From contig CANDVA010000006.1 in assembly GCA_947389015.1 (NCBI GenBank), positions 1 through 64,000 on the forward strand: 64,000 nucleotides of DNA, read 5' to 3'. Position 1 is the first letter of the stretch. The number at the start of each line of letters is the position of its first letter. The notes beneath the pieces were generated by a model that worked only from the letters and a program-made list of their open reading frames with translations, did no database searches and was not told the origin of the DNA. The position numbers were made by a program, and so were the translations under genes. The stretch is from an uncultured Clostridia bacterium (GTDB taxonomy: Bacteria; Bacillota; Clostridia; Oscillospirales; Ruminococcaceae). This document shows positions 1 to 64,000 of this stretch, one piece after another.

Positions 1-117
1 AATTTCACTTGGATATATACGCCACACGCGCTCCTCGTTCGTTTACCAACTTTGATCGAAATGTTGAGAAGCCGTTCATCTGTGTGGTCGCCTTGCTAAC
101 ATAAATTCCGATTTACA

Positions 118-1131
118 TCATATCCTCTTAACCAAAAACTCCAGAATATCATTGATTACCTCGTCGCGGTTAAGCTCGAAAAGCAGTTCGTGACGCGCTT
201 CTCTATAAATGCGGAGATTTACGTCGCAACCATGTTCGAGATATTTCGCTACCGCACTGCGAACTCCGTTCCCGTACTCGCCGATAGGATCCATTCCGCC
301 GCTCAGAAACAACATCGGCAGATCTGTCGGAGTGTTCTCAATGACCGGCTCGCTGTTCGCGCACATCAGCGCGTTCAGCAGATCGCGGTAGGCTGCTATC
401 GTAAATGTGAAATTGCACTTCGGGTCGGCGCAATACTTGTCGACATTCGCGTCGTCGCGCGACAGCCAGTCGTTGGGCGTGCGGCGATTCTCCGTGCGCA
501 GATTGAACATACCGAAAACGACCTTTGTGCCGAATTTGTGGCGGTACAGATCGCCGTGATTATGCGCTATCAGATCCATTGCGCGTCGCAGAGGCGCGGA
601 ACCCGTAATGCCGCCGGCCGTGCCCATGATGATCGCGCCGTTCCAGCGGTCGCCGCCCGAAAGTACTTTGTATTTACCGCAGTACGAGCAAACCGCGTCA
701 TCTGAGTTGTCGCAGCTGCCGCAATTGTCGTTGGGCATTGTCACGCTGCAATACTTCGACAGATAAATTCTCGCCATAAAGCTGCCCATACTATGTCCCA
801 TAAGGAAATGCGGAATATTCGGGAACTTTTTTTCAAGTATCGTTTTCATGCGGTGCAGATCGCGTACCGTATTCACATAGCCGCGCTCCTGACCGAAGTA
901 TCCCAGCATATTCTCGTCCGTTATCGAGCTGCCGTGACCGATATGATCGTTGCCCGCAAAAGCGATATCGTTGTCGCAGAGGAACCTCGCAAAATCCTCG
1001 TAGCGCTCGATATACTCGCACATACCATGCGACAGCATAAGCAGCGCCTTGGGTTTCTCGGGAGTGTAGATATAGAAATGTATATCGCAAAGCCCGCCTG
1101 CGCTCGGAAAAGTGCCTGTTATTTTCTTCAT
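118..1131 (-). CDS. Alpha/beta hydrolase (monoacylglycerol lipase/lysophospholipase type) with Cys-rich insert
   Basis: A 337-residue serine hydrolase of the alpha/beta fold, probably acting on monoglycerides or lysophospholipids in the cytoplasm (no signal peptide). The nucleophile elbow GHSMG puts Ser at residue 114. The likely acid is Asp281 in GGMDPIGEYG and the likely base is His314 in ARHELLF. The start is supported by AAGGAG seven bases before the ATG. Odd: between the nucleophile helix and the cap, residues about 128-164 form an insert with two CxxC pairs (Cys137/140 and Cys148/151), which looks like a small zinc-binding knuckle. It is the last gene of the minus-strand group that begins at 4030. 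The exact substrate cannot be read from the sequence. Confidence 0.86.
   Translation of the reverse strand: MKKITGTFPSAGGLCDIHFYIYTPEKPKALLMLSHGMCEYIERYEDFARFLCDNDIAFAGNDHIGHGSSITDENMLGYFGQERGYVNTVRDLHRMKTILEKKFPNIPHFLMGHSMGSFMARIYLSKYCSVTMPNDNCGSCDNSDDAVCSYCGKYKVLSGGDRWNGAIIMGTAGGITGSAPLRRAMDLIAHNHGDLYRHKFGTKVVFGMFNLRTENRRTPNDWLSRDDANVDKYCADPKCNFTFTIAAYRDLLNALMCANSEPVIENTPTDLPMLFLSGGMDPIGEYGNGVRSAVAKYLEHGCDVNLRIYREARHELLFELNRDEVINDILEFLVKRI
640..750 (-). other. Putative zinc-knuckle insert inside the hydrolase
   Basis: Codons about 128-164 of the hydrolase encode an acidic loop with CGSC and CSYC, the four-cysteine spacing of a small zinc ribbon or knuckle. Ordinary monoglyceride lipases run straight from the GHSMG helix into the next strand here. 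Metal binding is inferred from the cysteine spacing only. Confidence 0.5.
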
Positions 1132-1179
1132 AAAAAATCTCCTTTTCGTAATATTTTATAGTTTGATAACCTAAAGTTA

Positions 1180-1731
1180 TTATTCGCTTTTTTTCGTGGA
1201 TTTATCGGAGCATAGATACATTTTCCAGTTTGTGGAATATCTGTCCGCAAAACGCACCGAAGCGATCTCCGAAAACGATATCTTTATCTTGTGCTGCCAT
1301 ACGCCGAATGCGTCGAAGTGCTTAAACGTTACCGCCTTTTTGCCGACCTTTACAATCTTTCCGATATGATAATCGTCGTTATACTGATTTTGTATAATAA
1401 CGTAAAAGTCCGTTCCGGCAAGCGACTCGAAAACCGTCCGCCACGACGTAAGGTCGATTTTCGGTGCTTCAACGTCGTCAAGTAGCCCGAGACGTCGATT
1501 TATCTTAATGCACCCGTCATCCTTAACCTCGATCTTTTCGATATCGGACAGTCTGTTTATCTCAAAGCCGTCAAGTATAAAATCGTCCTCTATTGCGCCG
1601 AAAAACAGTTTATCGGAATAATCGAGAATGTAGAAATAACGGTAAAAATCATTGTACTTGAACCAACAGCGGCAGAAATCATAGGTGCCGCACGTTTTTC
1701 GGAGTATTTTCATCTTTTTTGACTTTTTCAC
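1180..1731 (-). CDS. Hypothetical protein with two related beta-rich halves
   Basis: A 183-residue protein I do not recognise. It opens with a lysine-rich stretch. Two similar beta-rich segments follow (about 30-75 and 107-170), each with aromatic strands and a 'K-I-x-V-K' type turn, suggesting a duplicated small barrel. No signal peptide or membrane segment is seen. The start is a GTG: AGGAGG lies five bases before it, whereas the in-frame ATG six codons later would be too far from the ribosome site. It follows the GNAT gene by nine bases and probably shares its transcript. The duplication is my reading and could be a chance resemblance. Confidence 0.6.
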   Translation of the reverse strand: MKKSKKMKILRKTCGTYDFCRCWFKYNDFYRYFYILDYSDKLFFGAIEDDFILDGFEINRLSDIEKIEVKDDGCIKINRRLGLLDDVEAPKIDLTSWRTVFESLAGTDFYVIIQNQYNDDYHIGKIVKVGKKAVTFKHFDAFGVWQHKIKISFSEIASVRFADRYSTNWKMYLCSDKSTKKSE

Positions 1732-1740
1732 GCCGACCTC

Positions 1741-2271
1741 CTACAACTTCCGTTCAAGCTGACAGTCAAACGGCTCCGCTTTGACGTGCTCCGCATTGTA
1801 AACTTCGGCGTCGACGCAGCCCATCGCCTTGTAGAACGCCTGACTTTCCACAGCCGAATGCGCCGAGATATACAGCTTTTTCGCGCCGTGCTCACGCGCC
1901 CAGTCGCACGCCGTCGTGAAAAGCGCGCGCCCTATGCCCTTGCCGCGCATATCCTCCGAAACGTGTATGCTCGACAAGTCAAGGTACTTCTGTTCGCCGC
2001 CGAACAATTGCGGCTCGACCGACGCAAAGCCCTTTAGCACGCCGCCGTCGAACGCTCCGTATACAACGCCGCCGCTTGTAACAGTGTTTCGCAGACACTT
2101 TACCAGAAAAGCATAGTCCTCCTCGCTCCAGTCGTCGATAAACGGATCGCTTTTTATCACCCATTCGCCGTCAACGCGCCGCCGGCAGTCCGTAACGACC
2201 TGTCGTCGAATAAATCCAGAAAATAACTCTCTGTTAATTTCGCATAATTTTAACTCTCTGTATTCCGCCAT
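1741..2271 (-). CDS. GNAT-family N-acetyltransferase
   Basis: A 176-residue single-domain GNAT enzyme that would transfer an acetyl group from acetyl-CoA to an unidentified amine. The acetyl-CoA pyrophosphate loop is RGKGIGRAL (about residues 111-119), preceded by the usual beta-4 strand (LSSIHVSEDM) and followed by the beta-5 strand and the AFYKAMGC segment near the end. The start ATG sits two bases after the stop codon of the upstream gene with no strong Shine-Dalgarno, so translation is probably coupled. The substrate cannot be predicted; neighbours give no pathway. Confidence 0.88.
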   Translation of the reverse strand: MAEYRELKLCEINRELFSGFIRRQVVTDCRRRVDGEWVIKSDPFIDDWSEEDYAFLVKCLRNTVTSGGVVYGAFDGGVLKGFASVEPQLFGGEQKYLDLSSIHVSEDMRGKGIGRALFTTACDWAREHGAKKLYISAHSAVESQAFYKAMGCVDAEVYNAEHVKAEPFDCQLERKL

Positions 2272-2275
2272 AGCG

Positions 2276-2755
2276 TCAATACTGCGGGTTTATCTCGACA
2301 CCCCAGCCCTCCAATTTTTTAAGAAGCTCCTCGGGAGGATCAATATACATATTAAATGTAATGCCCTCAAGATTCGGGAACTGCTTTATCTCACGCTCGC
2401 TTATATCGGTTATCGCGAACATTGCGCCGTCGTCGTATTTCTCCCAGTCGAGCCACTGTGGATTGATGTTGCCGTAAACGCTCATTTCCTCGCCAGTGTA
2501 CAGATAACGTATTTTCGGCGCAAGTGAACGCGGTATTTTCAACTCCGTGAAAAATTTCGTCCCGCGCTCGATATATTCCTCCAGCCGCCTTAACGACTCC
2601 TCCTCGGATACGGTCATATAGTCCGCTTTGTACCGCTCAAAAAACTCGTCCAAGGCATTGTACGGCTCGCCAAGGAGCTTCAGCTCGTACATAAGCACCT
2701 CAATGACCGTCAGCTTGAACGGCAGATTATCGAATACCAGAAACTCACTTTCCAT
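2276..2755 (-). CDS. Hypothetical protein, translationally coupled to trmB
   Basis: A 159-residue acidic cytoplasmic protein of unknown function. The N-terminal half is helical (FDNLPFKLTVIEVLMYEL...) and the C-terminal part resembles a single leucine-rich turn (FPNLEGITFNMYI). The ATG at 2755 is chosen over one nine codons upstream because GGAGG lies eight bases before it, inside the trmB 3' end. The reading frame therefore overlaps trmB by 11 bases. There are no cysteine motifs, nucleotide-binding loops or membrane segments. I do not recognise a family with confidence. Confidence 0.75.
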   Translation of the reverse strand: MESEFLVFDNLPFKLTVIEVLMYELKLLGEPYNALDEFFERYKADYMTVSEEESLRRLEEYIERGTKFFTELKIPRSLAPKIRYLYTGEEMSVYGNINPQWLDWEKYDDGAMFAITDISEREIKQFPNLEGITFNMYIDPPEELLKKLEGWGVEINPQY

Positions 2756-3434
2756 TGTCAAATCCTCCGTTGACTGCTTCAAGGCGATAAATAGGCTGTC
2801 CGAGGTCGCTGAAGCGCTTTTCGTATTCCGTAACTATGTTTTCCTCAAATCCGCTGTTATGTAAATCCAGCGAAACATTTTTCATCGGAAATCCGCATTG
2901 CGAAAACTGTTCTATTGAAAACTCAAAGAAGTGCATATTGTCGGTTTTCTGATGAATTTCCGCGCCGTCCTTCAGCACACGACGGTATATTTCGAGAAAC
3001 CGCGCGTGAGTCAACCGATGATTGGCGTACTGCTTTTTCGGGAACGGACAGCTGAAATTAAGAAACAGCATATCAACGGTGTGCTCGCGGAACATATGGT
3101 CCAAATATTCCGCCTGTCCCATACAGAAGCGCAGATTGGGCAGCCGCAGCTCCATTTCCGCCTCCGCGCCCGTGACCAGAACGTTCGGCGTTTTCTCTAC
3201 CGCAATAAGGTTTACATCGGGATTGCGCCTGGCGAACTCCACCGCGAACCCGCCCTTTCCGCAGCCTATCTCCAGATAGAGCGGATTGGAGTTGCCAAAC
3301 GTTTTCTCGGAGCTTACGAAATACTCCTCCGAAAGCGGATCGTTCGCGTGCTCGTTCTGACACTGCATATAAAGCAAAACCGGAGCGCACGCGGCTAGTC
3401 GCTCATCAAGATTTTTCTTTCTTCTCATCCTCAT
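2745..3434 (-). CDS. trmB: tRNA (guanine-N7-)-methyltransferase TrmB
   Basis: A 229-residue SAM-dependent enzyme that makes 7-methylguanosine at position 46 of the tRNA variable loop. The N-terminus MRMRRKKNLDERL is typical. The SAM-binding loop is LEIGCGKGGF and the substrate motif is followed by HRLTHARFLEIYRRVLK. The ATG at 3434 is preferred: GAGAGG precedes it at a workable distance and the family normally starts here, while the upstream ATG at 3458 lies ahead of that ribosome site. Odd: the usual DPWPKK motif reads CPFPKK, so the conserved Asp is Cys and the Trp is Phe. It lies 29 bases after the GtrA gene in the same operon. Confidence 0.93.
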   Translation of the reverse strand: MRMRRKKNLDERLAACAPVLLYMQCQNEHANDPLSEEYFVSSEKTFGNSNPLYLEIGCGKGGFAVEFARRNPDVNLIAVEKTPNVLVTGAEAEMELRLPNLRFCMGQAEYLDHMFREHTVDMLFLNFSCPFPKKQYANHRLTHARFLEIYRRVLKDGAEIHQKTDNMHFFEFSIEQFSQCGFPMKNVSLDLHNSGFEENIVTEYEKRFSDLGQPIYRLEAVNGGFDNGK

Positions 3435-3463
3435 AATTGCATATCCTCTCAATAACATGAAAA

Positions 3464-4030
3464 TCAGCGTTTTTTCGGCTTTTTCATTCTGAATACGAAT
3501 ATCTTACTTAATATATAATTCAATATCAGCACGATAACATTCGAGAAGACCTTAGCGCAGAACTCGTAAATAACGTTGTGGATTCCCGGCAAGTCTACGA
3601 GCAGGAACATTATCAGCAGATCCACAAGCAGCGTGGCAATACGCGACGCGTACAGCTTCAGCGCTTCTGCGATAAACTTTCCGACGGTATTCGCGGTGCT
3701 GTTGAAAACGTATACCCTGTTGGTCAGAAACGCGAACGTTACCGACAAAAACCACGAGATTATAACGGGCAGCGCCGTGTTGCTCTCGATGCCGAAACGC
3801 GACGTGATGTTGAATATCCACGCCAGCCACTTCGGTACGCTCTCCTCGTTTGGAAAGATAACGCGGCACAGATAGTAGGAGACCATTGAAATTATCGTCG
3901 TTCCGACGCCGAAAACGAAATACAATATTATCTCCTTGTACTTTTTGCAGAATTCCCGCCTGCCCTCCTTTGTCTTCAGCGCGGCAAGCGTTTCCTTAAC
4001 GTCTATTCCTTTTATCTTAATAATTAACAC
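3464..4030 (-). CDS. GtrA-family membrane protein
   Basis: A protein of about 188 residues with a charged cytoplasmic N-terminus (about 35 residues) and four predicted membrane helices (about 36-56, 88-106, 123-148, 155-178), the GtrA/DPMS layout. GtrA proteins are thought to help move prenyl-linked sugars across the membrane for surface glycan decoration. First gene of the minus-strand group, about 24 bases below a good promoter. The start is uncertain: the GTG at 4030 touches an AGAGGG ribosome site with no spacing, and the better-spaced codons (ATT at codons 3-4) are rare starts; there is no nearby ATG. Confidence 0.8.
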   Translation of the reverse strand: MLIIKIKGIDVKETLAALKTKEGRREFCKKYKEIILYFVFGVGTTIISMVSYYLCRVIFPNEESVPKWLAWIFNITSRFGIESNTALPVIISWFLSVTFAFLTNRVYVFNSTANTVGKFIAEALKLYASRIATLLVDLLIMFLLVDLPGIHNVIYEFCAKVFSNVIVLILNYILSKIFVFRMKKPKKR

Positions 4031-4053
4031 CCTCTAAATTTTGTAATAGTACT

Positions 4054-4082
4054 ATTTTACCATATTTTTTTAAAAAAATCAA
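4054..4082 (-). promoter_or_regulatory. Promoter of the GtrA-trmB group
   Basis: TTGATT (4077-4082) and TAAAAT (4054-4059) are separated by 17 bases on the minus strand, with TATGG just before the -10. It lies about 24 bases upstream of the first gene. Confidence 0.75.
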
Positions 4083-4196
4083 GTACACAAGGGTCCAAGA
4101 CATTTTTTTGTTCTGATTATAGGGCGTATTACAGACATTTTTTGTTGTTTTTTCACAGCAAGTAAAGCAAATCTCCGTAATTTTTCGTCAAAACTA

Positions 4197-4225
4197 TTGA
4201 CAGATTGTGAAAATTAAGGTATAAT
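4197..4225 (+). promoter_or_regulatory. Promoter of the Ter operon
   Basis: TTGACA (4197-4202), a 17-base spacer and TATAAT (4220-4225): a consensus vegetative promoter. The leader to the VWA gene is about 50 bases. It is divergent from the GtrA promoter, with roughly 115 bases between them. Confidence 0.88.
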
Positions 4226-4280
4226 GTATTTTGAAGATTTATGGGTATGTGGCACCCGATTTTTAACGGAGGATTAAAAA

Positions 4281-4922
4281 ATGTCCGATTACATCAGAAG
4301 ATTACCCGTGTACCTGCTGCTCGACTGCAGCGGCTCTATGGCAGGAGAGCCTATCGAGGCTGTAAAGCAAGGCATCAAGACGCTTATCTCGGAACTTAAA
4401 GGCGACCCGCAGGCGCTCGAGACCGCGTTCCTGTCTATTATCACATTTGACAGCTCCGCACGACAGATAAGCCCGCTCACCGAGCTTATGCTGTTCAAGG
4501 AGCCGCAGATACAGGCGGGCGGCGCTACCGCACTCGGCGGCGCTTTAAAGGTGCTTGCCGAGTGCATTACCAACGAGGTCCACACCTCCACTGCCACTCA
4601 AAAGGGCGACTGGAAGCCGCTGGTGTTCCTTATGACCGACGGCGCGCCCACAGATAACCTCGACGAGGGTATCGACGCGATCAAGAACGTTTCCACCGGC
4701 AACATCATAGCCTGCGGCGCGGGCGCTAACGCAAACGCGAATACGCTGAAGAAAATTACCAACAACGTGCTTATGATGAACAACCTCACGGCAGGCGATA
4801 TGGCACAGTTCTTCGCGTGGGTATCCAGCTCTATCAAGGCAAGCTCCAAGAGCATCGACGCAAAGCCTGGCGATCCCATCGAGCTGCCGCCGCCCCCTCA
4901 GGGCTTTGTAATCGTACCGTAA
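4281..4922 (+). CDS. TerY-type von Willebrand A domain protein
   Basis: A 213-residue, almost bare VWA domain. The metal-ion-dependent adhesion site is complete: DCSGSM at residues 15-20, Thr in GGATALGGAL near 80, and Asp in LMTDGAPTD near 118. It is cytoplasmic, with no signal peptide. In Ter-type systems TerY proteins are encoded with a PP2C phosphatase and a protein kinase and are thought to bridge signalling to the TerD proteins. Those partners follow at once here (19 bases to the phosphatase). The C-terminus is a short proline-rich tail. GGAGG sits eight bases before the ATG. First gene of the operon. Confidence 0.92.
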   Translation: MSDYIRRLPVYLLLDCSGSMAGEPIEAVKQGIKTLISELKGDPQALETAFLSIITFDSSARQISPLTELMLFKEPQIQAGGATALGGALKVLAECITNEVHTSTATQKGDWKPLVFLMTDGAPTDNLDEGIDAIKNVSTGNIIACGAGANANANTLKKITNNVLMMNNLTAGDMAQFFAWVSSSIKASSKSIDAKPGDPIELPPPPQGFVIVP

Positions 4923-4941
4923 CGGTATACAGGTGAATTGA

Positions 4942-6438
4942 ATGGACAAAACCGAATTGACACCCACTCCCCCCGAAAAGACAGACGATTTGAAAAACGA
5001 GCAGCAGCTTTCGGTAACGCTTGACGATATCGAGAAAAAAATGGGAATAATGCCGACGGAGAAGTATCTGAAAATACAGAAGTCGCTCAAGGAGCAAGGC
5101 ACTGCCGCTCCCGAAACCGCGAAAAAGTTCGTCGAGCCGCCGAAAACGGATAACACGTCCGACGCGGATAATTTACAAAGCGTCAAAAAGGACGCGGTCA
5201 AACCTGCCGAAAAAGCGAAAGAGAACACTCCGCTCGCCCCCGCTCCTCATCTTTCGGATATGGAGGTCATGGAGCATACGGCTTCTATATGGCAATATAA
5301 GGAAATTATTGACAACGGCACGGAAATGCACTCTGAATATCACGAAAAGCGGACCGTTACGCCGTTTGCCGAGATAACAGCCGCCCGTGTGCGCGGAAAG
5401 AAGCACAAGCACGAGGGCACGAACTGCGACGATTACTTCGAGACCGCTGTCAGCGACGACTGTGTTATCGTTGTCGTGTGCGACGGCGCGGGCTCGAAGC
5501 CGCTATCGAGGATTGGCTCGCGGGTAAGCGCTGAGAGCGCGGCGGCGTATCTCAAAGCCAAGACCGCGGAGCTGTTCGCGGGTATGCCCGCACTAAAATC
5601 GGGACTTGCCGCCGAACTCGGCTCGGCGGAGTTTATGGCGGCTTGCGGTCGTGTCGCGCCTCTTGTACAGGAAGCTGCGCGGGAAGCGTTCTCGGCTCAG
5701 CAGAAAACCCTAAAAGAGCTTTCCGAGGATAAGAAATACGAGGACGCACTGGGCAGAAAGCCCGTTATCGGCGACCTCTCGACGACGTTCCTCGCGGCAG
5801 TCATCGTACCCGTGGTGGTCGGCGGAAAACCGCAGACCTTTATGGCGTGCGTACAGATCGGCGACGGCTGTATCTGCGCCATCGACAGCACTGCCGACAG
5901 CTCTCACTGTCTCAAGCTTATGGGCGAGGCGGACAGCGGCGCGTTTTCGGGTGAAACGGATTTTCTCTCCGAGAAGAACTCCAAGACCGAAATAATCGGC
6001 GCTAAAACGCGTATCTCGCGCGGAAACTCCGATACCGTACTGCTGATGTCGGACGGCGTGGCGGACGACTACTTCCCCGCTCAGCCAATGATGGAACGGT
6101 TGTATCTCGACCTTTGTCTGAACGGCATACTTCCTATGAACGGCGGTCACGACGGCAAGGGCGGCGAGGATCCCGCGCCGATACGGTTCAGATCGGTATC
6201 GCTTACACAGCAGAGCGTGGCGCTGCAATACGCCAAGCAGCTGCTAGGCGACAAGTCCGAAGCGGCTATGGCAGCTCTATGGGACAAGCGCGACATGCTG
6301 TGGTGTCATTCGCTTGAGGCGTTCAGAATGAACATCGGCGATACTCCCGAGGAGCGTCTGCGCGTGTGGCTGGACAACTACAACGAACGCGGATCGTTCG
6401 ACGACAGAACGCTTGCGGCGGTTCGTCTTTTACGGTAA
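4942..6438 (+). CDS. PP2C-family Ser/Thr phosphatase of the TerY triad
   Basis: A 498-residue protein. Residues 1 to about 135 are charged, low-complexity and probably disordered. The rest is a PP2C-like domain: CDDYFE and VVVCDGAGS carry metal-binding aspartates, LLMSDGVADDYF supplies a further acidic site, and DDRTLAAV near the C-terminus is the last conserved aspartate motif. It should remove phosphate from Ser/Thr residues placed by the kinase encoded next. It lies 19 bases after the VWA gene. The long N-terminal tail is larger than a catalytic PP2C needs and may be a docking or phosphorylation region. Confidence 0.88.
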   Translation: MDKTELTPTPPEKTDDLKNEQQLSVTLDDIEKKMGIMPTEKYLKIQKSLKEQGTAAPETAKKFVEPPKTDNTSDADNLQSVKKDAVKPAEKAKENTPLAPAPHLSDMEVMEHTASIWQYKEIIDNGTEMHSEYHEKRTVTPFAEITAARVRGKKHKHEGTNCDDYFETAVSDDCVIVVVCDGAGSKPLSRIGSRVSAESAAAYLKAKTAELFAGMPALKSGLAAELGSAEFMAACGRVAPLVQEAAREAFSAQQKTLKELSEDKKYEDALGRKPVIGDLSTTFLAAVIVPVVVGGKPQTFMACVQIGDGCICAIDSTADSSHCLKLMGEADSGAFSGETDFLSEKNSKTEIIGAKTRISRGNSDTVLLMSDGVADDYFPAQPMMERLYLDLCLNGILPMNGGHDGKGGEDPAPIRFRSVSLTQQSVALQYAKQLLGDKSEAAMAALWDKRDMLWCHSLEAFRMNIGDTPEERLRVWLDNYNERGSFDDRTLAAVRLLR

Positions 6439-6716
6439 AAACGCAGCTTTTCAATCGAAAACAGCGTTATTTTTTAAACGCGAAATTTTCCAATTATTTT
6501 TTGAGTTTATTATCGGACAAACCCATTTATTAAGTGGGTAAACCGCGATTTTAAAAAATGCCGAAAGCTCTCAAAAAAGCAAGCGTTTTTAAAGACGAAA
6601 TCACGTTTTTCGGCGAAATATTTTCACAGACGAAAAACAAGCCGAAAGCAACTCCAAAACAGTGACGTTAAAAATGTTTTTTTGTATTTAATTAAAATAC
6701 GCGGAAGGGTAATACT
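6439..6716 (+). other. 278-base gap within the Ter operon
   Basis: AT-rich, with no credible reading frame. It holds one short hairpin (6521-6539, eight pairs with a wobble) that lacks a U-run. No clear -35/-10 pair was found, so the kinase gene may be read from the upstream promoter. Confidence 0.5.
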
Positions 6717-8201
6717 ATGAGAAGCGGCGAAGTGCATACTGCCATACTGGAAAACGGCAGTCAAATTCAATATGTTTACGACGCAAACGCGCCGCGCGGC
6801 GGTATGAAGCACACGTTTTTCACACCCGACAAGCGGTTTGCGGTGCAGTTTTTCAACAATCCGCGCGATTCCGAAAATCCGCGTTTACAGGATCGCATAC
6901 GAACCATTGTGGGGATATACAACCCTACGCTCTCGGAGGAGGACGGCGGCGCTCTCGGCAACACCGAAAAAACCGCGGAATATTTCAGGCAGCGGTTCTG
7001 CTGGCCGGTGGCAATAGTGAAAAATCCGGAATTCGGTATCGTCTGTCCGACTTACCCGAGCAACTTCTTCTTTGGCGAGGGCGCGTCAACGGTGCTGAAT
7101 TTAAAGGGCAAGGACAAAAAATCCAACTGGTTTACGGGCCGCAACCGCAAGTACCTCGAGCCTGCCGAGCGCGGAGATTTCCGCACCATGCTCAAGACCG
7201 CCATCGGGCTATCGAGAACCGTGCGGCGTATGCATCAGGCGGGGCTGGCACATTCCGACCTCTCCTGCAACAACGTGCTTATCGACCCGAAAAGCGGCTC
7301 GGCGGTCGTTATCGATATCGACTCGCTAGTTGTGCCAAACAAGTACGCACCCGAGGTCGTCGGAACGCGCGGCTATATCGCGCCCGAGGTCCTCGCTACG
7401 CTGGAGCTTGACTACAACGATCAGCGGCGTGCGCTGCCGTGCGTGCAGACAGATTTACACGCGCTGCCCGTTCTTATTTACGAGTACCTGTTCTTCCGTC
7501 ACCCGCTTATCGGTCCTAAAATATACAGTACCAAGAGCGCGGAGGAGGACGATTTTCTGGCGCTCGGCGAAAAGGCAACGTTTATTGAGAATCCCGACGA
7601 CCATTCCAACAGACCGCCAAATCTCGGAGTGACGATACAGTCGCTGTCAAAGGGCTTGGAAAAGCTGTTTTTGCGAGCGTTTGTCGACGGACTGCACAAC
7701 CCCTCGGAGCGCCCTACCGCAATGGAATGGGAGACAGAGCTGCTTAAGGCGTGGGACAGGCTTGTTCCGTGCGCTAATCCGAAATGCGAGAAAAAGTGGT
7801 TCATACTGCGCGACGAGCTTACTCCCGTGTGTCCGTTCTGCGGAACGCGCGCCGCGGGTAAAATAATCCGCCTCGGATTCAAGAGCGAGATGCGGGGAAA
7901 AAAGGGCGTTTACCGCGGCAAGAGCGAGGTCATTGTCTACGATAAAATGCCGCTTTTCGACTGGCATGTGTTCTCGAATATTCACAATGATGAAAAAGCT
8001 GACCCGTCGATGCGCGCTTATATCGCGTATTACAACGGAATGTGGCTGCTCGTTAATAACGGTATCGAAGGTATGATGTCGCCGTCGGGCAGGCTCGTTC
8101 CTAAGGGCAGCGCCGTAGAGCTTAAGGATATGGCGATGTTCCGCATGAGCAACAAGGAAAACGGGTTACTGTGCGAGACAATGATAATTAACGGTACGTA
8201 A
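6717..8201 (+). CDS. TerY-triad protein kinase with C-terminal zinc ribbon
   Basis: A 494-residue soluble kinase-fold protein. The catalytic loop is HSDLSCNNVLID (about 178-189, HSD instead of HRD), the metal-binding loop is VIDIDSL (DID in place of DFG), and GTRGYIAPEV (about 215) matches the activation-segment end. The N-lobe is atypical: where VAIK would fall I read FAVQFF, so the usual ATP-anchoring Lys is not obvious. After the kinase domain a four-cysteine ribbon (CANPKC near 351 and CPFCG near 372) leads into a beta-rich domain of about 110 residues. It should phosphorylate partners in the Ter system, opposed by the PP2C encoded upstream. GGAAGGG precedes the ATG by seven bases. Confidence 0.87.
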   Translation: MRSGEVHTAILENGSQIQYVYDANAPRGGMKHTFFTPDKRFAVQFFNNPRDSENPRLQDRIRTIVGIYNPTLSEEDGGALGNTEKTAEYFRQRFCWPVAIVKNPEFGIVCPTYPSNFFFGEGASTVLNLKGKDKKSNWFTGRNRKYLEPAERGDFRTMLKTAIGLSRTVRRMHQAGLAHSDLSCNNVLIDPKSGSAVVIDIDSLVVPNKYAPEVVGTRGYIAPEVLATLELDYNDQRRALPCVQTDLHALPVLIYEYLFFRHPLIGPKIYSTKSAEEDDFLALGEKATFIENPDDHSNRPPNLGVTIQSLSKGLEKLFLRAFVDGLHNPSERPTAMEWETELLKAWDRLVPCANPKCEKKWFILRDELTPVCPFCGTRAAGKIIRLGFKSEMRGKKGVYRGKSEVIVYDKMPLFDWHVFSNIHNDEKADPSMRAYIAYYNGMWLLVNNGIEGMMSPSGRLVPKGSAVELKDMAMFRMSNKENGLLCETMIINGT

Positions 8202-8260
8202 TGGGAAATTATGCCAAAATGTGGCTTTGACATAACGAATTTAAGGAAAGGAAACAACAA

Positions 8261-10987
8261 ATGAAGAAATTTGGTCTGACAGACAAGGAGGTCGCCGAGA
8301 GCAAGGCGAAATACGGCGACAACTCAATGACGGAGCAGGCTCACGAGAGCTTCTGGGATAAGCTCAAGGGCAATCTCGGAGACCCCATGATCAAGATACT
8401 GATCGTGGCGCTGCTTATCAACGTCGTGCTTTCGGTGCTCGGGTATGCGGGCGTCATCAAGGAGGGCGCTCCCGAGTGGTTTGAGCCGCTTGGAATTTTC
8501 GTGGCTATCTGCCTGGCAACACTGGTCTCGACGTTTTCAGAGTACCGCAACGAGAACGCGTTTCAGAAGCTCCAGGAAGAGGCTTCGCGCATTATGGTAA
8601 AGACTTACCGCAACGGCGTTATCGCGGAGGTGCCGATCAACGATATCGTTGTCGGCGATGCAATTCTGCTCCAATCGGGCGATAAGATACCCGCGGACGG
8701 CATTATCATTGACGGCGACATTAAAGTTGACCAGTCGGTGCTGAACGGCGAGAGCCGCGAGGCAAAAAAGAGAGCCGTTCCCGAAGGCTGGACCGATACC
8801 GACGAAAACACCGATTTTGACAGCGAATACAAGGTTTACCGCGGCGCCGTCGTATGCTCGGGCAACGCGACCATGCAGGTCACCGTCGTCGGCGATAAGT
8901 CGGTCTACGGCAAGATAGCGAGCGAGCTCCAGACGGACGACGACCGCGAAACCCCTCTTAAGGTCAAACTCGGCAAGCTCGCGAACGGTATCTCCAAATT
9001 CGGATATATAGGCGGTATCGCGATAGCGATCGCTATGCTGTTCAAGACGATCGTAATGTACACGGGCGGTCCCGCGGCGTTCTGGGCTGACGCGGGTATA
9101 TTCGGTCTTATCGAGGCGGTGATTCAGGCGGTCATGCTGGCGGTAATTATAATCGTTATGGCGGTTCCCGAGGGTCTGCCGCTGATGATCGCTATCGTTT
9201 CCGCGCAGAATATGGGCAAAATGCTCAAGGACAACGTATTGGTGCGTAAGGTCGCGGGTATCGAGACCGCGGGCTCGCTGAACATTCTGTTCTCCGATAA
9301 GACGGGTACCATCACCAAGGGCAAGCTCGAGGCTATCAATTTCATTGACGGCGCGGTCAACGAGTATAAGACCTTTAACGATATCGGCGGAAAGCTCGGC
9401 GATCTTCTGTCGCTTTCAATTCACAAGAATACGCTGTCCATGATCTCGGGCGAGGGCAAGAACAGACGCGTGATTGGCGGAAACGCGACCGAACGCGCTA
9501 TTTTGGGCTACGCAATGAACACCGAGTGCAAAGCGGTCATAAAGGCGGTCGGAAACATCCCGTTCAACTCCACGAACAAGTATTCCGCGACGCAGGTCGA
9601 GGGCGAATACGACCTCTCCCTCATCAAGGGCGCACCCGAAAAGATCCTCCAGCGCTGCTCGCACTACTACGACAAGGACGGCAAAAAGCAGCCGTTTGAT
9701 ATGAGCAAGCTCAACGCGAAGATCGACGAGCTTGCAAACCGCGCTATCCGCGTTCTTGCGGTGGCTACCTCCGAAGACGCTCTCGGCGAGGAATCGCTCC
9801 CCGCGGGCAACAACTGGACGCTTGTGGGCTGTCTGGGCATACGCGACGAGGTTCGTCCCGAATCCGTTACCGCTATCAAAGAGGTCAAAGGCGCGGGCGT
9901 TCAGGTCGTTATGATCACGGGCGATAGAAAAGAGACCGCGGTGGCTATCGCGAAAGAGGCGGGGCTTATCGACTCCGACAGCAACCTTATGCTCACCTCC
10001 GATGAGCTTGCTAAGATGTCCGACGACGAAATAAAGTCGAAAATAAAGAATATCCGCGTTATCGCGCGTGCGCTGCCCTCCGACAAGAGCCGTCTGGTAC
10101 GTCTCGCGCAGGAGCTTGACCTCGTAGCGGGTATGACCGGCGACGGAGTAAACGACTCCCCCGCTCTCAAGAAAGCCGATGTCGGCTTTGCTATGGGCGG
10201 CGGCACGGAGGTCGCGAAGGAAGCATCGGATATTGTTATTCTCGACGACAACTTCAACTCGATAGACCGCGCGATACTCTACGGACGTACGATCTTCAAT
10301 TCAATACGCAAGTTTATCGTATTCCAGCTTACCATAAACGTGGCGGCGGTTCTGGTTTCGTTCGTCTGCCCGCTTATCGGCATTGCAAATCCGCTGTCCG
10401 TTATTCAGATACTCTGGGTAAACCTCGTAATGGACACACTCGCGGCGCTGGCATTCGGCGGCGAACCAGCTCTCGAGCGTTTTATGAAGGAAATGCCCAA
10501 GCGCAGAAACGAGCCGATCATCAGCAAGTATATGATGTCGGAAATTATCGTAGGCGCGGGCTGGACGTTTATACTGTCCATTGTAATGCTTATACTCGGT
10601 ACTGTTCCCGCTAATCCGGAGCATCCGGGCGTAAGTATTCTGGAGCAGTTGGGATTTATCCGCAACGCGGAGATCGGCGGCGAGGCACACGCGATACTGC
10701 ACACGGCGTACTTCGCGTTCTTTATCTTTATCGCGGTGTTCAACGCGTTCAACGCGCGTACCGACCGTATGAATCTGTTCGACAACCTCGGCAAAAACAA
10801 GGGCTTTTTGACGGTATTCGGCATTATCGCGATGGTTCAGATACTGATGACCTACCTCGGAAGAGGAATTCTCTCGGGCTGGGGACTTACCGCAACAGAG
10901 TGGCTGGTAGTGCTTATCCCCGCCATTTCGATAATCCCGATAGATCTGATAAGAAAAGCGGTAGTAAACGCTTCGGCAAAAAATTAA
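8261..10987 (+). CDS. Calcium-transporting P-type ATPase (PMCA-like, P2)
   Basis: A 908-residue pump that would export Ca2+ at the cost of ATP. All catalytic parts are present: an NGES A-domain motif, the VPEGLP membrane motif that lines the Ca2+ site in helix 4, the phosphorylated Asp346 in SDKTGT, ITGDRKETA, and TGDGVNDSPALKKADVGFAMG (written here across two blocks: TGDGVND and ADVGFAMG). About ten membrane helices are expected: a pair near 45-90, a pair near 245-310, and six after residue 690. It lies 59 bases after the kinase and 70 before terD, so it belongs to the Ter operon. TerD domains bind Ca2+, so the pump may set the calcium level they sense; that link is inference. Confidence 0.95.
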   Translation: MKKFGLTDKEVAESKAKYGDNSMTEQAHESFWDKLKGNLGDPMIKILIVALLINVVLSVLGYAGVIKEGAPEWFEPLGIFVAICLATLVSTFSEYRNENAFQKLQEEASRIMVKTYRNGVIAEVPINDIVVGDAILLQSGDKIPADGIIIDGDIKVDQSVLNGESREAKKRAVPEGWTDTDENTDFDSEYKVYRGAVVCSGNATMQVTVVGDKSVYGKIASELQTDDDRETPLKVKLGKLANGISKFGYIGGIAIAIAMLFKTIVMYTGGPAAFWADAGIFGLIEAVIQAVMLAVIIIVMAVPEGLPLMIAIVSAQNMGKMLKDNVLVRKVAGIETAGSLNILFSDKTGTITKGKLEAINFIDGAVNEYKTFNDIGGKLGDLLSLSIHKNTLSMISGEGKNRRVIGGNATERAILGYAMNTECKAVIKAVGNIPFNSTNKYSATQVEGEYDLSLIKGAPEKILQRCSHYYDKDGKKQPFDMSKLNAKIDELANRAIRVLAVATSEDALGEESLPAGNNWTLVGCLGIRDEVRPESVTAIKEVKGAGVQVVMITGDRKETAVAIAKEAGLIDSDSNLMLTSDELAKMSDDEIKSKIKNIRVIARALPSDKSRLVRLAQELDLVAGMTGDGVNDSPALKKADVGFAMGGGTEVAKEASDIVILDDNFNSIDRAILYGRTIFNSIRKFIVFQLTINVAAVLVSFVCPLIGIANPLSVIQILWVNLVMDTLAALAFGGEPALERFMKEMPKRRNEPIISKYMMSEIIVGAGWTFILSIVMLILGTVPANPEHPGVSILEQLGFIRNAEIGGEAHAILHTAYFAFFIFIAVFNAFNARTDRMNLFDNLGKNKGFLTVFGIIAMVQILMTYLGRGILSGWGLTATEWLVVLIPAISIIPIDLIRKAVVNASAKN

Positions 10988-11000
10988 CGTATATCAGCGG

Positions 11001-11029
11001 ACGAACAAGGGATATCCTCCCTTGTTCGT
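11001..11029 (+). repeat. Perfect 12-bp intercistronic hairpin
   Basis: A 12-base stem (11001-11012 with 11018-11029) closes a five-base loop between the Ca2+ ATPase and terD. No U-run follows, so it is more likely an mRNA processing or stabilising element than a terminator. Confidence 0.65.
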
Positions 11030-11057
11030 TACCGCCAACTATAAGGAGGAAATAATT

Positions 11058-11642
11058 ATGGCAGTAAATCTTTCTAAGGGTCAGCGCGTAAGCCTTGACA
11101 AGTCGGTAACTATGGCAAGGATCGGTCTGGGCTGGGACACCAACCGCTACGACGGCGGTCAGGACTTCGACCTCGACGCGTGCGTGTTCCTGTTGGGCGC
11201 AAACGGCAAGGTACTCAAGGACGAGGACTTCATTTTCTACAATAATCTCTCGGCAAGAAACGGCGCGGTAGTACACACGGGCGACAACAGAACCGGCGAG
11301 GGCGAGGGCGACGACGAGGCTATCATCATCGACTTCTCCAAGATCCCCGCGGAGATCGAAAAGATCGCCGTTACCGTAACGATCTTTGACGCGGAACAGA
11401 AACATCAGAACTTCGGTCAGGTGTCCAACTCCTATGTGCGTGTTGTTAAGATCGACAACCCGGACGATGTGGGCGGCGAGGAGGTTCTGCGTTTCGATCT
11501 CGTTGAGGAATTCTCTATCGAAACCGCGCTCGTAGTATGCGAAATTTACCGCTACAACGGCGACTGGAAGTTCAACGCTGTCGCAGCGGGCTATCAGGGC
11601 GGTCTTGAGGCTCTTTGCAGAAGCTACGGCGTTAACGTTTAA
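11058..11642 (+). CDS. terD: TerD-family calcium-binding stress protein
   Basis: A 194-residue TerD protein, the usual length. Family hallmarks are seen in order: LSKGQRVSLDK at the N-terminus, LGWDTN, FDLDACVFLL with acidic Ca2+ ligands, the FYNNL strand, GDNRTGEGEGDDE, a second half ending FDLVEEFS, and the closing YRYNGDWKFNAVAAGYQGGL. The start at 11058 follows AAGGAGG by seven bases; an ATG-like codon 36 bases upstream lies in the hairpin and has no ribosome site. In Ter systems these proteins bind Ca2+ and help cells survive tellurite, oxidative or phage stress; the molecular activity is unknown. Confidence 0.96.
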   Translation: MAVNLSKGQRVSLDKSVTMARIGLGWDTNRYDGGQDFDLDACVFLLGANGKVLKDEDFIFYNNLSARNGAVVHTGDNRTGEGEGDDEAIIIDFSKIPAEIEKIAVTVTIFDAEQKHQNFGQVSNSYVRVVKIDNPDDVGGEEVLRFDLVEEFSIETALVVCEIYRYNGDWKFNAVAAGYQGGLEALCRSYGVNV

Positions 11643-11678
11643 TTTACGGGAAGTTTAATTTGAAAGGGGGCGGGGCTT

Positions 11679-12914
11679 GTGGATATAAAGCAGATCGTTG
11701 CAAACGCGTCGGCGGGGTCGTCGGTGATGCTGCCGTCCGGCGAATTCGAGGGTCCGCTGGTAATAAGCAAGCCCCTGCGCCTTATCGGCAAAAATACTAC
11801 GATATGGGCGAAAAAATCACCCGTTATCGAGATAAACTCAAACGGCGTTTCCATTGAAAACATCCGTGCTGAGCTTACCGAGGGCAGTATAAACGATATT
11901 GCCGTTACGGCAAACGTTCTCGCCGCGGCAAAGGATATTGAGGTACTGGGCGGAGTCCGCGGTTTCGGCGCGGAGGACGGCTTTTTTGACGTGCCGCGCG
12001 CTATCGAGTTGGGCGAATTCGAGGCGGACAGCGTGAACACGTTTGCGCTTACCGTCAACGTTTCCGACAAGACCGAGATAGTGTGCGATATCCGCGAGGT
12101 CACGTTCTCTCCGAGCGTATTGAACGCGGGACGTAACGAGATGACCGTCACCGTTTCGGGAATTTCGGCGCAGACCTATCTGTACGCGGAGGTGCTGTTC
12201 AAGACGAAATTCACGCGAAGGATTTACCTTACGGGCAGACCCAAATCGAACGTTCCAAAAGCGGAAATGAAGCATATCTACACCGCTCCCGAGCGCGATC
12301 TTTCACATACGGCGGTACTCCCCGAGCCGATAAGTGCACCGACAGTTACGGACGTTATCTCTATGACGAGAACGCCCGATACGTCGCTGCCGGCGCTGGC
12401 AATGCGGCGTGGGCAGCGTGTGTCCTTGTCGCAGTACATAGGCAGCCGCTTTGAGATTTTTTTCACCTGCGAGAAGCCGCGCGGTTATGAGATAGACCCG
12501 TATGTGTTCCTGCTCGGCGAAAACGAGCAGTCGTTCGGTGACTCGGGTTTGATATTCTTCGGGAACGAGCGCTCCGAGAACGGCGAGGTCATTTACTTCC
12601 CCGCAGACGGTCACGTCGAGGTAGACTTGGCAAAGGCGGATTTCAGAGTGCGGAAGATAGCGCTGGCGTATTCAATATACGCCGGAGATACGCAGAAGAA
12701 TTTCTCATCGGTACGGGAGCCGCGCGTGTCGATACGAGCGGGCGGAGAGCGCGTTTCATTCGTTATGGAGGGGCTTGCCGCAGAGGCTACCGTCGTGGCG
12801 GTGGAGTTTTATCTGTACAAGGGCGAGTGGAAGATATCGGCTGTCGGCGCGGGTTATAAGGACGGAATGGCGAAGCTGTGCAACCGCTACGGAATTGAGG
12901 TCGTAGGCGAATAA
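11679..12914 (+). CDS. Fusion: beta-helix-like N-terminus, Ig-like middle and TerD domain
   Basis: A 411-residue three-part protein. Residues 1 to about 75 (LPSGEFEGPLVI, LRLIGKNTTIW, VSIENIRAEL) match the opening coils of NosD/pectinesterase-type right-handed beta-helices. About 95-205 is a beta-sandwich-like stretch. From about 238 the protein is a TerD domain: MRRGQRVSLSQYIG, DPYVFLLGEN, LIFFGNE, and YLYKGEWKISAVGAGYKDG at the end. Several acidic Ca2+ ligands of TerD are replaced. It starts at GTG, nine bases after a GGGGG-rich ribosome site. It follows terD by 36 bases and is probably a diverged paralogue with an added recognition module. No signal peptide, so cytoplasmic. Confidence 0.85.
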   Translation: MDIKQIVANASAGSSVMLPSGEFEGPLVISKPLRLIGKNTTIWAKKSPVIEINSNGVSIENIRAELTEGSINDIAVTANVLAAAKDIEVLGGVRGFGAEDGFFDVPRAIELGEFEADSVNTFALTVNVSDKTEIVCDIREVTFSPSVLNAGRNEMTVTVSGISAQTYLYAEVLFKTKFTRRIYLTGRPKSNVPKAEMKHIYTAPERDLSHTAVLPEPISAPTVTDVISMTRTPDTSLPALAMRRGQRVSLSQYIGSRFEIFFTCEKPRGYEIDPYVFLLGENEQSFGDSGLIFFGNERSENGEVIYFPADGHVEVDLAKADFRVRKIALAYSIYAGDTQKNFSSVREPRVSIRAGGERVSFVMEGLAAEATVVAVEFYLYKGEWKISAVGAGYKDGMAKLCNRYGIEVVGE

Positions 12915-12974
12915 AAATAACATACCGACGGCGCAGGGCAAAGGCGCTGCTGGGGCGGACAAGGTTCAACCGAT

Positions 12975-15224
12975 GTGAAGCTTGCTTCTAAATCATTAAA
13001 AACCGCGCAGCCTGCCAATATATTCAACGCAATAAAAACAAGGGGTGGTTTCTTGGAGTTTACGAGATATGTCGGATACGATAATGCCGACGGTTTTCGG
13101 GGATTCTTAATTGAACAGTTTGTCGCAGCGCAGAAAAACGGGCTGTTCTTTAAGGAGAGGCTGCCGCTTGCGACTACCGACGAGATATCGAAAGCTGCGG
13201 AATTCACCGCGTCGAGCTTTGAAAACGCGGAGGACATCAAGCGCGGACTGGATATGTTCCTGCATAAAGCGAACTTACCGTGTGACAGCGCAAAACTCGC
13301 CGAGATAATGGCGAGAGCGGTCGCGGAATGCGGCGCGAACAAGAAAAATACTTATTTTGTGGTGCTGTGCTGGCTGATAAAGTATCTCGGCGCGAGACCA
13401 AGCACCGTGCTGTATATAGGCTCGGCTACGTTAAGGGAACTTTATTTCCTGTATATGCTCGCTGCGGCGGGCGTTAAGGTCACGGTCGTGAGCTACGGAC
13501 TGGACGCGGATTTCAACAAATTCCCGTACAAGGACGAGGTCACGGTAAAGGGCGGGCGGAACACTTCGCCTATACAGATAGACTTCGCGAAGATCGACCT
13601 CTCGCGGGAGGCCAAGCTCGCCGAAATGCGCGCCGAGGGCGAACGCGTGGGCGGTCTGGTAAAGCGGCTCGATACGTCGGCGGCGGGCATTTTCGAGGAT
13701 GTGCTCAAGGACAGAAGGTCGCGCGTTATCGGAAACGGCGGCGTGTATACCGAGGACGGGGAGATACCCGTGTATTCGGCGGCGCTTATCGGCTTTGACG
13801 AGGAGACCGTGTACACGAATATGCTCGTAAAGTTCAAGGAGAGCTTCGCGGGACTGAAAAAGCAGCTTATCTTTATCGAGAAGCCGCTTGAAAACCCGAA
13901 CGCGGACGAGGTAAAGGCGCTCGTGAGCGTTCCGCGGACAAGCACCCCGGAGATGATAGACGCGTTGGCAATGCAGATAACCCTCGGAGGCGACCCGACG
14001 AGAACGGCTCTCGCGAGGAAAACGCTCATCGAACTGCTGAACGAGCTGAATACGGGCAATCAGACCGTGGTGCTCAACTACGGCAACAAGCTGATAACGT
14101 GGCTGTACCGCTGCACTCAGGCGCGAAAATACGCCGTGCGATACGAGGATATCCCCGTGATACTGTATTACGGAGATATCTCGCAGTCGGAGATGTATTT
14201 TCTGAATTTTATGTCTCGGTGCGGCTTTGATACCGTGTACATCTCGCCCAATAAGAAGAACTCCGCGCTCGTTATCGACAAGAATATCTGCGGCAGAATG
14301 CAGATATTTGAGCTGCCGCAGAGCAAGGAAAGCGGCGTCTACCCAACCAAGGCGATAAAGATGAAGGTCGCGACTGTGGCGTATTCCGCCGAGCGCGATC
14401 TCGATACCATGCTGTACGGCGGCGATACGGGAATTTATCGCAGCTTTCAGTTTCCGAACAGCCAATCGGTCACACTGAAAACGACGTTCGAGGAGATCTC
14501 TATCCTTTGGAAGCAGGAGGCGCGGTTCAGGACGGGATTTACCACGGCGGGAAATCTGGTTTCCGTGCCGAATATCTTCGCGAAGATAAGCGGCGTGGAG
14601 GACGGAAATCTCGGCAACTATTGGGAGGACGTGCGTCAGAAGCTCACCCCCGACACTATTCTTATCGTCAAGGAAAAAAATCCCGCGGAGGAACCGCGTG
14701 AGGACTTGTCTGTTTATCGACAGTTCTACCGCAACGGACAGTACGACATAGAAAAATTCAAAACGAGCACGCTGAATAAATTCAGCTACCTTCCCGACAG
14801 AGTGCAGGATCTGCTGTTCTACAAGCTTCAGGAGGTCGTTTCGAGCGGATTTCTGAAGCTCGAAGGCGACGAGCTGATGTGCAGCGTACTGAACCACGGC
14901 ATGAGCCTCACCAAAAAGTTTACGCAGATGATACAGCGTTTTGACTTTACACGGACTATCCCGAAGCTGATCTATATTGACGCGATAGAGGACACGTTTT
15001 TGCTGTGGGAGTGCATACATCTTGTACTGTGCAATTTGATCGGGTTCGACATACTCATCTATACGCCTACGGGCTACAAAAACCTCGAGACCTACGTCTC
15101 GCCGGACGCGTTTGAAGAGCATATAATGAACCAATTTTTATATGATGTGGAGGTTCCGAAATTCAAGATACCCTCCGAGGAAAAGAACGGCGGTTTTTTC
15201 GGAAAGCTGTTCGGGAAACACTAG
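12975..15224 (+). CDS. YceG-family protein of the Ter/TelA system
   Basis: A 749-residue cytoplasmic protein similar to the YceG proteins encoded beside TerD and TelA genes in Firmicutes (known there as a putative part of the Ter biosynthetic module). No enzyme motif that I can name is present. Two segments look like copies of one Rossmann-like unit: VLYIGSATLRELYFLYML (about 143-160) and VILYYGDISQSEMYFLNFM (about 395-413), each followed by 'G-x-x-V/T-V-x-x-S'. A proline/charge-rich tail ends FFGKLFGKH. The start is uncertain: the GTG at 12975 has only AAGG ten bases upstream, while a TTG at 13053 follows a strong AGGGGTGG. Confidence 0.85.
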   Translation: MKLASKSLKTAQPANIFNAIKTRGGFLEFTRYVGYDNADGFRGFLIEQFVAAQKNGLFFKERLPLATTDEISKAAEFTASSFENAEDIKRGLDMFLHKANLPCDSAKLAEIMARAVAECGANKKNTYFVVLCWLIKYLGARPSTVLYIGSATLRELYFLYMLAAAGVKVTVVSYGLDADFNKFPYKDEVTVKGGRNTSPIQIDFAKIDLSREAKLAEMRAEGERVGGLVKRLDTSAAGIFEDVLKDRRSRVIGNGGVYTEDGEIPVYSAALIGFDEETVYTNMLVKFKESFAGLKKQLIFIEKPLENPNADEVKALVSVPRTSTPEMIDALAMQITLGGDPTRTALARKTLIELLNELNTGNQTVVLNYGNKLITWLYRCTQARKYAVRYEDIPVILYYGDISQSEMYFLNFMSRCGFDTVYISPNKKNSALVIDKNICGRMQIFELPQSKESGVYPTKAIKMKVATVAYSAERDLDTMLYGGDTGIYRSFQFPNSQSVTLKTTFEEISILWKQEARFRTGFTTAGNLVSVPNIFAKISGVEDGNLGNYWEDVRQKLTPDTILIVKEKNPAEEPREDLSVYRQFYRNGQYDIEKFKTSTLNKFSYLPDRVQDLLFYKLQEVVSSGFLKLEGDELMCSVLNHGMSLTKKFTQMIQRFDFTRTIPKLIYIDAIEDTFLLWECIHLVLCNLIGFDILIYTPTGYKNLETYVSPDAFEEHIMNQFLYDVEVPKFKIPSEEKNGGFFGKLFGKH

Positions 15225-15285
15225 GGCATATTGCCCCTAACGGCAGCACCGGGAAATATCCCCTGCTGCAAGAAAGGACTAAAAA

Positions 15286-16467
15286 ATGGGATTACAATTC
15301 ACACCCGGCGCGGCTGCCGCTCAGCAGGCAAGCCCCGAGATCGACGCAACGGCGACTGTTGTCACCACTGCTGCACCTACCGCTGCCCCCGCTATTCTCG
15401 ACGCTAAGATTGAGGAGGCGAAAAATTTCAATATCGTGGTAAAGACCGAAGAGATCAAGCAGCAGCTCGCTACGAGCAAGGAGATAGATCAGCTCGTTTC
15501 CACGATAAACGTAAACGACAGCTCGACTATCGTTAAGTTTGGCGCGGAGGCTGCCGATCAGATCTCGCAGGCGTCCGATCAGGTGCTTAACTCCATGAGT
15601 ATCGAGCAGATCAACGACACGGGCGTTATGCTGAAAAATCTTGCCGCGATAATGGATCAGTTCGATATCAAGGAGATACAGGACGACAAACCCGGCTTTT
15701 TCGGCAATATCAAGAAGAAGCTCGAAAAGATACTCAACAAGTACGATACTATGGGCAAGGAAATCGACAAAATTTACGTTCAGCTCAAGCAATACGAGAC
15801 CGAAATCGAAGCGTCAAACGTCAAGCTCGGCAATATGTACGAGGCTAATCTCGGCTACTATCAGCAGCTTGTGAAGTATATCATGGCGGGCGAGCAGGCG
15901 GTAAAGGAGCTTGATCAGTTTATTGATGAATATAAAGCTAAGGTCGAGGCTAATCCCGACGACGGCACTATCCGCATGGATCTGTCGAATTTACAGCAGA
16001 TGCGCGAGATACTCGATCAGCGCGTAATGGATCTGAAAATTGCCGAGAATGTCGCTTTGCAGACAGTTCCCATGCTGAAGACTATGGAGTACTCCAATCT
16101 CAATCTGGTGCGCAAGATAAACTCCGCGTTCATCATCACAATGCCCGTATTTAAGCAGTCGCTTGCGCAGGCAATTATGCTTAAGCGCCAGAAGATACAG
16201 GCGGATTCACTTGCGGCGCTTGACGAAAAGACCAACGAAATGCTCATCAAGAACGCACAGAACACCGTCAATCAATCCAAGATGGTAGCGGCTATGGCGG
16301 CGAACTCCTCCATTAAGGTCGAGACACTCCAGCAGACGTGGCAGACTATTGTCAACGGTATCGACGAGGTTCAGGCTATTCAGGATCAGGCTCGTGAAAA
16401 GCGCAAGCAGGACGCTGTCGCTCTCGAACAGATAAAGACCGATTACAAAAAGCGCATGAAAGCGTAA
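15286..16467 (+). CDS. telA: TelA/toxic anion resistance protein
   Basis: A 393-residue, mostly helical protein of the TelA (KlaA, YceH) family. The first 50 residues are Ala/Thr/Pro-rich. The rest has long amphipathic helices and coiled-coil stretches, including the family signature around GFFGNIKKKLEKILNKYD (about 137-154) and VPMLKTMEYSNLNLV near 262. No membrane segment. TelA proteins are linked to tolerance of tellurite and other anions and to envelope stress; the mechanism is unknown. It is the last gene of the Ter operon, 61 bases after the YceG gene, with AAAGGA before the ATG and a terminator right after the stop. Confidence 0.92.
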   Translation: MGLQFTPGAAAAQQASPEIDATATVVTTAAPTAAPAILDAKIEEAKNFNIVVKTEEIKQQLATSKEIDQLVSTINVNDSSTIVKFGAEAADQISQASDQVLNSMSIEQINDTGVMLKNLAAIMDQFDIKEIQDDKPGFFGNIKKKLEKILNKYDTMGKEIDKIYVQLKQYETEIEASNVKLGNMYEANLGYYQQLVKYIMAGEQAVKELDQFIDEYKAKVEANPDDGTIRMDLSNLQQMREILDQRVMDLKIAENVALQTVPMLKTMEYSNLNLVRKINSAFIITMPVFKQSLAQAIMLKRQKIQADSLAALDEKTNEMLIKNAQNTVNQSKMVAAMAANSSIKVETLQQTWQTIVNGIDEVQAIQDQAREKRKQDAVALEQIKTDYKKRMKA

Positions 16468-16476
16468 TAATAACTA

Positions 16477-16513
16477 ACGCTCCGCAAAGCTGCGGAGCGT
16501 TTCCCTTTTTTAT
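16477..16513. terminator. Bidirectional terminator (Ter operon / pepP operon)
   Basis: A ten-base perfect GC-rich stem (16477-16486 with 16491-16500), a four-base loop and a T-rich tail. It closes the plus-strand Ter operon and, read from the other side, may serve the minus-strand operon that ends at 16510. Confidence 0.85.
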
Positions 16514-18270
16514 ATCGGCTTTGTTATTTCAGCGAGCAACTCCGCCTCCTCTTTCGACAAAAGCGGCGAAAGCGTCTCATATACCCAACTCTGATACTTG
16601 TTGAAGTATGTTATCTGCGCGTCGGTGAGGAGCTTTTTATCAATTCCCGCGGTATCGAACGGCACGCAGGTCAGCGGCTCAAAGCAGAGATATCCGCCGT
16701 TCAGCCACTCCGCCTCCCTGCACAGCACGAGGCTCTCGTGACGTATACCGAATTTACCCTCGAAATACAATCCCGGCTCGTCGGAGGTTATCATTCCCGC
16801 CTCTAGCGGCGCGTCGTTGAACGCCCGCCACGAAATGCGCTGCGGTCCCTCATGAACGTTCAGCAAAAAGCCGACCCCGTGACCTGTGCCGTGATTGAAG
16901 TCCAGACCGTGCTGCCACAGGCTCTGCCGCGCTATTCCGTCCAGCGCCGACCCGCGCACTCCTTTCGGGAATACCGCACCGAGCAAATCCAGATGCGCTG
17001 CCAGCACAAGCGTGAAAGTGCGCTTTTCCTCGTCGGTAAGCTCCCCGAGAACGAACGTGCGCGTTATATCCGTTGTACCGTCTAAATAATGTCCTCCTGT
17101 ATCGGACAGCAGCAGACCGCGCGGCTGAAGCTCCGAGTCAGTCTCCTCTGTGGCGGAATAATGCACGATCGCGCCGTGCCTGCCATACGCCATTATCGGC
17201 TCGAAGCTCTGCCCGAGGTAGCCCTCGCCCATTTTGCGGAACTCCTCCAGCTTTTCAGCGGCGGATATTTCGGTGATCTTCTCGTGATCTATCGTGTGTT
17301 TAAGCCAATACATAAACCGCGTCACGGCGACGCCGTCCTTAATGTGCGCGGAAATTTCGGCGGCGATCTCGGCAGAATTCTTCATCGCTTTCATAATCAC
17401 TATGGGGCTTGGCTTGGAGACGATCCGCGCGTTTTCGAGCGAGCTTTTCATGCGATGATTTATTGCCCTGAGATCAGCCCAGACAGCGCCGCTCAGCGAA
17501 TTGAGCACGCTGTATATCTCGTCGTACGGTAAAATTTCAACGCCGTCATTCCGCAAATTTTGAACAATATCATCACCGAAAATCGACCGCTCCGCGAACA
17601 GCTCTGCCCTATCCTCAAACACCAGCATAAACGCCAGAAATACGGGATTATATTCGATGTCGCCGCCGCGCAGATTGAGCGTCCACGCTATTTCGTCAAG
17701 CGCGGAGATTGCAAGGCAGTCGGCGTTTTCGGCTTTCATTTTTTCGCGGATAAGCGTTAATTTTTCACGGCGTGACTTTCCGCAAACGCTTTCCGACAGC
17801 TCGAACACGGGCTGCCTTGAAAGCGGCGGACGGTTTTCCCAGACTTCTCCTCCCAAGTCCTCATCGGTTTTCAACGTGATGTTTTTTGGCTGCAAAGCCT
17901 TACCGAGGCGCATCGCGAACGCCGCCGAGATCACTCTCCCGTCAAAGCCTAGCGACGAGTTCTCGGGCATTTTGTCGAGCAGAAAACGCTCGATCGTCGG
18001 GGTCTGCGGCTCGCCCATACGCATTAACTCAATACCGCCGCCCGAAAGCTCGCGCTCCGCCTGAATAAAATAGCGCCCGTCCGTCCACAGCGCCGCCTCG
18101 TCAAGCGTTACGACAAGCGTCCCCGCCGAACCCGTAAATCCGCTCAGATACTCGCGCACCTTGAAATGCGCCCCGACATACTCCGACCCATGAAAATCGT
18201 CGGTCGGCACTATATACGCGTAAATGCCGCGTTCGCTCATAAGTCCCCGCAGCTCGTCAATTTGCTTCAT
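16510..18270 (-). CDS. M24B-family Xaa-Pro aminopeptidase
   Basis: A 586-residue three-domain aminopeptidase P of the long (about 600-residue) type: two creatinase-like N-terminal domains, then a pita-bread catalytic domain from about 310. The two-metal ligands are readable: Asp residues in YLDGTTDITRTF, His in NHGTGHGVGF, Glu in TSDEPGLYFE and the Glu in GIRHESLVL region. It removes N-terminal residues before proline and should act in the cytoplasm (no signal peptide). Last gene of the minus-strand operon; its start overlaps the pullulanase end by 14 bases, and AAGGAG lies nine bases before the ATG. Confidence 0.94.
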   Translation of the reverse strand: MKQIDELRGLMSERGIYAYIVPTDDFHGSEYVGAHFKVREYLSGFTGSAGTLVVTLDEAALWTDGRYFIQAERELSGGGIELMRMGEPQTPTIERFLLDKMPENSSLGFDGRVISAAFAMRLGKALQPKNITLKTDEDLGGEVWENRPPLSRQPVFELSESVCGKSRREKLTLIREKMKAENADCLAISALDEIAWTLNLRGGDIEYNPVFLAFMLVFEDRAELFAERSIFGDDIVQNLRNDGVEILPYDEIYSVLNSLSGAVWADLRAINHRMKSSLENARIVSKPSPIVIMKAMKNSAEIAAEISAHIKDGVAVTRFMYWLKHTIDHEKITEISAAEKLEEFRKMGEGYLGQSFEPIMAYGRHGAIVHYSATEETDSELQPRGLLLSDTGGHYLDGTTDITRTFVLGELTDEEKRTFTLVLAAHLDLLGAVFPKGVRGSALDGIARQSLWQHGLDFNHGTGHGVGFLLNVHEGPQRISWRAFNDAPLEAGMITSDEPGLYFEGKFGIRHESLVLCREAEWLNGGYLCFEPLTCVPFDTAGIDKKLLTDAQITYFNKYQSWVYETLSPLLSKEEAELLAEITKPI

Positions 18271-20053
18271 CTGTTATTCTCCTTGCAAGTAATATTGAAA
18301 ATTTCGCACAGCAAAGCCGTTTGCTTGTATACAAGGGTTTGTCGGCAGCGCGGTTTTTGTTCGCAAATATTTCAAATTCACCCTCCGTTTTTACGGTGAT
18401 TTTCTTAGCAGTCGGGTTGACCAGCAGCAAAAAATCGCCCGTTTTCATCACGATACCGCCGTTCCGCTCCTCGAAAGCACACTCACCGAATTCGCCGAGA
18501 AACCGCTTCCGAAACGCGATCAGCCCGCGGTAATACTCGACGATATCGCGATTTTCCGTTACCATAGCCCATTTCAGCGAGTTCACGCTGTCGGGGGAAT
18601 TGTAGCTGTTTCCGATACCGTTTTTCGTGCGAAGGAATTCCTGACCCGCTTGAATAAACGCGATACCGCGCGACAGGAAAACAATCGCCGCCGCCATTTT
18701 ATCGGCTCTGATAATGCGCTCCCGATCCGCGCCTTCAAGCGAAATATTCAGTTTGTCGAACAGCGTGAGGTTATCGTGACACTCGACGTAGTTTATCGAC
18801 TGCGCCGCATTGTCCGTCCAAAAGCCGTTCGGGAACTCTCCCGAGAGCGCCCACCTTATCGGAGCGAAATGCCATTCGTCAGCCGCGCCGTTGACGAAAC
18901 CCGTGTCCTCGTCCTTGAACACCGAGCCTTTCACACCGTCACGGAAACGGTCGTTGAAGAACGCGTAATCCGGCAGCCCTTTCGCGTTTCGTAATACCGC
19001 CCGAAAGCGCTCGGGATACGGGCTTGCGCCGCCCGCCCAACCCTCGCCGTACAGCAGAATATCGGGATTTATTCCGCGAAGCCGCCGCTCCGCCTCGCGG
19101 AGAGTGCCGATATCGAGCAGTCCCATCAAATCAAAACGGAAACCGTCCAATTTGTACTCGCGCGCCAGGAATTCGAGACTGTCCAAAATGAATTTCCGCG
19201 CCATTTTTCTTTCACTCGCGAACTCGTTTCCGCAGCCCGAGCCGTTGGAATATCCGTCTTTTCCGCGGAAATAATAGCACGGGAATATTCTCCCGAACGG
19301 CGAATCGTCAGCCGAAAAAACGTGGTTGTACACCACGTCCACAACAACGCCCAATCCCCTTTTATGCGCCGCCGTGACAAGCTCACGAAGCTCCAGAACA
19401 CCGTCGCTTTGCGAATAGTATGCGCTTGGTGCGTTGTAAAAGCGCGGATTGTAGCCCCAATTATATTCGCCGCCGTCAAGGTCGAAATCAAATATCGGCA
19501 TAAGCTGCAAATGAGTTACGCCGAGATTTTTTATATAGTCGAGCCCTACGATATCACCATAAGAATTTTTGACGTTTTCCTCGCAAAACGCGGAAAATTT
19601 TCCGCGGCTTGCAAAACAGGCTCTCTCGTCCATAGAGAAATCGCGAACGGAAAGCTCGTAAATTATTGGGTTTTCAGCGGAAATATTGCGCTCGTTTTCC
19701 CAGCCCTCGGGAGTGTGCCGCCGCATATCGACGATTTGTCCGCGTTCTCCGTCGGAAGTTACCGCGCAGGAATACTGGTCGGCGCTCTCGACCGTTTCGC
19801 CGTTCCGCTTTACCGAAAACGTATAGAAAACCCCGTCCAGATCGCCTTTTTTTTCGTACTCGAACACGCCGTTTTTCTTATTCATGGGCGCTGAGAAAAC
19901 AAGCACGTTATCCCCGTTGTAAAGCCGCAGCTCGACACTCTCCGCGAACGGCTGCCATACTCTGAAAACCGTCCTTTCGGACGAGCAGTCCGCGCCCAAA
20001 TTACCGCTGAAATACCGTTTGTCTGCAAACTTGAAATCAAAACAGTTCGTCAT
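18257..20053 (-). CDS. pulA: Type I pullulanase (GH13 debranching enzyme)
   Basis: A 598-residue intracellular enzyme that cuts alpha-1,6 branches of glycogen, pullulan or limit dextrins. An N-terminal beta-sandwich (RTVFRVWQPFAESVEL, about 28-43) precedes the GH13 barrel. The four GH13 regions are present: DVVYNH, FRFDLMGL with the nucleophile Asp, LLYGEGW with the acid Glu, and VECHDN. YNWGYNP is the type I pullulanase signature. It is short compared with many pullulanases (650 or more). With malQ two genes upstream it makes a small alpha-glucan recycling set. Its start overlaps the ttcA-like gene by 17 bases; the ribosome site is weak, so coupling is likely. Confidence 0.93.
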   Translation of the reverse strand: MTNCFDFKFADKRYFSGNLGADCSSERTVFRVWQPFAESVELRLYNGDNVLVFSAPMNKKNGVFEYEKKGDLDGVFYTFSVKRNGETVESADQYSCAVTSDGERGQIVDMRRHTPEGWENERNISAENPIIYELSVRDFSMDERACFASRGKFSAFCEENVKNSYGDIVGLDYIKNLGVTHLQLMPIFDFDLDGGEYNWGYNPRFYNAPSAYYSQSDGVLELRELVTAAHKRGLGVVVDVVYNHVFSADDSPFGRIFPCYYFRGKDGYSNGSGCGNEFASERKMARKFILDSLEFLAREYKLDGFRFDLMGLLDIGTLREAERRLRGINPDILLYGEGWAGGASPYPERFRAVLRNAKGLPDYAFFNDRFRDGVKGSVFKDEDTGFVNGAADEWHFAPIRWALSGEFPNGFWTDNAAQSINYVECHDNLTLFDKLNISLEGADRERIIRADKMAAAIVFLSRGIAFIQAGQEFLRTKNGIGNSYNSPDSVNSLKWAMVTENRDIVEYYRGLIAFRKRFLGEFGECAFEERNGGIVMKTGDFLLLVNPTAKKITVKTEGEFEIFANKNRAADKPLYTSKRLCCAKFSILLARRITDEAN

Positions 20054-20849
20054 AATAATTATCCATAAAGGTATGCACTCCGTCCTTGTCCTTGTACGAT
20101 ATCAGTCTGTCGAGCCGTACCGTACACACGCTGCGGAAAATATTCTGCTCGACCTGCGGATTATCCTCGGCAAGCTCGGCTATCAGCCGCTTAACGAGCT
20201 TCCGCTTGGAGCCGTCCTCACGCGACGTGATCCGACATGCACATTGCAGAAAGCTCAGCCCGTTAAAGTCGCGCCACGCCGTAATATCGCGCTCGCGGAC
20301 GTAGAACAGCGGGCGTATCAGCTCCATTCCCGCATAGTTCCGTGCGCGGAGCTTCGGGAGCATAGTCTGCGTCTGACCGCCGTAGAGCATTCCCATGAGC
20401 GTGCTCTCAATAACGTCGTCGAAATGATGTCCGAACGCTATCTTGTTGCAGCCAAGCTCGCGAGCCTTGTTGTAGAGATGTCCGCGCCGCATTTTAGAGC
20501 AGAGAAAGCACGGGTTTTCCGCGTTCTCGGTGTGATCGAATATCTCGGTCTTGAACGTCTCGACGGGCAGTCCCAGCCGCTCCGCGTTCTCCGTTATCCG
20601 CGCGAAATTCTCTTCCGAATACCCGGGGTCCATCACCAGATACCGCATCGTTACGGGTACGCTCCCGTGTCGCTCATAATCGCGGAACAGTGCCGCCAGC
20701 AGCATTGAGTCCTTGCCGCCCGAAATGCACACGCATATCCTATCGCCGCTTTTCAGCAACTCAAATTCTCCGACAGCCTTCGAGAATTTGCGGGTTATCG
20801 TCCGCGCAAACTCCCCGTGAAGACTGTTTATTACCGCGTTTTCTTTCAT
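20037..20849 (-). CDS. TtcA-like PP-loop ATPase (tRNA 2-thiocytidine synthesis type)
   Basis: A 270-residue enzyme with the adenylating PP-loop CISGGKDSMLLA (about 45-56). PCFLCSKMRRGHLY (about 110-123) carries the CxxC that holds the iron-sulfur cluster in TtcA, and GHHFDD follows as in the family. TtcA puts sulfur on cytidine 32 of tRNA, using a cysteine desulfurase; one is encoded at 61320. The C-terminal second cysteine pair of E. coli TtcA is replaced by CAC. It is tightly coupled: its ATG overlaps the malQ stop (ATGA) and its end overlaps pulA. A neighbouring function in other tRNA thiolation cannot be excluded. Confidence 0.85.
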   Translation of the reverse strand: MKENAVINSLHGEFARTITRKFSKAVGEFELLKSGDRICVCISGGKDSMLLAALFRDYERHGSVPVTMRYLVMDPGYSEENFARITENAERLGLPVETFKTEIFDHTENAENPCFLCSKMRRGHLYNKARELGCNKIAFGHHFDDVIESTLMGMLYGGQTQTMLPKLRARNYAGMELIRPLFYVRERDITAWRDFNGLSFLQCACRITSREDGSKRKLVKRLIAELAEDNPQVEQNIFRSVCTVRLDRLISYKDKDGVHTFMDNYYDELF

Positions 20850-22336
20850 TGCTTTTTAAGCCGCATATAAGTTTCCGCAAGCTCGTAAAGCCGCTCGGCG
20901 CGCTTTGCCTTAAGCATGTTCGGCTGCATTCGCCAGCTCCAATTGCTTTTGCTGAGCGTTGACGGAAGATTCATGCGCGCCTTCTTCCCAAGCCCTAAGA
21001 TATCCTGCATGGGGATAACGGCGAGGAAAGATTGGCTTGCGTAGGCGTTTCGTATCGCGCAGTCGGAAAAGCGCTCAAATCTCCCCTTATGCAGATATTT
21101 TTTCGCCATTTTCGCCGACTTAGCGTCCGTTTCCTTTATCCACTGCATTATAGTCGCGTTGTCGTGAGTTCCCGTGTAGCATACGCTGTTTTTCGGGTAG
21201 TTATGCGGCAGATGATCGTTATCGGCGTTTTCGGGATTAAACCCGAACTGCACCACCCTCATTCCCGGGAAGCCCGAATCGGCGAGCAGCTTTTTCACGC
21301 TGTCAAAGATGTCGCCCAGATCCTCGGCGATGATGTTCACTCTCCCGAGCTGCGCCTTTATTGCGTTGAACAAATCCATACCAGGACCGTTCTCCCATGT
21401 GCCGTGCTCGGCGGTCTTGTGACCGTAGGGAATGGCGTAGTAGGTATCAAACGCGCGGAAGTGGTCGATACGGAGCATATCATATAGCTGCGCGGACTTT
21501 TTCACGCGCTTTATCCACCATTCGTAGCCCGTGCGTTTCATCTCCGCCCAATTGTAGAGCGGATTGCCCCAGAGCTGACCCGTCGCCGAAAAGTAATCGG
21601 GCGGCACCCCCGCGATGCGCTTCGGGCACAGCTTTTCGTCCAGCTCAAACAGCTCGGGATTAGCCCACACGTCCGAGCAGTCGGGAGAAACGTATATCGG
21701 GATATCGCCGATAATGCCGATACCCTTGCTGTTGCAGTAGCTGTGCAGGCGGTTCCACTGCCTGAAAAAGATGTACTGACACCACTTTACAAAGCGTATC
21801 TCCTCTTTCAGCTCCTCCTTATACTTCTCCATCGCGGAGGGTACTCGGGACTTGATATCCTCGTCCCAAGCCGTCCACGGTTTACCGCCGAACCTGCTCT
21901 TCAACGCGGTGAATAAAGCGTAGTCGTCAAGCCACTCCGCCTCCTCGCGGATAAACGAGGTATAGCCCACGTCGTCGACGAACTTAGTAAACGCCTTATG
22001 CAGCAGTTCATTTCGCGTCGCGGAAATCTTCTCGTAGTCGACAAACTCCGGATCGGCGCCATAGTCGGCGTTCTCGCAGTCGGACTTGTTCAGCAGTCCG
22101 TGCTCGCACAGCTCGTCGAGGTCTATCATCAGCGGATTTCCCGCAAACGACGAAAACGGCTGATACGGCGAGTCTCCGTAGCCCGTAGGACCGACGGGCA
22201 GCACCTGCCACCAACTCTGTCCCGCGGACTTCAGCCAGTCGGCGAACTTCTCAGCGGTCTTGCCGAGCGTGCCTATACCGTAAGGCGACGGCAGCGAGGT
22301 GATGTGCATAAGCACTCCGCAGCTTCTTTTATTCAT
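20846..22336 (-). CDS. malQ: 4-alpha-glucanotransferase (amylomaltase)
   Basis: A 496-residue GH77 enzyme that transfers glucan segments between maltodextrins and releases glucose. The N-terminus RSCGVLMHITSLPSPYGIG is the classic MalQ start. Catalytic motifs follow: DIPIYVSPDCSDVW, LRIDHFRAFD with the nucleophile Asp, IIAEDLGD with the acid Glu, and YTGTHDN. It is full length. The ATG at 22336 is chosen because GGAG lies nine bases before it and the family starts here; upstream in-frame codons lack a site. It works with the pullulanase two genes downstream on glycogen or starch breakdown products. Confidence 0.96.
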   Translation of the reverse strand: MNKRSCGVLMHITSLPSPYGIGTLGKTAEKFADWLKSAGQSWWQVLPVGPTGYGDSPYQPFSSFAGNPLMIDLDELCEHGLLNKSDCENADYGADPEFVDYEKISATRNELLHKAFTKFVDDVGYTSFIREEAEWLDDYALFTALKSRFGGKPWTAWDEDIKSRVPSAMEKYKEELKEEIRFVKWCQYIFFRQWNRLHSYCNSKGIGIIGDIPIYVSPDCSDVWANPELFELDEKLCPKRIAGVPPDYFSATGQLWGNPLYNWAEMKRTGYEWWIKRVKKSAQLYDMLRIDHFRAFDTYYAIPYGHKTAEHGTWENGPGMDLFNAIKAQLGRVNIIAEDLGDIFDSVKKLLADSGFPGMRVVQFGFNPENADNDHLPHNYPKNSVCYTGTHDNATIMQWIKETDAKSAKMAKKYLHKGRFERFSDCAIRNAYASQSFLAVIPMQDILGLGKKARMNLPSTLSKSNWSWRMQPNMLKAKRAERLYELAETYMRLKKQ

Positions 22337-22373
22337 AAAGATCATCTCCAATTAAATTATTTGCCCGCCGTTA

Positions 22374-23246
22374 TCAAAAAAAGGCTACTGTGATAAAAAA
22401 CGCCGCAAAGATTATGATGACTATTGCCGCGGGAATAAGATTAACAATAATGGCGATTTTTGAATTCGTCTTCTTTGCCGCCTTTTTAGGCTGCGTTGAG
22501 AAAGCGGTCGGCGAATTTGCGGAACGCCGCCGCTGCTCCACGGCGGCGAATATCTCCCCGGCGTCGCTTTGCTTCAGCCTTTCACGGACGATATTCAGCA
22601 GCTCCCCCACTCTTTCATTTGTAAACAGCTCATATAGCTTTGTCGGCTCAAAAAATATCTGCTGTATCTCGGGGTATTGCAGCAGGTTCTGAACCTCGTG
22701 AATCTGACGTATCCGCTCGTCAAGCAGCACATATGGATTGGCAAGTATGCGCGAGATAACGGGGTCGGAACAGAGCGGTATCTTCGCAACGGCAATGTCC
22801 GAGGGCGGCGCAACGATACCCGAGTCCGCCCGCGGCGTCGAGACCTTAGACACCACCGCCATAACCACCGAAACCGCGATAACCGCAACAATACCGCCCG
22901 CTATAAGCGACAGAGCGAAATATAAAAGCGCTGTCATGCGGTCTGCCGTATAAAGCCCGTACATCATAAGCCCAACGCTCAAAAACGACGTACAGCCCGC
23001 GACCAGTCTGATATAACTAAGTATGCGCATTTTTCTTTGAAACGAATCGCTGCGCGAGGGATATGTCTTTTTTATATCCATTATCATCGATACGACAAAG
23101 CTCGCAAAAAAACCGACCAAAGTCAGCGTTAATCCCGCGATCGAGATCGCGCCGTTTTCCTTGATCATACCAAACACGATCGATATGATCCCGATCGTTG
23201 CGATACCGATCGTTATTTTGGCGGGGAGCGGAGTTTTTTTCTTCAT
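22374..23246 (-). CDS. Multi-pass membrane protein of unknown function
   Basis: About 290 residues. Four membrane helices lie in the first 140 residues (about 7-25, 31-52, 75-95, 101-130), then a cytoplasmic stretch of about 110 residues (PYVLLDERIRQIHEVQNLL...), and a final helix at the very C-terminus. The cytoplasmic part is helical and ends in a Ser/Lys-rich linker. No enzyme motif is visible. The ATG at 23246 follows GAGG by eight bases. It lies ten bases after comM and 37 before malQ. I do not recognise the family. Confidence 0.75.
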   Translation of the reverse strand: MKKKTPLPAKITIGIATIGIISIVFGMIKENGAISIAGLTLTLVGFFASFVVSMIMDIKKTYPSRSDSFQRKMRILSYIRLVAGCTSFLSVGLMMYGLYTADRMTALLYFALSLIAGGIVAVIAVSVVMAVVSKVSTPRADSGIVAPPSDIAVAKIPLCSDPVISRILANPYVLLDERIRQIHEVQNLLQYPEIQQIFFEPTKLYELFTNERVGELLNIVRERLKQSDAGEIFAAVEQRRRSANSPTAFSTQPKKAAKKTNSKIAIIVNLIPAAIVIIIFAAFFITVAFF

Positions 23247-23256
23247 ATAATTATCC

Positions 23257-24783
23257 TCACCTGTTCCAGTATTTGCGGTCAAGACTGCGGAACGCTATCG
23301 CCTGCGAAATGTGAGACTTATGTATATCCGCGCTGCCGTCAAGATCGGCGCAGGTTCGCGAAACTTTTAATATTCTGTCGTATGCCCTCGCCGACAGTCC
23401 CAGCTTCTCGAACGCCGCTTTAAGCATTTCCTGCGCGTCGGATGTGAGCTTGCAGACCTCCGCGATAATGTCCGAGGTTATGCGGCTGTTTGACTTTATC
23501 CCAGTACCCTTGTAGCGCTCCGCCTGAATGTCGCGCGCCCGCTGAACGCGCTCCGCTATCGCCGCCGAGGACTCCGCGGGCTTGCGCTCCGCAAGCTCGT
23601 CGTACTTCACGGGCTTTATCTCTATCTGAATATCAATCCTGTCGAGAACCGGCTGCGATATCTTGTTAAGATACGCCGAGACCATTTTCTCCGAGCAGGT
23701 GCATTTCTTGAGGGGATTGCCGAAGTTTCCGCACGGACAGGGGTTCATCGCCGCGACAAGCATAACGTCGCACGGATAGTTCACCGAGCCGCTTGCGCGG
23801 GATATCGTGATGTCGCCGTTCTCAAGCGGCTGACGGAGCGTTTCGAGAACGCGCCTGTCGAATTCCGGAAGCTCGTCCAGAAACAGCACGCCGTTGTGCG
23901 CGAGCGATATCTCCCCCGGCTTCGGCACACTTCCGCCGCCGACAAGCCCCACGGAGCTTGCCGTATGGCTCACAGCGCGGAACGGACGCGCGGTAACGAG
24001 CGGCTCGCATGGGTTGATTATCCCCGCGACCGAGTGTATCTGCGTCGTTTCAATGCTCTCCTCAAACGTTATCCGCGGCAGTATCGAAGGTATTCGCTTC
24101 GCGAGCATTGACTTTCCCGACCCGGGAGGTCCAAGCATAAGTATGTTGTGCGAGCCCGCGGCGGCGGTCTCAATAGCCTTTTTCGCGGCGTATTGACCCA
24201 TAACGTCGGCGAAATCCTCAAAATACCGATACTTCCGCTCGGGCGGTATGTAACGCGGCTCGGGAGAAAGTCCCGTGCCGTGCTGCAAAAACTCGATTAT
24301 CTGCGTGATATGCTCCGCGCCGTAGACCTCCACGTCCTCCGCTACGGAAGCCTCCTTTGCATTGTCTATAGGCAGGAATATGCGCTTTATGCCGTTCTGC
24401 GCGGCAGTGAGCACCATGCTCAGCGCGCCGTTCACGGGGGCGAGCGCACCGTCAAGCGACAGCTCGCCGATAAACGCGGTGTTGTTAAGCTCACTCGTGA
24501 TTATCCCGCCGAGCCGCATAAGCGCGATAATTATCGGCAGATCGAACATCGATCCGATCTTCTTTACGCTTGCGGGCGCGAGGTTCACCGTGACCTTGCC
24601 GCCGAGCAGCTTCAGCTCGAGATGTCCGAGTACCGCGCGGATACGCGCCTTGCTCTCCTGCACGGCGATATCGGGCATTCCGACTATATCAAAGGACGGC
24701 TGTCCCGCTGAAATGCTCGCCTCGACCGTTACGGAAAAAGCGTTCAGCCCGAACAAGCCCACACTCTCTACTTTACTGAACAT
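23257..24783 (-). CDS. comM: YifB/ComM-family Mg chelatase-like AAA+ ATPase
   Basis: A 508-residue protein, the normal ComM length. The N-terminal Lon-like domain starts FSKVESVGLFGL and contains EVEASISAGQP-type strands with GDLSLDGA-like GELSLDGAL. The AAA+ core has Walker A LGPPGSGKSML, Walker B GVLFLDELPEF, and a cysteine-containing MNPCPCGNFG loop. The C-terminal domain is the Mg-chelatase lid. In naturally competent bacteria ComM is a helicase that extends branch migration of incoming DNA. The start at 24783 has AGGAGG six bases upstream. First gene of the operon that runs to 16510; its long leader (about 280 bases) holds a repeat-like island. Confidence 0.95.
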   Translation of the reverse strand: MFSKVESVGLFGLNAFSVTVEASISAGQPSFDIVGMPDIAVQESKARIRAVLGHLELKLLGGKVTVNLAPASVKKIGSMFDLPIIIALMRLGGIITSELNNTAFIGELSLDGALAPVNGALSMVLTAAQNGIKRIFLPIDNAKEASVAEDVEVYGAEHITQIIEFLQHGTGLSPEPRYIPPERKYRYFEDFADVMGQYAAKKAIETAAAGSHNILMLGPPGSGKSMLAKRIPSILPRITFEESIETTQIHSVAGIINPCEPLVTARPFRAVSHTASSVGLVGGGSVPKPGEISLAHNGVLFLDELPEFDRRVLETLRQPLENGDITISRASGSVNYPCDVMLVAAMNPCPCGNFGNPLKKCTCSEKMVSAYLNKISQPVLDRIDIQIEIKPVKYDELAERKPAESSAAIAERVQRARDIQAERYKGTGIKSNSRITSDIIAEVCKLTSDAQEMLKAAFEKLGLSARAYDRILKVSRTCADLDGSADIHKSHISQAIAFRSLDRKYWNR

Positions 24784-24800
24784 ATAACCTCCTGATTTAA

Positions 24801-24944
24801 AAGGCAAAAGCTCGGGGCGTTTGCAGGTGCGTATCAAGCCTTATTGTCTCCTTTAGGTGCGTTGACTTGCCGACGCTTCGGCTTCGCTCCGCTACGCAAC
24901 AACGCTTGCAGATGCGATTTATCGCTTCGCCGACTTTTGCCCCT
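24801..24944. repeat. MITE-like element with imperfect terminal inverted repeats
   Basis: A GC-rich island of about 143 bases in the comM leader. Its ends are near-inverted copies (GGCAAAAGCTCGG at 24803-24815 against GGCAAAAGTCGG read from 24941 back to 24930). It contains a 12-of-14 direct repeat CG(T/C)TTGCAG(G/A)TGCG at 24818-24831 and 24903-24916. No reading frame. The structure suggests a non-autonomous mobile repeat; copy number cannot be checked in this window. Confidence 0.45.
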
Positions 24945-25064
24945 GCGCTTTTAATTTGTTGCCGTTGATTTAATGTTCTTTAATGCGTCAACCTTTACGC
25001 CGACGATAATCAAATGCGACTAAACTACACCGGCTAACCTCATAACCATTACTATCCATTTTAC

Positions 25065-25093
25065 ATTATACCATATTTTTGTATAAATTGCAA
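25065..25093 (-). promoter_or_regulatory. Promoter of the comM operon
   Basis: On the minus strand TTGCAA (25088-25093), a 17-base spacer ending TATGG, and TATAAT (25065-25070). It gives a leader of about 270 bases before comM, the stretch that carries the repeat-like island; the part between the island and the -10 shows nothing else. Confidence 0.8.
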
Positions 25094-25147
25094 CGGTGAA
25101 CGCAAAGATTTTTTTCTAAATTTTCACAATTGAACACATTTTTACAG

Positions 25148-25176
25148 TTGAAATAATTCCGCATTTGTGTTATAAT
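25148..25176 (+). promoter_or_regulatory. Promoter of the rlmB-era operon
   Basis: TTGAAA (25148-25153), 17 bases, TATAAT (25171-25176). It lies about 50 bases before rlmB and is back to back with the comM promoter. Confidence 0.85.
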
Positions 25177-25229
25177 AAATAATGTATGATTAAATACAAA
25201 CAGCTTGTGAGGTAAATACACGAAAATTT

Positions 25230-25964
25230 ATGGATAACGAGATCAAACAGCAGATAATTTACGGAAAAAACGCGGTTTCCGAGGCATTAAGCTCCGACAA
25301 GGAGATCGACACCATATTCATTCAGCGCGGAGCGTCCGTGGGAAATATCATCGCAACGGCAAAAAAGCGCGGAGTGGTCGTCAAGGACGTGAGCGAGGAA
25401 AAGCTCTCGTCGATCACGGGAACACAAAAGCACGGCGGCGTTGCCGCGGAGCTTTGCGCGTGTACCTACGCGGAGCTTGAGGATATCCTCGATGTCTCCC
25501 GCGAAAAGGGTTCGAAGCCGTTCATAATAATAGCGGACGAAATTGCCGATCCGCACAATCTCGGCGCGATAATACGCACCGCCGAAGCCGCGGGCGCTGA
25601 CGGGGTGATAATCCCTAAAAGGCGCTCCGCGTCGCTGAACGCGACGGTCTTCAAGACCAGCGCAGGCGCAGCGGCTTGGATAAAGGTAGCAAGGGTCTCC
25701 AATCTAGTGGACGCGATAAAAACGCTCAAAAAGCATAATATCTGGGTCTGGGGAATGGAGGCGGACGGTTCGCCGTATGACAAGACCGACTTCAAGGGCG
25801 GCACGGCAATAGTTGTCGGCTCGGAGGGCTTCGGGCTCGGACGGCTTGTCCGCGAGAGCTGCGACGGAGTACTGTCATTGCCGATGAACGGAAGGGTAAA
25901 TTCACTGAACGCCTCTGTTTCGGCGGGAATTCTTATGTACGAGGTTGTAAGACAGAGAAAATAA
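25230..25964 (+). CDS. rlmB: 23S rRNA (guanosine-2'-O)-methyltransferase RlmB/TrmH family
   Basis: A 244-residue SPOUT methyltransferase. An N-terminal L30e-like domain (IIYGKNAVSEAL... KHGGVAAEL) is followed by the knotted catalytic domain with DPHNLGAIIRTAEAAGADG, VVGSEGFGLGRLV and the closing LPMNGRVNSLNASVSAGILMYE (split here: LPMNGRVNSLNAS, then VSAGILMYE). It methylates a ribose in rRNA (G2251 in E. coli). Start: GAGG lies 17 bases before the ATG, longer than usual, but no other in-frame start exists. First gene of a seven- to eight-gene operon. Confidence 0.93.
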   Translation: MDNEIKQQIIYGKNAVSEALSSDKEIDTIFIQRGASVGNIIATAKKRGVVVKDVSEEKLSSITGTQKHGGVAAELCACTYAELEDILDVSREKGSKPFIIIADEIADPHNLGAIIRTAEAAGADGVIIPKRRSASLNATVFKTSAGAAAWIKVARVSNLVDAIKTLKKHNIWVWGMEADGSPYDKTDFKGGTAIVVGSEGFGLGRLVRESCDGVLSLPMNGRVNSLNASVSAGILMYEVVRQRK

Positions 25965-25980
25965 TAAGGAGAGATACGGA

Positions 25981-28900
25981 ATGAGTGACGATAAATACAG
26001 TATAGACGATATTTTGAAGGAGGTCGACACGCTGCGCACCTCCGACGACGAACGCCCGAAAAGCTCCTTTGACGGCAGCGTCACAGACATTATCGGCGGA
26101 AACGAGATCGACCGCGCTATCCGCACGGGCTCTCAGAGAAAGCGCTCCGAAAAGGGCGAAAAGCCCGATATCAGCGTAACGGCAGTCATAAACTCCATTT
26201 CCGCAAAGAATAAAAAGGACCGCTCTTCCTCGCTCATCGCAAGACAGCGAACCGAGGAGGAGTTTGAGGAGCGCGTAGCCGACGATATCGCGGGCGCTAT
26301 GGACAGGAAAAAGGAAAAAAAGCTCCCTAAGGAGGACGTTATCCTCCCCGCGAGACAGCGAACCGAGGAAGAGGTCAGCGAGCGTATCGCCAAGGAGATA
26401 AGCGAGGCTGCCGATATCAAGATCTGGGAGCGTCTGCGCGATGACGACGACGAAATGGACGAGGAGGGCGTAAGAACCTATACACCCCCAAGCGCCGCCG
26501 AGGACGAAGACGGCGGAGAATACGACGAGGACAGCGACGATATCGTGCCACAGGAGCCCGGAAGTCTCGTTACCACCGATACAATGCAGCTTCGCAAGCA
26601 GCGTAAAATTGAGGAGATAAACAAGGCACTGCTCAAGGTCGACAGCGAAACGGAATCGCCCGACGATATGCTTTCCTCGCTGAACCCGATGGAATCGCGC
26701 GCGAAAGCTGCCGAGCAGCTCAAGGGCGACGTCGACGAGAACACCGATACCCTCGCAGTCGGCGGCAACGACTTAAAGCGGATCGCGAGCCGCGGCGACG
26801 AGAAGATCAAGGAATACCGCCCCGCTGCCGCGCGTAAAAAAGAACCGGAAAACAAAGCCGACGACGTTCTTTTCAGCGCTACGGGCGTACAGCGCGCCGC
26901 GTTCCCGGGAGGTCTGCACGTCGGAGAGTCGATTGTCGACGCGCTCAACAAGAAGATAAAAGAGGAAAAGGAAAACGAAAACGAGGAGCCCGCGGAGACC
27001 GAAAGCATCGACGATACTCAATCCGGAAAGATAAACATAATCGCATCCGCTCCCGAGGAGGAACCCGAACCCGAAGAGTCTCCCGCCGATAAGATAAAGC
27101 AGGCTAACGAACTGGCGCAGAAGAAAAAGCGTAAGATCGCGAGCTTTATTCTCGAGGATATGGGCGGCGACACAGAGGAATTGGAGCGTTCTCGTGCTTA
27201 CGATGACGACGATGAGGACGAGGACGATATTGAAGAGCCTGTCGACCTCGACGACGAGAACGTTATCCGCGACCGTCTTTCCCGCGCGGCAAAGGGCCTG
27301 GCAAGCAGATTTTTTATTCTGACTCTGTTGTTTGCGGCAGCGTTGTTTATCGCTATTGCAAATAAGTTCAAGCTTAATCTCGGCGGACTTTCAAATATTA
27401 TAAGCTACGTCCTGTCGCCCGAAAATTATCTGTACGCGCATCTCACTATCGGAATACTTTCGTTCGCGGCGTGCTCGTCCGTTATCTCCAACGGCTTGTC
27501 AAGGCTTGTCAAGCTGCGTCCCGACGGCGATACGCTGTGCGCGCTGGCTCATGTAACGGCGATAGCGGCTATGGTGCCGTACCTTGCGGCGGACGAATTC
27601 ACTATGCGAGGATTTTCGCAGGTATACCTTTCGGTATCGCTTCTGGCGCTTATATTCAACACACTGTCCAAGCTGTTCACGGTAAAAACGGCGCAGAAAA
27701 ACTTCGCGTTTACCTCCGCCGAGAACAAAGCTAAGTTCTTTGTCGCGATATGCGAGGGAGACGGCGCTGAGCAGCTCGCAAAGGGTTCTGTCACGGGTAT
27801 ACCATTTATAGCCTCAATGAGGAAAACCGAGATATTGTGCGACTTCATTCTGTCGACCTACTGCGAGGACATTTCGGACAGAGTTTCGCGCAAGATCGCT
27901 CTTATTACTATTCCTGCCGCTGTTATCGGCGGAGTGGTCGCGTATTTCACCCTCGGCTACGCGATAGTTCTCAGCAACGTTTCATGGGCGGTGACGGTCT
28001 GCTCCGCGATATTCGCGCTGGGCGCGTCATTTTCCGGCTCTATGACCGTTACGCTTCCTATGCTTCTCGCCGCAGGAGACAGCCGTACAAGAGGCTCGGT
28101 CATCCTCGGCTATACCGCCGTTGAGGATCTCAGCGAGACCAACGCGGTGCTGGTAGAAGCCAAGACCGTTTTCCCGCCGTCCTCTATCAAGATCAACAAT
28201 ATCTGCGGCTACGACAAGCCAAAAAACCGCTGCGAGGGCAAGATAAGCATCGACGAGGCTATCATCTACGCGGCGAGCCTTGCGGTTGCTTCCGACAGTG
28301 TACTCGCGGACGCGTTCTTCAATATGCTCAACTACAAGCAGGAACTGTTAAAGCCCGTTTCGGGGTGCATTTACGAGAACAATCTCGGCGTTATGGGCTG
28401 GATAGACAGACGGCGTGTGCTGCTCGGCAACCGGCAGCATATGAAATCCCACGAGATAACCGTGCCGAATAACAAGAAGGAGGCCGCCGCGAACGTTAAC
28501 AACGACGAGGTGATCTACCTCGCGGTGGGCGGCGAGGTCTGCCTGCTGTTCTTCGTGCAGCTTTCCGCCGATCCCGTTATAAAGAGCAGAGTTCAGGATT
28601 TGGCATACAATGACGTTTCTCTGATCATTAAGACCGTTGACGGCATGATAACAAGCTCCGCAATAACCGAGCTGTTCGAGATCGACGCGGATAACGTGAA
28701 GATACTGCCGTTTGAGGCTCACGAGACCTTCAACGAAAACACCAAGTTCGTTTCGAGCGGAAGCGCGGCTGTTTCGTGCGACGGCTCGTTTACCGCCTTT
28801 GCCGACACCATCACGACAGCTCGCAATATCCGCGCGAGAAGCATGATCGGATGTATCGTTCAGGCGGCGGGCGTGGCATTCGGAATACTGCTCGCAATAA

Positions 28901-29037
28901 TCTTCATGCTGTTCTCCGAGATAGTTGAACGAAAAGCCAATCTGCCGATGGGTATGTTCAATGTGTTCAATATTCTGATATACAATCTCGTTTGCACCGC
29001 GCTTACGCTCGGTATCCCGTTCATCAAACGCCTATGA
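25981..29037 (+). CDS. Large membrane protein with degenerate P-type ATPase core (pseudo-ATPase)
   Basis: A 1018-residue protein. Residues 1 to about 435 are acidic, low-complexity and cytoplasmic; RQRTEEE occurs twice (about 91 and 123). About eight membrane helices follow (443-461 onward, two at the C-terminus). Between them lies a soluble region built like a P1B-type ATPase: GVMGWIDRRRVLLGNRQHM (about 802-820) matches the nucleotide-domain signature G-x-V/I-D-x-R-x-V-L-x-G-N. Yet the phosphorylation motif DKTGT reads AKTVF with Ala at 727, the TGD motif is TVD near 886, and the GDGxND hinge and TGE motif are absent. It should not pump ions and may be a regulator or scaffold. It sits 16 bases after rlmB and overlaps tadA. 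Confidence 0.85.
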   Translation: MSDDKYSIDDILKEVDTLRTSDDERPKSSFDGSVTDIIGGNEIDRAIRTGSQRKRSEKGEKPDISVTAVINSISAKNKKDRSSSLIARQRTEEEFEERVADDIAGAMDRKKEKKLPKEDVILPARQRTEEEVSERIAKEISEAADIKIWERLRDDDDEMDEEGVRTYTPPSAAEDEDGGEYDEDSDDIVPQEPGSLVTTDTMQLRKQRKIEEINKALLKVDSETESPDDMLSSLNPMESRAKAAEQLKGDVDENTDTLAVGGNDLKRIASRGDEKIKEYRPAAARKKEPENKADDVLFSATGVQRAAFPGGLHVGESIVDALNKKIKEEKENENEEPAETESIDDTQSGKINIIASAPEEEPEPEESPADKIKQANELAQKKKRKIASFILEDMGGDTEELERSRAYDDDDEDEDDIEEPVDLDDENVIRDRLSRAAKGLASRFFILTLLFAAALFIAIANKFKLNLGGLSNIISYVLSPENYLYAHLTIGILSFAACSSVISNGLSRLVKLRPDGDTLCALAHVTAIAAMVPYLAADEFTMRGFSQVYLSVSLLALIFNTLSKLFTVKTAQKNFAFTSAENKAKFFVAICEGDGAEQLAKGSVTGIPFIASMRKTEILCDFILSTYCEDISDRVSRKIALITIPAAVIGGVVAYFTLGYAIVLSNVSWAVTVCSAIFALGASFSGSMTVTLPMLLAAGDSRTRGSVILGYTAVEDLSETNAVLVEAKTVFPPSSIKINNICGYDKPKNRCEGKISIDEAIIYAASLAVASDSVLADAFFNMLNYKQELLKPVSGCIYENNLGVMGWIDRRRVLLGNRQHMKSHEITVPNNKKEAAANVNNDEVIYLAVGGEVCLLFFVQLSADPVIKSRVQDLAYNDVSLIIKTVDGMITSSAITELFEIDADNVKILPFEAHETFNENTKFVSSGSAAVSCDGSFTAFADTITTARNIRARSMIGCIVQAAGVAFGILLAIIFMLFSEIVERKANLPMGMFNVFNILIYNLVCTALTLGIPFIKRL

Positions 29038-29498
29038 CGCTTGACGAGGAATATATGGAAAAGGCTCTATTGCTCGCTCGAAAAGCTGCTGAACGCGGCG
29101 AGATACCCGTCGGCGCAATAGTTGTCGACGAGAATGGTGAGACAGTCGGCGAAGGGTACAACCTCCGCGAGACGCTCCTCTCCCCTACCGCTCATGCTGA
29201 GATGATCGCGATAGAGGCAGCGGCGAAAAGGCTCGGCAGACGGAGGCTGTACGACTGTACGCTCTACGTTACGCTTGAACCCTGTCCGATGTGTGCGGGG
29301 GCGGTCATGAATGCTCAGCTCAAGCGTCTCGTGTACGGCGCGTTTGATGATAAAAACGGCGCCTGCGCGTCTGTCGCAACGCTGTTCGACGAGAAATTCA
29401 CGCATATACCGAGGGTGAGGAGTCGCGTTCTTGAGCAGCGCTGCGGAGAGATACTTACCGATTTTTTTAGGTCGCTCCGAAATAACGAACAGGAATAA
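29034..29498 (+). CDS. tadA: tRNA-specific adenosine deaminase TadA
   Basis: A 154-residue zinc deaminase that turns adenosine 34 of tRNA-Arg(ACG) into inosine. The catalytic HAE (SPTAHAEMIAIEAA, about 52-65) and PCPMC zinc pair (about 82-86) are intact, as is the KNGACAS region. The ATG at 29034 overlaps the upstream stop (ATGA), and the resulting MTLDEEYMEKAL matches the family N-terminus. A second ATG seven codons later has a better-spaced GAGG, so both may be used. Coupled translation with the pseudo-ATPase gene is expected. Confidence 0.95.
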   Translation: MTLDEEYMEKALLLARKAAERGEIPVGAIVVDENGETVGEGYNLRETLLSPTAHAEMIAIEAAAKRLGRRRLYDCTLYVTLEPCPMCAGAVMNAQLKRLVYGAFDDKNGACASVATLFDEKFTHIPRVRSRVLEQRCGEILTDFFRSLRNNEQE

Positions 29499-29506
29499 TT
29501 TACCCT

Positions 29507-31054
29507 ATGAATAAATACCAAAAACTGGCAAGCAATACACTGGTCTTGGGAATTGGACAGTTCAGCTCGAAGCTGCTTGTGTATGTAATGCTTAAGTTCT
29601 ACCTCGAAACGCTTGGTGACGAGCAGTTCGGCGTAATGAACAACATCATCACGGCGGCTTCGCTGCTTATATCCGTTGTTACGCTGTCCATCGCGGACGG
29701 CGTGCTCCGCTTTGCACTGGAAAAGGCCAATAACGGCAGAATGGTATTTTCAATAGGTATAAACGTTTGTATAGTCGGGAGTATTGTTTTTATCCCGTTC
29801 GTGCCGATTATCGGGCTTATCCCCATGCTCAAGGGATACGAGTGGCTGCTGCTGATATACGTCTTTACGGGAAGCATAAAGGAGGTCTGCGGCATTTATG
29901 TGCGCTCGCGGTACAGCGTCAAGCTGTACGCTGTGGACGGCATTGTCACGACAATCTCGACGATAATCTACAACCTTATGTTCCTCGGCGCGTTCAAGTG
30001 GGGGGTAATGGGGTATGTTTTCGCGGTCGTGCTCGGTGATCTCACCTCAATTATTTTCCTGAACATTACTACGAAGGTATTCATGCAGTACCGTCCGTTC
30101 GGAAACGACAAAGCGCTCCGCAACTCGATGCTGCGATACAGCATACCGCTTATGCCGACTATGATAATGTGGTGGATAGTCAACGCCTCCGATCAGTTTA
30201 TGATAACGGGTATGCTCGGCGATAAGGAGAACAGTCTGTATTCGTTCGCGTACAAGTTCCCGAATTTGGTTACTATCGTGGTCGGTATCCTGTCGCAGGC
30301 TTGGAGAATGTCCGCGATAACCGAACGAAACTCGCGGACGGTCTCAAACTTCTACTCGACGACTTTCAGCATGATACAGACGGTGATGTTCCTCGGATGC
30401 GGCGGTATAATGCTTATACTTCGCCCGATAATAATGCAGTTCTACAACACAGAGGGCTTTGAAATGGGGTACTTCTACGTTCCGCTGCTGCTCGGTGCGA
30501 CGATATTTCAGGCAATGGACAATTTTTTGTCGAGTATCTACGAGGCGGCTCAGAAAACCACTCATTCAATGACCTCCTCCGCGATGGGGGCGGCGGTGAA
30601 TATCGCGCTTAATATAGTGCTTATCAAGGCCATAGGCATTTCAGGCGCGGCGATAGCGACGCTGGCGAGCTACATAGTGGTGTTTATCTACCGCATTATC
30701 GACACGAAAAAGTATCTGTATATGAAGGTGTACTGGGCGAAGATAGTCGTCAACCTTATTCTGCTTGCGGGAATGGCGTGCTCGATAATGTTCCTCGAAT
30801 ACGGAACCATGCAGAACGTTATCAACGCGGTCATTTTTCTGATAATCGCCGCTATAAACTTCCAATCATGCGTGCAGGCGGTAAGGCTGATACTGAACAG
30901 GCGCAAAGCCGCTCCGCAAGGTGCTCCGAGCGCTCCGCCCCCGAGAAACGCCGAGAACGGCGCGCCGCGTAACGCTCCGAACTGCGCGTCGAAACGCGAG
31001 ACGCCGCGCGGTAACAATACCAGCGTAAATCAATATAAGGATAAGAGAAGATGA
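29507..31054 (+). CDS. Oligosaccharide/lipid-linked glycan flippase (MOP superfamily)
   Basis: A 515-residue polytopic membrane protein with about 12-14 predicted helices, of the polysaccharide-biosynthesis (Wzx/MurJ/MATE-like) type. The N-terminus NTLVLGIGQFSSKLLVYVML and the motif YLETLGDEQFGVMN are typical. It should flip undecaprenyl-linked sugars across the membrane. The last 55 residues are a soluble, Ala/Pro/Arg/Asn-rich low-complexity tail that the fold does not need. It lies eight bases after tadA and overlaps rimM by four. The transported substrate is not readable; no glycosyltransferases are next to it. Confidence 0.9.
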   Translation: MNKYQKLASNTLVLGIGQFSSKLLVYVMLKFYLETLGDEQFGVMNNIITAASLLISVVTLSIADGVLRFALEKANNGRMVFSIGINVCIVGSIVFIPFVPIIGLIPMLKGYEWLLLIYVFTGSIKEVCGIYVRSRYSVKLYAVDGIVTTISTIIYNLMFLGAFKWGVMGYVFAVVLGDLTSIIFLNITTKVFMQYRPFGNDKALRNSMLRYSIPLMPTMIMWWIVNASDQFMITGMLGDKENSLYSFAYKFPNLVTIVVGILSQAWRMSAITERNSRTVSNFYSTTFSMIQTVMFLGCGGIMLILRPIIMQFYNTEGFEMGYFYVPLLLGATIFQAMDNFLSSIYEAAQKTTHSMTSSAMGAAVNIALNIVLIKAIGISGAAIATLASYIVVFIYRIIDTKKYLYMKVYWAKIVVNLILLAGMACSIMFLEYGTMQNVINAVIFLIIAAINFQSCVQAVRLILNRRKAAPQGAPSAPPPRNAENGAPRNAPNCASKRETPRGNNTSVNQYKDKRR

Positions 31055-31569
31055 AACAATTTCTGGAAATAGCAAAGATAGTCGCCACACAGGGAATACG
31101 CGGCGAGGTGCGCTGTCAGTACTACTGCGACACGCCCGAGGTGCTGTGCGAATTTGATGAACTGTATCTCGACAAAGGCGCAAAGCCCGTTCACGTCGTC
31201 CGCGCTTACCCTCACAAAAATGTGGTAATAATGCTTATTGAGGGCGTTGATACGGTCGAAAAGGCGCAGAACCTTATCGGCAAGCTGCTGTATATTGACC
31301 GCGACGATGCGGAGCTTGACGATGACCTGTACTTCATTCAGGACATAATCGGCTTGACGGTCAAGGATATTGACACGGGTGAGGTCTACGGAAAAATATC
31401 CGAGGTCTATCAGAATGGCGCGGCTGACGTGTACTCGATAAAAAAGGAAAGCGGAACGGAGCTGATGTTCCCGTGTGTTGACGAGGTGGTAAAGAAGATA
31501 GACGTCGAGAGCGGCGAAATGCTGATAAAACCTCTTCCCGGACTGTTCGACGACGAGGACGGACTATGA
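31051..31569 (+). CDS. rimM: Ribosome maturation factor RimM
   Basis: A 172-residue protein with an N-terminal RimM domain (IAKIVATQGIRGEVRCQYY) and a C-terminal PRC barrel (YFIQDIIGLTVKDIDTGEVYG ... LMFPCVDEVVKKID ... MLIKPLPGLFD; each shorter than 20 in the protein text used here). It helps 16S rRNA 3'-domain processing and 30S assembly. Its ATG overlaps the flippase stop and its end overlaps trmD, both as ATGA. The rimM-trmD pair is conserved in bacteria, which supports the call. Confidence 0.96.
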   Translation: MKQFLEIAKIVATQGIRGEVRCQYYCDTPEVLCEFDELYLDKGAKPVHVVRAYPHKNVVIMLIEGVDTVEKAQNLIGKLLYIDRDDAELDDDLYFIQDIIGLTVKDIDTGEVYGKISEVYQNGAADVYSIKKESGTELMFPCVDEVVKKIDVESGEMLIKPLPGLFDDEDGL

Positions 31570-32363
31570 GGATAGATATAGCCACGCTGTTCCCACAGAT
31601 GTGCGACGGAGTATTGCGGACAAGCGTTCTCGGACGCGGCATAAAGAACGGCTGTATCGAGATATACACTCACGATATACGGCTGTATACCGAGAACAAG
31701 CACCGCAACGTCGACGACAAGCCCTACGGCGGCGGCACGGGGCTTGTAATGCAGGCTCAGCCGATATATGACTGCATAATGGCGATAATATCACAGCACA
31801 AGTCTCGTCCGAGGATAATTTATATGTCTCCTCAAGGTGAAACTCTCACGCAAGGTAAGGTACGCGAGCTTGCCGCCGAGGAGGGCTTGATACTGCTGTG
31901 CGGTCACTATGAAGGTGTTGACGGGCGGGTTCTCGAGGAGCTTAACGCGGAGGAGCTGTCGATCGGAGATTACGTTCTGACGGGCGGCGAGCTGCCCGCG
32001 CTGATAGTCTGCGACGCGGTGGCGAGACTGCAAGAGGGCGTTCTTCCGAACGAAGACGCGTATTCGATCGAGAGCCATTACAACGGGCTTCTCGAGTTTC
32101 CGCAGTACTCCCGCCCCGAGGTGTGGCGCGGACGTGCAGTGCCCGAGATACTGCTATCGGGAGACCACAAAAAGGTTGCCGAGTGGCAAAAACAGGCTGC
32201 GATAGAGGTCACGCGGCAAAAGCGTCCGGATATGTACGAAAAGTATCTGCGCGATCACGCGGAAGAGCTCGCCGAGGAAGCCGCCCGCAAAGCCAAACGC
32301 GAGGAGCGGCGAAGACGGCGCGAAGAACGGCGCAATAACGGAAAGGAACGTGAGGATATATGA
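31566..32363 (+). CDS. trmD: tRNA (guanine-N1-)-methyltransferase TrmD
   Basis: A 265-residue SPOUT enzyme making 1-methylguanosine at position 37, needed to hold the reading frame. Motifs: MRIDIATLFPQM, KPYGGGTGLVMQ, LLCGHYEGVDGRV (knot), and IGDYVLTGGELPALI. The C-terminal 30 residues are a very basic Arg/Glu/Lys tail (KREERRRRREERRNNG), longer than in typical TrmD. GAGGACGGACT precedes the ATG, which overlaps the rimM stop. Confidence 0.97.
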   Translation: MRIDIATLFPQMCDGVLRTSVLGRGIKNGCIEIYTHDIRLYTENKHRNVDDKPYGGGTGLVMQAQPIYDCIMAIISQHKSRPRIIYMSPQGETLTQGKVRELAAEEGLILLCGHYEGVDGRVLEELNAEELSIGDYVLTGGELPALIVCDAVARLQEGVLPNEDAYSIESHYNGLLEFPQYSRPEVWRGRAVPEILLSGDHKKVAEWQKQAAIEVTRQKRPDMYEKYLRDHAEELAEEAARKAKREERRRRREERRNNGKEREDI

Positions 32364-32584
32364 CCGCAAAATTAAGAATTATTGTGATCGCGGCGCTTGC
32401 CGTGGTTTTTATCGACCTTTTGATCATCGGCGTGAAGATCTCCGACGGCAACTATAACATCAACGCAGAGGTAGCTGTCGGGTTTATCGGCTTCGCGGTC
32501 GTCGGCGGATGCGGAGCAATCGGGCTGTATCGTGAATTGAAAAAGAGACTGCACGAAAAAAGGCTGCATAAAAAGAAAGGATAA
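32360..32584 (+). CDS. Small two-helix membrane protein
   Basis: A 74-residue protein with two membrane helices (about 5-25 and 38-57) and a Lys/Arg/His-rich C-terminal tail that would face the cytoplasm. GAGG lies four bases before the ATG, which overlaps the trmD stop (ATGA); era follows two bases after. The position between trmD and era and a clean ribosome site argue that it is real. I do not recognise it, and no function is suggested. Confidence 0.7.
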   Translation: MTAKLRIIVIAALAVVFIDLLIIGVKISDGNYNINAEVAVGFIGFAVVGGCGAIGLYRELKKRLHEKRLHKKKG

Positions 32585-32586
32585 TT

Positions 32587-33486
32587 ATGACTAAAAACGC
32601 ATTTATCGCAATAACGGGCAGACCCAACGCGGGCAAGTCCTCACTGACCAATCTGCTGGTCGGCGAGAAGATATCCATAGTCAGCGAGAAGCCCCAGACC
32701 ACCCGCAACCGTATCAACGGCGTATTAACAAAGGGCGAGACTCAATTCGTGTTTATCGACACGCCCGGTATGCTGAAAGCAAAAACCAAGCTTGCCGAGC
32801 ATATGGTCAAATCGGTGCGCTCGTCAGTAGAGGACGTTGACGTGGCTATCCTGATGGCGGACGCGACCAGAAAGATGTCGGGCGTGGAGCAGGAGCTTAT
32901 ACGCTCGTTCGCGCAGAACGGCACGGAGGTCGTGCTGCTGCTGAACAAGATTGACCTCCTTAAAAACAAGGAAGATCTGCTGCCGTTAATCGCGCAGTAT
33001 AACGAGCTTTACGACTTCGCGGAGGTCATTCCGATAAGCGTAAAGCGCCGTATCAATACCGACCGGATACTTCCCGCGCTGAAAAAGTACGCCGTCGAGG
33101 GCGAACACTTCTTCCCCGACGATATCGCGACCGACAGAACCGAGCGCTTTCTATGCGCCGAGATCGTCCGCGAGAAAATATTGTGGACTATGCAGCAGGA
33201 GATACCTCACGGCACGGCGGTGGATATCGAGAGCTTCAAAACGCGCGCCAAAAACGGCGCCGAGATCATCGACATCGGCGCGGTCATTATCTGCGAAAAG
33301 AACTCCCACAAGGGCATGATAATCGGCAAGGGAGGCGAGCGTCTTAAGGAGATAGGCACAATGGCACGCAAGGACATTGAGGAGCTTCTCGGCTGCAAGG
33401 TGAATTTACAACTCTTCGTCAAGGTCAAGGAGGACTGGCGCAACCGCGAAAACGTTATCACGGAGTACAATATCGCCGACGAGTAA
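32587..33486 (+). CDS. era: GTPase Era
   Basis: A 299-residue GTPase that binds 16S rRNA and guides 30S assembly. G1 is GRPNAGKSS (about 11-19), G3 is DTPGM, G4 is NKID, and the C-terminal KH domain shows IIGKGGERLKEIG with the expected surrounding helices. Full length and normal. AAAGGA precedes the ATG. It is the last gene of the operon that starts at rlmB; a hairpin follows the stop within ten bases. Confidence 0.98.
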   Translation: MTKNAFIAITGRPNAGKSSLTNLLVGEKISIVSEKPQTTRNRINGVLTKGETQFVFIDTPGMLKAKTKLAEHMVKSVRSSVEDVDVAILMADATRKMSGVEQELIRSFAQNGTEVVLLLNKIDLLKNKEDLLPLIAQYNELYDFAEVIPISVKRRINTDRILPALKKYAVEGEHFFPDDIATDRTERFLCAEIVREKILWTMQQEIPHGTAVDIESFKTRAKNGAEIIDIGAVIICEKNSHKGMIIGKGGERLKEIGTMARKDIEELLGCKVNLQLFVKVKEDWRNRENVITEYNIADE

Positions 33487-33493
33487 AAATCAA

Positions 33494-33517
33494 GGCGGCA
33501 TTCTCTGCCGCCCGTAA
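33494..33517. terminator. Hairpin between convergent era and XRE genes
   Basis: A seven-base GC stem (33494-33500 with 33506-33512). Read on the minus strand it is followed by TTGATTTTT, so it best serves the XRE gene, but it lies where both transcripts should end. Confidence 0.55.
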
Positions 33518-33518
33518 C

Positions 33519-34187
33519 TTATTTCTCGAATTTCTGAAGATCGCGCTCTACGTTCGTCACTATTGAGAACAGCGCCGTACCCTGCTTGGGGTATTCCTGC
33601 TCGATACGCGCGTTTGTTATGCGTTCGTCGGCTGTACCGTCATGAGCGGCATTTTTCGCCTTGATATCGTCTATGGACATCTGAGCAGCGCACATTCCCG
33701 AAACGTCGTCAAACGGCACCGCAAAGGAATTTTCATCGTTCTTCCCACCCGCGGAATACACGTGACGATAAGCGCGGTAGACCGCCGTAAGAAGATACGA
33801 CGACACCGACTTCGCAAGCTTGATGTTCTTCGTTTTCATCAGCAGCGAGAAGATCACCTCAAGCGCGTTCGTTATCAGCTTTTTACGCAGCATAATGCCC
33901 AGACCGTTCGGGTCGCCGCCGTAGCTCTCCGAAACGGTGCTCGCGGGCAGCTCCTCCTCAGAAACCACCGTACCGTTTCGCGAGCTTGTCCTGCCGAGTA
34001 TGTAATCGACCGACACGCCGTAAAAATCGGCGGCGGTCACCAGAAAATCCAATCCGCATTCGCGTTTTCCATTCTCATAGTGCGACAAAAGCGCCTGTGC
34101 GACGCCCAGCTGATCCGCCGCTTCTTTCTGCCGCAGACCTTTCTCTTTACGCAGCAGCTTCATCACTCTCGGAAAATCTTTGTTCAT
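33519..34187 (-). CDS. XRE-family transcriptional regulator
   Basis: A 222-residue protein. Residues about 6-65 form a lambda-repressor-type helix-turn-helix (LRKEKGLRQKEAADQLGVAQ and LLSHYENGKRECGLDFL; both parts canonical, with YGVSVDYILGR after). The remaining 150 residues are a helical domain without a recognised family and no protease or ligand motif. The ATG at 34187 is chosen because GGAGAG lies ten bases upstream and the HTH begins right after it; an upstream in-frame ATG would overlap the promoter. Targets are unknown. Confidence 0.88.
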   Translation of the reverse strand: MNKDFPRVMKLLRKEKGLRQKEAADQLGVAQALLSHYENGKRECGLDFLVTAADFYGVSVDYILGRTSSRNGTVVSEEELPASTVSESYGGDPNGLGIMLRKKLITNALEVIFSLLMKTKNIKLAKSVSSYLLTAVYRAYRHVYSAGGKNDENSFAVPFDDVSGMCAAQMSIDDIKAKNAAHDGTADERITNARIEQEYPKQGTALFSIVTNVERDLQKFEK

Positions 34188-34253
34188 AGTTTTTCTACTC
34201 TCCCACTCCCCGTCAATATAAAAATCACTGACGATAAAATAACCATATAGTAT

Positions 34254-34282
34254 ATTATATAACATTTATTCCGATTTGTAAA
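34254..34282 (-). promoter_or_regulatory. Promoter of the XRE regulator
   Basis: TTTACA (34277-34282), 17 bases, TATAAT (34254-34259) on the minus strand. The leader is about 60 bases. Confidence 0.75.
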
Positions 34283-34368
34283 GCGGCATAATAACCAAAT
34301 TTTCGACGGCTGTCTAGGACATTATTTATAACGCGCAGCCGCGACTACCGTATATTGGAGGAAATTAT

Positions 34369-34977
34369 ATGAAAAACTACTACCTATACCTTATCCGCCA
34401 CGGGATCACCCAAGGAAATCTTGACGGAAAATATATCGGGCAGACCGATCTCGCGCTCTGTCCCGAGGGAAAAAAACAGATCGAGACCCTATGCGCCGAT
34501 GAGATATACCCCGAAGTCGACAAGGTATACTCATCTCCTCTGACGCGGTGTCTGGAGACCGCAGAAATAATCTATCCCGAGCAGAAGCTGATGATAGTCG
34601 ACGAGATATGCGAGATGAATTTCGGCGAATTCGAGGGCAAGACGCAGCGGCAGCTCCAGGATCTGCGCGAATACACCGATTGGCTGCGCGGAGGTTCCGA
34701 CGCCGCCCCACCGAGCGGAGAAAAATACGGCGACTTTATGATACGCTGTATCGAGGGTCTGGACATAATTTTCAGCGATATGATGAGGAAAGACATTACC
34801 CGAGCTGCCTGCGTCACTCACGCGGGAGTGATAACCAATCTCCTCTGCGGCTACGGCTTGCCCAAGGGACAGCCTGCGGACTATATGTGCGATCCCGGCG
34901 AGGGTTTTGAGATAATCCTTACGCCGTTTCTGTGGCAGAAAGGACCTGCATTTGAAATATCGGGCAGGCTGAAATGA
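34369..34977 (+). CDS. Histidine phosphatase family protein
   Basis: A 202-residue branch-1 histidine phosphatase (phosphoglycerate-mutase-like). The phosphohistidine motif is LIRHGITQGN (about 6-15), the second Arg/Glu site lies in YSSPLTRCLETAE and MNFGEFEGK, and the second His is in CVTHAGVITN. Similar proteins act as alpha-ribazole phosphatases or general sugar-phosphate phosphatases, but no cobalamin gene is nearby. TTGGAGGAAATTAT before the ATG is a strong ribosome site. A terminator follows at 35061. Confidence 0.9.
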   Translation: MKNYYLYLIRHGITQGNLDGKYIGQTDLALCPEGKKQIETLCADEIYPEVDKVYSSPLTRCLETAEIIYPEQKLMIVDEICEMNFGEFEGKTQRQLQDLREYTDWLRGGSDAAPPSGEKYGDFMIRCIEGLDIIFSDMMRKDITRAACVTHAGVITNLLCGYGLPKGQPADYMCDPGEGFEIILTPFLWQKGPAFEISGRLK

Positions 34978-35060
34978 CAATTCCCAAATGGAAAGTTATG
35001 AAATTATATTACTATTAGTAATTTTTGCCAAGCACTCCAAGCAATATAATATACAAAGAT

Positions 35061-35093
35061 AGCCGCGGCACCTGCAAGTACCGCGGCTTTTTT
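35061..35093 (+). terminator. Terminator after the histidine phosphatase gene
   Basis: An eight-base stem of AGCCGCGG with CCGCGGCT (35061-35068 and 35081-35088), followed by a six-T run. Confidence 0.85.
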
Positions 35094-35196
35094 GCGCGAT
35101 AATAGAATCGCGCGATATATCACTTCCGATACCTTTACGCTCTCCCGAATTTATCAACGATTCTAACCGGCTGTCACCAAATCACTTACACGCGCA

Positions 35197-35202
35197 TATA
35201 AT
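35197..35202 (+). promoter_or_regulatory. Candidate -10 of feoAB
   Basis: TATAAT sits 35 bases before feoA. The best -35 candidate (CTGTCA) is 20 bases away, so the promoter is weak or needs an activator. No clear Fur box was found. Confidence 0.4.
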
Positions 35203-35237
35203 GCCGTAACGCGAAATTCTGTATTTGGGGTGAGGAT

Positions 35238-35483
35238 ATGACCGAATTGAACGAAACAAAGCGTTTATGCGATATTGAGGTGGGAGAAAACGCCGTTGTC
35301 GAGCGGCTTACAATACACGGTTCCATGCGGCGGCGAATGTTGGATATAGGACTGTGTGACGGTACCGTCGTCGAATGTGTCGGAAGAAGCCCGATGGGCG
35401 ACCCGAGCGCTTACCTGATACGCGGCGCGGTGATCGCTATCCGCGACTGCGACAGCCGCGGCGTTATAGTGAGGGGGATATAA
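35238..35483 (+). CDS. feoA: FeoA, ferrous iron transport accessory protein
   Basis: An 81-residue SH3-like protein that works with FeoB in Fe2+ uptake. Typical residues are LTIHGSMRRRMLDIGLCDG (about 26-44) and the last strand RGVIVRGI. GGGGTGAGG precedes the ATG. It ends directly against feoB (next base starts feoB), so the two are coupled. Confidence 0.93.
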   Translation: MTELNETKRLCDIEVGENAVVERLTIHGSMRRRMLDIGLCDGTVVECVGRSPMGDPSAYLIRGAVIAIRDCDSRGVIVRGI

Positions 35484-37619
35484 ATGGGCTTGACCGCTAA
35501 ATCAACGGGCAGCGGTGTGCTGTCCTCCGATATACGCGTCGAAAAGGGCAGTCCCGACGATAAGGTCATCGTTATCGCGGGTAATCCCAACGTTGGCAAG
35601 AGCACCGTTTTCAACGGACTTACGGGACTTCATCAGCACACGGGCAACTGGCCCGGGAAGACCGTCTCCATAGCGCAGGGAACGTGCAAAGGGCGGGAAT
35701 TCTCCTATGTATTGGTGGATGTTCCCGGAACGTATTCATTGCTGGCGCATTCCGTCGAGGAGGAAGTCGCGCGAAACTTTATCTGCTTCGGCAGTCCAGA
35801 CGCGGCTGTCGTAGTCTGCGACGCGACTTGTCTTGAACGCAGTCTTAACCTTGCCTTGCAGGTAATGGAGATATGTCCCAAAACGCTTATCTGCGTAAAT
35901 CTGCTTGACGAGGCAAAGCGAAAGAATATTCATATCGATCTCGGTAAGCTTGAAAAATGTCTCGGAGTTCCCGTTGTGGGAACGTCCGCGCATAAAAAAT
36001 CGTCGCTGAAAAAAATCACCGATAAGCTGGACGAACTGTGCGGCGGGAAGATAACGCCCGAGCCTCGACGGCTGCACTATATAAAGCCGATAGAACAAGC
36101 TGTGTCGATAGTCGAGCCCGTGCTGAAAAAGCACCTCGGAAACGTTATCTCCGCGCGCTGGCTCGCTTTGCGAATTATCGACAACGACAGCTCGCTTGCC
36201 GAGGAATCGGAGCGCTTTTTCGGTAAAAACCCGAACGATATCGCGGAGGTTTCGGAGGCAGTCGAGCGCGCGAAAAGCCTGCTCGCCGAAAACGACATTA
36301 CCTCCGACTGCCTAAAAGACAGGATAGTCTCCTGCATATTGCTCAACGCCGAGGAGGTCTGCGGCGAGTGCGAATGCTGCGAGGGCTGTCAAAATGCGTT
36401 CTCCCGCGCCGACAGGATACTCACGAGCCGCTTTCTCGGATATCCGATAATGCTGCTTATGCTGCTGATGATCTTCTGGATAACGATAGTCGGCGCGAAC
36501 TATCCGAGCGAGCTGCTCAGCACCGCGCTTTTTTGGCTCGGAGACAGGCTCGGCGAACTGATGACCTTGCTCAACGCTCCCGAATGGCTGAACGGGCTGC
36601 TCGTCGATGGAGCATACCGTGTGCTGGCGTGGGTAGTAGCGGTCATGCTGCCGCCTATGGCGATCTTCTTCCCGCTGTTTACGCTGCTCGAGGATCTCGG
36701 ATACCTGCCGCGCGTAGCTTATAATCTCGACAAGCCGTTTTGTAAATGTAAGGCTTGCGGTAAACAGTCGCTTACTATGTGTATGGGATTCGGATGCAAC
36801 GCTGCGGGTATAGTCGGCTGCCGCATAATCGACAGTCGACGCGAGCGGCTTATCGCTATGCTTACAAACGTATTCGTACCATGCAATGGGCGTTTCCCCA
36901 TGATTCTGACGATCATTTCACTGTTCTTTGTGGGCGGCGCGATAGGGTTCGCGGGAAGTCTGCTATCGGCGGCGGCGCTTACGGGGGTGATAATCCTCGG
37001 CATTGCTATGACGTTTCTGGTATCTAAGATACTATCGGCAACGATACTTCGCGGCGAGCCGTCGTCGTTCACGCTGGAGCTGCCGCCGTTCCGCAAGCCG
37101 CAGTTCGGCAAGATACTGGTTCGCTCGCTGCTAGACAGGACGATATTCGTGCTTGGAAGAGCGGCGGCGGTCGCGGCACCCGCGGGACTGGCGATCTGGC
37201 TGCTGGCGAACGTCACCATCGGCGATACTACGCTGCTGAACTGTATTACGGGCTTTCTCGACCCGTTCGGGCGGTTTATAGGAATGGACGGCGTTATTGT
37301 GACGGCTTTTCTACTTGGGCTTCCCGCGAACGAGATCGTTATACCGCTTATCGTTATGACCTATATGCAGCAGGGCAGTCTGGCGGAGATAGCCCCCGCG
37401 CAGATGCTCGAGCTGTTCACGGCAAACGGCTGGACGCCCGTTACAGCGATATGCGTGATAATTTTCACGCTTATGCACTTCCCATGCTCCACCTCGCTCC
37501 TAACTATCAAAAAAGAAGCGGGCGGCTGGAAATGGGCGGCGCTGGCGTTCGTTATACCAACGGTGTGCGGTATTATTATCTGCGCCGTTATCGCAAACGC
37601 CGCGAGGCTTTTTTGTTAA
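35484..37619 (+). CDS. feoB: Ferrous iron transporter FeoB
   Basis: A 711-residue membrane GTPase importing Fe2+ under anaerobic conditions. The N-terminal G domain has G1 GNPNVGKST (about 34-42), switch TGNWPGKTV, G3 DVPGTYS and G4 CVNLLDE (NLLD rather than NMLD). A helical guanine-dissociation-like segment carries a CGECECCEGC cysteine run (about 295-304). The membrane part has two Gate regions (for example CMGFGCNAAGIVGCRII and PCNGRFPMI; LGLPANEIV; FPCSTSLLTIKKE). An extra 20 residues precede the G domain. It is followed by a terminator at 37707. Confidence 0.97.
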   Translation: MGLTAKSTGSGVLSSDIRVEKGSPDDKVIVIAGNPNVGKSTVFNGLTGLHQHTGNWPGKTVSIAQGTCKGREFSYVLVDVPGTYSLLAHSVEEEVARNFICFGSPDAAVVVCDATCLERSLNLALQVMEICPKTLICVNLLDEAKRKNIHIDLGKLEKCLGVPVVGTSAHKKSSLKKITDKLDELCGGKITPEPRRLHYIKPIEQAVSIVEPVLKKHLGNVISARWLALRIIDNDSSLAEESERFFGKNPNDIAEVSEAVERAKSLLAENDITSDCLKDRIVSCILLNAEEVCGECECCEGCQNAFSRADRILTSRFLGYPIMLLMLLMIFWITIVGANYPSELLSTALFWLGDRLGELMTLLNAPEWLNGLLVDGAYRVLAWVVAVMLPPMAIFFPLFTLLEDLGYLPRVAYNLDKPFCKCKACGKQSLTMCMGFGCNAAGIVGCRIIDSRRERLIAMLTNVFVPCNGRFPMILTIISLFFVGGAIGFAGSLLSAAALTGVIILGIAMTFLVSKILSATILRGEPSSFTLELPPFRKPQFGKILVRSLLDRTIFVLGRAAAVAAPAGLAIWLLANVTIGDTTLLNCITGFLDPFGRFIGMDGVIVTAFLLGLPANEIVIPLIVMTYMQQGSLAEIAPAQMLELFTANGWTPVTAICVIIFTLMHFPCSTSLLTIKKEAGGWKWAALAFVIPTVCGIIICAVIANAARLFC

Positions 37620-37733
37620 ACATAGCCACGCATGAAACGCGTGGTTTGCGTCGGCGCTCCAAGCGCCTAATACCGGCTTGCGACCGAAGGTTCATTGAAA
37701 ACTCTGACCACCGCTTCAAGCGGTGGTTCTTTT
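37620..37733. mobile_element. Hairpin-rich tract resembling an IS200/IS605-type element end
   Basis: Directly after feoB lie four hairpins in 110 bases: CCACGC/GCGTGG (37626-37644), GGCGCT/AGCGCC (37653-37667), a weaker CGG/CCG stem (about 37672-37684), and a nine-base ACCACCGCT/AGCGGTGGT stem (37707-37727). Chained small palindromes of this kind mark the ends of IS200/IS605 elements or their TnpB guide RNAs. No transposase is present, so this would be a remnant or a stand-alone palindromic repeat. Resemblance is from memory, not a search. Confidence 0.4.
37707..37733 (+). terminator. Terminator of feoAB
   Basis: A nine-base stem (37707-37715 with 37719-37727), a three-base loop and a TTCTTTT tail. 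Confidence 0.75.
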
Positions 37734-37747
37734 GTGCTAAGGCTACA

Positions 37748-37782
37748 TAAAAGCACCCCGATCTCCTATGAAGATCGGGGTG
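37748..37782 (-). terminator. Terminator of the pectate lyase gene
   Basis: An 11-base stem (37754-37764 with 37772-37782) followed on the minus strand by CTTTTA. It lies 29 bases after the stop codon. Confidence 0.85.
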
Positions 37783-37810
37783 AAATGTTAATTAGCCGCC
37801 GTGTCCGTTA

Positions 37811-40800
37811 TCAATGCTTGCGCTTGATAATGCAAACTGCTGCCATACTTGCAAGCGCAATCACCATACCCGCAGCGGGAAGACTTGCGCCGGTGGACGG
37901 ATTAGGCGTCTCGGGAGACGTAGGCGTAGAGGGTGTCTCGGAGTTATTGCCGTTATCGCCCGAATTGTTGGATGAATTGAGCTTTTCGCTTGTAATGATG
38001 TACTTACTGAAGCTCGACGCTGTAAATATTACCATTCCGTTTTCAACCTTGCAGTCGATCTCGGTATAGCTGCCGTTGCTTTCAGCGTGGTATACATAGA
38101 TCGTCTTGCCAACGAGAGCCGTCGGAACGGGAATTCTTACGGTAACAGCAACCTTAGGCTGAACCTTGTTTCCGCTGCCGTCGGTAAACGAGAGGTCGAA
38201 CGTGAACGTGTTGTCACTTGTCTCTTCAAGAACGGGAGCAACGTTAAACTTGATCTCGTCAGCGTTATCAAACGCGTTAGAGGGAGCTGTTACTTCGATA
38301 TCAGTACCGTTATCCTTGAACTCAATGTTGTTGTCCGAAGGCGTGGACGGAACAGAGGGTCTTGACGGAACGGAGGGCGTCGAAGGGGTATCGGGCTTGG
38401 GAGCGGGAAGATTCTCGTCGGGAGTGATCTCCCCAACATCTCCGGAAGAGGTAGAACCACCCTCCTTATCAAGATCAGCACCGCCCGTAATGGTATCCTT
38501 TAGCTTAAGGAAGTCGCCTAGATCAAGAGTACCGTCTGCCTTGCGCTTGAGACCGCCGAACTCGGTGGACACGAAATCGCTTTCGGTAACTATTGTTATG
38601 TTTCTGATCTGGCTGTCCATATTGCTTGTGTTGTCCGCAACAGAGGACGTTCCGCAAACAACAACTCCGTCGACGGTATATTCAACTGTTTTGTGTTTTG
38701 TGTACAGTGTAAGCTCATCACCGCCGTTATTGTAAGAGGTGCAGTTTTTAACCGTAACCCCGGTGCCGGAATTGGATGTAATGCCGTTTGCATTGTTATT
38801 GAACGAAACGGAGTTTTCGAGAACGTGCTTGCCCGACATATTGCTGCCGCCGAGTTTGAAACCGTTGCCGTCGCCCTTGATCGCGCCGCTGAGGTTCTGT
38901 CCGTTATTATAAGCGATACAGTTTTTGATAGTGACAGCGCCGATCTCGCCGGTGGTGGGCTTTGCAAAGAGATCCCAGCCGTCGTCACAGTTATTGTATG
39001 CCGCGCAGCCGTCGAAAACGTTTCCGTCGCCGACTGTAAGTTTAGCCGCAAAGCCGTCCGCGTCGTTTCCGTCCGCGTCAGCGTTGTCATAAGAAGTGCA
39101 GTTGAGAATAAGGTTGTTCTGAGGCCACATCTCCTTGGGATCGCTGCTGTCTCTGAACGCGCTTATCTGAATACCCGTGTTGCCGTTGGTATATGCGTCG
39201 ATCTGATCAAGCGTGTTATTGCTTCCGCATACGCGGAAACCTGTCGCTTTGTCTGCCGATCTTGTTACGTCAAAGCCGCGGAAATACCAATAATTGCCGC
39301 CGTGACGAATACCGCCGCCCACGCCGCCGAAATCAAATACGGGACGCGATTTTGCCTCGGGATCGGCGATCATTCTGATGAGCTTGTCGGCAGTGCCGTC
39401 AACGCCGCGCTGAATGGTGACCGTCTCGGTAAGGTTGTACGTACCCTCCATAAGTACTATGTTCTGACCGGGCTGTACGACCTTTACGGCGGTATAGATA
39501 TCCAGTGGATACTCGGGACCGCCGTTGCCTGTCGGCTTGCCGTTGGGAGCGACATACAGATTATTCTGAGCGGAATAATCCGTATTGTAGTTTACGGTGA
39601 TCGTGGACGTTACCGCCGCCTCGCTTCTGAGCTTGATGTAGTCGTACTCAAATCCCTGATCCTCGGTGGAAAGGGGAGCGAACGTAACAGTTATCACGTT
39701 TTGACCGGGAACAAGCTTGATATCTTTCGTGAGAACGGTCTTGGGCTTTGTTACGGTGATCTTCTCGCTTTCCTCTATACCGTTTACGGAAACCGTTATC
39801 GTTCCCTTGACGTTCGGGGTCATAATGACGGTATAGTCCTCGGAATTCGCGACTGTCGCGGAATTGATTGGCGCAGCGGGATTTACATAAGTTATCGGCT
39901 GCTTTTCCGCGGGAGTGTCGTCTGTCGCCTTTGCCCATGTTTTAAGCTCGATATCGGAGAACTTCGCGGTCGATACTCTTCCAGCAAAGAAGCCTACGTA
40001 AAAGCTGTTCTTGTCAAGCACGCTCAGCGCGTCGGGATCGTAGAACTGCTGCTTGCGCACGAGCTTACCGTCGACAGTGTAGTAAGCGGCATAGAAGCCG
40101 GTGTTGTTTCTGCCGATCTCAAAAATAAACTCGCTGCCTTCGCTGTAATCAAAACCGTATGTGCCCGTCTCATTTTCGGGCTTTACATTACTTATCTCAA
40201 GCGGGAAAGATTGATTTTTGAAGCCGTTTCCGGTAGCGTCGGTGATACCGAATCTTCTGGAAACACCGATACCGTGCGACATTGTGTACTTGGTGCCGCT
40301 GTCGTCATAAGGTATCTCATTGTTGTCAAAATCCCAGAAATAGTGGAATTTGTAAGCTCCCGCCATAAACTGGTTGGTGTAAAACTCGTTCGTGCTGTTG
40401 GGATTAGTGGGATAAGCGTCGATTGCCAACAGACCGAAGCCCGTCTGGCTTCCGATATTCGCTTCGATCACCGTTACCTTTGCCTTTAACGAGAAATTAT
40501 CCGTCGAAGAAATTCTGGTATTATAAAATCCGAGACCATCAAATTTATTCTCATACTGGATCTTACCGCCGTTACCGGTCGCAGCTACCGTTACGGAGCC
40601 ATCATCGTTTTCGGTATACGTATTTTTGCTTGAACCCGTAGAAGTGCCGTAGTAAACGAAATCCCAGTTAATAACCGCCTCGGAGGTCGCTACTGCCGAT
40701 ACCGCTTCTGAAGCTGCGGACTCCTCAACTCCGCGTACCGCCTTTACTGTAAAGGTATAGGTCTCGCCTACCGTAAGTCCGGTTACGAGATAGACCGCAT

Positions 40801-42289
40801 TATTGTTTTCCGTAGTGATAGTCTCGTCGCCGTAGGTAATAATGTAGTGTTCCGCCTCGGAAACCTCGTTCCAGACAAGCTCGATCCTGCCGTCGCCCTT
40901 GCTTGTCGCGGTAACCGTGGGGGCAGCGAGCGGAAGCGTGAAATCAACCTCGGAGCTTGCCGCGGACTCCTTAACGTCAGCCTCACCGTCGCGGGAAAGC
41001 TTCGCCTTAAAGGTGTACTTGCCCGAGCTTGTCGGAGTGAACTCAACGGTGGGATCGGTGTTGGTCGACGATTCGGACTTAACGACCTTATTATCGGCAT
41101 CAAGCATATCTACAACGACCTCGTCGCCGCCGTCATCGTCTATTAGCGCGTTCACCTTGACCGTTATCTTGCCATCCTTGGCTTCGGCGGAAATGATAGA
41201 AGGCGCTGCAACGGTGCTCCACTCTGCACGGGGAACTTCCGCGGGGGGAACGGTCGTGACAATTATCTTACAGAAATTATTATTACCGTCGGGATTACCG
41301 ATGTAATATGTACCCTCCTCGGGAATAGTGAGAGTATCCGTATACGGATCGTTTTTCACAGACGTCTGCGCCGTTTTCGTAACAACGGTGCCGTCCTCTT
41401 TCAGAATCGAAACCTGTCGACCGTCGCCGCCGGACGCCCACCATATTTTTACGGTGGCTTCACCGCCGGTAGTGAACTTAATTGCATTCTTAGGAACGCT
41501 TAAATCGGGCTTAGCATTAAAATTCAATCTTCTGGGAGGAGTGCCGATTTCAGCAAATGTCTTGCTATTAGCGTCAACCTTTGTCGTAGCACTCATATAG
41601 AGCGAAAAGAAACTGTCTGTGCCTTTCTTAACTCTCTGACCGTCACTCCATGCTCCGGCAGAAACTGCCTCGGTAAATTCGGTGCTTATGTCAAGAACAA
41701 AATCCTTAGGTTCCGCCGAAGCGTCGGAGTCACCGCTTGCTTCTTCGGTGACTTCTACTCTATACAGATAATTGGTGCCGCCGCCCATATTATTTATATA
41801 ATATACACCCTTAGATGACAATTTGGCGGTCGTTACAGAGCCGTCTCCGCTTGCGGTGGTATTTACGGGTAATTCTTGTGTGCTGCTATCGCCGAGTGAA
41901 ATATACTTCTCACCGTTAGCAACCCAATAAATTTTTACCGTTGCCGCTCCCTTGGTTGTAAACTCTATGGAGCTATCATGGTTTTCTTTAGTGCTGCCCA
42001 TAGAAATTCTACGGGTCCACGACTTTCCGTCAATGGTTTTTGCACCCTTTGTTTCAATTTTAGAGCCATTGCGGTAATACAATGTAAAATATTTTTCCGT
42101 GCCCTTTTGCTCAGATACGCTATCGGTGTATGAACTATCTTCGGTAAAGTCGGTACCCGCGTCAAGCACATAAGTCTTTGCAGCCGCACTTGCTTTCGTA
42201 TTGCCAAACGGGCTTAACGGTATCAATGTCATCAATACAGCCAGCGCCAGAAAGACAGCGGCAAATTTGTTTATGCTTTTTGTCTTCAT
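37811..42289 (-). CDS. Secreted multidomain pectate lyase (PL9-like) with wall-sorting signal
   Basis: A 1492-residue exported protein. A signal peptide (about 1-35) ends near NTKASAAAK. Two related beta-sandwich modules (about 37-182 and 195-347) and Ig-like and Fn3-like domains (about 355-530) follow, then a beta-rich domain (about 535-800). The catalytic part (about 908-1240) is a right-handed beta-helix of the PL9 kind: LYVAPNGKPTGNGGPEYPL, VLMEGTYNL, DADGNDADGFAAKL, CDDGWDLF and GNGFKLGGSN. A Ser/Pro linker and a further beta domain precede NPSTG, a hydrophobic stretch and KRKH, a sortase-type anchor. It should cleave pectin by beta-elimination at the cell surface. GGAGG precedes the ATG; promoter and terminator suggest single-gene transcription. 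Confidence 0.9.
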   Translation of the reverse strand: MKTKSINKFAAVFLALAVLMTLIPLSPFGNTKASAAAKTYVLDAGTDFTEDSSYTDSVSEQKGTEKYFTLYYRNGSKIETKGAKTIDGKSWTRRISMGSTKENHDSSIEFTTKGAATVKIYWVANGEKYISLGDSSTQELPVNTTASGDGSVTTAKLSSKGVYYINNMGGGTNYLYRVEVTEEASGDSDASAEPKDFVLDISTEFTEAVSAGAWSDGQRVKKGTDSFFSLYMSATTKVDANSKTFAEIGTPPRRLNFNAKPDLSVPKNAIKFTTGGEATVKIWWASGGDGRQVSILKEDGTVVTKTAQTSVKNDPYTDTLTIPEEGTYYIGNPDGNNNFCKIIVTTVPPAEVPRAEWSTVAAPSIISAEAKDGKITVKVNALIDDDGGDEVVVDMLDADNKVVKSESSTNTDPTVEFTPTSSGKYTFKAKLSRDGEADVKESAASSEVDFTLPLAAPTVTATSKGDGRIELVWNEVSEAEHYIITYGDETITTENNNAVYLVTGLTVGETYTFTVKAVRGVEESAASEAVSAVATSEAVINWDFVYYGTSTGSSKNTYTENDDGSVTVAATGNGGKIQYENKFDGLGFYNTRISSTDNFSLKAKVTVIEANIGSQTGFGLLAIDAYPTNPNSTNEFYTNQFMAGAYKFHYFWDFDNNEIPYDDSGTKYTMSHGIGVSRRFGITDATGNGFKNQSFPLEISNVKPENETGTYGFDYSEGSEFIFEIGRNNTGFYAAYYTVDGKLVRKQQFYDPDALSVLDKNSFYVGFFAGRVSTAKFSDIELKTWAKATDDTPAEKQPITYVNPAAPINSATVANSEDYTVIMTPNVKGTITVSVNGIEESEKITVTKPKTVLTKDIKLVPGQNVITVTFAPLSTEDQGFEYDYIKLRSEAAVTSTITVNYNTDYSAQNNLYVAPNGKPTGNGGPEYPLDIYTAVKVVQPGQNIVLMEGTYNLTETVTIQRGVDGTADKLIRMIADPEAKSRPVFDFGGVGGGIRHGGNYWYFRGFDVTRSADKATGFRVCGSNNTLDQIDAYTNGNTGIQISAFRDSSDPKEMWPQNNLILNCTSYDNADADGNDADGFAAKLTVGDGNVFDGCAAYNNCDDGWDLFAKPTTGEIGAVTIKNCIAYNNGQNLSGAIKGDGNGFKLGGSNMSGKHVLENSVSFNNNANGITSNSGTGVTVKNCTSYNNGGDELTLYTKHKTVEYTVDGVVVCGTSSVADNTSNMDSQIRNITIVTESDFVSTEFGGLKRKADGTLDLGDFLKLKDTITGGADLDKEGGSTSSGDVGEITPDENLPAPKPDTPSTPSVPSRPSVPSTPSDNNIEFKDNGTDIEVTAPSNAFDNADEIKFNVAPVLEETSDNTFTFDLSFTDGSGNKVQPKVAVTVRIPVPTALVGKTIYVYHAESNGSYTEIDCKVENGMVIFTASSFSKYIITSEKLNSSNNSGDNGNNSETPSTPTSPETPNPSTGASLPAAGMVIALASMAAVCIIKRKH

Positions 42290-42347
42290 AAGATCCTCCT
42301 TGATAAATAATGTTACTTAAACGGGCTTAACCGCTTAAATTACTTTA

Positions 42348-42376
42348 AAGATACCATATTTAGTGACGTTTGTCAA
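42348..42376 (-). promoter_or_regulatory. Promoter of the pectate lyase gene
   Basis: On the minus strand TTGACA (42371-42376), 17 bases ending TATGG, and TATCTT (42348-42353). The leader is about 55 bases. Confidence 0.82.
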
Positions 42377-42415
42377 GATTATGCATATTGTACAATTTAA
42401 CGAACTTTAAAGAAA

Positions 42416-42475
42416 AAAAATGTGCACTTTGACGAACATCGTCGTCACGGGCAATGTCTGAAAATGCACATTTTT
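42416..42475. repeat. 11-bp inverted repeat upstream of the pectate lyase promoter
   Basis: AAAAATGTGCA (42416-42426) and its exact inverse (42465-42475) flank 38 bases that hold a small GACGA/TCGTC stem. It lies 40 bases upstream of the -35. It could be a regulator site or a cruciform. The rest of 42476-42661 shows nothing else beyond an AAAACGTTTAAC match to the LacI operator candidate (near 42533). Confidence 0.45.
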
Positions 42476-42661
42476 CCGCATTGCAAAGCGGTTGTTATTC
42501 CGTTACATAACGCATTTTATAAGCCGACCTAAAAAAACGTTTAACCGAAAAATACATAAAAACAACCGTAACGGATATCCACCGGCTGACGCAACATATT
42601 GAGGTGTATTACACAAAAATCTCTCGCTATGAAGTCGCAGCCTTTGACGCTTTGTTCCATA

Positions 42662-42697
42662 GAAAAAGCGGCGTCGGGCGAAGCCGCTCGACGCCGC
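42662..42697 (-). terminator. Terminator of the aminotransferase gene
   Basis: A nine-base GC-rich stem (42668-42676 with 42689-42697) followed on the minus strand by CTTTTTCT, 26 bases after the stop. Confidence 0.85.
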
Positions 42698-42723
42698 AAT
42701 ATATCTGTACCGTGCTAAAGTAC

Positions 42724-44004
42724 TTACTTCTCCGCAAGCAGCTTCTCAACGCTCGCCAGTCTTACGCATATGCAGAACAGCACCATAGCTTGAAGCAGCT
42801 CACCGACAGACGGATAAGTCGGCGCGATCCTGATATTGCTGTCGTTGGGATCCTTACCGTAAGGGAATGTCGCGCCCGCGCCCGTAAGCACTACGCCGCC
42901 CCCCTTCGCGAGCTCAACGATACGCTTTGCGCACCCGGGCAGCGAATCGAACGAGATAAAGTAGCCGCCCTTGGGGTTAGTCCACTTGCCTATTCCGAGC
43001 GGTCCGATCTCCTTTTCGAGATTGTACAGCACTACCTCGAACTTCGGGTATATTATCGCCGCGTGGTGGCGCATATGCTCGGTAACGCCCTCAAAGTTCT
43101 TGAAGTACTTCGCGTGGCGAAGCTGATTGAGCTTGTCAAAGCCGATAGTCTGAAACGCCATCTGCTTCTTGATAAAGTCGATATTATCCTTTGACGCGCA
43201 GATGACCGCGAGACCGCCGCCCGGGAACGATATCTTAGAGGTAGACGAGAACTCGAAGACCATATTCGGATTCCCCGCTTTCTTGCACTCCTCGATGATA
43301 TTCAACAGATGAGCATGGTCGTTGGTGAGGTGATGAACGCAGTACGCGTTATCCCAGAAGATACGGAAGTCCTTAGCCGCGGGCTTGAGATTCGCGAAAC
43401 GGCGTACCACCTCGTCGGAATATGTAATGCCCGTGGGGTTGGAGTACATCGGCACGCACCATATGCCCTTGATGCTCTCGTCCGATGCAGCCAGCCGCTC
43501 AACCTCGTCCATATCGGGACCGTCCTCCTTGTATGGCACGGTTATCATCTCGATACCAAGCGCCTCACACATTGCGAAGTGTCTGTCGTAGCCGGGGGCG
43601 GGACATAGGAACTTCACGCTGTCATACCTGCACCACGGCTTTTCACTGCCGAGCACGCCGAGCTGCATAGCGCGGATTATCGTATCATACATCATCTGGA
43701 GACTGGAATTTCCGCCGACAATGACCTCGTCCGCACCAACTCCGAGCATTTCCATAAACAGCTCCTTAGCCTCCGGGATACCGTCAAGCACGCCGTAGGA
43801 ACGGCAGTCCGCACCGCTCTTGGACTTATAGTCGCCGTCAAGGCAGTGCAGCAGCATATTGATCGACAGGTCAAGCTGCTCGGGCGCGGGAACGCCGCGC
43901 GCCATTGTCAGGTTCAGTCCCTTTTTCTTGAATTCCTCGTATTGCTCCTCAAGCAGCGCCTTTTCGGCGGTCAGCTCCTCTTTGTTCATTTCCGTATAAA
44001 GCAT
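42724..44004 (-). CDS. PLP-dependent aminotransferase (aspartate aminotransferase, Asp_aminotransf type)
   Basis: A 426-residue fold-type I aminotransferase. The PLP lysine is in SSTSKISFPGGG (about 243), the PLP-binding Asp/Tyr in WDNAYCVHHL, and the cofactor loop in VGGNSSLQMMYD. NPTGITY is the characteristic NPTG motif. The MARGVPAPEQLDLS start is typical of the clostridial aspartate aminotransferase subgroup (about 430 residues) rather than classic AspC. It would interconvert aspartate and oxaloacetate with glutamate. The ATG at 44004 follows AAAGGAAAG; a TTG two codons upstream is less likely. Single gene with its own promoter and terminator. Confidence 0.88.
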   Translation of the reverse strand: MLYTEMNKEELTAEKALLEEQYEEFKKKGLNLTMARGVPAPEQLDLSINMLLHCLDGDYKSKSGADCRSYGVLDGIPEAKELFMEMLGVGADEVIVGGNSSLQMMYDTIIRAMQLGVLGSEKPWCRYDSVKFLCPAPGYDRHFAMCEALGIEMITVPYKEDGPDMDEVERLAASDESIKGIWCVPMYSNPTGITYSDEVVRRFANLKPAAKDFRIFWDNAYCVHHLTNDHAHLLNIIEECKKAGNPNMVFEFSSTSKISFPGGGLAVICASKDNIDFIKKQMAFQTIGFDKLNQLRHAKYFKNFEGVTEHMRHHAAIIYPKFEVVLYNLEKEIGPLGIGKWTNPKGGYFISFDSLPGCAKRIVELAKGGGVVLTGAGATFPYGKDPNDSNIRIAPTYPSVGELLQAMVLFCICVRLASVEKLLAEK

Positions 44005-44069
44005 TATCAAACTTTCCTTTCCGAAAATATATTTTTATTTAGTCTAAGCTATCCTTTAACACCGTTATT

Positions 44070-44098
44070 ATTATAACATACCATAAAAATTTTTGCAA
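44070..44098 (-). promoter_or_regulatory. Promoter of the aminotransferase gene
   Basis: TTGCAA (44093-44098), 17 bases and TATAAT (44070-44075) on the minus strand; leader about 60 bases. Confidence 0.8.
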
Positions 44099-44195
44099 GT
44101 GATTTTTGAAATTCCTGCAAAAATTGTCAGAAACAGCAAAAAAACGTTAATTTCTCACGAGATTTTGCGGATTTTGGCGATATACATTGCTCAAA

Positions 44196-44246
44196 ACAAA
44201 AAGTGCTCCCGCTATGACCTGTCAATACGGACGCACGGAAACACTT
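44196..44246 (-). terminator. Terminator of the CheY-like gene
   Basis: An 11-base stem with G-U pairs (44201-44211 with 44236-44246), a 24-base loop, and TTTTTG on the minus strand. It lies 24 bases after the stop. Confidence 0.6.
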
Positions 44247-44269
44247 TATTATTGCAAATTAAACGCAGC

Positions 44270-44701
44270 TTACACGAACTCATCCCCAAGATCATCATCG
44301 CTACTGTAAACGATCTCGCGCAGTCTGTACAGCTCGATCGTATTGTTTATGCGCTTCTTAACAAAATTGATATTGAACGGCTTTGAGATAACGTCCTCCG
44401 CGCCGAGATCGAACGCCCTTGTAAGCGACTTAGTGGACGTATCGGCGCTGATGATGAACACGGGCACGACCTCAACGTACCTGTTTTTGTGGAAATAGTC
44501 CAACAGCCCGAAGCCGTCAAGCACGGGCATCATAATGTCGGACAGCACACAGCATATCTCGTCCTTATGCTTTTCGTATTCCTCGATAGCCTTAAAGCCG
44601 TTTTCCGCTTCGATAATGTTTTTATCGGAGAACATATCACTTAGCATAAGCCTGTTGAACTCGTAATCATCTACTATTAAAATGGTGTTCTTCTCTGCCA
44701 T
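44270..44701 (-). CDS. Single-domain response regulator (CheY-like)
   Basis: A 143-residue receiver domain with nothing attached but a short acidic tail (SSDDDLGDEF). The acidic pair is in LIVDDYEFN, the phosphorylated Asp in VLSDIMMPVLDG (about 55), the Thr/Ser switch in FIISADT and the Lys in EDVISKPFN. It likely works through protein contacts rather than DNA binding. GGAGG lies seven bases before the ATG at 44701. No kinase gene is adjacent, so it is an orphan. It has its own promoter and terminator. Confidence 0.92.
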   Translation of the reverse strand: MAEKNTILIVDDYEFNRLMLSDMFSDKNIIEAENGFKAIEEYEKHKDEICCVLSDIMMPVLDGFGLLDYFHKNRYVEVVPVFIISADTSTKSLTRAFDLGAEDVISKPFNINFVKKRINNTIELYRLREIVYSSDDDLGDEFV

Positions 44702-44776
44702 TGTTGACCTCCAAAAAATAAAATACATTTGCGGCAATCCACAGCAAAACTTCATCGTTATCTTATTTATATATAC

Positions 44777-44805
44777 ATTTTACCACATTTTTTATAAAAA
44801 GTCAA
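44777..44805 (-). promoter_or_regulatory. Promoter of the CheY-like gene
   Basis: TTGACT (44800-44805), 17 bases ending GTGG, and TAAAAT (44777-44782) on the minus strand; leader about 70 bases. Confidence 0.8.
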
Positions 44806-44836
44806 GGGCAGATTGTAAGAAATGTAAAATTTCCCC

Positions 44837-44865
44837 TTGTAAAATGAAAAATGTTGTGCTATAAT
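44837..44865 (+). promoter_or_regulatory. Promoter of smpB
   Basis: TTGTAA (44837-44842), 17 bases, TATAAT (44860-44865). The leader to smpB is about 90 bases. Confidence 0.75.
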
Positions 44866-44959
44866 AATAACCGATACAGTAACAAAATCTTTCACGACAA
44901 ATGCATACGGCAGGTTATGCCGTATCACATCAGGGTCTGTTTTCAGACGAGGGGGAATT

Positions 44960-45418
44960 ATGAGCAACACAAAAACGATCGCCGACAATCGTCAGGTCAG
45001 GCACGAATATTTTATTATAGAGAGTTACGAAGCGGGTATTGAGTTGTTCGGCACGGAGGTGAAGTCTATCCGCGCGGGCGGCGTTAACCTGAAGGATTCG
45101 TGGATATCCATCGACAACGGAGAGGCGTTTATCCGCGGAATGCATATCGCGCCTTACGAAAAAGGCAACATATTCAATCGCGACCCGTACCGCGTCCGTA
45201 AGCTTCTGCTCCACAAAAAGGAGATAATGAAGCTCTTCGGGCAGGTCAAGCAGGGCGGCTTCACGCTTATACCCGTATCTATGTATTTCAAGGACAGCAA
45301 AGTCAAGATACAGGTCGGGCTGTGCAAGGGCAAAAAGCTCCACGACAAGCGTCAGGATATGGCAAAGCGCGACGCGGGACGCGAGATCGAACGCGCGCTC
45401 AAGGAACGCAACCGCTGA
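44960..45418 (+). CDS. smpB: SsrA-binding protein SmpB
   Basis: A 152-residue protein that delivers tmRNA to stalled ribosomes. Family residues: [14 protein letters not shown] at the N-terminus, [21 protein letters not shown] split over the first beta barrel, EAFIRGMHI, and [19 protein letters not shown] with the basic tail that acts as a stand-in for the tRNA anticodon arm. Full length. No tmRNA gene was found in the 230 bases downstream, where many genomes carry it. Two terminators follow. Confidence 0.97.
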
Positions 45419-45445
45419 TCGGATAACAGCAGTACAAAGAGAATT

Positions 45446-45474
45446 CGCCGGCTGCTCATACAGTCGGCGGTTTT
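45446..45474 (+). terminator. First terminator after smpB
   Basis: A nine-base stem with one G-U pair (45446-45454 with 45461-45469), a six-base loop and a short T-run. Confidence 0.65.
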
Positions 45475-45494
45475 GCCGCTTGATATAACAATGA

Positions 45495-45520
45495 CCCCGT
45501 GCCGCGGTACGGGGCTTTTT
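45495..45520 (+). terminator. Second terminator after smpB
   Basis: A six-base CCCCGT/ACGGGG stem around a GC-rich loop, followed by CTTTTT. Tandem with the one at 45446. Confidence 0.65.
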
Positions 45521-45535
45521 CGTGTACCGTCCGCA

Positions 45536-45564
45536 TTGACAGCCGTCCGCGGATAGGATATAAT
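45536..45564 (+). promoter_or_regulatory. Promoter of the ABC exporter pair
   Basis: TTGACA (45536-45541), 17 bases, TATAAT (45559-45564): full consensus in both boxes. Leader about 80 bases. Confidence 0.88.
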
Positions 45565-45651
45565 ATAATAAGCGTGTCCGCGAAAAGATTTAAGGATTAT
45601 TTAATAATTTACATGCTATAATGAGATCACAAAAACGAAAGGGGCGGTAGA

Positions 45652-48000
45652 ATGTACCTGCGAATACTTAAAAAGGACTTGAAGCGCAAGAAAACCATGA
45701 ACGTCATACTGCTGATATTTGTGATCTTAGCGGCGACGTTCATAGCGAGCAGCGCGAACAACCTTATCACGGTGAGCGGAGCGATGGACAATTTCTTTGA
45801 AAAGGCGAACGTCCCCGACTATTGGTTCTCCTCCACGAACGCTGCGGATATGGAACGGTTCGAGGATTTTGCCTCGGAGAACGGTTACGAACACAGTACC
45901 CTGCGGCTTGTACAGATAGAGCCGAAAAATGTTACGGTAGAGGGCGAAAAGATGGAGTACAAAAACACTATCTGCCTGTCGACCCTCGGCGGCATAAACA
46001 TCTTCGACAAAAACGACGACGTTATAACTCACATCAACGACGGCGAGATTTACGTCGCGGGCTATATGTTCCATTCAACGGAAAACGACTATCACGAGGG
46101 CGGAAAGATATTTATCAGCCAAAACGGAGTTGAAAAGGAATTCACGGTAAAGGGTTACTCAAAGGACGCGCTTTACGGCTCGGAAATGGTGGGAATGGGA
46201 AGATTTCTCGTGAGCGAGAATGACGCGGCGCTGTTCGATACGGAGAGCGCGGCAGCGTGCAGCTCGGTGGAGGTTCATACCCGTGACGAGGAATATATCG
46301 ATAAATTCAACGCTTTGGGCATAAACACCATAATGTCGATAGACCGTTCGATGTTCAAAATGGTGTACATTATGGACACGCTCATCGCGGGTATCCTGCT
46401 TGTTGTGAGCGTATGCCTTATACTTATTTCAATGGTGATACTGCGGTTTATCATCAACTTCACGATAACCGAAGAATTTCGCGAGATAGGCGTTATGAAA
46501 GCTATCGGTATCAAGAACTTTGCGATACGCGGACTGTATATCGCGAAATACTTCGCTATCGCCGTTATCGGCACGGCGGTCGGGCTTTGTATCAGCTTCC
46601 CGCTGAGCCGACTGATGATAAGCGGAGCTTCGAAGAAGATGGTAATTTCGAGCGGCGATAATTACCTTATAAATATCGGCGCGGCAGTTCTCGCGGCTGT
46701 TATAGTCGTGCTGTTCAGCTATCTCTGCACGCGGAAGATAAAAAAATTCTCCCCTATCGACGCGATACGCAGCGGCGAAACGGGCGAGCGCTACAAGAAA
46801 AAAGGAATACTGCGGCTCGGAAAATCACATATGCCGACCGCGCCCTTTATGGCGCTGAACGACATTTTCAGCGGCGTTAAGAATTACATTTCGATGATAA
46901 TCATCTTTATTCTCGGAACGCTGCTAGTAATTATCCCCACAAATACGATAAACACACTGCGCTCCGACAAGCTGATAACAATATTCAATATGGTTGAGAG
47001 CGACCACGTTATCTCTCAGGAGCTGCTGTTCAATCCCAACGAGGACAACAAGAGCAAGGTGGAACGGCAGTTTTCCGAGGTGCGGGAAATGTTCGCCGAA
47101 AACGGCATCGATGTTGACGTATTCCAAGAAATTATGTTCCGCGCGAATGTCAATAAAGGTGAAAAAAGGACAAACTCCATTTCGTTCCAGAGCATGGGCG
47201 GAGTAACGCCAGATATGTATACTTATCTTGAAGGAACGCCGCCGCAGAACGTTCACGAGGTCGCGTTGACGTTTCTTATCGCGGAACGCATAGGCGCGGA
47301 GATAGGCGACGACGTAGAGATAAAACTCGGCGAGGATACGAGAACATACACCGTTTCCGCGATAAATCAGAGTATGAACAATATGGGTGAGGGAGTACGG
47401 TTTCACGAGGACGCGGAGCTTGATTACAACTACGCTGCGGGCTGCTTCGGTATTCAGGTGAACTACAAGGACAGCCCCGACAAAGCCGAGCTTGCCGAAC
47501 GAAAGGCGCTGCTTGAAAAGCTCTACCCCGACGCGACTGTCTTCACATCGGGCGAATATATCAGCTATATGATAGGCAACATCGCCGGACAGCTCGACCA
47601 AATGAAGATACTTATCCTGTCGATAATCCTCGCGATAAACGCGCTTGTTGCCGTGCTTATGGTCAAGAGCTTCATCACCAAGGAAAAGAGCGAGATAGCG
47701 CTGCTGAAGGCTATCGGCTTTCAAAACGGCACACTGACATTGTGGCAGACCCTGCGCATAGGAATAGTGCTTATAGTTTCGGTGCTTACGGGAGCGCTTG
47801 TTTCCACGCCGCTGTCGTCGCTGATAATTACGCCTATATTCAGAATGATGGGCGCATACAGCATTGAATACGACATACGTGCGGTCGAGGTATACGTTGT
47901 ACTTCCGCTGATAATGCTCGGAGTTACGGTGCTCGCGGCATTTATCTCGGCACAGGGATTGAGGAAGATATCTTCCTCGCAGATATCTAATAATGAATAA
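45652..48000 (+). CDS. ABC transporter permease with duplicated FtsX/MacB domain
   Basis: A 782-residue membrane protein made of two copies of one plan: a helix, a large extracellular domain, then three helices. The first copy has a helix near 16-37, outside part 40-235, FtsX helices about 240-360. The second has a helix near 411-430, outside part 430-650, FtsX helices about 655-775. REIGVMKAIG and IALLKAIGF are the coupling-helix motifs that touch the ATPase. Such pairs export peptides or lipids or act in envelope stress (Bce/Mac type). AAAGGGGCGG precedes the ATG; the end overlaps the leader of the ATPase gene. Confidence 0.9.
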   Translation: MYLRILKKDLKRKKTMNVILLIFVILAATFIASSANNLITVSGAMDNFFEKANVPDYWFSSTNAADMERFEDFASENGYEHSTLRLVQIEPKNVTVEGEKMEYKNTICLSTLGGINIFDKNDDVITHINDGEIYVAGYMFHSTENDYHEGGKIFISQNGVEKEFTVKGYSKDALYGSEMVGMGRFLVSENDAALFDTESAAACSSVEVHTRDEEYIDKFNALGINTIMSIDRSMFKMVYIMDTLIAGILLVVSVCLILISMVILRFIINFTITEEFREIGVMKAIGIKNFAIRGLYIAKYFAIAVIGTAVGLCISFPLSRLMISGASKKMVISSGDNYLINIGAAVLAAVIVVLFSYLCTRKIKKFSPIDAIRSGETGERYKKKGILRLGKSHMPTAPFMALNDIFSGVKNYISMIIIFILGTLLVIIPTNTINTLRSDKLITIFNMVESDHVISQELLFNPNEDNKSKVERQFSEVREMFAENGIDVDVFQEIMFRANVNKGEKRTNSISFQSMGGVTPDMYTYLEGTPPQNVHEVALTFLIAERIGAEIGDDVEIKLGEDTRTYTVSAINQSMNNMGEGVRFHEDAELDYNYAAGCFGIQVNYKDSPDKAELAERKALLEKLYPDATVFTSGEYISYMIGNIAGQLDQMKILILSIILAINALVAVLMVKSFITKEKSEIALLKAIGFQNGTLTLWQTLRIGIVLIVSVLTGALVSTPLSSLIITPIFRMMGAYSIEYDIRAVEVYVVLPLIMLGVTVLAAFISAQGLRKISSSQISNNE

Positions 48001-48025
48001 TTGCTTAATAGAAAGGGGCTTCAAG

Positions 48026-48790
48026 ATGACAAACATATTAGAGGTAAAAGACCTTTGCAAAACATATGTGGTAAACAAACGGCAGAACAACGTCCTTAAA
48101 AATGTGAATTTTCACATTTCCGAGGGCGAGATGGTGGCGGTCATGGGACCGTCGGGATCGGGAAAATCTACGCTGCTGTATGCGGTCTCGGGAATGGACA
48201 ACATCACCGCGGGAACAGTCGAATTTAACGGCAAAAACATCGCAAAAATGAATGCGAAAGAGCTTGCCGACCTGCGGCTTGACGAAATGGGATTTATCTT
48301 TCAGCAGATGTATATGCTGAAAAATCTCTCGGTGCTCGATAATATAATCCTGCCCGCGTGTCAGTCCGATAAGATAAATGAATCACGCCGCGAAACAGTC
48401 GAGCGCGGTCACGCGTTAATGCGCAAGCTCGGCATAATCGAGGTCGCCGACAACGATATCAACGAGGTCTCGGGCGGGCAGTTACAGCGCGCGTGCATTT
48501 GCAGAAGTATGATAAACAAGCCGAAGATGATATTCGCCGACGAGCCTACGGGCGCGCTCAACCGCACGTCCTCCAACGAGGTTATGGAAGAGCTTGCGAA
48601 ATTAAATTCCGAGGGTACGACCGTAATTCTCGTAACTCACGACGTAAAGGTCGCGGCAAAGTGCACGAGAATTTTATACATCGTTGACGGGAACATCAAG
48701 GGCGAATATAATTTAGATAAGTACGACAGTTCGAAGCTGCGCGACCGCGAGCGCGCGCTTAACGGCTGGCTTATGGAAATGGGCTGGTGA
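48026..48790 (+). CDS. ABC transporter ATP-binding protein (LolD/MacB/Bce type)
   Basis: A 254-residue ATPase. Walker A is GPSGSGKST (about 40-48), Q-loop FQQMYMLKN, signature VSGGQLQRA, Walker B IFADEPTGAL with ALNRTSS after it, and the switch His in VTHD. The variant DEPTGAL and the short length are typical of partners of FtsX-like permeases. Start at ATG 48026, 25 bases after the permease stop, with AAAGGGG upstream. The last 40 residues are a small extra tail (YDSSKLRDRERALNGWL). Confidence 0.94.
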   Translation: MTNILEVKDLCKTYVVNKRQNNVLKNVNFHISEGEMVAVMGPSGSGKSTLLYAVSGMDNITAGTVEFNGKNIAKMNAKELADLRLDEMGFIFQQMYMLKNLSVLDNIILPACQSDKINESRRETVERGHALMRKLGIIEVADNDINEVSGGQLQRACICRSMINKPKMIFADEPTGALNRTSSNEVMEELAKLNSEGTTVILVTHDVKVAAKCTRILYIVDGNIKGEYNLDKYDSSKLRDRERALNGWLMEMGW

Positions 48791-48809
48791 ATGTTTATTG
48801 GTTTCAGGG

Positions 48810-48838
48810 TTGCATTTTCCCTTTAAATATGGTATAAT
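48810..48838 (+). promoter_or_regulatory. Promoter of the HD-GYP gene
   Basis: TTGCAT (48810-48815), 17 bases ending TATGG, TATAAT (48833-48838). Leader only about 17 bases to the ribosome site. It uncouples the HD-GYP and two-component genes from the ABC genes. Confidence 0.8.
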
Positions 48839-48861
48839 TGTCATATGAGAGGTGTTGAAAT

Positions 48862-50157
48862 ATGCAATTTGTATGCGATCTGTCGGAAACGATAATTGTC
48901 GCGATATCGTTTTTTATGATAAAAAAATACGTGTGTCTTGAAAAAGACCTGCCGCAAAAGCGTCAGACGGTTTTTTATTTAATAAGCGGAGCTTTGGTCT
49001 CGGCGGCTTTCTTTATTTTCGGAAAGTCGATAGCCGAGGCGGTATGTGCGGGCGCAGTCGTCGTAAACGTCATACTTGCGAGGAAAAAGCCGTATAAGCT
49101 CTCGGGGCTTTTAATGCTGTTTCCGCTTTCGATCATAAACGGCATTATGGTGCCGCTTATGGTAGTACCGCCGTATCTGTTCTCCATTCCCGAGCAGGCA
49201 TACCAGCTTGGCGTTTACGGCGTTCTTTTCGCGTTATTTTCGGCGTTTATGATCTTGGGTAAGCGTTGGCGGCGAAAGTTCGCGAGGGATACGAGAGACA
49301 GAAGCCTTTCGGCTTTGGAGCAGGCTATGCTGATAATCGGCGGACTATTATCTCAGTTTTTCTCGATAAAGATCGGCAACGCAGTAAGCGCGGGAGAGAC
49401 CGCGGTTTTTAACATCGGCGAGCTTATCGCGATAAACAGCCTTTTTGCGGTCGCGATGACGGTAGCGTTCGTTATTATGATAATCCAGGGCAACAAGCGT
49501 AATTATTATCTTCGCAAGTACAACAATATGCAGTCGCACATTATCACCACAATGGCGGACATTATTGAAAACCGCGACGAAAGCACGGGCGGGCATATCC
49601 GCCGCACGGCGAAATATGTCGAGATCCTCGCGAAAGAGCTTCAAAGACAGGGAAAGCATACCGATATCCTCACAAACAAATACATAAGCGATATGGTAAT
49701 GGCGGCGCCGCTGCACGATATCGGGAAGATACACATATCAGACACCGTTCTCAACAAGCCCGGAAGGCTTACCGAGGAGGAGTTCACGCAGATGAAAACA
49801 CATACCACGGCGGGCAGAGATCTGCTCGAAAAAGCCAAGGGCGACCTCGGCGATATACATTATCTGAATATTGCGATCGAAATGGCTGCGTATCATCATG
49901 AGCGGGAGGACGGAAAAGGATATCCTTACGGCGTTATTGGCGACGAGATACCGCTCTGCGCGAAGATACTCGCCGTCGCCGATGTGTTCGACGCGCTGAC
50001 ATCAAAGCGCGTTTATAAGGATCCAATGCCGTTCGACAAAGCGTGCAATATCGTCCGCGAGGAGCGCGGAACGCACTTTGACGAGGATGTGGTGGACGCG
50101 TTTACAGTAACGTCCGAGAAGATATTAGCGGCTATGAAAACATTCAGTTCGGAGTAA
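48862..50157 (+). CDS. Membrane-anchored HD-GYP phosphodiesterase
   Basis: A 431-residue protein with about six membrane helices in residues 1-210 (a sensor-like module) and a soluble HD-GYP domain from about 228. Motifs are intact: LHDIGKI (HD, about 290), HHEREDGKGYP (HHE and GYP, about 341) and ILAVADVFDALTS. HD-GYP enzymes cut cyclic di-GMP (or cyclic GMP-AMP). RRTAKYVEILAKEL is the usual domain start. The ligand of the membrane module is unknown. It lies nine bases before the response regulator gene. Confidence 0.93.
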   Translation: MQFVCDLSETIIVAISFFMIKKYVCLEKDLPQKRQTVFYLISGALVSAAFFIFGKSIAEAVCAGAVVVNVILARKKPYKLSGLLMLFPLSIINGIMVPLMVVPPYLFSIPEQAYQLGVYGVLFALFSAFMILGKRWRRKFARDTRDRSLSALEQAMLIIGGLLSQFFSIKIGNAVSAGETAVFNIGELIAINSLFAVAMTVAFVIMIIQGNKRNYYLRKYNNMQSHIITTMADIIENRDESTGGHIRRTAKYVEILAKELQRQGKHTDILTNKYISDMVMAAPLHDIGKIHISDTVLNKPGRLTEEEFTQMKTHTTAGRDLLEKAKGDLGDIHYLNIAIEMAAYHHEREDGKGYPYGVIGDEIPLCAKILAVADVFDALTSKRVYKDPMPFDKACNIVREERGTHFDEDVVDAFTVTSEKILAAMKTFSSE

Positions 50158-50166
50158 GGTGGAGCA

Positions 50167-50829
50167 ATGACGGATATTCTTATCGTTGAAGATAACAAGG
50201 AACTGGCGGCGGTTCTGTGCGATTTTCTCCGCGCGGAAAATTATACGGTCTCCGTCGCCGAAAATGCGGAAAAATGTATCGCGCTGTACGGAAAATACGG
50301 CGCAAGGCTTGTGGTGCTTGACCTGATGCTGCCCGATAAGGACGGCTTTTACATTCTCGAAAAGATACGAGAGGAAAGCAACACCCCGATTTTGATAGTC
50401 AGCGCGAAAACGGGCAAGGACGACAAGCTCCTCGGGCTTGATCTCGGCGCGGACGATTATATCGAAAAACCGTATGATATCGACATTATGCTCGCGAAAA
50501 TACGCGGTATATTCAAGCGAAGGTACGCGCTTGACGAGCTTTCCGACGGCGATATCCGCGTGAATAAGATCAGCCGCACCGTATACAAGAACGGCGCTCC
50601 GCTCGAGATAACCGCCAAGGAATTTGAGCTGCTTGTGCTGCTTATCGAGAACAAGGGGCGCACTCTATCAAAGGAATACATTTTCAATACGATCTGGGGC
50701 AGCGACAGCGATTCCGAACAGCAGACGCTCACCGTTCACATCAAATGGCTTAGGCAAAAAATCGAGGAATATCCGAAAAATCCGAGGAAAATTGTGACGG
50801 TCTGGGGCGTGGGGTATAAGTATCTATGA
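50167..50829 (+). CDS. OmpR-family response regulator
   Basis: A 220-residue two-domain regulator: receiver domain (acidic pair in IVEDNKE, phosphorylation Asp in VVLDLMLPDKDG near 51, Lys in DDYIEKPY) and a winged-helix DNA-binding domain from about 125 ending VWGVGYKYL. GGTGGAG precedes the ATG. Its stop overlaps the kinase start (ATGA), so this is a paired two-component system. Confidence 0.96.
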   Translation: MTDILIVEDNKELAAVLCDFLRAENYTVSVAENAEKCIALYGKYGARLVVLDLMLPDKDGFYILEKIREESNTPILIVSAKTGKDDKLLGLDLGADDYIEKPYDIDIMLAKIRGIFKRRYALDELSDGDIRVNKISRTVYKNGAPLEITAKEFELLVLLIENKGRTLSKEYIFNTIWGSDSDSEQQTLTVHIKWLRQKIEEYPKNPRKIVTVWGVGYKYL

Positions 50830-52058
50830 AGGCATGGAGAAAGATTTTCGCGTTGGTAATCACGCTCGTTACGGTTATTTTTGTTATGGCAAACTTGCTG
50901 TTGCATTATCTGGATTCCCCCGAAAACGGCAGACCGCACCGCGTTGAAATAAACAGGCTCGCGCTGCAAATCGAGCAGGGCGGACTCGAAAACGTTGACT
51001 TGACGCAGTGCGAATTCGTCTATAATATTGCGGAATTCGGCGAGGATTTTTACGATCCCGAGGACGACTATTCGATACGCGAAATAAACGGTGAGCTTTA
51101 TCGTTTTGATTACAGAACGAAAAACAATTCGCTAAATGGTTCAATAGTCGCTGCCGTTAACATAATTCTCGCGGCGATGACCGCGGCGGTTTTCGGGATA
51201 TTGTTTTTTGTCCGCGGGAAAATTCTTCGCCCGTTTGAGCGCTTGACTAACGTTCCCTATGAACTTTCAAAAGGAAATCTTACATCGCCCGTCAAGGAAA
51301 ACAAGAGCCGCTTTTTCGGAAAATTTTTATGGGGGATTGACCTGCTCCGCGAGAACCTCGAGCAGCAGAGGCAGCGCGAGCTGGAGCTTCAAAAGGAAAA
51401 GAAAACGCTTTTGCTGTCGCTTTCGCACGATATAAAAACTCCGCTCTCCGCGATAAAGCTGTACTCAAAGGCGCTGTCCAAAAATCTTTACCCCGACGCG
51501 GAAAAGCAGCGGGATATTGCAGAAAGCATCAACGAAAAGGCTGACGAGATAGAGGGCTATGTTTCGCGTATTATCACCGCCTCGCGCGAGGATTTTCTGA
51601 GCCTTGACGTGGAAAACGGCGAGTTTTACTTTTCCGATCTGGTGCAAAATATTGCGGCTTATTACGTCGAAAAGCTGGAGCTTGTGAAAACCGAATTTAT
51701 TATCGGGGAATATAAGAATTGTCTGCTTTTCGGCGATCTGAACCGTGCTGCAGAGGTACTGCAAAACGTGATAGAAAACGCGATAAAATACGGTGACGGA
51801 AAGCGGATCGAGCTGCTGTTCCCCGAGAATGACGAGGGCGTTCTGGTGACCGTTCGAAACGGCGGCTGCACGCTCGAAAAATCCGATCTGCCGCACATTT
51901 TCAAGAGCTTCTGGCGCGGCGCGAATTCGGAAAATATCCGCGGCAGCGGATTGGGTCTGTACATCTGCCGACAGCTTATGCATAAAATGAACGGCGAGAT
52001 TTTCGCGGAGATCGAGGGCGAATTCATTACGGTGACAACGGTCTTCGGGAGAGCGTAA
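50826..52058 (+). CDS. Sensor histidine kinase
   Basis: A 410-residue membrane kinase: helix near 8-28, an extracytoplasmic part of about 70 residues, helix near 100-125, a HAMP-like linker, then the H-box SLSHDIKTPLSAIKL (His about 204) and an ATPase domain with NVIENAIKYGDG (N-box) and GSGLGLYICRQL (G2-box). It should phosphorylate the regulator encoded upstream. The outside domain is larger than in Bce-type intramembrane sensors, so it may read a different signal. It ends at a terminator shared with the next gene. Confidence 0.95.
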   Translation: MKAWRKIFALVITLVTVIFVMANLLLHYLDSPENGRPHRVEINRLALQIEQGGLENVDLTQCEFVYNIAEFGEDFYDPEDDYSIREINGELYRFDYRTKNNSLNGSIVAAVNIILAAMTAAVFGILFFVRGKILRPFERLTNVPYELSKGNLTSPVKENKSRFFGKFLWGIDLLRENLEQQRQRELELQKEKKTLLLSLSHDIKTPLSAIKLYSKALSKNLYPDAEKQRDIAESINEKADEIEGYVSRIITASREDFLSLDVENGEFYFSDLVQNIAAYYVEKLELVKTEFIIGEYKNCLLFGDLNRAAEVLQNVIENAIKYGDGKRIELLFPENDEGVLVTVRNGGCTLEKSDLPHIFKSFWRGANSENIRGSGLGLYICRQLMHKMNGEIFAEIEGEFITVTTVFGRA

Positions 52059-52064
52059 AACTAA

Positions 52065-52090
52065 CAAACCGCGGCGATCACCGCGGTTTG
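52065..52090. terminator. Bidirectional terminator after the kinase gene
   Basis: A ten-base perfect stem (52065-52074 with 52081-52090). Downstream is CTTATT on the plus strand and TTAGTTTT on the minus strand. Confidence 0.8.
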
Positions 52091-52100
52091 CTTATTAGGA

Positions 52101-52433
52101 TCACTCGAGACCGAGCATTTCATAATACGAGGAAACAGTCAGTTCATTTGTGAATTCCGCTTCGGTAAGGTCTGACGAAACAGTGGATCTGTCAACTGTG
52201 ATCGTCCTGCCGTCTCCGTGGAGATCGAAAAAGTTGTCCGAGAATACGCAGTCGGCGGTTATAAGGTCAAGCCATACTCCCTTTGCGAACGCCTTTGAAC
52301 TAACGGTTATCTCAAACCGTCCGCCGCTGTCCTTAACGGAAAATGTCAGCTTCGGGTCAACAAACTCAAACTGCTTCGGGTGGACGAGCATATAGGTGTT
52401 GGCGCTAAGAATATCGCCGTTTGTCTGTAACGG
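52101..52433 (-). pseudogene. C-terminal remnant of a GH2 beta-mannosidase
   Basis: An open frame of about 110 codons with LQTNGDILSANTYMLVHP, LTFSVKDSGGRFEITVSSKA and SDNFFDLHGDG. This is the C-terminal Ig-like domain of GH2 beta-mannosidases, whose hallmark is SDNFFDL. No catalytic domain is upstream: a stop (TAA at 52434) comes just before, and metK follows. An ATG at 52391 could start a 96-residue protein, but it has no ribosome site. I read it as a decayed fragment left by a deletion, lying between metK and the kinase operon. Confidence 0.6.
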
Positions 52434-52459
52434 TTAAAGAATATCTTTATGCTTTTTAC

Positions 52460-53632
52460 TTAGAGGTATTTTTTCAGCGCCTCAGCTTTGTCGGTCCTCT
52501 CCCACGTGACGTTCAGATCCTCGCGTCCCATATGACCGTAGGCCGCTGTTTGTTTATACTGCGGCTTTCTGAGATCAAGGGTATTTATGATAGCGGACGG
52601 ACGGAGGTCGAATTCCTTGATTACCGCGTCGGCGATCTTGTCGTCGGAAATCTTTCCCGTGCCGAATGTGTCGACCATTACGGAAACGGGCTTTGCAACG
52701 CCGATAGCGTAAGCGAGCTGTATCTCAGCCTTGTCGGCGAGACCCGCCGCTACGATGTTCTTGGCAACATAACGCGCCATATAAGCTGCCGAGCGGTCTA
52801 CCTTGGTCGGATCCTTGCCCGAGAACGCGCCGCCGCCGTGACGTGAATAACCGCCATATGTATCAACGATGATCTTACGTCCCGTAAGACCGCTGTCGCC
52901 CATAGGACCGCCGACAACAAATCTGCCCGTCGGGTTGACGAAATACTTGGTGTTTTCGTCGAGAAGCTCCGCGGGAACGGTAGTTTTGATGACCTTTTCG
53001 ATAACGTCCGCGCGTATCTGTGCGAGGGTAGCCTCAGCCTTGTGCTGAGAAGAGACGACAACCGTATCAACACGCACGGGCTTGCCGCCGTCGTATTCAA
53101 CGGTTACCTGCGTCTTTCCGTCGGGGAGCAGATAGGGCAGCGTGCCGTTCTTGCGCACCTCGGTGAGCTTTTTCGCGAGCTTATGCGCAAGGCTTATCGG
53201 CATCGGCATAAGCTCGGGGGTCTCGTTGCAGGCAAATCCGAACATCATACCCTGATCACCGGCGCCAACATCATTCTCGTTTTGCTCGCGTCCTTCGAGA
53301 GAGTTGTTTACGCCCATCGCGATATCGGGAGACTGCTTGTCGAGAATTGTGTAGACCGCGCAAGTATCGGCATCAAAGCCGTATTCGCTTGAGGTATAGC
53401 CGATCTCGCGGACAGTCTTGCGAACTATCGACGGAATATCTATATTGGCGGTAGTGGTAATTTCTCCCATCACCGTTACCATACCCGTGGTGGTCGTGGT
53501 CTCGCAGGCAACTCTGCCCATAGGATCCTGCGCCAGAATAGCGTCCAACACCGCATCGGAGATATTGTCGCAGATTTTGTCGGGGTGACCCTCGGTAACG
53601 CTTTCCGACGTAAATAATTTCTTTGTGTTCAT
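52460..53632 (-). CDS. metK: S-adenosylmethionine synthetase
   Basis: A 390-residue enzyme making SAM from methionine and ATP. Signatures: [20 protein letters not shown] (start), [12 protein letters not shown], and [18 protein letters not shown]. Normal length. AAAGGATGG precedes the ATG. It is expressed under a SAM-I riboswitch with terminator (53667-53857), so high SAM should shut it down. Single gene. Confidence 0.98.
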
Positions 53633-53666
53633 AGCTTACCATCCTTTACAAATTTGTAAGTATACA

Positions 53667-53700
53667 ATAAAATGCTCGCTCTTTGTTTAAGGAGCGAGCA
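53667..53700 (-). terminator. Riboswitch-controlled terminator upstream of metK
   Basis: A nine-base stem (53673-53681 with 53692-53700) followed by a TTTTATT run. Its 5' strand can pair instead with AAGGAGTGA next to the riboswitch P1 helix (near 53713-53721), the expected antiterminator. Confidence 0.88.
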
Positions 53701-53718
53701 GTAAAATATCCGTTCACT

Positions 53719-53857
53719 CCTTATCTTTCGGTGAAGTAAACTTCCCGCAGGATGTAGCACCGTTCTTTTCGTTCGTCGGCGACGACCGTCAAGTGGTTGC
53801 CGGGCTTCATAGGGACCAGTCCCCCGCCTTTCGGCTTGAAGCCTCTCTTGATAAGGC
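53719..53857 (-). promoter_or_regulatory. SAM-I (S-box) riboswitch
   Basis: The aptamer reads CCTTATCAAGAGAGGCTTC at its 5' end, then GGGGGACTGGTCCC, ATGAAGCCCGGCAACC, GGTGC and closes with GAAAGATAAGG, pairing with the first bases as P1. These are the invariant S-box segments. Rising SAM should stabilise P1, free the terminator at 53667 and stop metK transcription. Confidence 0.95.
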
Positions 53858-53891
53858 ATTTTATTGGGAGCGCTTTTTCGCTCCTGTCACA

Positions 53892-53920
53892 AGTATAGCA
53901 TATTATAGCATACTTGTCAA
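53892..53920 (-). promoter_or_regulatory. Promoter of the riboswitch/metK transcript
   Basis: TTGACA (53915-53920), 17 bases, TATACT (53892-53897) on the minus strand, about 35 bases upstream of the aptamer. Confidence 0.88.
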
Positions 53921-54000
53921 GCGCTTTTTCGACATTTTTTCGGATATCGCCAAAAAACATACCCGCGGATAAAAAACGCCGCGGGTCGCTGTTCAATCGT

Positions 54001-54321
54001 TTACTTTTTTATCAGCTTGGAAAACTCCAAAGCCTTTCCGAGGTCGCCCTCTACCTTGAGCTTGCCCGTGGTGTAAGCGATAACGGGGTCAAGCTTGCCA
54101 TCCATAAGCTTTGCAAAGTTTGCAGGCTCGATCGTGAATGCGCAGGAGCGGTCATGATAATCATAAGGCTCCGCGGAGACCTTGCCGTCCTTGACTTCCA
54201 CATAAAATACTCCGCTGTCCTTTCCCGTGAGGTTCACCTGAACCGCCAGAAAATCCGTACCCGAGGCGTCGATCTTTGCCGCCGTTTCCTTTACTTTTGC
54301 CATGATTTCATCAAATGTCAT
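54001..54321 (-). CDS. SCP2 sterol-carrier-like domain protein
   Basis: A 106-residue single-domain protein of the SCP2 fold: FYVEVKDGKVSAEPYDYHD and CAFTIEPANFAKLMDGKLDP with YTTGKLKVEGDLGKAL near the end. Such bacterial domains bind lipids or hydrophobic ligands; the ligand here is unknown. It has its own promoter (54348-54376) and is 93 bases before the next gene upstream, so it appears to be a single gene. Confidence 0.92.
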   Translation of the reverse strand: MTFDEIMAKVKETAAKIDASGTDFLAVQVNLTGKDSGVFYVEVKDGKVSAEPYDYHDRSCAFTIEPANFAKLMDGKLDPVIAYTTGKLKVEGDLGKALEFSKLIKK

Positions 54322-54347
54322 AAATAAACTCCTTTCGGTTTTTATAT

Positions 54348-54376
54348 ATTATACCACACTTTTTTAAAAATGTCAA
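54348..54376 (-). promoter_or_regulatory. Promoter of the SCP2-domain gene
   Basis: TTGACA (54371-54376), 17 bases ending GTGG, TATAAT (54348-54353) on the minus strand. Confidence 0.85.
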
Positions 54377-54404
54377 GAAAGTATGCTTGCAAATGATATA
54401 TAAA

Positions 54405-55160
54405 TTATCGATAATCCGCAACATCTATCCAAGTGAGCAATAATTCGCGCTGTTCGGGACGGCGGAATTTAAGCTGTGCCGCCGCGACTATCGGCAGCCA
54501 GTCATGAACATATTCTACGGACGTGCCCGTTTTATTGCAGTAAAGTTTAAGATACTTCTCCGCCCACTCGGTGTGGTGCTTAAGGCAGAAGTTGATATAG
54601 GTCTTGGCGATATCGGCGGAGGCGTTGCCCTGCTTGGCTTTGAGCCAGTCGACAATAAACACGCCGTCATCGTTAACAATAATGTTGTCGGGAGCAAAAT
54701 CGCCGTGACATAGCTTGATATGCTTCGGCATGGAGTTCAACCGCGTAAGCAGATCGTACTTTTTCACGTCGTCGATCATATCCAGCCCCTCGATGGAACG
54801 CTTGAGGTAATCCGTAAGACGGCTGACCTTAGCGGAGTGCAGAGAGTTGATCTCGATCTGGAGATCAACCATTTTGTCGAGATAGCTGTCGATTTTAGCG
54901 GGGTTTTCTTTCATAAGCTGTTCGAGAGTTTTTCCCGCAATGTGCTCGTAGATTATCGCCCATTTGCCGTCGATTTTTACGATCTCCTCAAACTGCGGGA
55001 TACGCGCGAAGCCCGTCTCCTCGACGCGGGTATGGGTCAGCGCTTCGTACAGCACGACGCTTTTCGGCTCGTCGGGATCCTTAAATACCTTTACGCATTT
55101 GCCGTCGGATTCGTAGACCTGAACCTTATCACTTTCCGCTATCATCTTTTTAAGTTCCAT
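54405..55160 (-). CDS. Aminoglycoside-phosphotransferase/choline-kinase-like protein
   Basis: A 251-residue protein with a small-molecule kinase fold. The Brenner loop is LCHGDFAPDNIIV (His/Asp, about 156-168) and the metal-binding Asp is in VFIVDWLKAKQGN. The N-lobe has KCVKVFKDP and the hinge IYEHIAGKTLEQLM. Similar proteins act on aminoglycosides, choline or sugars, and the substrate cannot be told. The ATG at 55160 follows AAGGAA by ten bases; a TTG seven codons upstream is less likely. It follows the TIGR04076-like gene by 32 bases and is probably co-transcribed with it. Confidence 0.85.
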   Translation of the reverse strand: MELKKMIAESDKVQVYESDGKCVKVFKDPDEPKSVVLYEALTHTRVEETGFARIPQFEEIVKIDGKWAIIYEHIAGKTLEQLMKENPAKIDSYLDKMVDLQIEINSLHSAKVSRLTDYLKRSIEGLDMIDDVKKYDLLTRLNSMPKHIKLCHGDFAPDNIIVNDDGVFIVDWLKAKQGNASADIAKTYINFCLKHHTEWAEKYLKLYCNKTGTSVEYVHDWLPIVAAAQLKFRRPEQRELLLTWIDVADYR

Positions 55161-55192
55161 ATTATCACATTCCTTTCGCAAAAAAAATTAAT

Positions 55193-55528
55193 TTACTCAT
55201 CTTTGGGTCTGGGACCATTTGGAAGAGGCTTTCCATTTTCATCTCGGTTAATGGGAGTTGCTTTAAGATGAAACTGTATACACCCGTCAGCGCATGGTAT
55301 ATTCATTTCATATTTTTCTTTTTCACCTCTATGTGTAAAATCACCGCCGCATCTGATAACTTCACACCATGTATATACCCGTATCATTGTTTTGGGACAC
55401 ATTCCTGCAGGACATTCATATGAAAAAATGAATTTGTCTCCTTTTTCCAATCCAAGCCGACAGTGTCCCGCTTTTCCCTCTATTGCCGTCAATTCAAACT
55501 GCCAATCTTCAGTACACCATTTTTGCAT
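55193..55528 (-). CDS. TIGR04076-like small cysteine-rich protein
   Basis: A 111-residue protein resembling the TIGR04076 family: FELTAIEGKAGHCRLGLEKGDK at the start, YECPAGMCPKTMIRVYTW in the middle and a paired cysteine DGC near the end (seven cysteines in all). No signal peptide. The function of the family is unknown. GGAGG lies seven bases before the ATG. The gene and its leader are clearly more AT-rich than neighbours, which may mean recent transfer. Confidence 0.65.
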   Translation of the reverse strand: MQKWCTEDWQFELTAIEGKAGHCRLGLEKGDKFIFSYECPAGMCPKTMIRVYTWCEVIRCGGDFTHRGEKEKYEMNIPCADGCIQFHLKATPINRDENGKPLPNGPRPKDE

Positions 55529-55704
55529 ATCAATAACCTCCGATTATTAATATAAATTTTTTCTATCCGAAGCTGTTCTCATTAATACTCCATCAACGAG
55601 ATTATAAACTCTATCTTTATCTATTGCAACCTTTTTTCTATTTCACTTTCTATTTTTTATAAAGTCATCTTGCAAATTCCGATTTTATATATTTCATCTA
55701 CTCG

Positions 55705-55733
55705 ATTATACCACTTTACCGCGATATTGTAAA
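55705..55733 (-). promoter_or_regulatory. Promoter of the TIGR04076-like and kinase genes
   Basis: TTTACA (55728-55733), 17 bases ending GTGG, TATAAT (55705-55710) on the minus strand. The leader of about 170 bases (55529-55704) is AT-rich and contains a second possible -35/-10 set nearer the gene, but no named element. Confidence 0.7.
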
Positions 55734-55842
55734 GCACTTTTTATAAAAATTAAACAATATGCCGATTTTTTTTGAGAAATTTTTATGAAAGTTTTCAAAA
55801 AACTTATGAACCGCAACACAATATTACCCGTTCAAAAAAATA

Positions 55843-55871
55843 TTGACATTCGGAAACAAATATGCTATAAT
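55843..55871 (+). promoter_or_regulatory. Promoter of the amino-acid ABC importer
   Basis: TTGACA (55843-55848), 17 bases, TATAAT (55866-55871); leader about 45 bases. Confidence 0.88.
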
Positions 55872-55920
55872 AAAAAAATAGAGCAAAAAACCGATAATGG
55901 TAATAGAAAGGAAAAATATC

Positions 55921-56730
55921 ATGACTATGAAAAAATTAAGCACCGCGTTCATTGCGGCTTGCCTCAGTATTACAATGCTGTCGGGCTGCAGCGGCGTTCC
56001 CGCGAATAGCGTGTTCTCGGCGGACGATCTGCCCGGAAAATCTATCGGCGTTCAGAAAGGCACAACCGGCGATGATTTAGCTAAAGGTTACGAAGAGTCG
56101 CCGGAAGAGGGCAAAGAAGCAGCTAAAGTTGAACGTTTTGATAAAGGCGCAGATGCTGTAAACGCTCTCAAGCAAGGAAAAATTGATTGTGTTATAATTG
56201 ATAACGAGCCCGCAAAGGTTTTCGTTTCACAAAACGACGACTTGCAGATACTTGAAGGCAGTTTTGAGCCCGAGGACTATGCTATTGCGGTCAAAAAAGG
56301 CAGCGAGCTGACCGATAAGATCAACGCGGTAATAAAGGAGCTTACAGAGGACGGTACTATAGGCAAAATCCTCGGTAACTACATAGGCGATAATCAGGGC
56401 AGTTATCAGTACACCTCTCCCGAGAACGTTGATCGCAGCAACGGCAAGCTCGTAATGGCGACCAATGCGGAGTTCCCACCCTACGAATCCTATGACGGCA
56501 ACAAGATAGTCGGAATAGATCCCGACATCTTTCAGGCCATATGTGACAAGCTCGGCTACGAGGCGGTTATCGAGGATATGCAGTTTAACGCCATTATCGC
56601 TTCCATTGAAGCGGGAAAAGCGGATATAGGAATGGCGGGTATGACCGTCGATCCCGACAGACTTAAAAATGTGGACTTCACCGAAAGCTACGCTCAGGGG
56701 CTGCAGGTCATTATAACACGCAAGAAGTAA
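55921..56730 (+). CDS. Circularly permuted amino-acid substrate-binding lipoprotein
   Basis: A 269-residue lipoprotein (signal peptide, lipobox TMLSGC with Cys23). It is a family 3 solute-binding protein, but its halves are in reversed order. Residues about 32-160 carry what is normally the C-terminal half (GKSIGVQKGTTGDDLAKG, DCVIIDNEPAKVF, YAIAVKKGSE, DGTIGKILGNYIGD). A linker then leads to about 172-269, which is the normal N-terminal half (GKLVMATNAEFPPYESYDG, KIVGIDPDIFQAI, AGMTVDPDRLKNVDFTESYA). All core segments are present, so it should bind a polar amino acid outside the membrane. AAAGGA precedes the ATG at 55921. Confidence 0.92.
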   Translation: MTMKKLSTAFIAACLSITMLSGCSGVPANSVFSADDLPGKSIGVQKGTTGDDLAKGYEESPEEGKEAAKVERFDKGADAVNALKQGKIDCVIIDNEPAKVFVSQNDDLQILEGSFEPEDYAIAVKKGSELTDKINAVIKELTEDGTIGKILGNYIGDNQGSYQYTSPENVDRSNGKLVMATNAEFPPYESYDGNKIVGIDPDIFQAICDKLGYEAVIEDMQFNAIIASIEAGKADIGMAGMTVDPDRLKNVDFTESYAQGLQVIITRKK

Positions 56731-56740
56731 TTAAGCCGAA

Positions 56741-56767
56741 AAGCGCGGCAATGCACCGCGCTTTTTT
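56741..56767 (+). terminator. Intercistronic terminator after the binding protein
   Basis: An eight-base stem (56741-56748 with 56756-56763), a seven-base loop and a six-T run. It probably lets only part of transcription reach the permease and ATPase, giving an excess of binding protein. Confidence 0.8.
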
Positions 56768-56781
56768 ATAGGAGAAAACAT

Positions 56782-57507
56782 ATGGAAGGCTTTTTTGAGG
56801 CGATAAAAGGTTTTTTCGTATCGTTCGGCGATAAATTTTCGCAAAATTTTATCGAGAAAAACCGCTGGCAATATCTGACAAACGGCTTAGCGACTACGCT
56901 CATTATTACGGTATGTGCCGTGATACTCGGATTTATACTCGGATTTATCGTTGCGGTCGTGCGTTCGACCCACGATAAAACAGGAAAAATGAAAGCCGGA
57001 AACTTTTTTGCGCATATTTATCTTACCGTTATCCGCGGAACCCCCGTAATGGTGCAGCTTTTGATAATTTACTATGTTATTTTTCAGTCGATAAATATAA
57101 ATAAGATATTTTGTGCCATTCTGGCTTTCGGTATCAACTCCGGAGCGTACGTCGCGGAGATAGTCCGTTCGGGAATTATGTCGATAGACAACGGGCAAAT
57201 GGAAGCGGGGCGCAGCTTGGGTTTGAATTACCGTCAGACCATGCTGTCGATAATACTTCCGCAGGCATTCAAAAATGTGCTCCCGGCACTTGCCAACGAG
57301 TTTATTGTTTTGTTGAAAGAAACGTCAATTGCCGGATACATAGCGATTACAGACCTTACAAGAGCAGGTGATATCATACAAAGCCAGACCTACGAAGCGT
57401 TTATGCCGCTGCTGGCTGTCGCAGCTATCTATCTGGTGATGGTCGTGGGGCTTACAAGGCTCGTCAGACTGCTCGAAAGGAGGCTCGCGAAGAATGATAA
57501 ACGTTAG
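56782..57507 (+). CDS. Polar amino-acid ABC transporter permease
   Basis: A 241-residue HisM/GlnP-type permease with about five membrane helices. [19 protein letters not shown] is the first core helix, FQSININ and [13 protein letters not shown] the next, and [20 protein letters not shown] (EAA motif) contacts the ATPase. It should form the homodimeric channel for the amino acid delivered by the lipoprotein upstream. GGAG precedes the ATG, 15 bases after the intercistronic terminator. It overlaps the ATPase gene by 14 bases. Confidence 0.96.
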
Positions 57508-58219
57508 TCACCTTTATAAGTCCTTTGGAGAGCTGGCGGTGTTGGAGGATATATCCGAAACAATCAAAAAGGGTGAAAAAGTCGTTATTATCGGACCGTC
57601 GGGCTCGGGGAAAAGCACGTTTCTGCGCTGCCTTAATCTTATGGAAACACCGACCTCGGGCACTATCACGTTTGACGGCGAGGACATAACAAGCTGTCAT
57701 GGCAAGGAGCTTGACTGTCTGCGCCGCAGAATGGGCATGGTGTTTCAGCACTTCAATCTGTTTCCGCACCTGACTATCCGCAGAAACATCACATTAGCAC
57801 CCGTAAAACTCGGTCTTATGAGCAAGGACGAAGCGAACGAGACCGCCGACAGACTGCTGAAACGCGTCGGGTTGCCCGACAAGGCGGATAGCTATCCGAA
57901 TATGCTTTCGGGCGGACAGAAGCAGCGTATCGCGATAGCGCGGTCGCTTGCTATGAACCCCGAGGTAATGCTGTTCGACGAGCCGACAAGCGCGCTTGAC
58001 CCGGAAATGGTCGGCGAGGTTCTCGACCTTATGAAGCAGCTTGCCGAAGAGGGCATGACAATGGTGGTCGTTACTCATGAAATGGGCTTTGCGCGAGAGG
58101 TCGCGTCGCGAGTGCTGTTTATGGCTGACGGTAAAATTCTCGAGCAGAACCCTCCCGAGGAATTCTTTAAAAACCCGAGCAATCCGAGACTTAAGGATTT
58201 CCTTTCAAAGGTCATATAA
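57494..58219 (+). CDS. Polar amino-acid ABC transporter ATP-binding protein
   Basis: A 241-residue ATPase of the GlnQ/HisP type. Walker [10 protein letters not shown] (about 35-43), Q-loop [12 protein letters not shown], signature [10 protein letters not shown], Walker [16 protein letters not shown], switch His in VVTHEMGFA. Family-typical length. AGGAGG lies within the upstream gene ten bases before the ATG. Last gene of the importer operon. Confidence 0.97.
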
Positions 58220-58220
58220 C

Positions 58221-58247
58221 AAAAGCCCCCGCCTCACGGGGGCTTTT
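58221..58247. terminator. Bidirectional terminator between the importer and asnB
   Basis: An 11-base near-palindrome (58221-58231 with 58237-58247) with A-run on one side and T-run on the other, so it works on both strands. Confidence 0.88.
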
Positions 58248-58252
58248 ACATG

Positions 58253-60076
58253 CTATTTTACAGCTACGTCATACTTCCGCATCCATGCTTCGGTTTGCAG
58301 GAAATATGCGTATATCTGCGGTACGGTCATAAGCTGACCGTACCAGTTTTTGGCAAAGCTTGCGCCGTCCGTATCAAGCATTCGTCGAAGCTCGTCGGCG
58401 TTGACTATCTCCGTCAGACGGCAGTCTCCGCTGTCGAGAAGCGCTCTCAGTTTTCCGCTTAAAAGCGCCATATAATCGGGATTGTGGGTCTTGGGATACG
58501 GGCTCTTTTTGCGCCAGAGAACGTCCTCGGGTAGAACCCCCTCCATTGCGTAGCGCACCAAGCCCTTTTCGCGCCCGCGGTAGTTCTTGAACGCCGCGGG
58601 GATATTGTATGCGTATTCCACCAGACGGTAGTCGCAGAACGGTACGCGGACTTCAAGTCCGTGAGCCATGGACATACGGTCTTTTCTGTCAAGCAGCGTC
58701 GCCATAAAATACTCAAGATTAAGCACGAACATCTCGCGCATACGGGTATCGTCGTCGTTCTCACCGTCAAGGTAGTCCACGTCCTCAAGACAGCGGTCGT
58801 ATGCTTTGCGGACGAACGCCTCCGCCTCCTTGCCGGACATCGGATTTTTCATCAGCGAGCCTCGCTCGGGAACGCTCGTCGCCCACGGGAAACCGTTGTA
58901 GTGCAGCACCTCGGGTCTGTGGTACCACGGATAGCCGCCGAATATCTCATCGGCGCATTCACCTGATAAAGCGACGGGAAAACCCGCATTTTTGATCTCG
59001 CGGCAGAACAGCCAGAGCGAGCTGTCGACGTCTGCCATTCCCGGGAGGTCGCGCGCGTATACCGCGTCGTTCAGAGCCTCGGCGAGTGCGGGAGTGTCCA
59101 GCACAACATTAGCATGCTCCGAGCCGATAAACTTTGCCATTTTCTCGACATAAGGAGCGTCCTCATCGGGCTGAAACGCGCTTGCCCTGAAGTTCTCACG
59201 GTTGTGCGCGTAATCTATCGAGAACGTGTGCAGACGCTCGCCGCGCTTGGAAAACTCCGTCGCAGCTATCGCCGAGATGACCGAGCTGTCAAGTCCTCCC
59301 GACAGAAACGTACAGAGCGGAACGTCGCTGACGAGCTGACGTTTCACCGCGTCGAAGATAAGCTCACGCACATGATTCGCAGTCTCGGTGAAGTTTTCGT
59401 TATGCGGGGCGGCGGTCAATCTCCAGTAGCGTTTAACGGTAAGTCCTTTGCGCGAGAAATCGGCGCAGTGCGCCGCGGGCAGGTCACGGATATCGCGGAA
59501 CACGCCGTTGCCGACTATCCGAGCGGGACCCACCAGCATTATCTGCGCTGCGCCCTCCTCGGTGATCACCGGCTTGACCTCGGGATGCTTTAACAGCGCC
59601 TTGATCTCGCTCGCGAATACCAATCCGTTCTCCGTCTCCGCATAGAACAGCGGCTTGACGCCGATCCTGTCGCGTGCGAGGAACAAGGTCTGTTCGCTCT
59701 TGTTCCAGACGGCGAACGCAAATATTCCGTTGAACATATCGAGACACTTCTCACCGTACTCGACATACGCTTTCAGTACGACCTCGGTGTCGGAGTGCCC
59801 GAGAAATCGGTAACCGCGCTTTTCGAGCCCATCTCGTATCTCCGCGGTGTTGTACAGCTCGCCGTTGTAGACGAGCGTACAGTCGCCGAAAGTCATGGGT
59901 TGAAAGCCGTTTTCGGGGTCGATGACGATAAGTCGCCTGTGCGCGAGACAGACGTGCTCGTGCTCGAAAAGCCCGTCCGCATCGGGTCCGCGGGGCGTGA
60001 GCGCACGGCTCATTTCACGTATTATTTCGTTGTTGATCTGTGTTCTGAAATTGATCTCTCCTGCAATTCCGCACAT
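58253..60076 (-). CDS. asnB: Asparagine synthetase (glutamine-hydrolysing)
   Basis: A 607-residue enzyme making asparagine from aspartate, ATP and glutamine. The start is at 60076 so that, after Met removal, Cys2 of MCGIAGEI becomes the glutaminase nucleophile; GGAG lies eight bases upstream. RGPDADG and LVYNGELYN are glutaminase motifs. The synthetase PP-loop is TFLSGGLDSSVISA (about 261-274). It has its own promoter and shares a terminator with the amino-acid importer. Confidence 0.96.
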   Translation of the reverse strand: MCGIAGEINFRTQINNEIIREMSRALTPRGPDADGLFEHEHVCLAHRRLIVIDPENGFQPMTFGDCTLVYNGELYNTAEIRDGLEKRGYRFLGHSDTEVVLKAYVEYGEKCLDMFNGIFAFAVWNKSEQTLFLARDRIGVKPLFYAETENGLVFASEIKALLKHPEVKPVITEEGAAQIMLVGPARIVGNGVFRDIRDLPAAHCADFSRKGLTVKRYWRLTAAPHNENFTETANHVRELIFDAVKRQLVSDVPLCTFLSGGLDSSVISAIAATEFSKRGERLHTFSIDYAHNRENFRASAFQPDEDAPYVEKMAKFIGSEHANVVLDTPALAEALNDAVYARDLPGMADVDSSLWLFCREIKNAGFPVALSGECADEIFGGYPWYHRPEVLHYNGFPWATSVPERGSLMKNPMSGKEAEAFVRKAYDRCLEDVDYLDGENDDDTRMREMFVLNLEYFMATLLDRKDRMSMAHGLEVRVPFCDYRLVEYAYNIPAAFKNYRGREKGLVRYAMEGVLPEDVLWRKKSPYPKTHNPDYMALLSGKLRALLDSGDCRLTEIVNADELRRMLDTDGASFAKNWYGQLMTVPQIYAYFLQTEAWMRKYDVAVK

Positions 60077-60099
60077 AATTATCGCTCCTTTCATGCTGC

Positions 60100-60128
60100 A
60101 TTATATGCGCTTTCCGCAAATTTGACAG
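60100..60128 (-). promoter_or_regulatory. Candidate promoter of asnB
   Basis: CTGTCA (60123-60128), 17 bases, TATAAT (60100-60105) on the minus strand. The leader would be about 15-20 bases. Confidence 0.6.
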
Positions 60129-60214
60129 TACGGTCTCATTACCTCTCCCAATGGTAAAAAAACCCGAAAAAAATTACAATTTCAAAATTACAGCCTTCAC
60201 TTTGTGCAAGTTGC

Positions 60215-60246
60215 CTATTGAAAACGTTTAACTTTTATAGTATTAT
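60215..60246 (+). promoter_or_regulatory. LacI gene promoter with overlapping operator-like palindrome
   Basis: TTGAAA (60218-60223), 17 bases, TATTAT (60241-60246). The palindrome-like GAAAACGTTTAA is centred on the CG at 60225-60226 and covers the -35. It matches a LacI/CcpA-type site at 13 of 15 positions, suggesting autorepression or catabolite control. Confidence 0.6.
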
Positions 60247-60327
60247 ATATATAAAGAACAAAAAATGATCTGCCTATATTTTTGCGACAGATCGAGAATG
60301 TTTTCGTCAATTTAGGAGGCGAACACT

Positions 60328-61323
60328 GTGAATATCACTATTAAAGATGTTGCCAAGGCGGCTAACGTATCCGTGGCAACCGTTTCGCGCGTACTGAACA
60401 ATAAGAGCAACGTATCCGAGGAAGCGGTTCAAGCAGTCAACCGCGCAGTTGAGGAGCTGGGGTACAGCCCGAACTTTCTCGGACGCGATCTTCGCAAGAG
60501 CGAGACAAAGCGTATCCTTGCGATAATCGGCTCTACCGAGCAGAGCTTTTACAGCGACGTTCTGCGCGGTATGCAGGACGCGGCTTTCGTCGACGGCTAC
60601 GATATTCTTATAGCCACCACGCGCAATGACCCCGAGCATGAAATGCACCTGCTCGGAATGCTGTTTTCGCGCGCGGTGGACGGCGTGGTGCTGCTCGCGC
60701 CCAAGCTCGACAGCAAAACCATAAGCGACCTCTCCAAGCGCTACCGTATTGCGATATGTCTTGAACGGCTCGATATCAGCGACATTCTCTGCGTGACTAT
60801 TGACAACGAGCGTGCGGGCTTTGACGCTACAAGCTATCTTATAGGCAAAGGCAGACGGCGTATCGGTCTGATAACCACAGAGGTTCGCAGTCAGTCCTCG
60901 GTCGACCGCGAGAACGGCTATATGCGCGCCCTTAAAGCGGCGAATATCCCGTTCGATCCCGACCTTGTGTATTACGGCGATTACGACGCGGATACAGGAA
61001 CGCGCGGCTGCGAGGCGCTCATGAGCCTGCCCAACAGACCCGACGCGATATTCTCCATTTCCGATACCATCTCTATCGGCGCTATGACCTACGCCGTTCA
61101 GCACGGCATAACCGTCGGAAAGGATCTGCTGTTCTTCGGCTTTGACAATATCGCCTACTCGCATATGTTCATACCTCGGCTCTCAACGGTCGAGCAGCCG
61201 TGCTATCTGCAGGGCAAGACGGTAATCGAAAAGCTCATCGCCAATATGAAGACCGATGAGCCCGATAAATCTACATATATGCTGCCACACAGCCTTATAC
61301 TGCGCGAATCCACGGGAGATTAA
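60328..61323 (+). CDS. LacI-family transcriptional regulator
   Basis: A 331-residue repressor: helix-turn-helix ITIKDVAKAANVSVATVSRV (about 3-22), hinge helix near 45-60 (ELGYSPNFLGRDLRKSETK), and a periplasmic-binding-protein-like sensor (LAIIGSTEQSFYSDVLRGM ... GIDNIAYSHM-type FFGFDNIAYSH). The start is GTG, eight bases after a perfect AGGAGG. The sensed sugar is unknown. It probably binds the palindrome over its own promoter; asnB diverges from it and the desulfurase gene converges with a four-base overlap. Confidence 0.93.
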   Translation: MNITIKDVAKAANVSVATVSRVLNNKSNVSEEAVQAVNRAVEELGYSPNFLGRDLRKSETKRILAIIGSTEQSFYSDVLRGMQDAAFVDGYDILIATTRNDPEHEMHLLGMLFSRAVDGVVLLAPKLDSKTISDLSKRYRIAICLERLDISDILCVTIDNERAGFDATSYLIGKGRRRIGLITTEVRSQSSVDRENGYMRALKAANIPFDPDLVYYGDYDADTGTRGCEALMSLPNRPDAIFSISDTISIGAMTYAVQHGITVGKDLLFFGFDNIAYSHMFIPRLSTVEQPCYLQGKTVIEKLIANMKTDEPDKSTYMLPHSLILRESTGD

Positions 61324-62447
61324 CCTTTCCTCTGACGGGCAACGCATTCGGCAATAATATCCGCCGCTGTAACTATTTCCTCCTCGGTGTTATGCTCCGA
61401 GAGGGTGAGCCTGAGCGACCCGTCAAGCCATTTCTTGTCAATTCCCATCGCCGAGAGAACGTGCGAGCGGTGCTGTTTCCCCGCCGAGCATGCGGAGGCG
61501 GTCGAGGCGAATACGCCAATAAGGTCGAGGGACATCACAAGAGCCTCACCGTCGATATCCGCGAACGAAAAATTCACGTTCGAGCAAAGCCGCTCGGTGC
61601 GGCTGCCGTTCAACCGAGAATGTGGGATTTTCTCCAGCTTCACGATCAGCATATCGCGCAGCCGCGAAAGTCTGCGCCGACGTTCGGGAATATCACGGCA
61701 TATCTCCGTTATTGCAGCGCCGAGAGCCGCAATAGCCGCAGCGTTCTCAGTGCCCGAGCGTATCCCACGCTCCTGACCGCCGCCGAATATCATAGGCGAT
61801 ATCGGCGTTCCCTTGCGCGCGTACAGCAGTCCCGCGCCTTTTATCCCGCCGATCTTATGCGCCGAAACAGACAGCATATCAACTTCAAGCAAGCGCATAT
61901 CAAGAGGGATACTGCCGACCGCCTGAACCGCGTCGGTATGGAACAGAACGCCCTTTTGACGGCACAATTCGGATATATCGGCAATAGGCTGAATAGCGCC
62001 CGTTTCGTTATTCGCCGCCATTACGGAGACCATCGCTGTATCATCGTCGATCGCCGCCGCGATATCCTCCGCGTGAACTATCCCCTCACCGTCCGGCGAT
62101 ATACGCACGACATCAGATCCCCGCCGCTGAAGCTCCTTACAGGCATTCAGCACGGCGGGGTGTTCTATTTCCGTAGTTATAATTTTGTGCTTATCGCCAA
62201 CGCTAAGCGCCGAAAAAACCGCAAGGTTATCGCTCTCCGTGCCGCCGCTCGTGAAGTATATCTCCTCGGGCTGCGCTCCCAGAGCCGCCGCGCATTGCTC
62301 CCGCGCCTCGATAACGGCAAGCCGTGCCTCGCGCCCAAGAGTATGCGCCGAGGACGGGTTCGCGAAATTCTCCGTTATAAACGGCATAGCTGCGGCAAGC
62401 GCTTTCGGATGTACTGGAGCGCTCGCCGCGTTGTCAAGATATATCAT
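61320..62447 (-). CDS. Cysteine desulfurase (NifS/IscS family)
   Basis: A 375-residue PLP enzyme that takes sulfur from cysteine for iron-sulfur clusters and tRNA thiolation. PLP Lys is in SVSAHKIGG (about 203), HTDAVQA and ETGAIQ are cofactor motifs, and the persulfide Cys is in STASACSAG. The short loop around it points to the NifS-like class. It could feed the TtcA-like enzyme at 20037 or ThiI, which is not in this window. Last of four coupled genes; the ATG overlaps the SRPBCC stop. Confidence 0.94.
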   Translation of the reverse strand: MIYLDNAASAPVHPKALAAAMPFITENFANPSSAHTLGREARLAVIEAREQCAAALGAQPEEIYFTSGGTESDNLAVFSALSVGDKHKIITTEIEHPAVLNACKELQRRGSDVVRISPDGEGIVHAEDIAAAIDDDTAMVSVMAANNETGAIQPIADISELCRQKGVLFHTDAVQAVGSIPLDMRLLEVDMLSVSAHKIGGIKGAGLLYARKGTPISPMIFGGGQERGIRSGTENAAAIAALGAAITEICRDIPERRRRLSRLRDMLIVKLEKIPHSRLNGSRTERLCSNVNFSFADIDGEALVMSLDLIGVFASTASACSAGKQHRSHVLSAMGIDKKWLDGSLRLTLSEHNTEEEIVTAADIIAECVARQRKG

Positions 62448-62836
62448 TTTCCAAGTGCCTTTCTCAGATCGCGCAGATATGCCGCCTGCTGTTTTTTCAG
62501 ATACCCCTTGACGAACGGTCTCATTATCGCCTTTTTAGGTGTGACGTCCTCGGTGAAGTCAATGATGGTCATGCCGTTTTCAAAAGACAATCTCCCCGTC
62601 CAATGTCCCGAAATGTTATCGTTTTCAATATCGAACTCGTAAAGAGAATACGGCTCGAACGCAGTTATTGTAAACCGCGTTTTAAAGCCGCTTTTATCGG
62701 TCTCCACAAAATTCTTTTCTCCAATGCGCTCTATCCCGCTGAGATCGCTGCGCCATGCGCTGTCAAACGATGTTATGATCTCCCATACCTTTTCTATATC
62801 CGCTGACAGCTCCGCTTTAATATTTGACACAGCCAT
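62444..62836 (-). CDS. SRPBCC (START/Bet v1-like) family protein
   Basis: A 130-residue single-domain protein that begins AVSNIKAELSADIEKVW, the usual start of small polyketide-cyclase/SRPBCC proteins. A beta sheet and a long C-terminal helix follow. Such proteins bind hydrophobic ligands; the ligand is unknown. GGAG lies seven bases before the ATG. It lies three bases after dtd and overlaps the desulfurase gene by four. Confidence 0.85.
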   Translation of the reverse strand: MAVSNIKAELSADIEKVWEIITSFDSAWRSDLSGIERIGEKNFVETDKSGFKTRFTITAFEPYSLYEFDIENDNISGHWTGRLSFENGMTIIDFTEDVTPKKAIMRPFVKGYLKKQQAAYLRDLRKALGK

Positions 62837-62839
62837 ATT

Positions 62840-63274
62840 TTACTCCAATATTATAGTGAACGGTCCGTCGTTGACAAGCTCCACACGCATTTCCGCACCG
62901 AAAACGCCCTTTTCAACAACGGGTATCTCGCGCCTGCAAAGCTCGCAGAAGTACTCATACAGCCGCTCCGCTTCCTTGGGCTCCTTTGCCGTGATGAAGT
63001 TGGGGCGATTCCCCTTCCGGCAGTCAGCATATAAGGTGAACTGCGAGATTATCAGCAGCGAGCCGTCCACGTCCTTAAGCGACAGATTGGTCTTGCCGTT
63101 TTCGTCCTCAAAGATACGCAGGCCTATAAGCTTTTTCGCCAGCCGCTCGCATTCGGCTTCGGTATCCTCCGCGCCCACGCCGAGCAATACGAGAAAGCCC
63201 TTTCCAATCTCGCCGACTTTTTCCCCGTCAACGGATACGCTTGCGCGCTCCGTCCGTTGTATTACGATCCTCAT
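62840..63274 (-). CDS. dtd: D-aminoacyl-tRNA deacylase
   Basis: A 144-residue enzyme that removes D-amino acids from tRNA. The two active-site motifs are LIISQFTLYADC (SQFTL, about 80-84) and NDGPFTIILE at the C-terminus (the NxGPxT motif). Normal length. The ATG overlaps the stop of the TPM gene by one base (TAATG). It is part of a four-gene operon. Confidence 0.96.
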   Translation of the reverse strand: MRIVIQRTERASVSVDGEKVGEIGKGFLVLLGVGAEDTEAECERLAKKLIGLRIFEDENGKTNLSLKDVDGSLLIISQFTLYADCRKGNRPNFITAKEPKEAERLYEYFCELCRREIPVVEKGVFGAEMRVELVNDGPFTIILE

Positions 63275-64000
63275 TATCTGTGACGGCCTCCGCCTCCGCC
63301 GTGACCGCCGCTGCGGTGACTTCCTCCACCGCCGCCGTGATGACCTCCGCCGCCGCTGTGACCGCTGCTGCTGACAACATGGCTCGTAGTGTACTCGCGG
63401 ACAAACTGATCTACCTGACGAGTGATACGGGTACGGCTTTTGTCGATGTAATCGCCCGCGCTTATCGGCTTTATCTTTTTGTAGCCCCTTACAACGCAGC
63501 TGACAACGACGCCCGTAACTACCGCGGCGATTATAAATCCTATAAACCCGCCCGCAAATTGTATGGATGAAAATTGATTGTCGCCCATAAGGCTCGCCGT
63601 GCCGCCCGAACCGCTGCCGTAGCGCTCCGCGACGGAGCAGAAGTTCTTACACGCGGCATAAAAACCTCCGCTGTCAAGACCGTCGTACATCTTGTTGAAC
63701 ATAGCGTTGATATGATCGTCGTACTTGTTGCGCCCCATACCGCTTGTGGAAATTCGATCCTCATATCCGTCATACGCGGGATTATCATATGTATTCAGCA
63801 GCATAAGCACGACAAACGAGCTGCCTGTGCCGAAAGCGTCGTCGCCGAATTTGTCCGCGTAGCCTACATCGGACATACCGTTAAGGTCGCGGGTTATCAC
63901 TATGCCGATGTTGCAGCCCGCCTTATCCGCGGTCTCCTGCATAAGCTCGCGAAGATCGCTCTCCTGCTGCTCCGTAAGACAGTCGTCAAAATCGGCAAGA
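63274..64000 (-). CDS. TPM-domain membrane protein (partial, runs off the window)
   Basis: Only the C-terminal 242 codons are present; the frame is open to the window edge. The visible part starts in a TPM domain (DCLTEQQESDLRELMQETAD, then NIGIVITRDLNG and TGSSFVVLMLLNT), followed by a membrane helix (FIGFIIAAVVTGVVVSCVV), a cytoplasmic linker and a Gly/His/Ser-rich tail with runs of GGGG and HHGG. TPM proteins are putative phosphatases or envelope factors. The tail may bind metal. The true start is outside the window. Confidence 0.85.
   Translation of the reverse strand, partial: LADFDDCLTEQQESDLRELMQETADKAGCNIGIVITRDLNGMSDVGYADKFGDDAFGTGSSFVVLMLLNTYDNPAYDGYEDRISTSGMGRNKYDDHINAMFNKMYDGLDSGGFYAACKNFCSVAERYGSGSGGTASLMGDNQFSSIQFAGGFIGFIIAAVVTGVVVSCVVRGYKKIKPISAGDYIDKSRTRITRQVDQFVREYTTSHVVSSSGHSGGGGHHGGGGGSHRSGGHGGGGGRHR

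Follow-up and report, generated by a model that had tools for sequence, protein, structure and literature searches.

The window, the whole stretch of 64,000 nucleotides that was analysed, comes from a gut bacterium and contains a gene for a family 3 amino-acid-binding lipoprotein exactly where the original prediction had placed it. Together with the two following genes, for a permease of the polar amino-acid type and a GlnQ-like ATPase, it is predicted to form one operon of an amino-acid ABC importer (Table 1). The adjacent TIGR01726-type permease places the system among the polar amino-acid ABC importers. The receptor gene is preceded by a consensus promoter. Five promoter-like sites were seen in the region against 4.8 expected from shuffled sequences, so that only the perfect match at all 12 positions argues for a promoter. 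The gap between the receptor and permease genes holds an RNA hairpin followed by a T run; folding was equally good in 2 of 200 shuffles, and the hairpin is not among the sites listed by a terminator scan. An element of this kind could raise the level of receptor mRNA above that of permease mRNA.

Table 1. Features of the importer operon and modules of its receptor.
Feature	Position	Strand	Basis and remarks
Consensus promoter, TTGACA-17-TATAAT	55843..55871	+	12/12 match with a TG in front of the second hexamer; ~50 nt upstream of the receptor gene
Receptor gene, family 3 amino-acid-binding lipoprotein, 269 aa, order C1-C2-N	55921..56730	+	ORF, Pfam, profiles, AlphaFold2 model
Signal peptide with lipobox LSGC; Cys23 predicted lipid anchor	55921..55989	+	Motif
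Module C1, residues 29–107; small lobe; canonically second, here first	56005..56241	+	Profile positions 107 onward
Module C2, residues 108–157; second hinge crossing and last helices, the canonical C-terminal end	56242..56391	+	AncQR and profile alignment
Linker, residues 158–174; old C-terminus to old N-terminus	56392..56442	+	C2-to-N junction
Module N, residues 175–268; canonically first, here last	56443..56724	+	PF00497 positions 1–92
RNA hairpin, then T run, in the receptor-permease gap	56736..56772	+	-16.6 kcal/mol, z -2.91
Permease, polar amino-acid type, 241 aa	56782..57507	+	PF00528 81.6 bits; TIGR01726 73.5 bits (cut-off 42.2)
ATPase, GlnQ-like, 241 aa	57494..58219	+	PF00005 140.5 bits; best NCBIfam match GlnQ, 310.8 bits (below the cut-off of 379)

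An asparagine synthase gene (58253–60094, reverse strand) converges on the operon. This neighbour gives a hint, and a slight one, that the substrate of the importer could be an amide amino acid. On the other side of the operon a SAM riboswitch (53718–53857, reverse strand) lies upstream of an S-adenosylmethionine synthetase gene (52460–53632).

The receptor gene codes for a circular permutation of a family 3 (PF00497) binding lipoprotein: the protein is complete, but its two halves have changed places. PF00497 (SBP_bac_3) matches the protein in two stretches with 109 bits (gathering score 26.4), and positions 1–92 of its 132 positions correspond to residues 177–268. Likewise, residues 9–104 of AncQR (PDB entry 4zv1) align with residues 174–268 and residues 107–232 with residues 29–156, so that the two matches combined cover nearly the whole AncQR chain in reversed order. 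We aligned the protein with a profile of 45 canonical relatives and E. coli GlnH, whole and then with its halves exchanged, as the original prediction had proposed. The native protein gave two pieces out of order (profile positions 107–228 with 139.1 bits, then 7–104 with 144.2 bits) and the exchanged version a single piece (9–228, 296.4 bits). GlnH as a control behaved in the opposite way, with one piece of 252.7 bits for the native chain and two of 110.8 and 127.4 bits after swapping, and the best score among the 16 of 20 shuffled window proteins listed was 2.8 bits. The swapped order is therefore borne out by PF00497, AncQR and the canonical profile alike. As both halves are present in reversed order, the protein is a permuted variant and no ordinary member of PF00497. 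It scores below the thresholds of the GlnH equivalog family NF007029 (103.6 versus 303 bits) and of the lysine/arginine/ornithine-binding subfamily TIGR01096 (119.8 versus 256.35 bits; both NCBIfam). At an E-value of 0.001 the protein matched two Pfam families only, PF00497 and PF10613, which are both of type II; PF10613 weakly matches the N half, with 25.4 bits under a cut-off of 30.

Part of the original assignment has to be revised. While the order of the halves was given correctly, the halves cannot be equated with lobes: the leading half (residues ~28–160) comprises the small lobe and, at its end, a stretch of ~45 residues that is part of the large lobe.

A frameshift or a misassembly that removed a normal N-terminal half could give the impression of a permuted gene. 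The window genome is in 49 contigs and many of the relatives described below come from metagenome assemblies, which would leave room for such an error. However, a search of up to 900 nucleotides upstream of the gene did not reveal any trace of a normal N-terminal half, which the original prediction would have counted against itself, and a missing upstream half was judged unlikely. Permuted single frames span the junction in the single-contig genomes G224, G591, G614 and G715, permuted frames of a second order are present in the type strains Sporobacter termitidis DSM 10068 and [Clostridium] viride DSM 6836, and a permuted frame was also seen in the record of Ruminococcus sp. zg-924. Moreover, 21 relatives with the order of the window protein align over its length. 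The absence of such a trace and the permutants in single-contig genomes and type strains make an artefact very unlikely, with a probability close to nil.

The lipobox motif predicts lipidation and thereby a lipid-anchored receptor of an ABC importer. Cys23 is nearly invariant among 22 aligned proteins of the same order (the window protein and the 21 relatives). The break in the chain lies near the equivalent of GlnBP residue 97. In GlnBP the small domain comprises residues 90–180 and the large domain residues 5–84 and 186–224 (PMC13229503, PMC7400645). Since the break falls inside the small domain, an N-terminal lipid anchor would be located on the small lobe and not on the usual large one. 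Permutation thus apparently moves the membrane anchor to the other lobe of the protein, which supports the original prediction on this point; docking on the permease may change as well, as that prediction suggested.

AlphaFold2 folded the window protein as a single chain with a pLDDT of 88.4 and a pTM of 0.82. The model contains the elements expected for the type II fold (cluster F) in permuted order, with the break beyond the hinge crossings. Confidence in the model and coverage of nearly the whole canonical chain support the earlier claim of a complete fold. Foldseek and VIA-align searches with the model returned sequential matches only, at low identity; such sequential searches ignore a permuted superposition. 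The model of the second-order protein from Sporobacter termitidis (pLDDT 88.0, pTM 0.78) aligned with canonical receptors over 157–216 columns in Foldseek (r.m.s.d. of at most 2.7 for 30 of the 50 matches listed and up to 8.2 for the rest), and the length suggests that the aligned part consists of N and C1. In principle, the short linker would also allow the halves of one chain to pair with those of another, giving a domain-swapped dimer. We consider such a dimer highly unlikely, because single chains of two different orders were folded by AlphaFold2 and because a linker of ~13 residues need span only the distance between the old termini.

In GlnBP the large domain contributes ligand contacts (PMC7400645). 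The large-domain ligand residues Ala67, Gly68, Thr70 and Arg75 of GlnBP correspond to Ala239, Gly240, Thr242 and Arg247 of the window protein, all within module N, and Asp157 corresponds to Asp94. Asp10, Lys115 and His156, the latter two of which we take to be ligand contacts of the small domain, are replaced by Asn182, Gln45 and Ile93, so that the ligand need not be that of GlnBP. This alignment shows part of the predicted binding site to be conserved and, together with the family assignment, predicts an amino-acid receptor. The gene is under purifying selection, with dN of 0.116 at dS of 1.33 against relative L005 and dN of 0.166 at dS of 1.44 against L006.

A scan of GTDB contigs with the window protein yielded 378 relatives, of which 80 were kept. 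In the genus of the window a match with an E-value below 1e-40 was present in 16 of 36 other genomes, so that presence is patchy. Relatives were retrieved with the window protein and with a profile of the C2-to-N junction, and the resulting set is biased accordingly. Profiles for the modules N, C1 and C2 and for the permease (P) were run on the fetched loci and identified 206 distinct open reading frames with an N module. The order of the window protein, C1-C2-N, was found in 86 of them, which answers the earlier call for homologues of the same order. A second order, C2-N-C1, was seen in 47 frames, a third order in three and the canonical order N-C1-C2 in 45; in addition there were ten C1-C2-N-P fusions, one canonical fusion, eight partial or odd frames, and permuted arrays fused to a permease with two (four cases), three (one case) or four units (one case). 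The third order is cut inside C1 and occurs outside the class of the window (L190, L212 and L213 in genomes G889, G1012 and G1052), in single lipoprotein frames of 274–321 residues that adjoin a permease. The permuted (CN)2-4-permease arrays (L099 and L105 in G012, L106 in G038, L107 in G041, L211 in G922) comprise 735–1224 residues in one frame. Canonical tandem fusions, (NC)2-3-permease, were found in genus g109 of the window's taxonomic order (L231–L236; five with two units and one with three); they comprise 751–1000 residues including the permease and are followed by an ATPase gene. A C2-N-C1-P fusion is encoded in one frame of 532 residues (L237 in G176, positions 238–1833).

Two further variants were observed. 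At L036 (3980–5500) a permuted receptor-permease fusion is split into two adjoining frames, C1 and then C2-N-P. In the subgroup L041–L050 the break is displaced downstream by about ten residues relative to the window protein and the last module is followed by a tail of 18–20 residues; the start of the small lobe has thus moved to the C-terminus.

The junction profile detected permuted frames, either alone or fused to a permease, in at least 60 of the 395 genomes sampled from the taxonomic order; in a sample of the phylum, at a stricter threshold, it found them in 9 of 398 genomes together with one tandem. In the class, at least 59 of the 393 genomes sampled, among them that of the window, carry this topological variant, which routine domain annotation hides. 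These counts are a by-eye tally of rows covering the junction, with module annotation for part of the rows; the window genome is in every sample and some genomes are in more than one.

The genes around the receptor were similar irrespective of its order. Among relatives with at least 2000 nucleotides of downstream sequence (109 further frames had too little), both permease and ATPase follow in 35 of 42 cases of the window order, 25 of 26 of the second order and 4 of 4 of the canonical order; the remaining seven of the 42 had no permease or no ATPase in the searched stretch. The median gap from the stop codon to the permease was 57 nucleotides for the window order, 61 for the second, 55 for the canonical and 46 for the third order (frames without a detected permease were assigned a default of 300). 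A simple motif test detected a signal peptide with lipobox in 77 of 86 proteins of the window order, 47 of 47 of the second, 3 of 3 of the third and 44 of 45 of the canonical order, and in 7 of 10 fused proteins. The linker between C2 and N has a median length of 13 residues (range 9–18) in the 86 proteins of the window order.

Break sites were read from the canonical profile aligned to GlnH. In the window order the C-terminal piece ends at positions 102–107 in 74 of the 86 proteins, at 112–119 in 11 and at 81 in one, in the second order at 173–178 in all 47 and in the third at 134–136 in all three. The starts of the N-terminal pieces are concordant except for outliers at 68, 99 and 133 (first order), 165, 168 and 182 (second) and 117 (third), which we read as ends of local alignments. 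This gives four break sites, near residues 97, 108, 128 and 170 of GlnBP (~94–100, 105–112, 127–129 and 166–173), in a numbering that is derived from the alignment and starts at what we take to be the mature N-terminus of GlnBP. The break end lies within the small domain in 135 of 136 permuted proteins, whereas both termini of the canonical chain lie in the large domain. The probability that four random sites all fall into the small lobe is ~0.41 to the fourth power, or 0.03, which is suggestive only in view of the search bias: a break within the large lobe would reduce the score against the window protein and the junction profile, and such permutants may have been missed. The restriction of the break sites to the small lobe may thus in part reflect the search. 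As the breaks lie in the small lobe beyond the crossings, both hinge crossings remain; the idea of a single remaining crossing in both main permutations was dropped after the break sites had been mapped.

The order of the modules has changed repeatedly within the family, at four break sites. In a tree of 149 receptor units, all arranged in a common order, the window protein belongs to a clade of 52 rows (SH-aLRT 95) and permuted rows stand among canonical ones in several other places; many inner branches are weak (61 of 146 are open). The third order forms one clade of two rows. A separate permease tree with 126 rows shows the same mixing of orders: L041 and L048, which have the order of the window, group with the canonical L078 (support 100), and L160, of the second order, with canonical rows of its own genus (support 97). 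A combined receptor and permease tree of 58 rows requires 12 changes of order, with permutation and reversion indistinguishable in such counts, against a minimum of two. Its well-supported branches alone force at least seven changes for the canonical, four for the first and five for the second order, and none of 200 bootstrap trees had any order as one clade. AU tests, which covered these three orders, rejected holding each of them together (p = 1.5e-68 for the first, 3.3e-6 for the second and 1.0e-47 for the canonical order; 1.9e-5 for the second without four divergent rows).

These results bear on the possibility that a single ancient permutation was inherited or transferred, with the canonical relatives as a separate branch. 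The large clade of the window order and the single clade of the third order would be expected in that case. The AU tests reject it under the model used, albeit with 58 rows that were hand-picked from the larger tree and favour mixture. Together with the mixed permease tree and with break sites and linkers that differ between groups, this makes a single origin hardly credible.

A close view of one change is offered by genus g219, which holds both the second order (L160 in G597) and the canonical order (L200, L208 and L210). L160 and L210 are 89% identical in the N module and 68% identical in the C modules; they group with a support of 89 in the tree of the N half and, together with L200, with a support of 69 in the tree of the C half. 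At the junction of L160, sequences that resemble the former C-terminal end and the former mature N-terminus flank a short stretch. L041 and L048 join the canonical L078 in both half trees as well (81 and 97). In total, the half trees clearly agree in two of six pairs of permuted and canonical proteins and are unresolved or different in the other four. A fusion of two genes was judged unlikely; the agreement for L160–L210 and L041/L048–L078, which the other four pairs do not share, is partial evidence.

The half trees leave room for another scenario, in which permutation gave rise to a few genes on one occasion and sequence of a canonical gene of the same genome later replaced them one half at a time, giving only the impression of repeated events. 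The four pairs without clear agreement would be compatible with it, as would the observation that the nearest canonical rows of the two halves often differ, and trees cannot separate permutation from reversion or conversion. On the other hand, both halves would have to be overwritten from the native lineage beside a native permease, the break sites differ between groups, and in G597, the clearest case, the junction profile found only one match at an E-value of 1e-30. Recombination between paralogues is thus unlikely to account for the pattern.

Based on these results, the receptor of this amino-acid ABC importer is very probably a circular permutant of a family 3 (type II) binding protein, for which we propose the following structure and origin. 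The permuted chain would begin in the small lobe, immediately after it has crossed the hinge for the first time, and a linker of ~13 residues would connect the former C-terminus to the former N-terminus. The receptor would adopt a two-lobed fold that closes around an amino acid and passes it on to the permease. Binding and transport presumably proceed as usual, with the lipid anchor located on the small lobe. A single permease gene implies a symmetric membrane dimer, and a move of the anchor to the other lobe may therefore cost little.

The best-supported mechanism for the permutation would start with an in-frame tandem duplication of the receptor. In a second step the outer parts would be lost, leaving the signal peptide and lipobox before the new first module. 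The permuted frame lies inside every canonical tandem. The original prediction had likewise assumed a duplication followed by loss at both ends, and the tandem arrays in canonical and permuted register and the linker of L160 fit this idea. Among the relatives examined, no intermediate of the window's own lineage was found, nor was an array in canonical register seen in the close lineage, and for this reason we infer the route from the other genomes. The arrays in both registers are plausible intermediates. The C2-to-N linkers of single permutants and permuted arrays are similar (group medians 10–13.5) and the spacing to the permease is unchanged across orders, which we count in favour of the tandem route. 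Scars of the lost halves were found neither within up to 900 nucleotides upstream of permuted genes nor in the gap to the permease (best E-value 1.0).

To a broader reading we give an even chance. The receptor family may be a hot spot of natural circular permutation: in this class of bacteria the receptor of one type of operon would have been re-cut repeatedly at a minimum of four small-lobe sites via in-frame tandem arrays, always with the anchor, or a fused permease, on the small lobe. As either receptor lobe may face either subunit of a symmetric permease dimer, the position of the anchor would be free to drift or to be selected, for instance for faster closing or better docking. Canonical and permuted versions in one genus, in like operons and with a recurrent change, amount to a natural experiment. 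It addresses how new chain orders arise, as arrays in both registers survive as possible intermediates, and how much depends on the choice of the lobe by which a binding protein is anchored and docked to the ABC permease.

Canonical PF00497 proteins such as GlnH/GlnBP, T. maritima ArgBP and AncQR have the same full-length modules as the window protein and share with it the binding residues of the large domain and the operon with one permease and one ATPase. They differ in the order of the halves and in the location of the termini and the lipid anchor, which is the large lobe in the canonical proteins and the small lobe in the window protein. In the GlnPQ-type SBD1-SBD2 tandem (PDB entry 6h30) the second half of SBD1 and the first half of SBD2 match residues 34–260 of the window protein in one stretch. 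GlnPQ-type fusions, however, contain two complete canonical domains, whereas the window protein is one permuted domain on a chain of its own. Among the best 60 of 469 matches in a PDB profile search only this tandem spans the junction; the other 59 start at profile position 55 or later. A possible parallel exists in ionotropic glutamate receptors, in which the membrane part follows the S1 half of the ligand-binding domain and the S2 half comes after the channel. The S1 half presumably ends approximately where the order of the window protein breaks. In the fused permuted relatives the permease directly follows the N half, which is the same half as S1, whereas the half equivalent to S2 stands in front.

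A literature search, with subscription papers and preprints outside its scope, did not bring up any naturally occurring permutation among family 3 receptors or type II receptors in general. Natural circular permutations usually have one description per family. The natural precedent that we found among binding proteins is Tp0684 (MglB-2) from T. pallidum, a lipid-anchored ABC binding protein which is classified as 'type Ic' (PMC4990184). According to the same paper it binds its ligand, glucose, and changes shape, has a type I fold with a fourth hinge crossing and permuted strands in the N lobe, is reported in one topology and has relatives in Gram-positive gut bacteria. MglB-2 resembles the window protein as a naturally permuted, lipid-anchored ABC receptor and differs from it as a type I sugar receptor with its break elsewhere; the window protein does not belong to this type I sugar-binding family. 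The surprising part of the present results is the recurrence of family 3 permutants at several sites.
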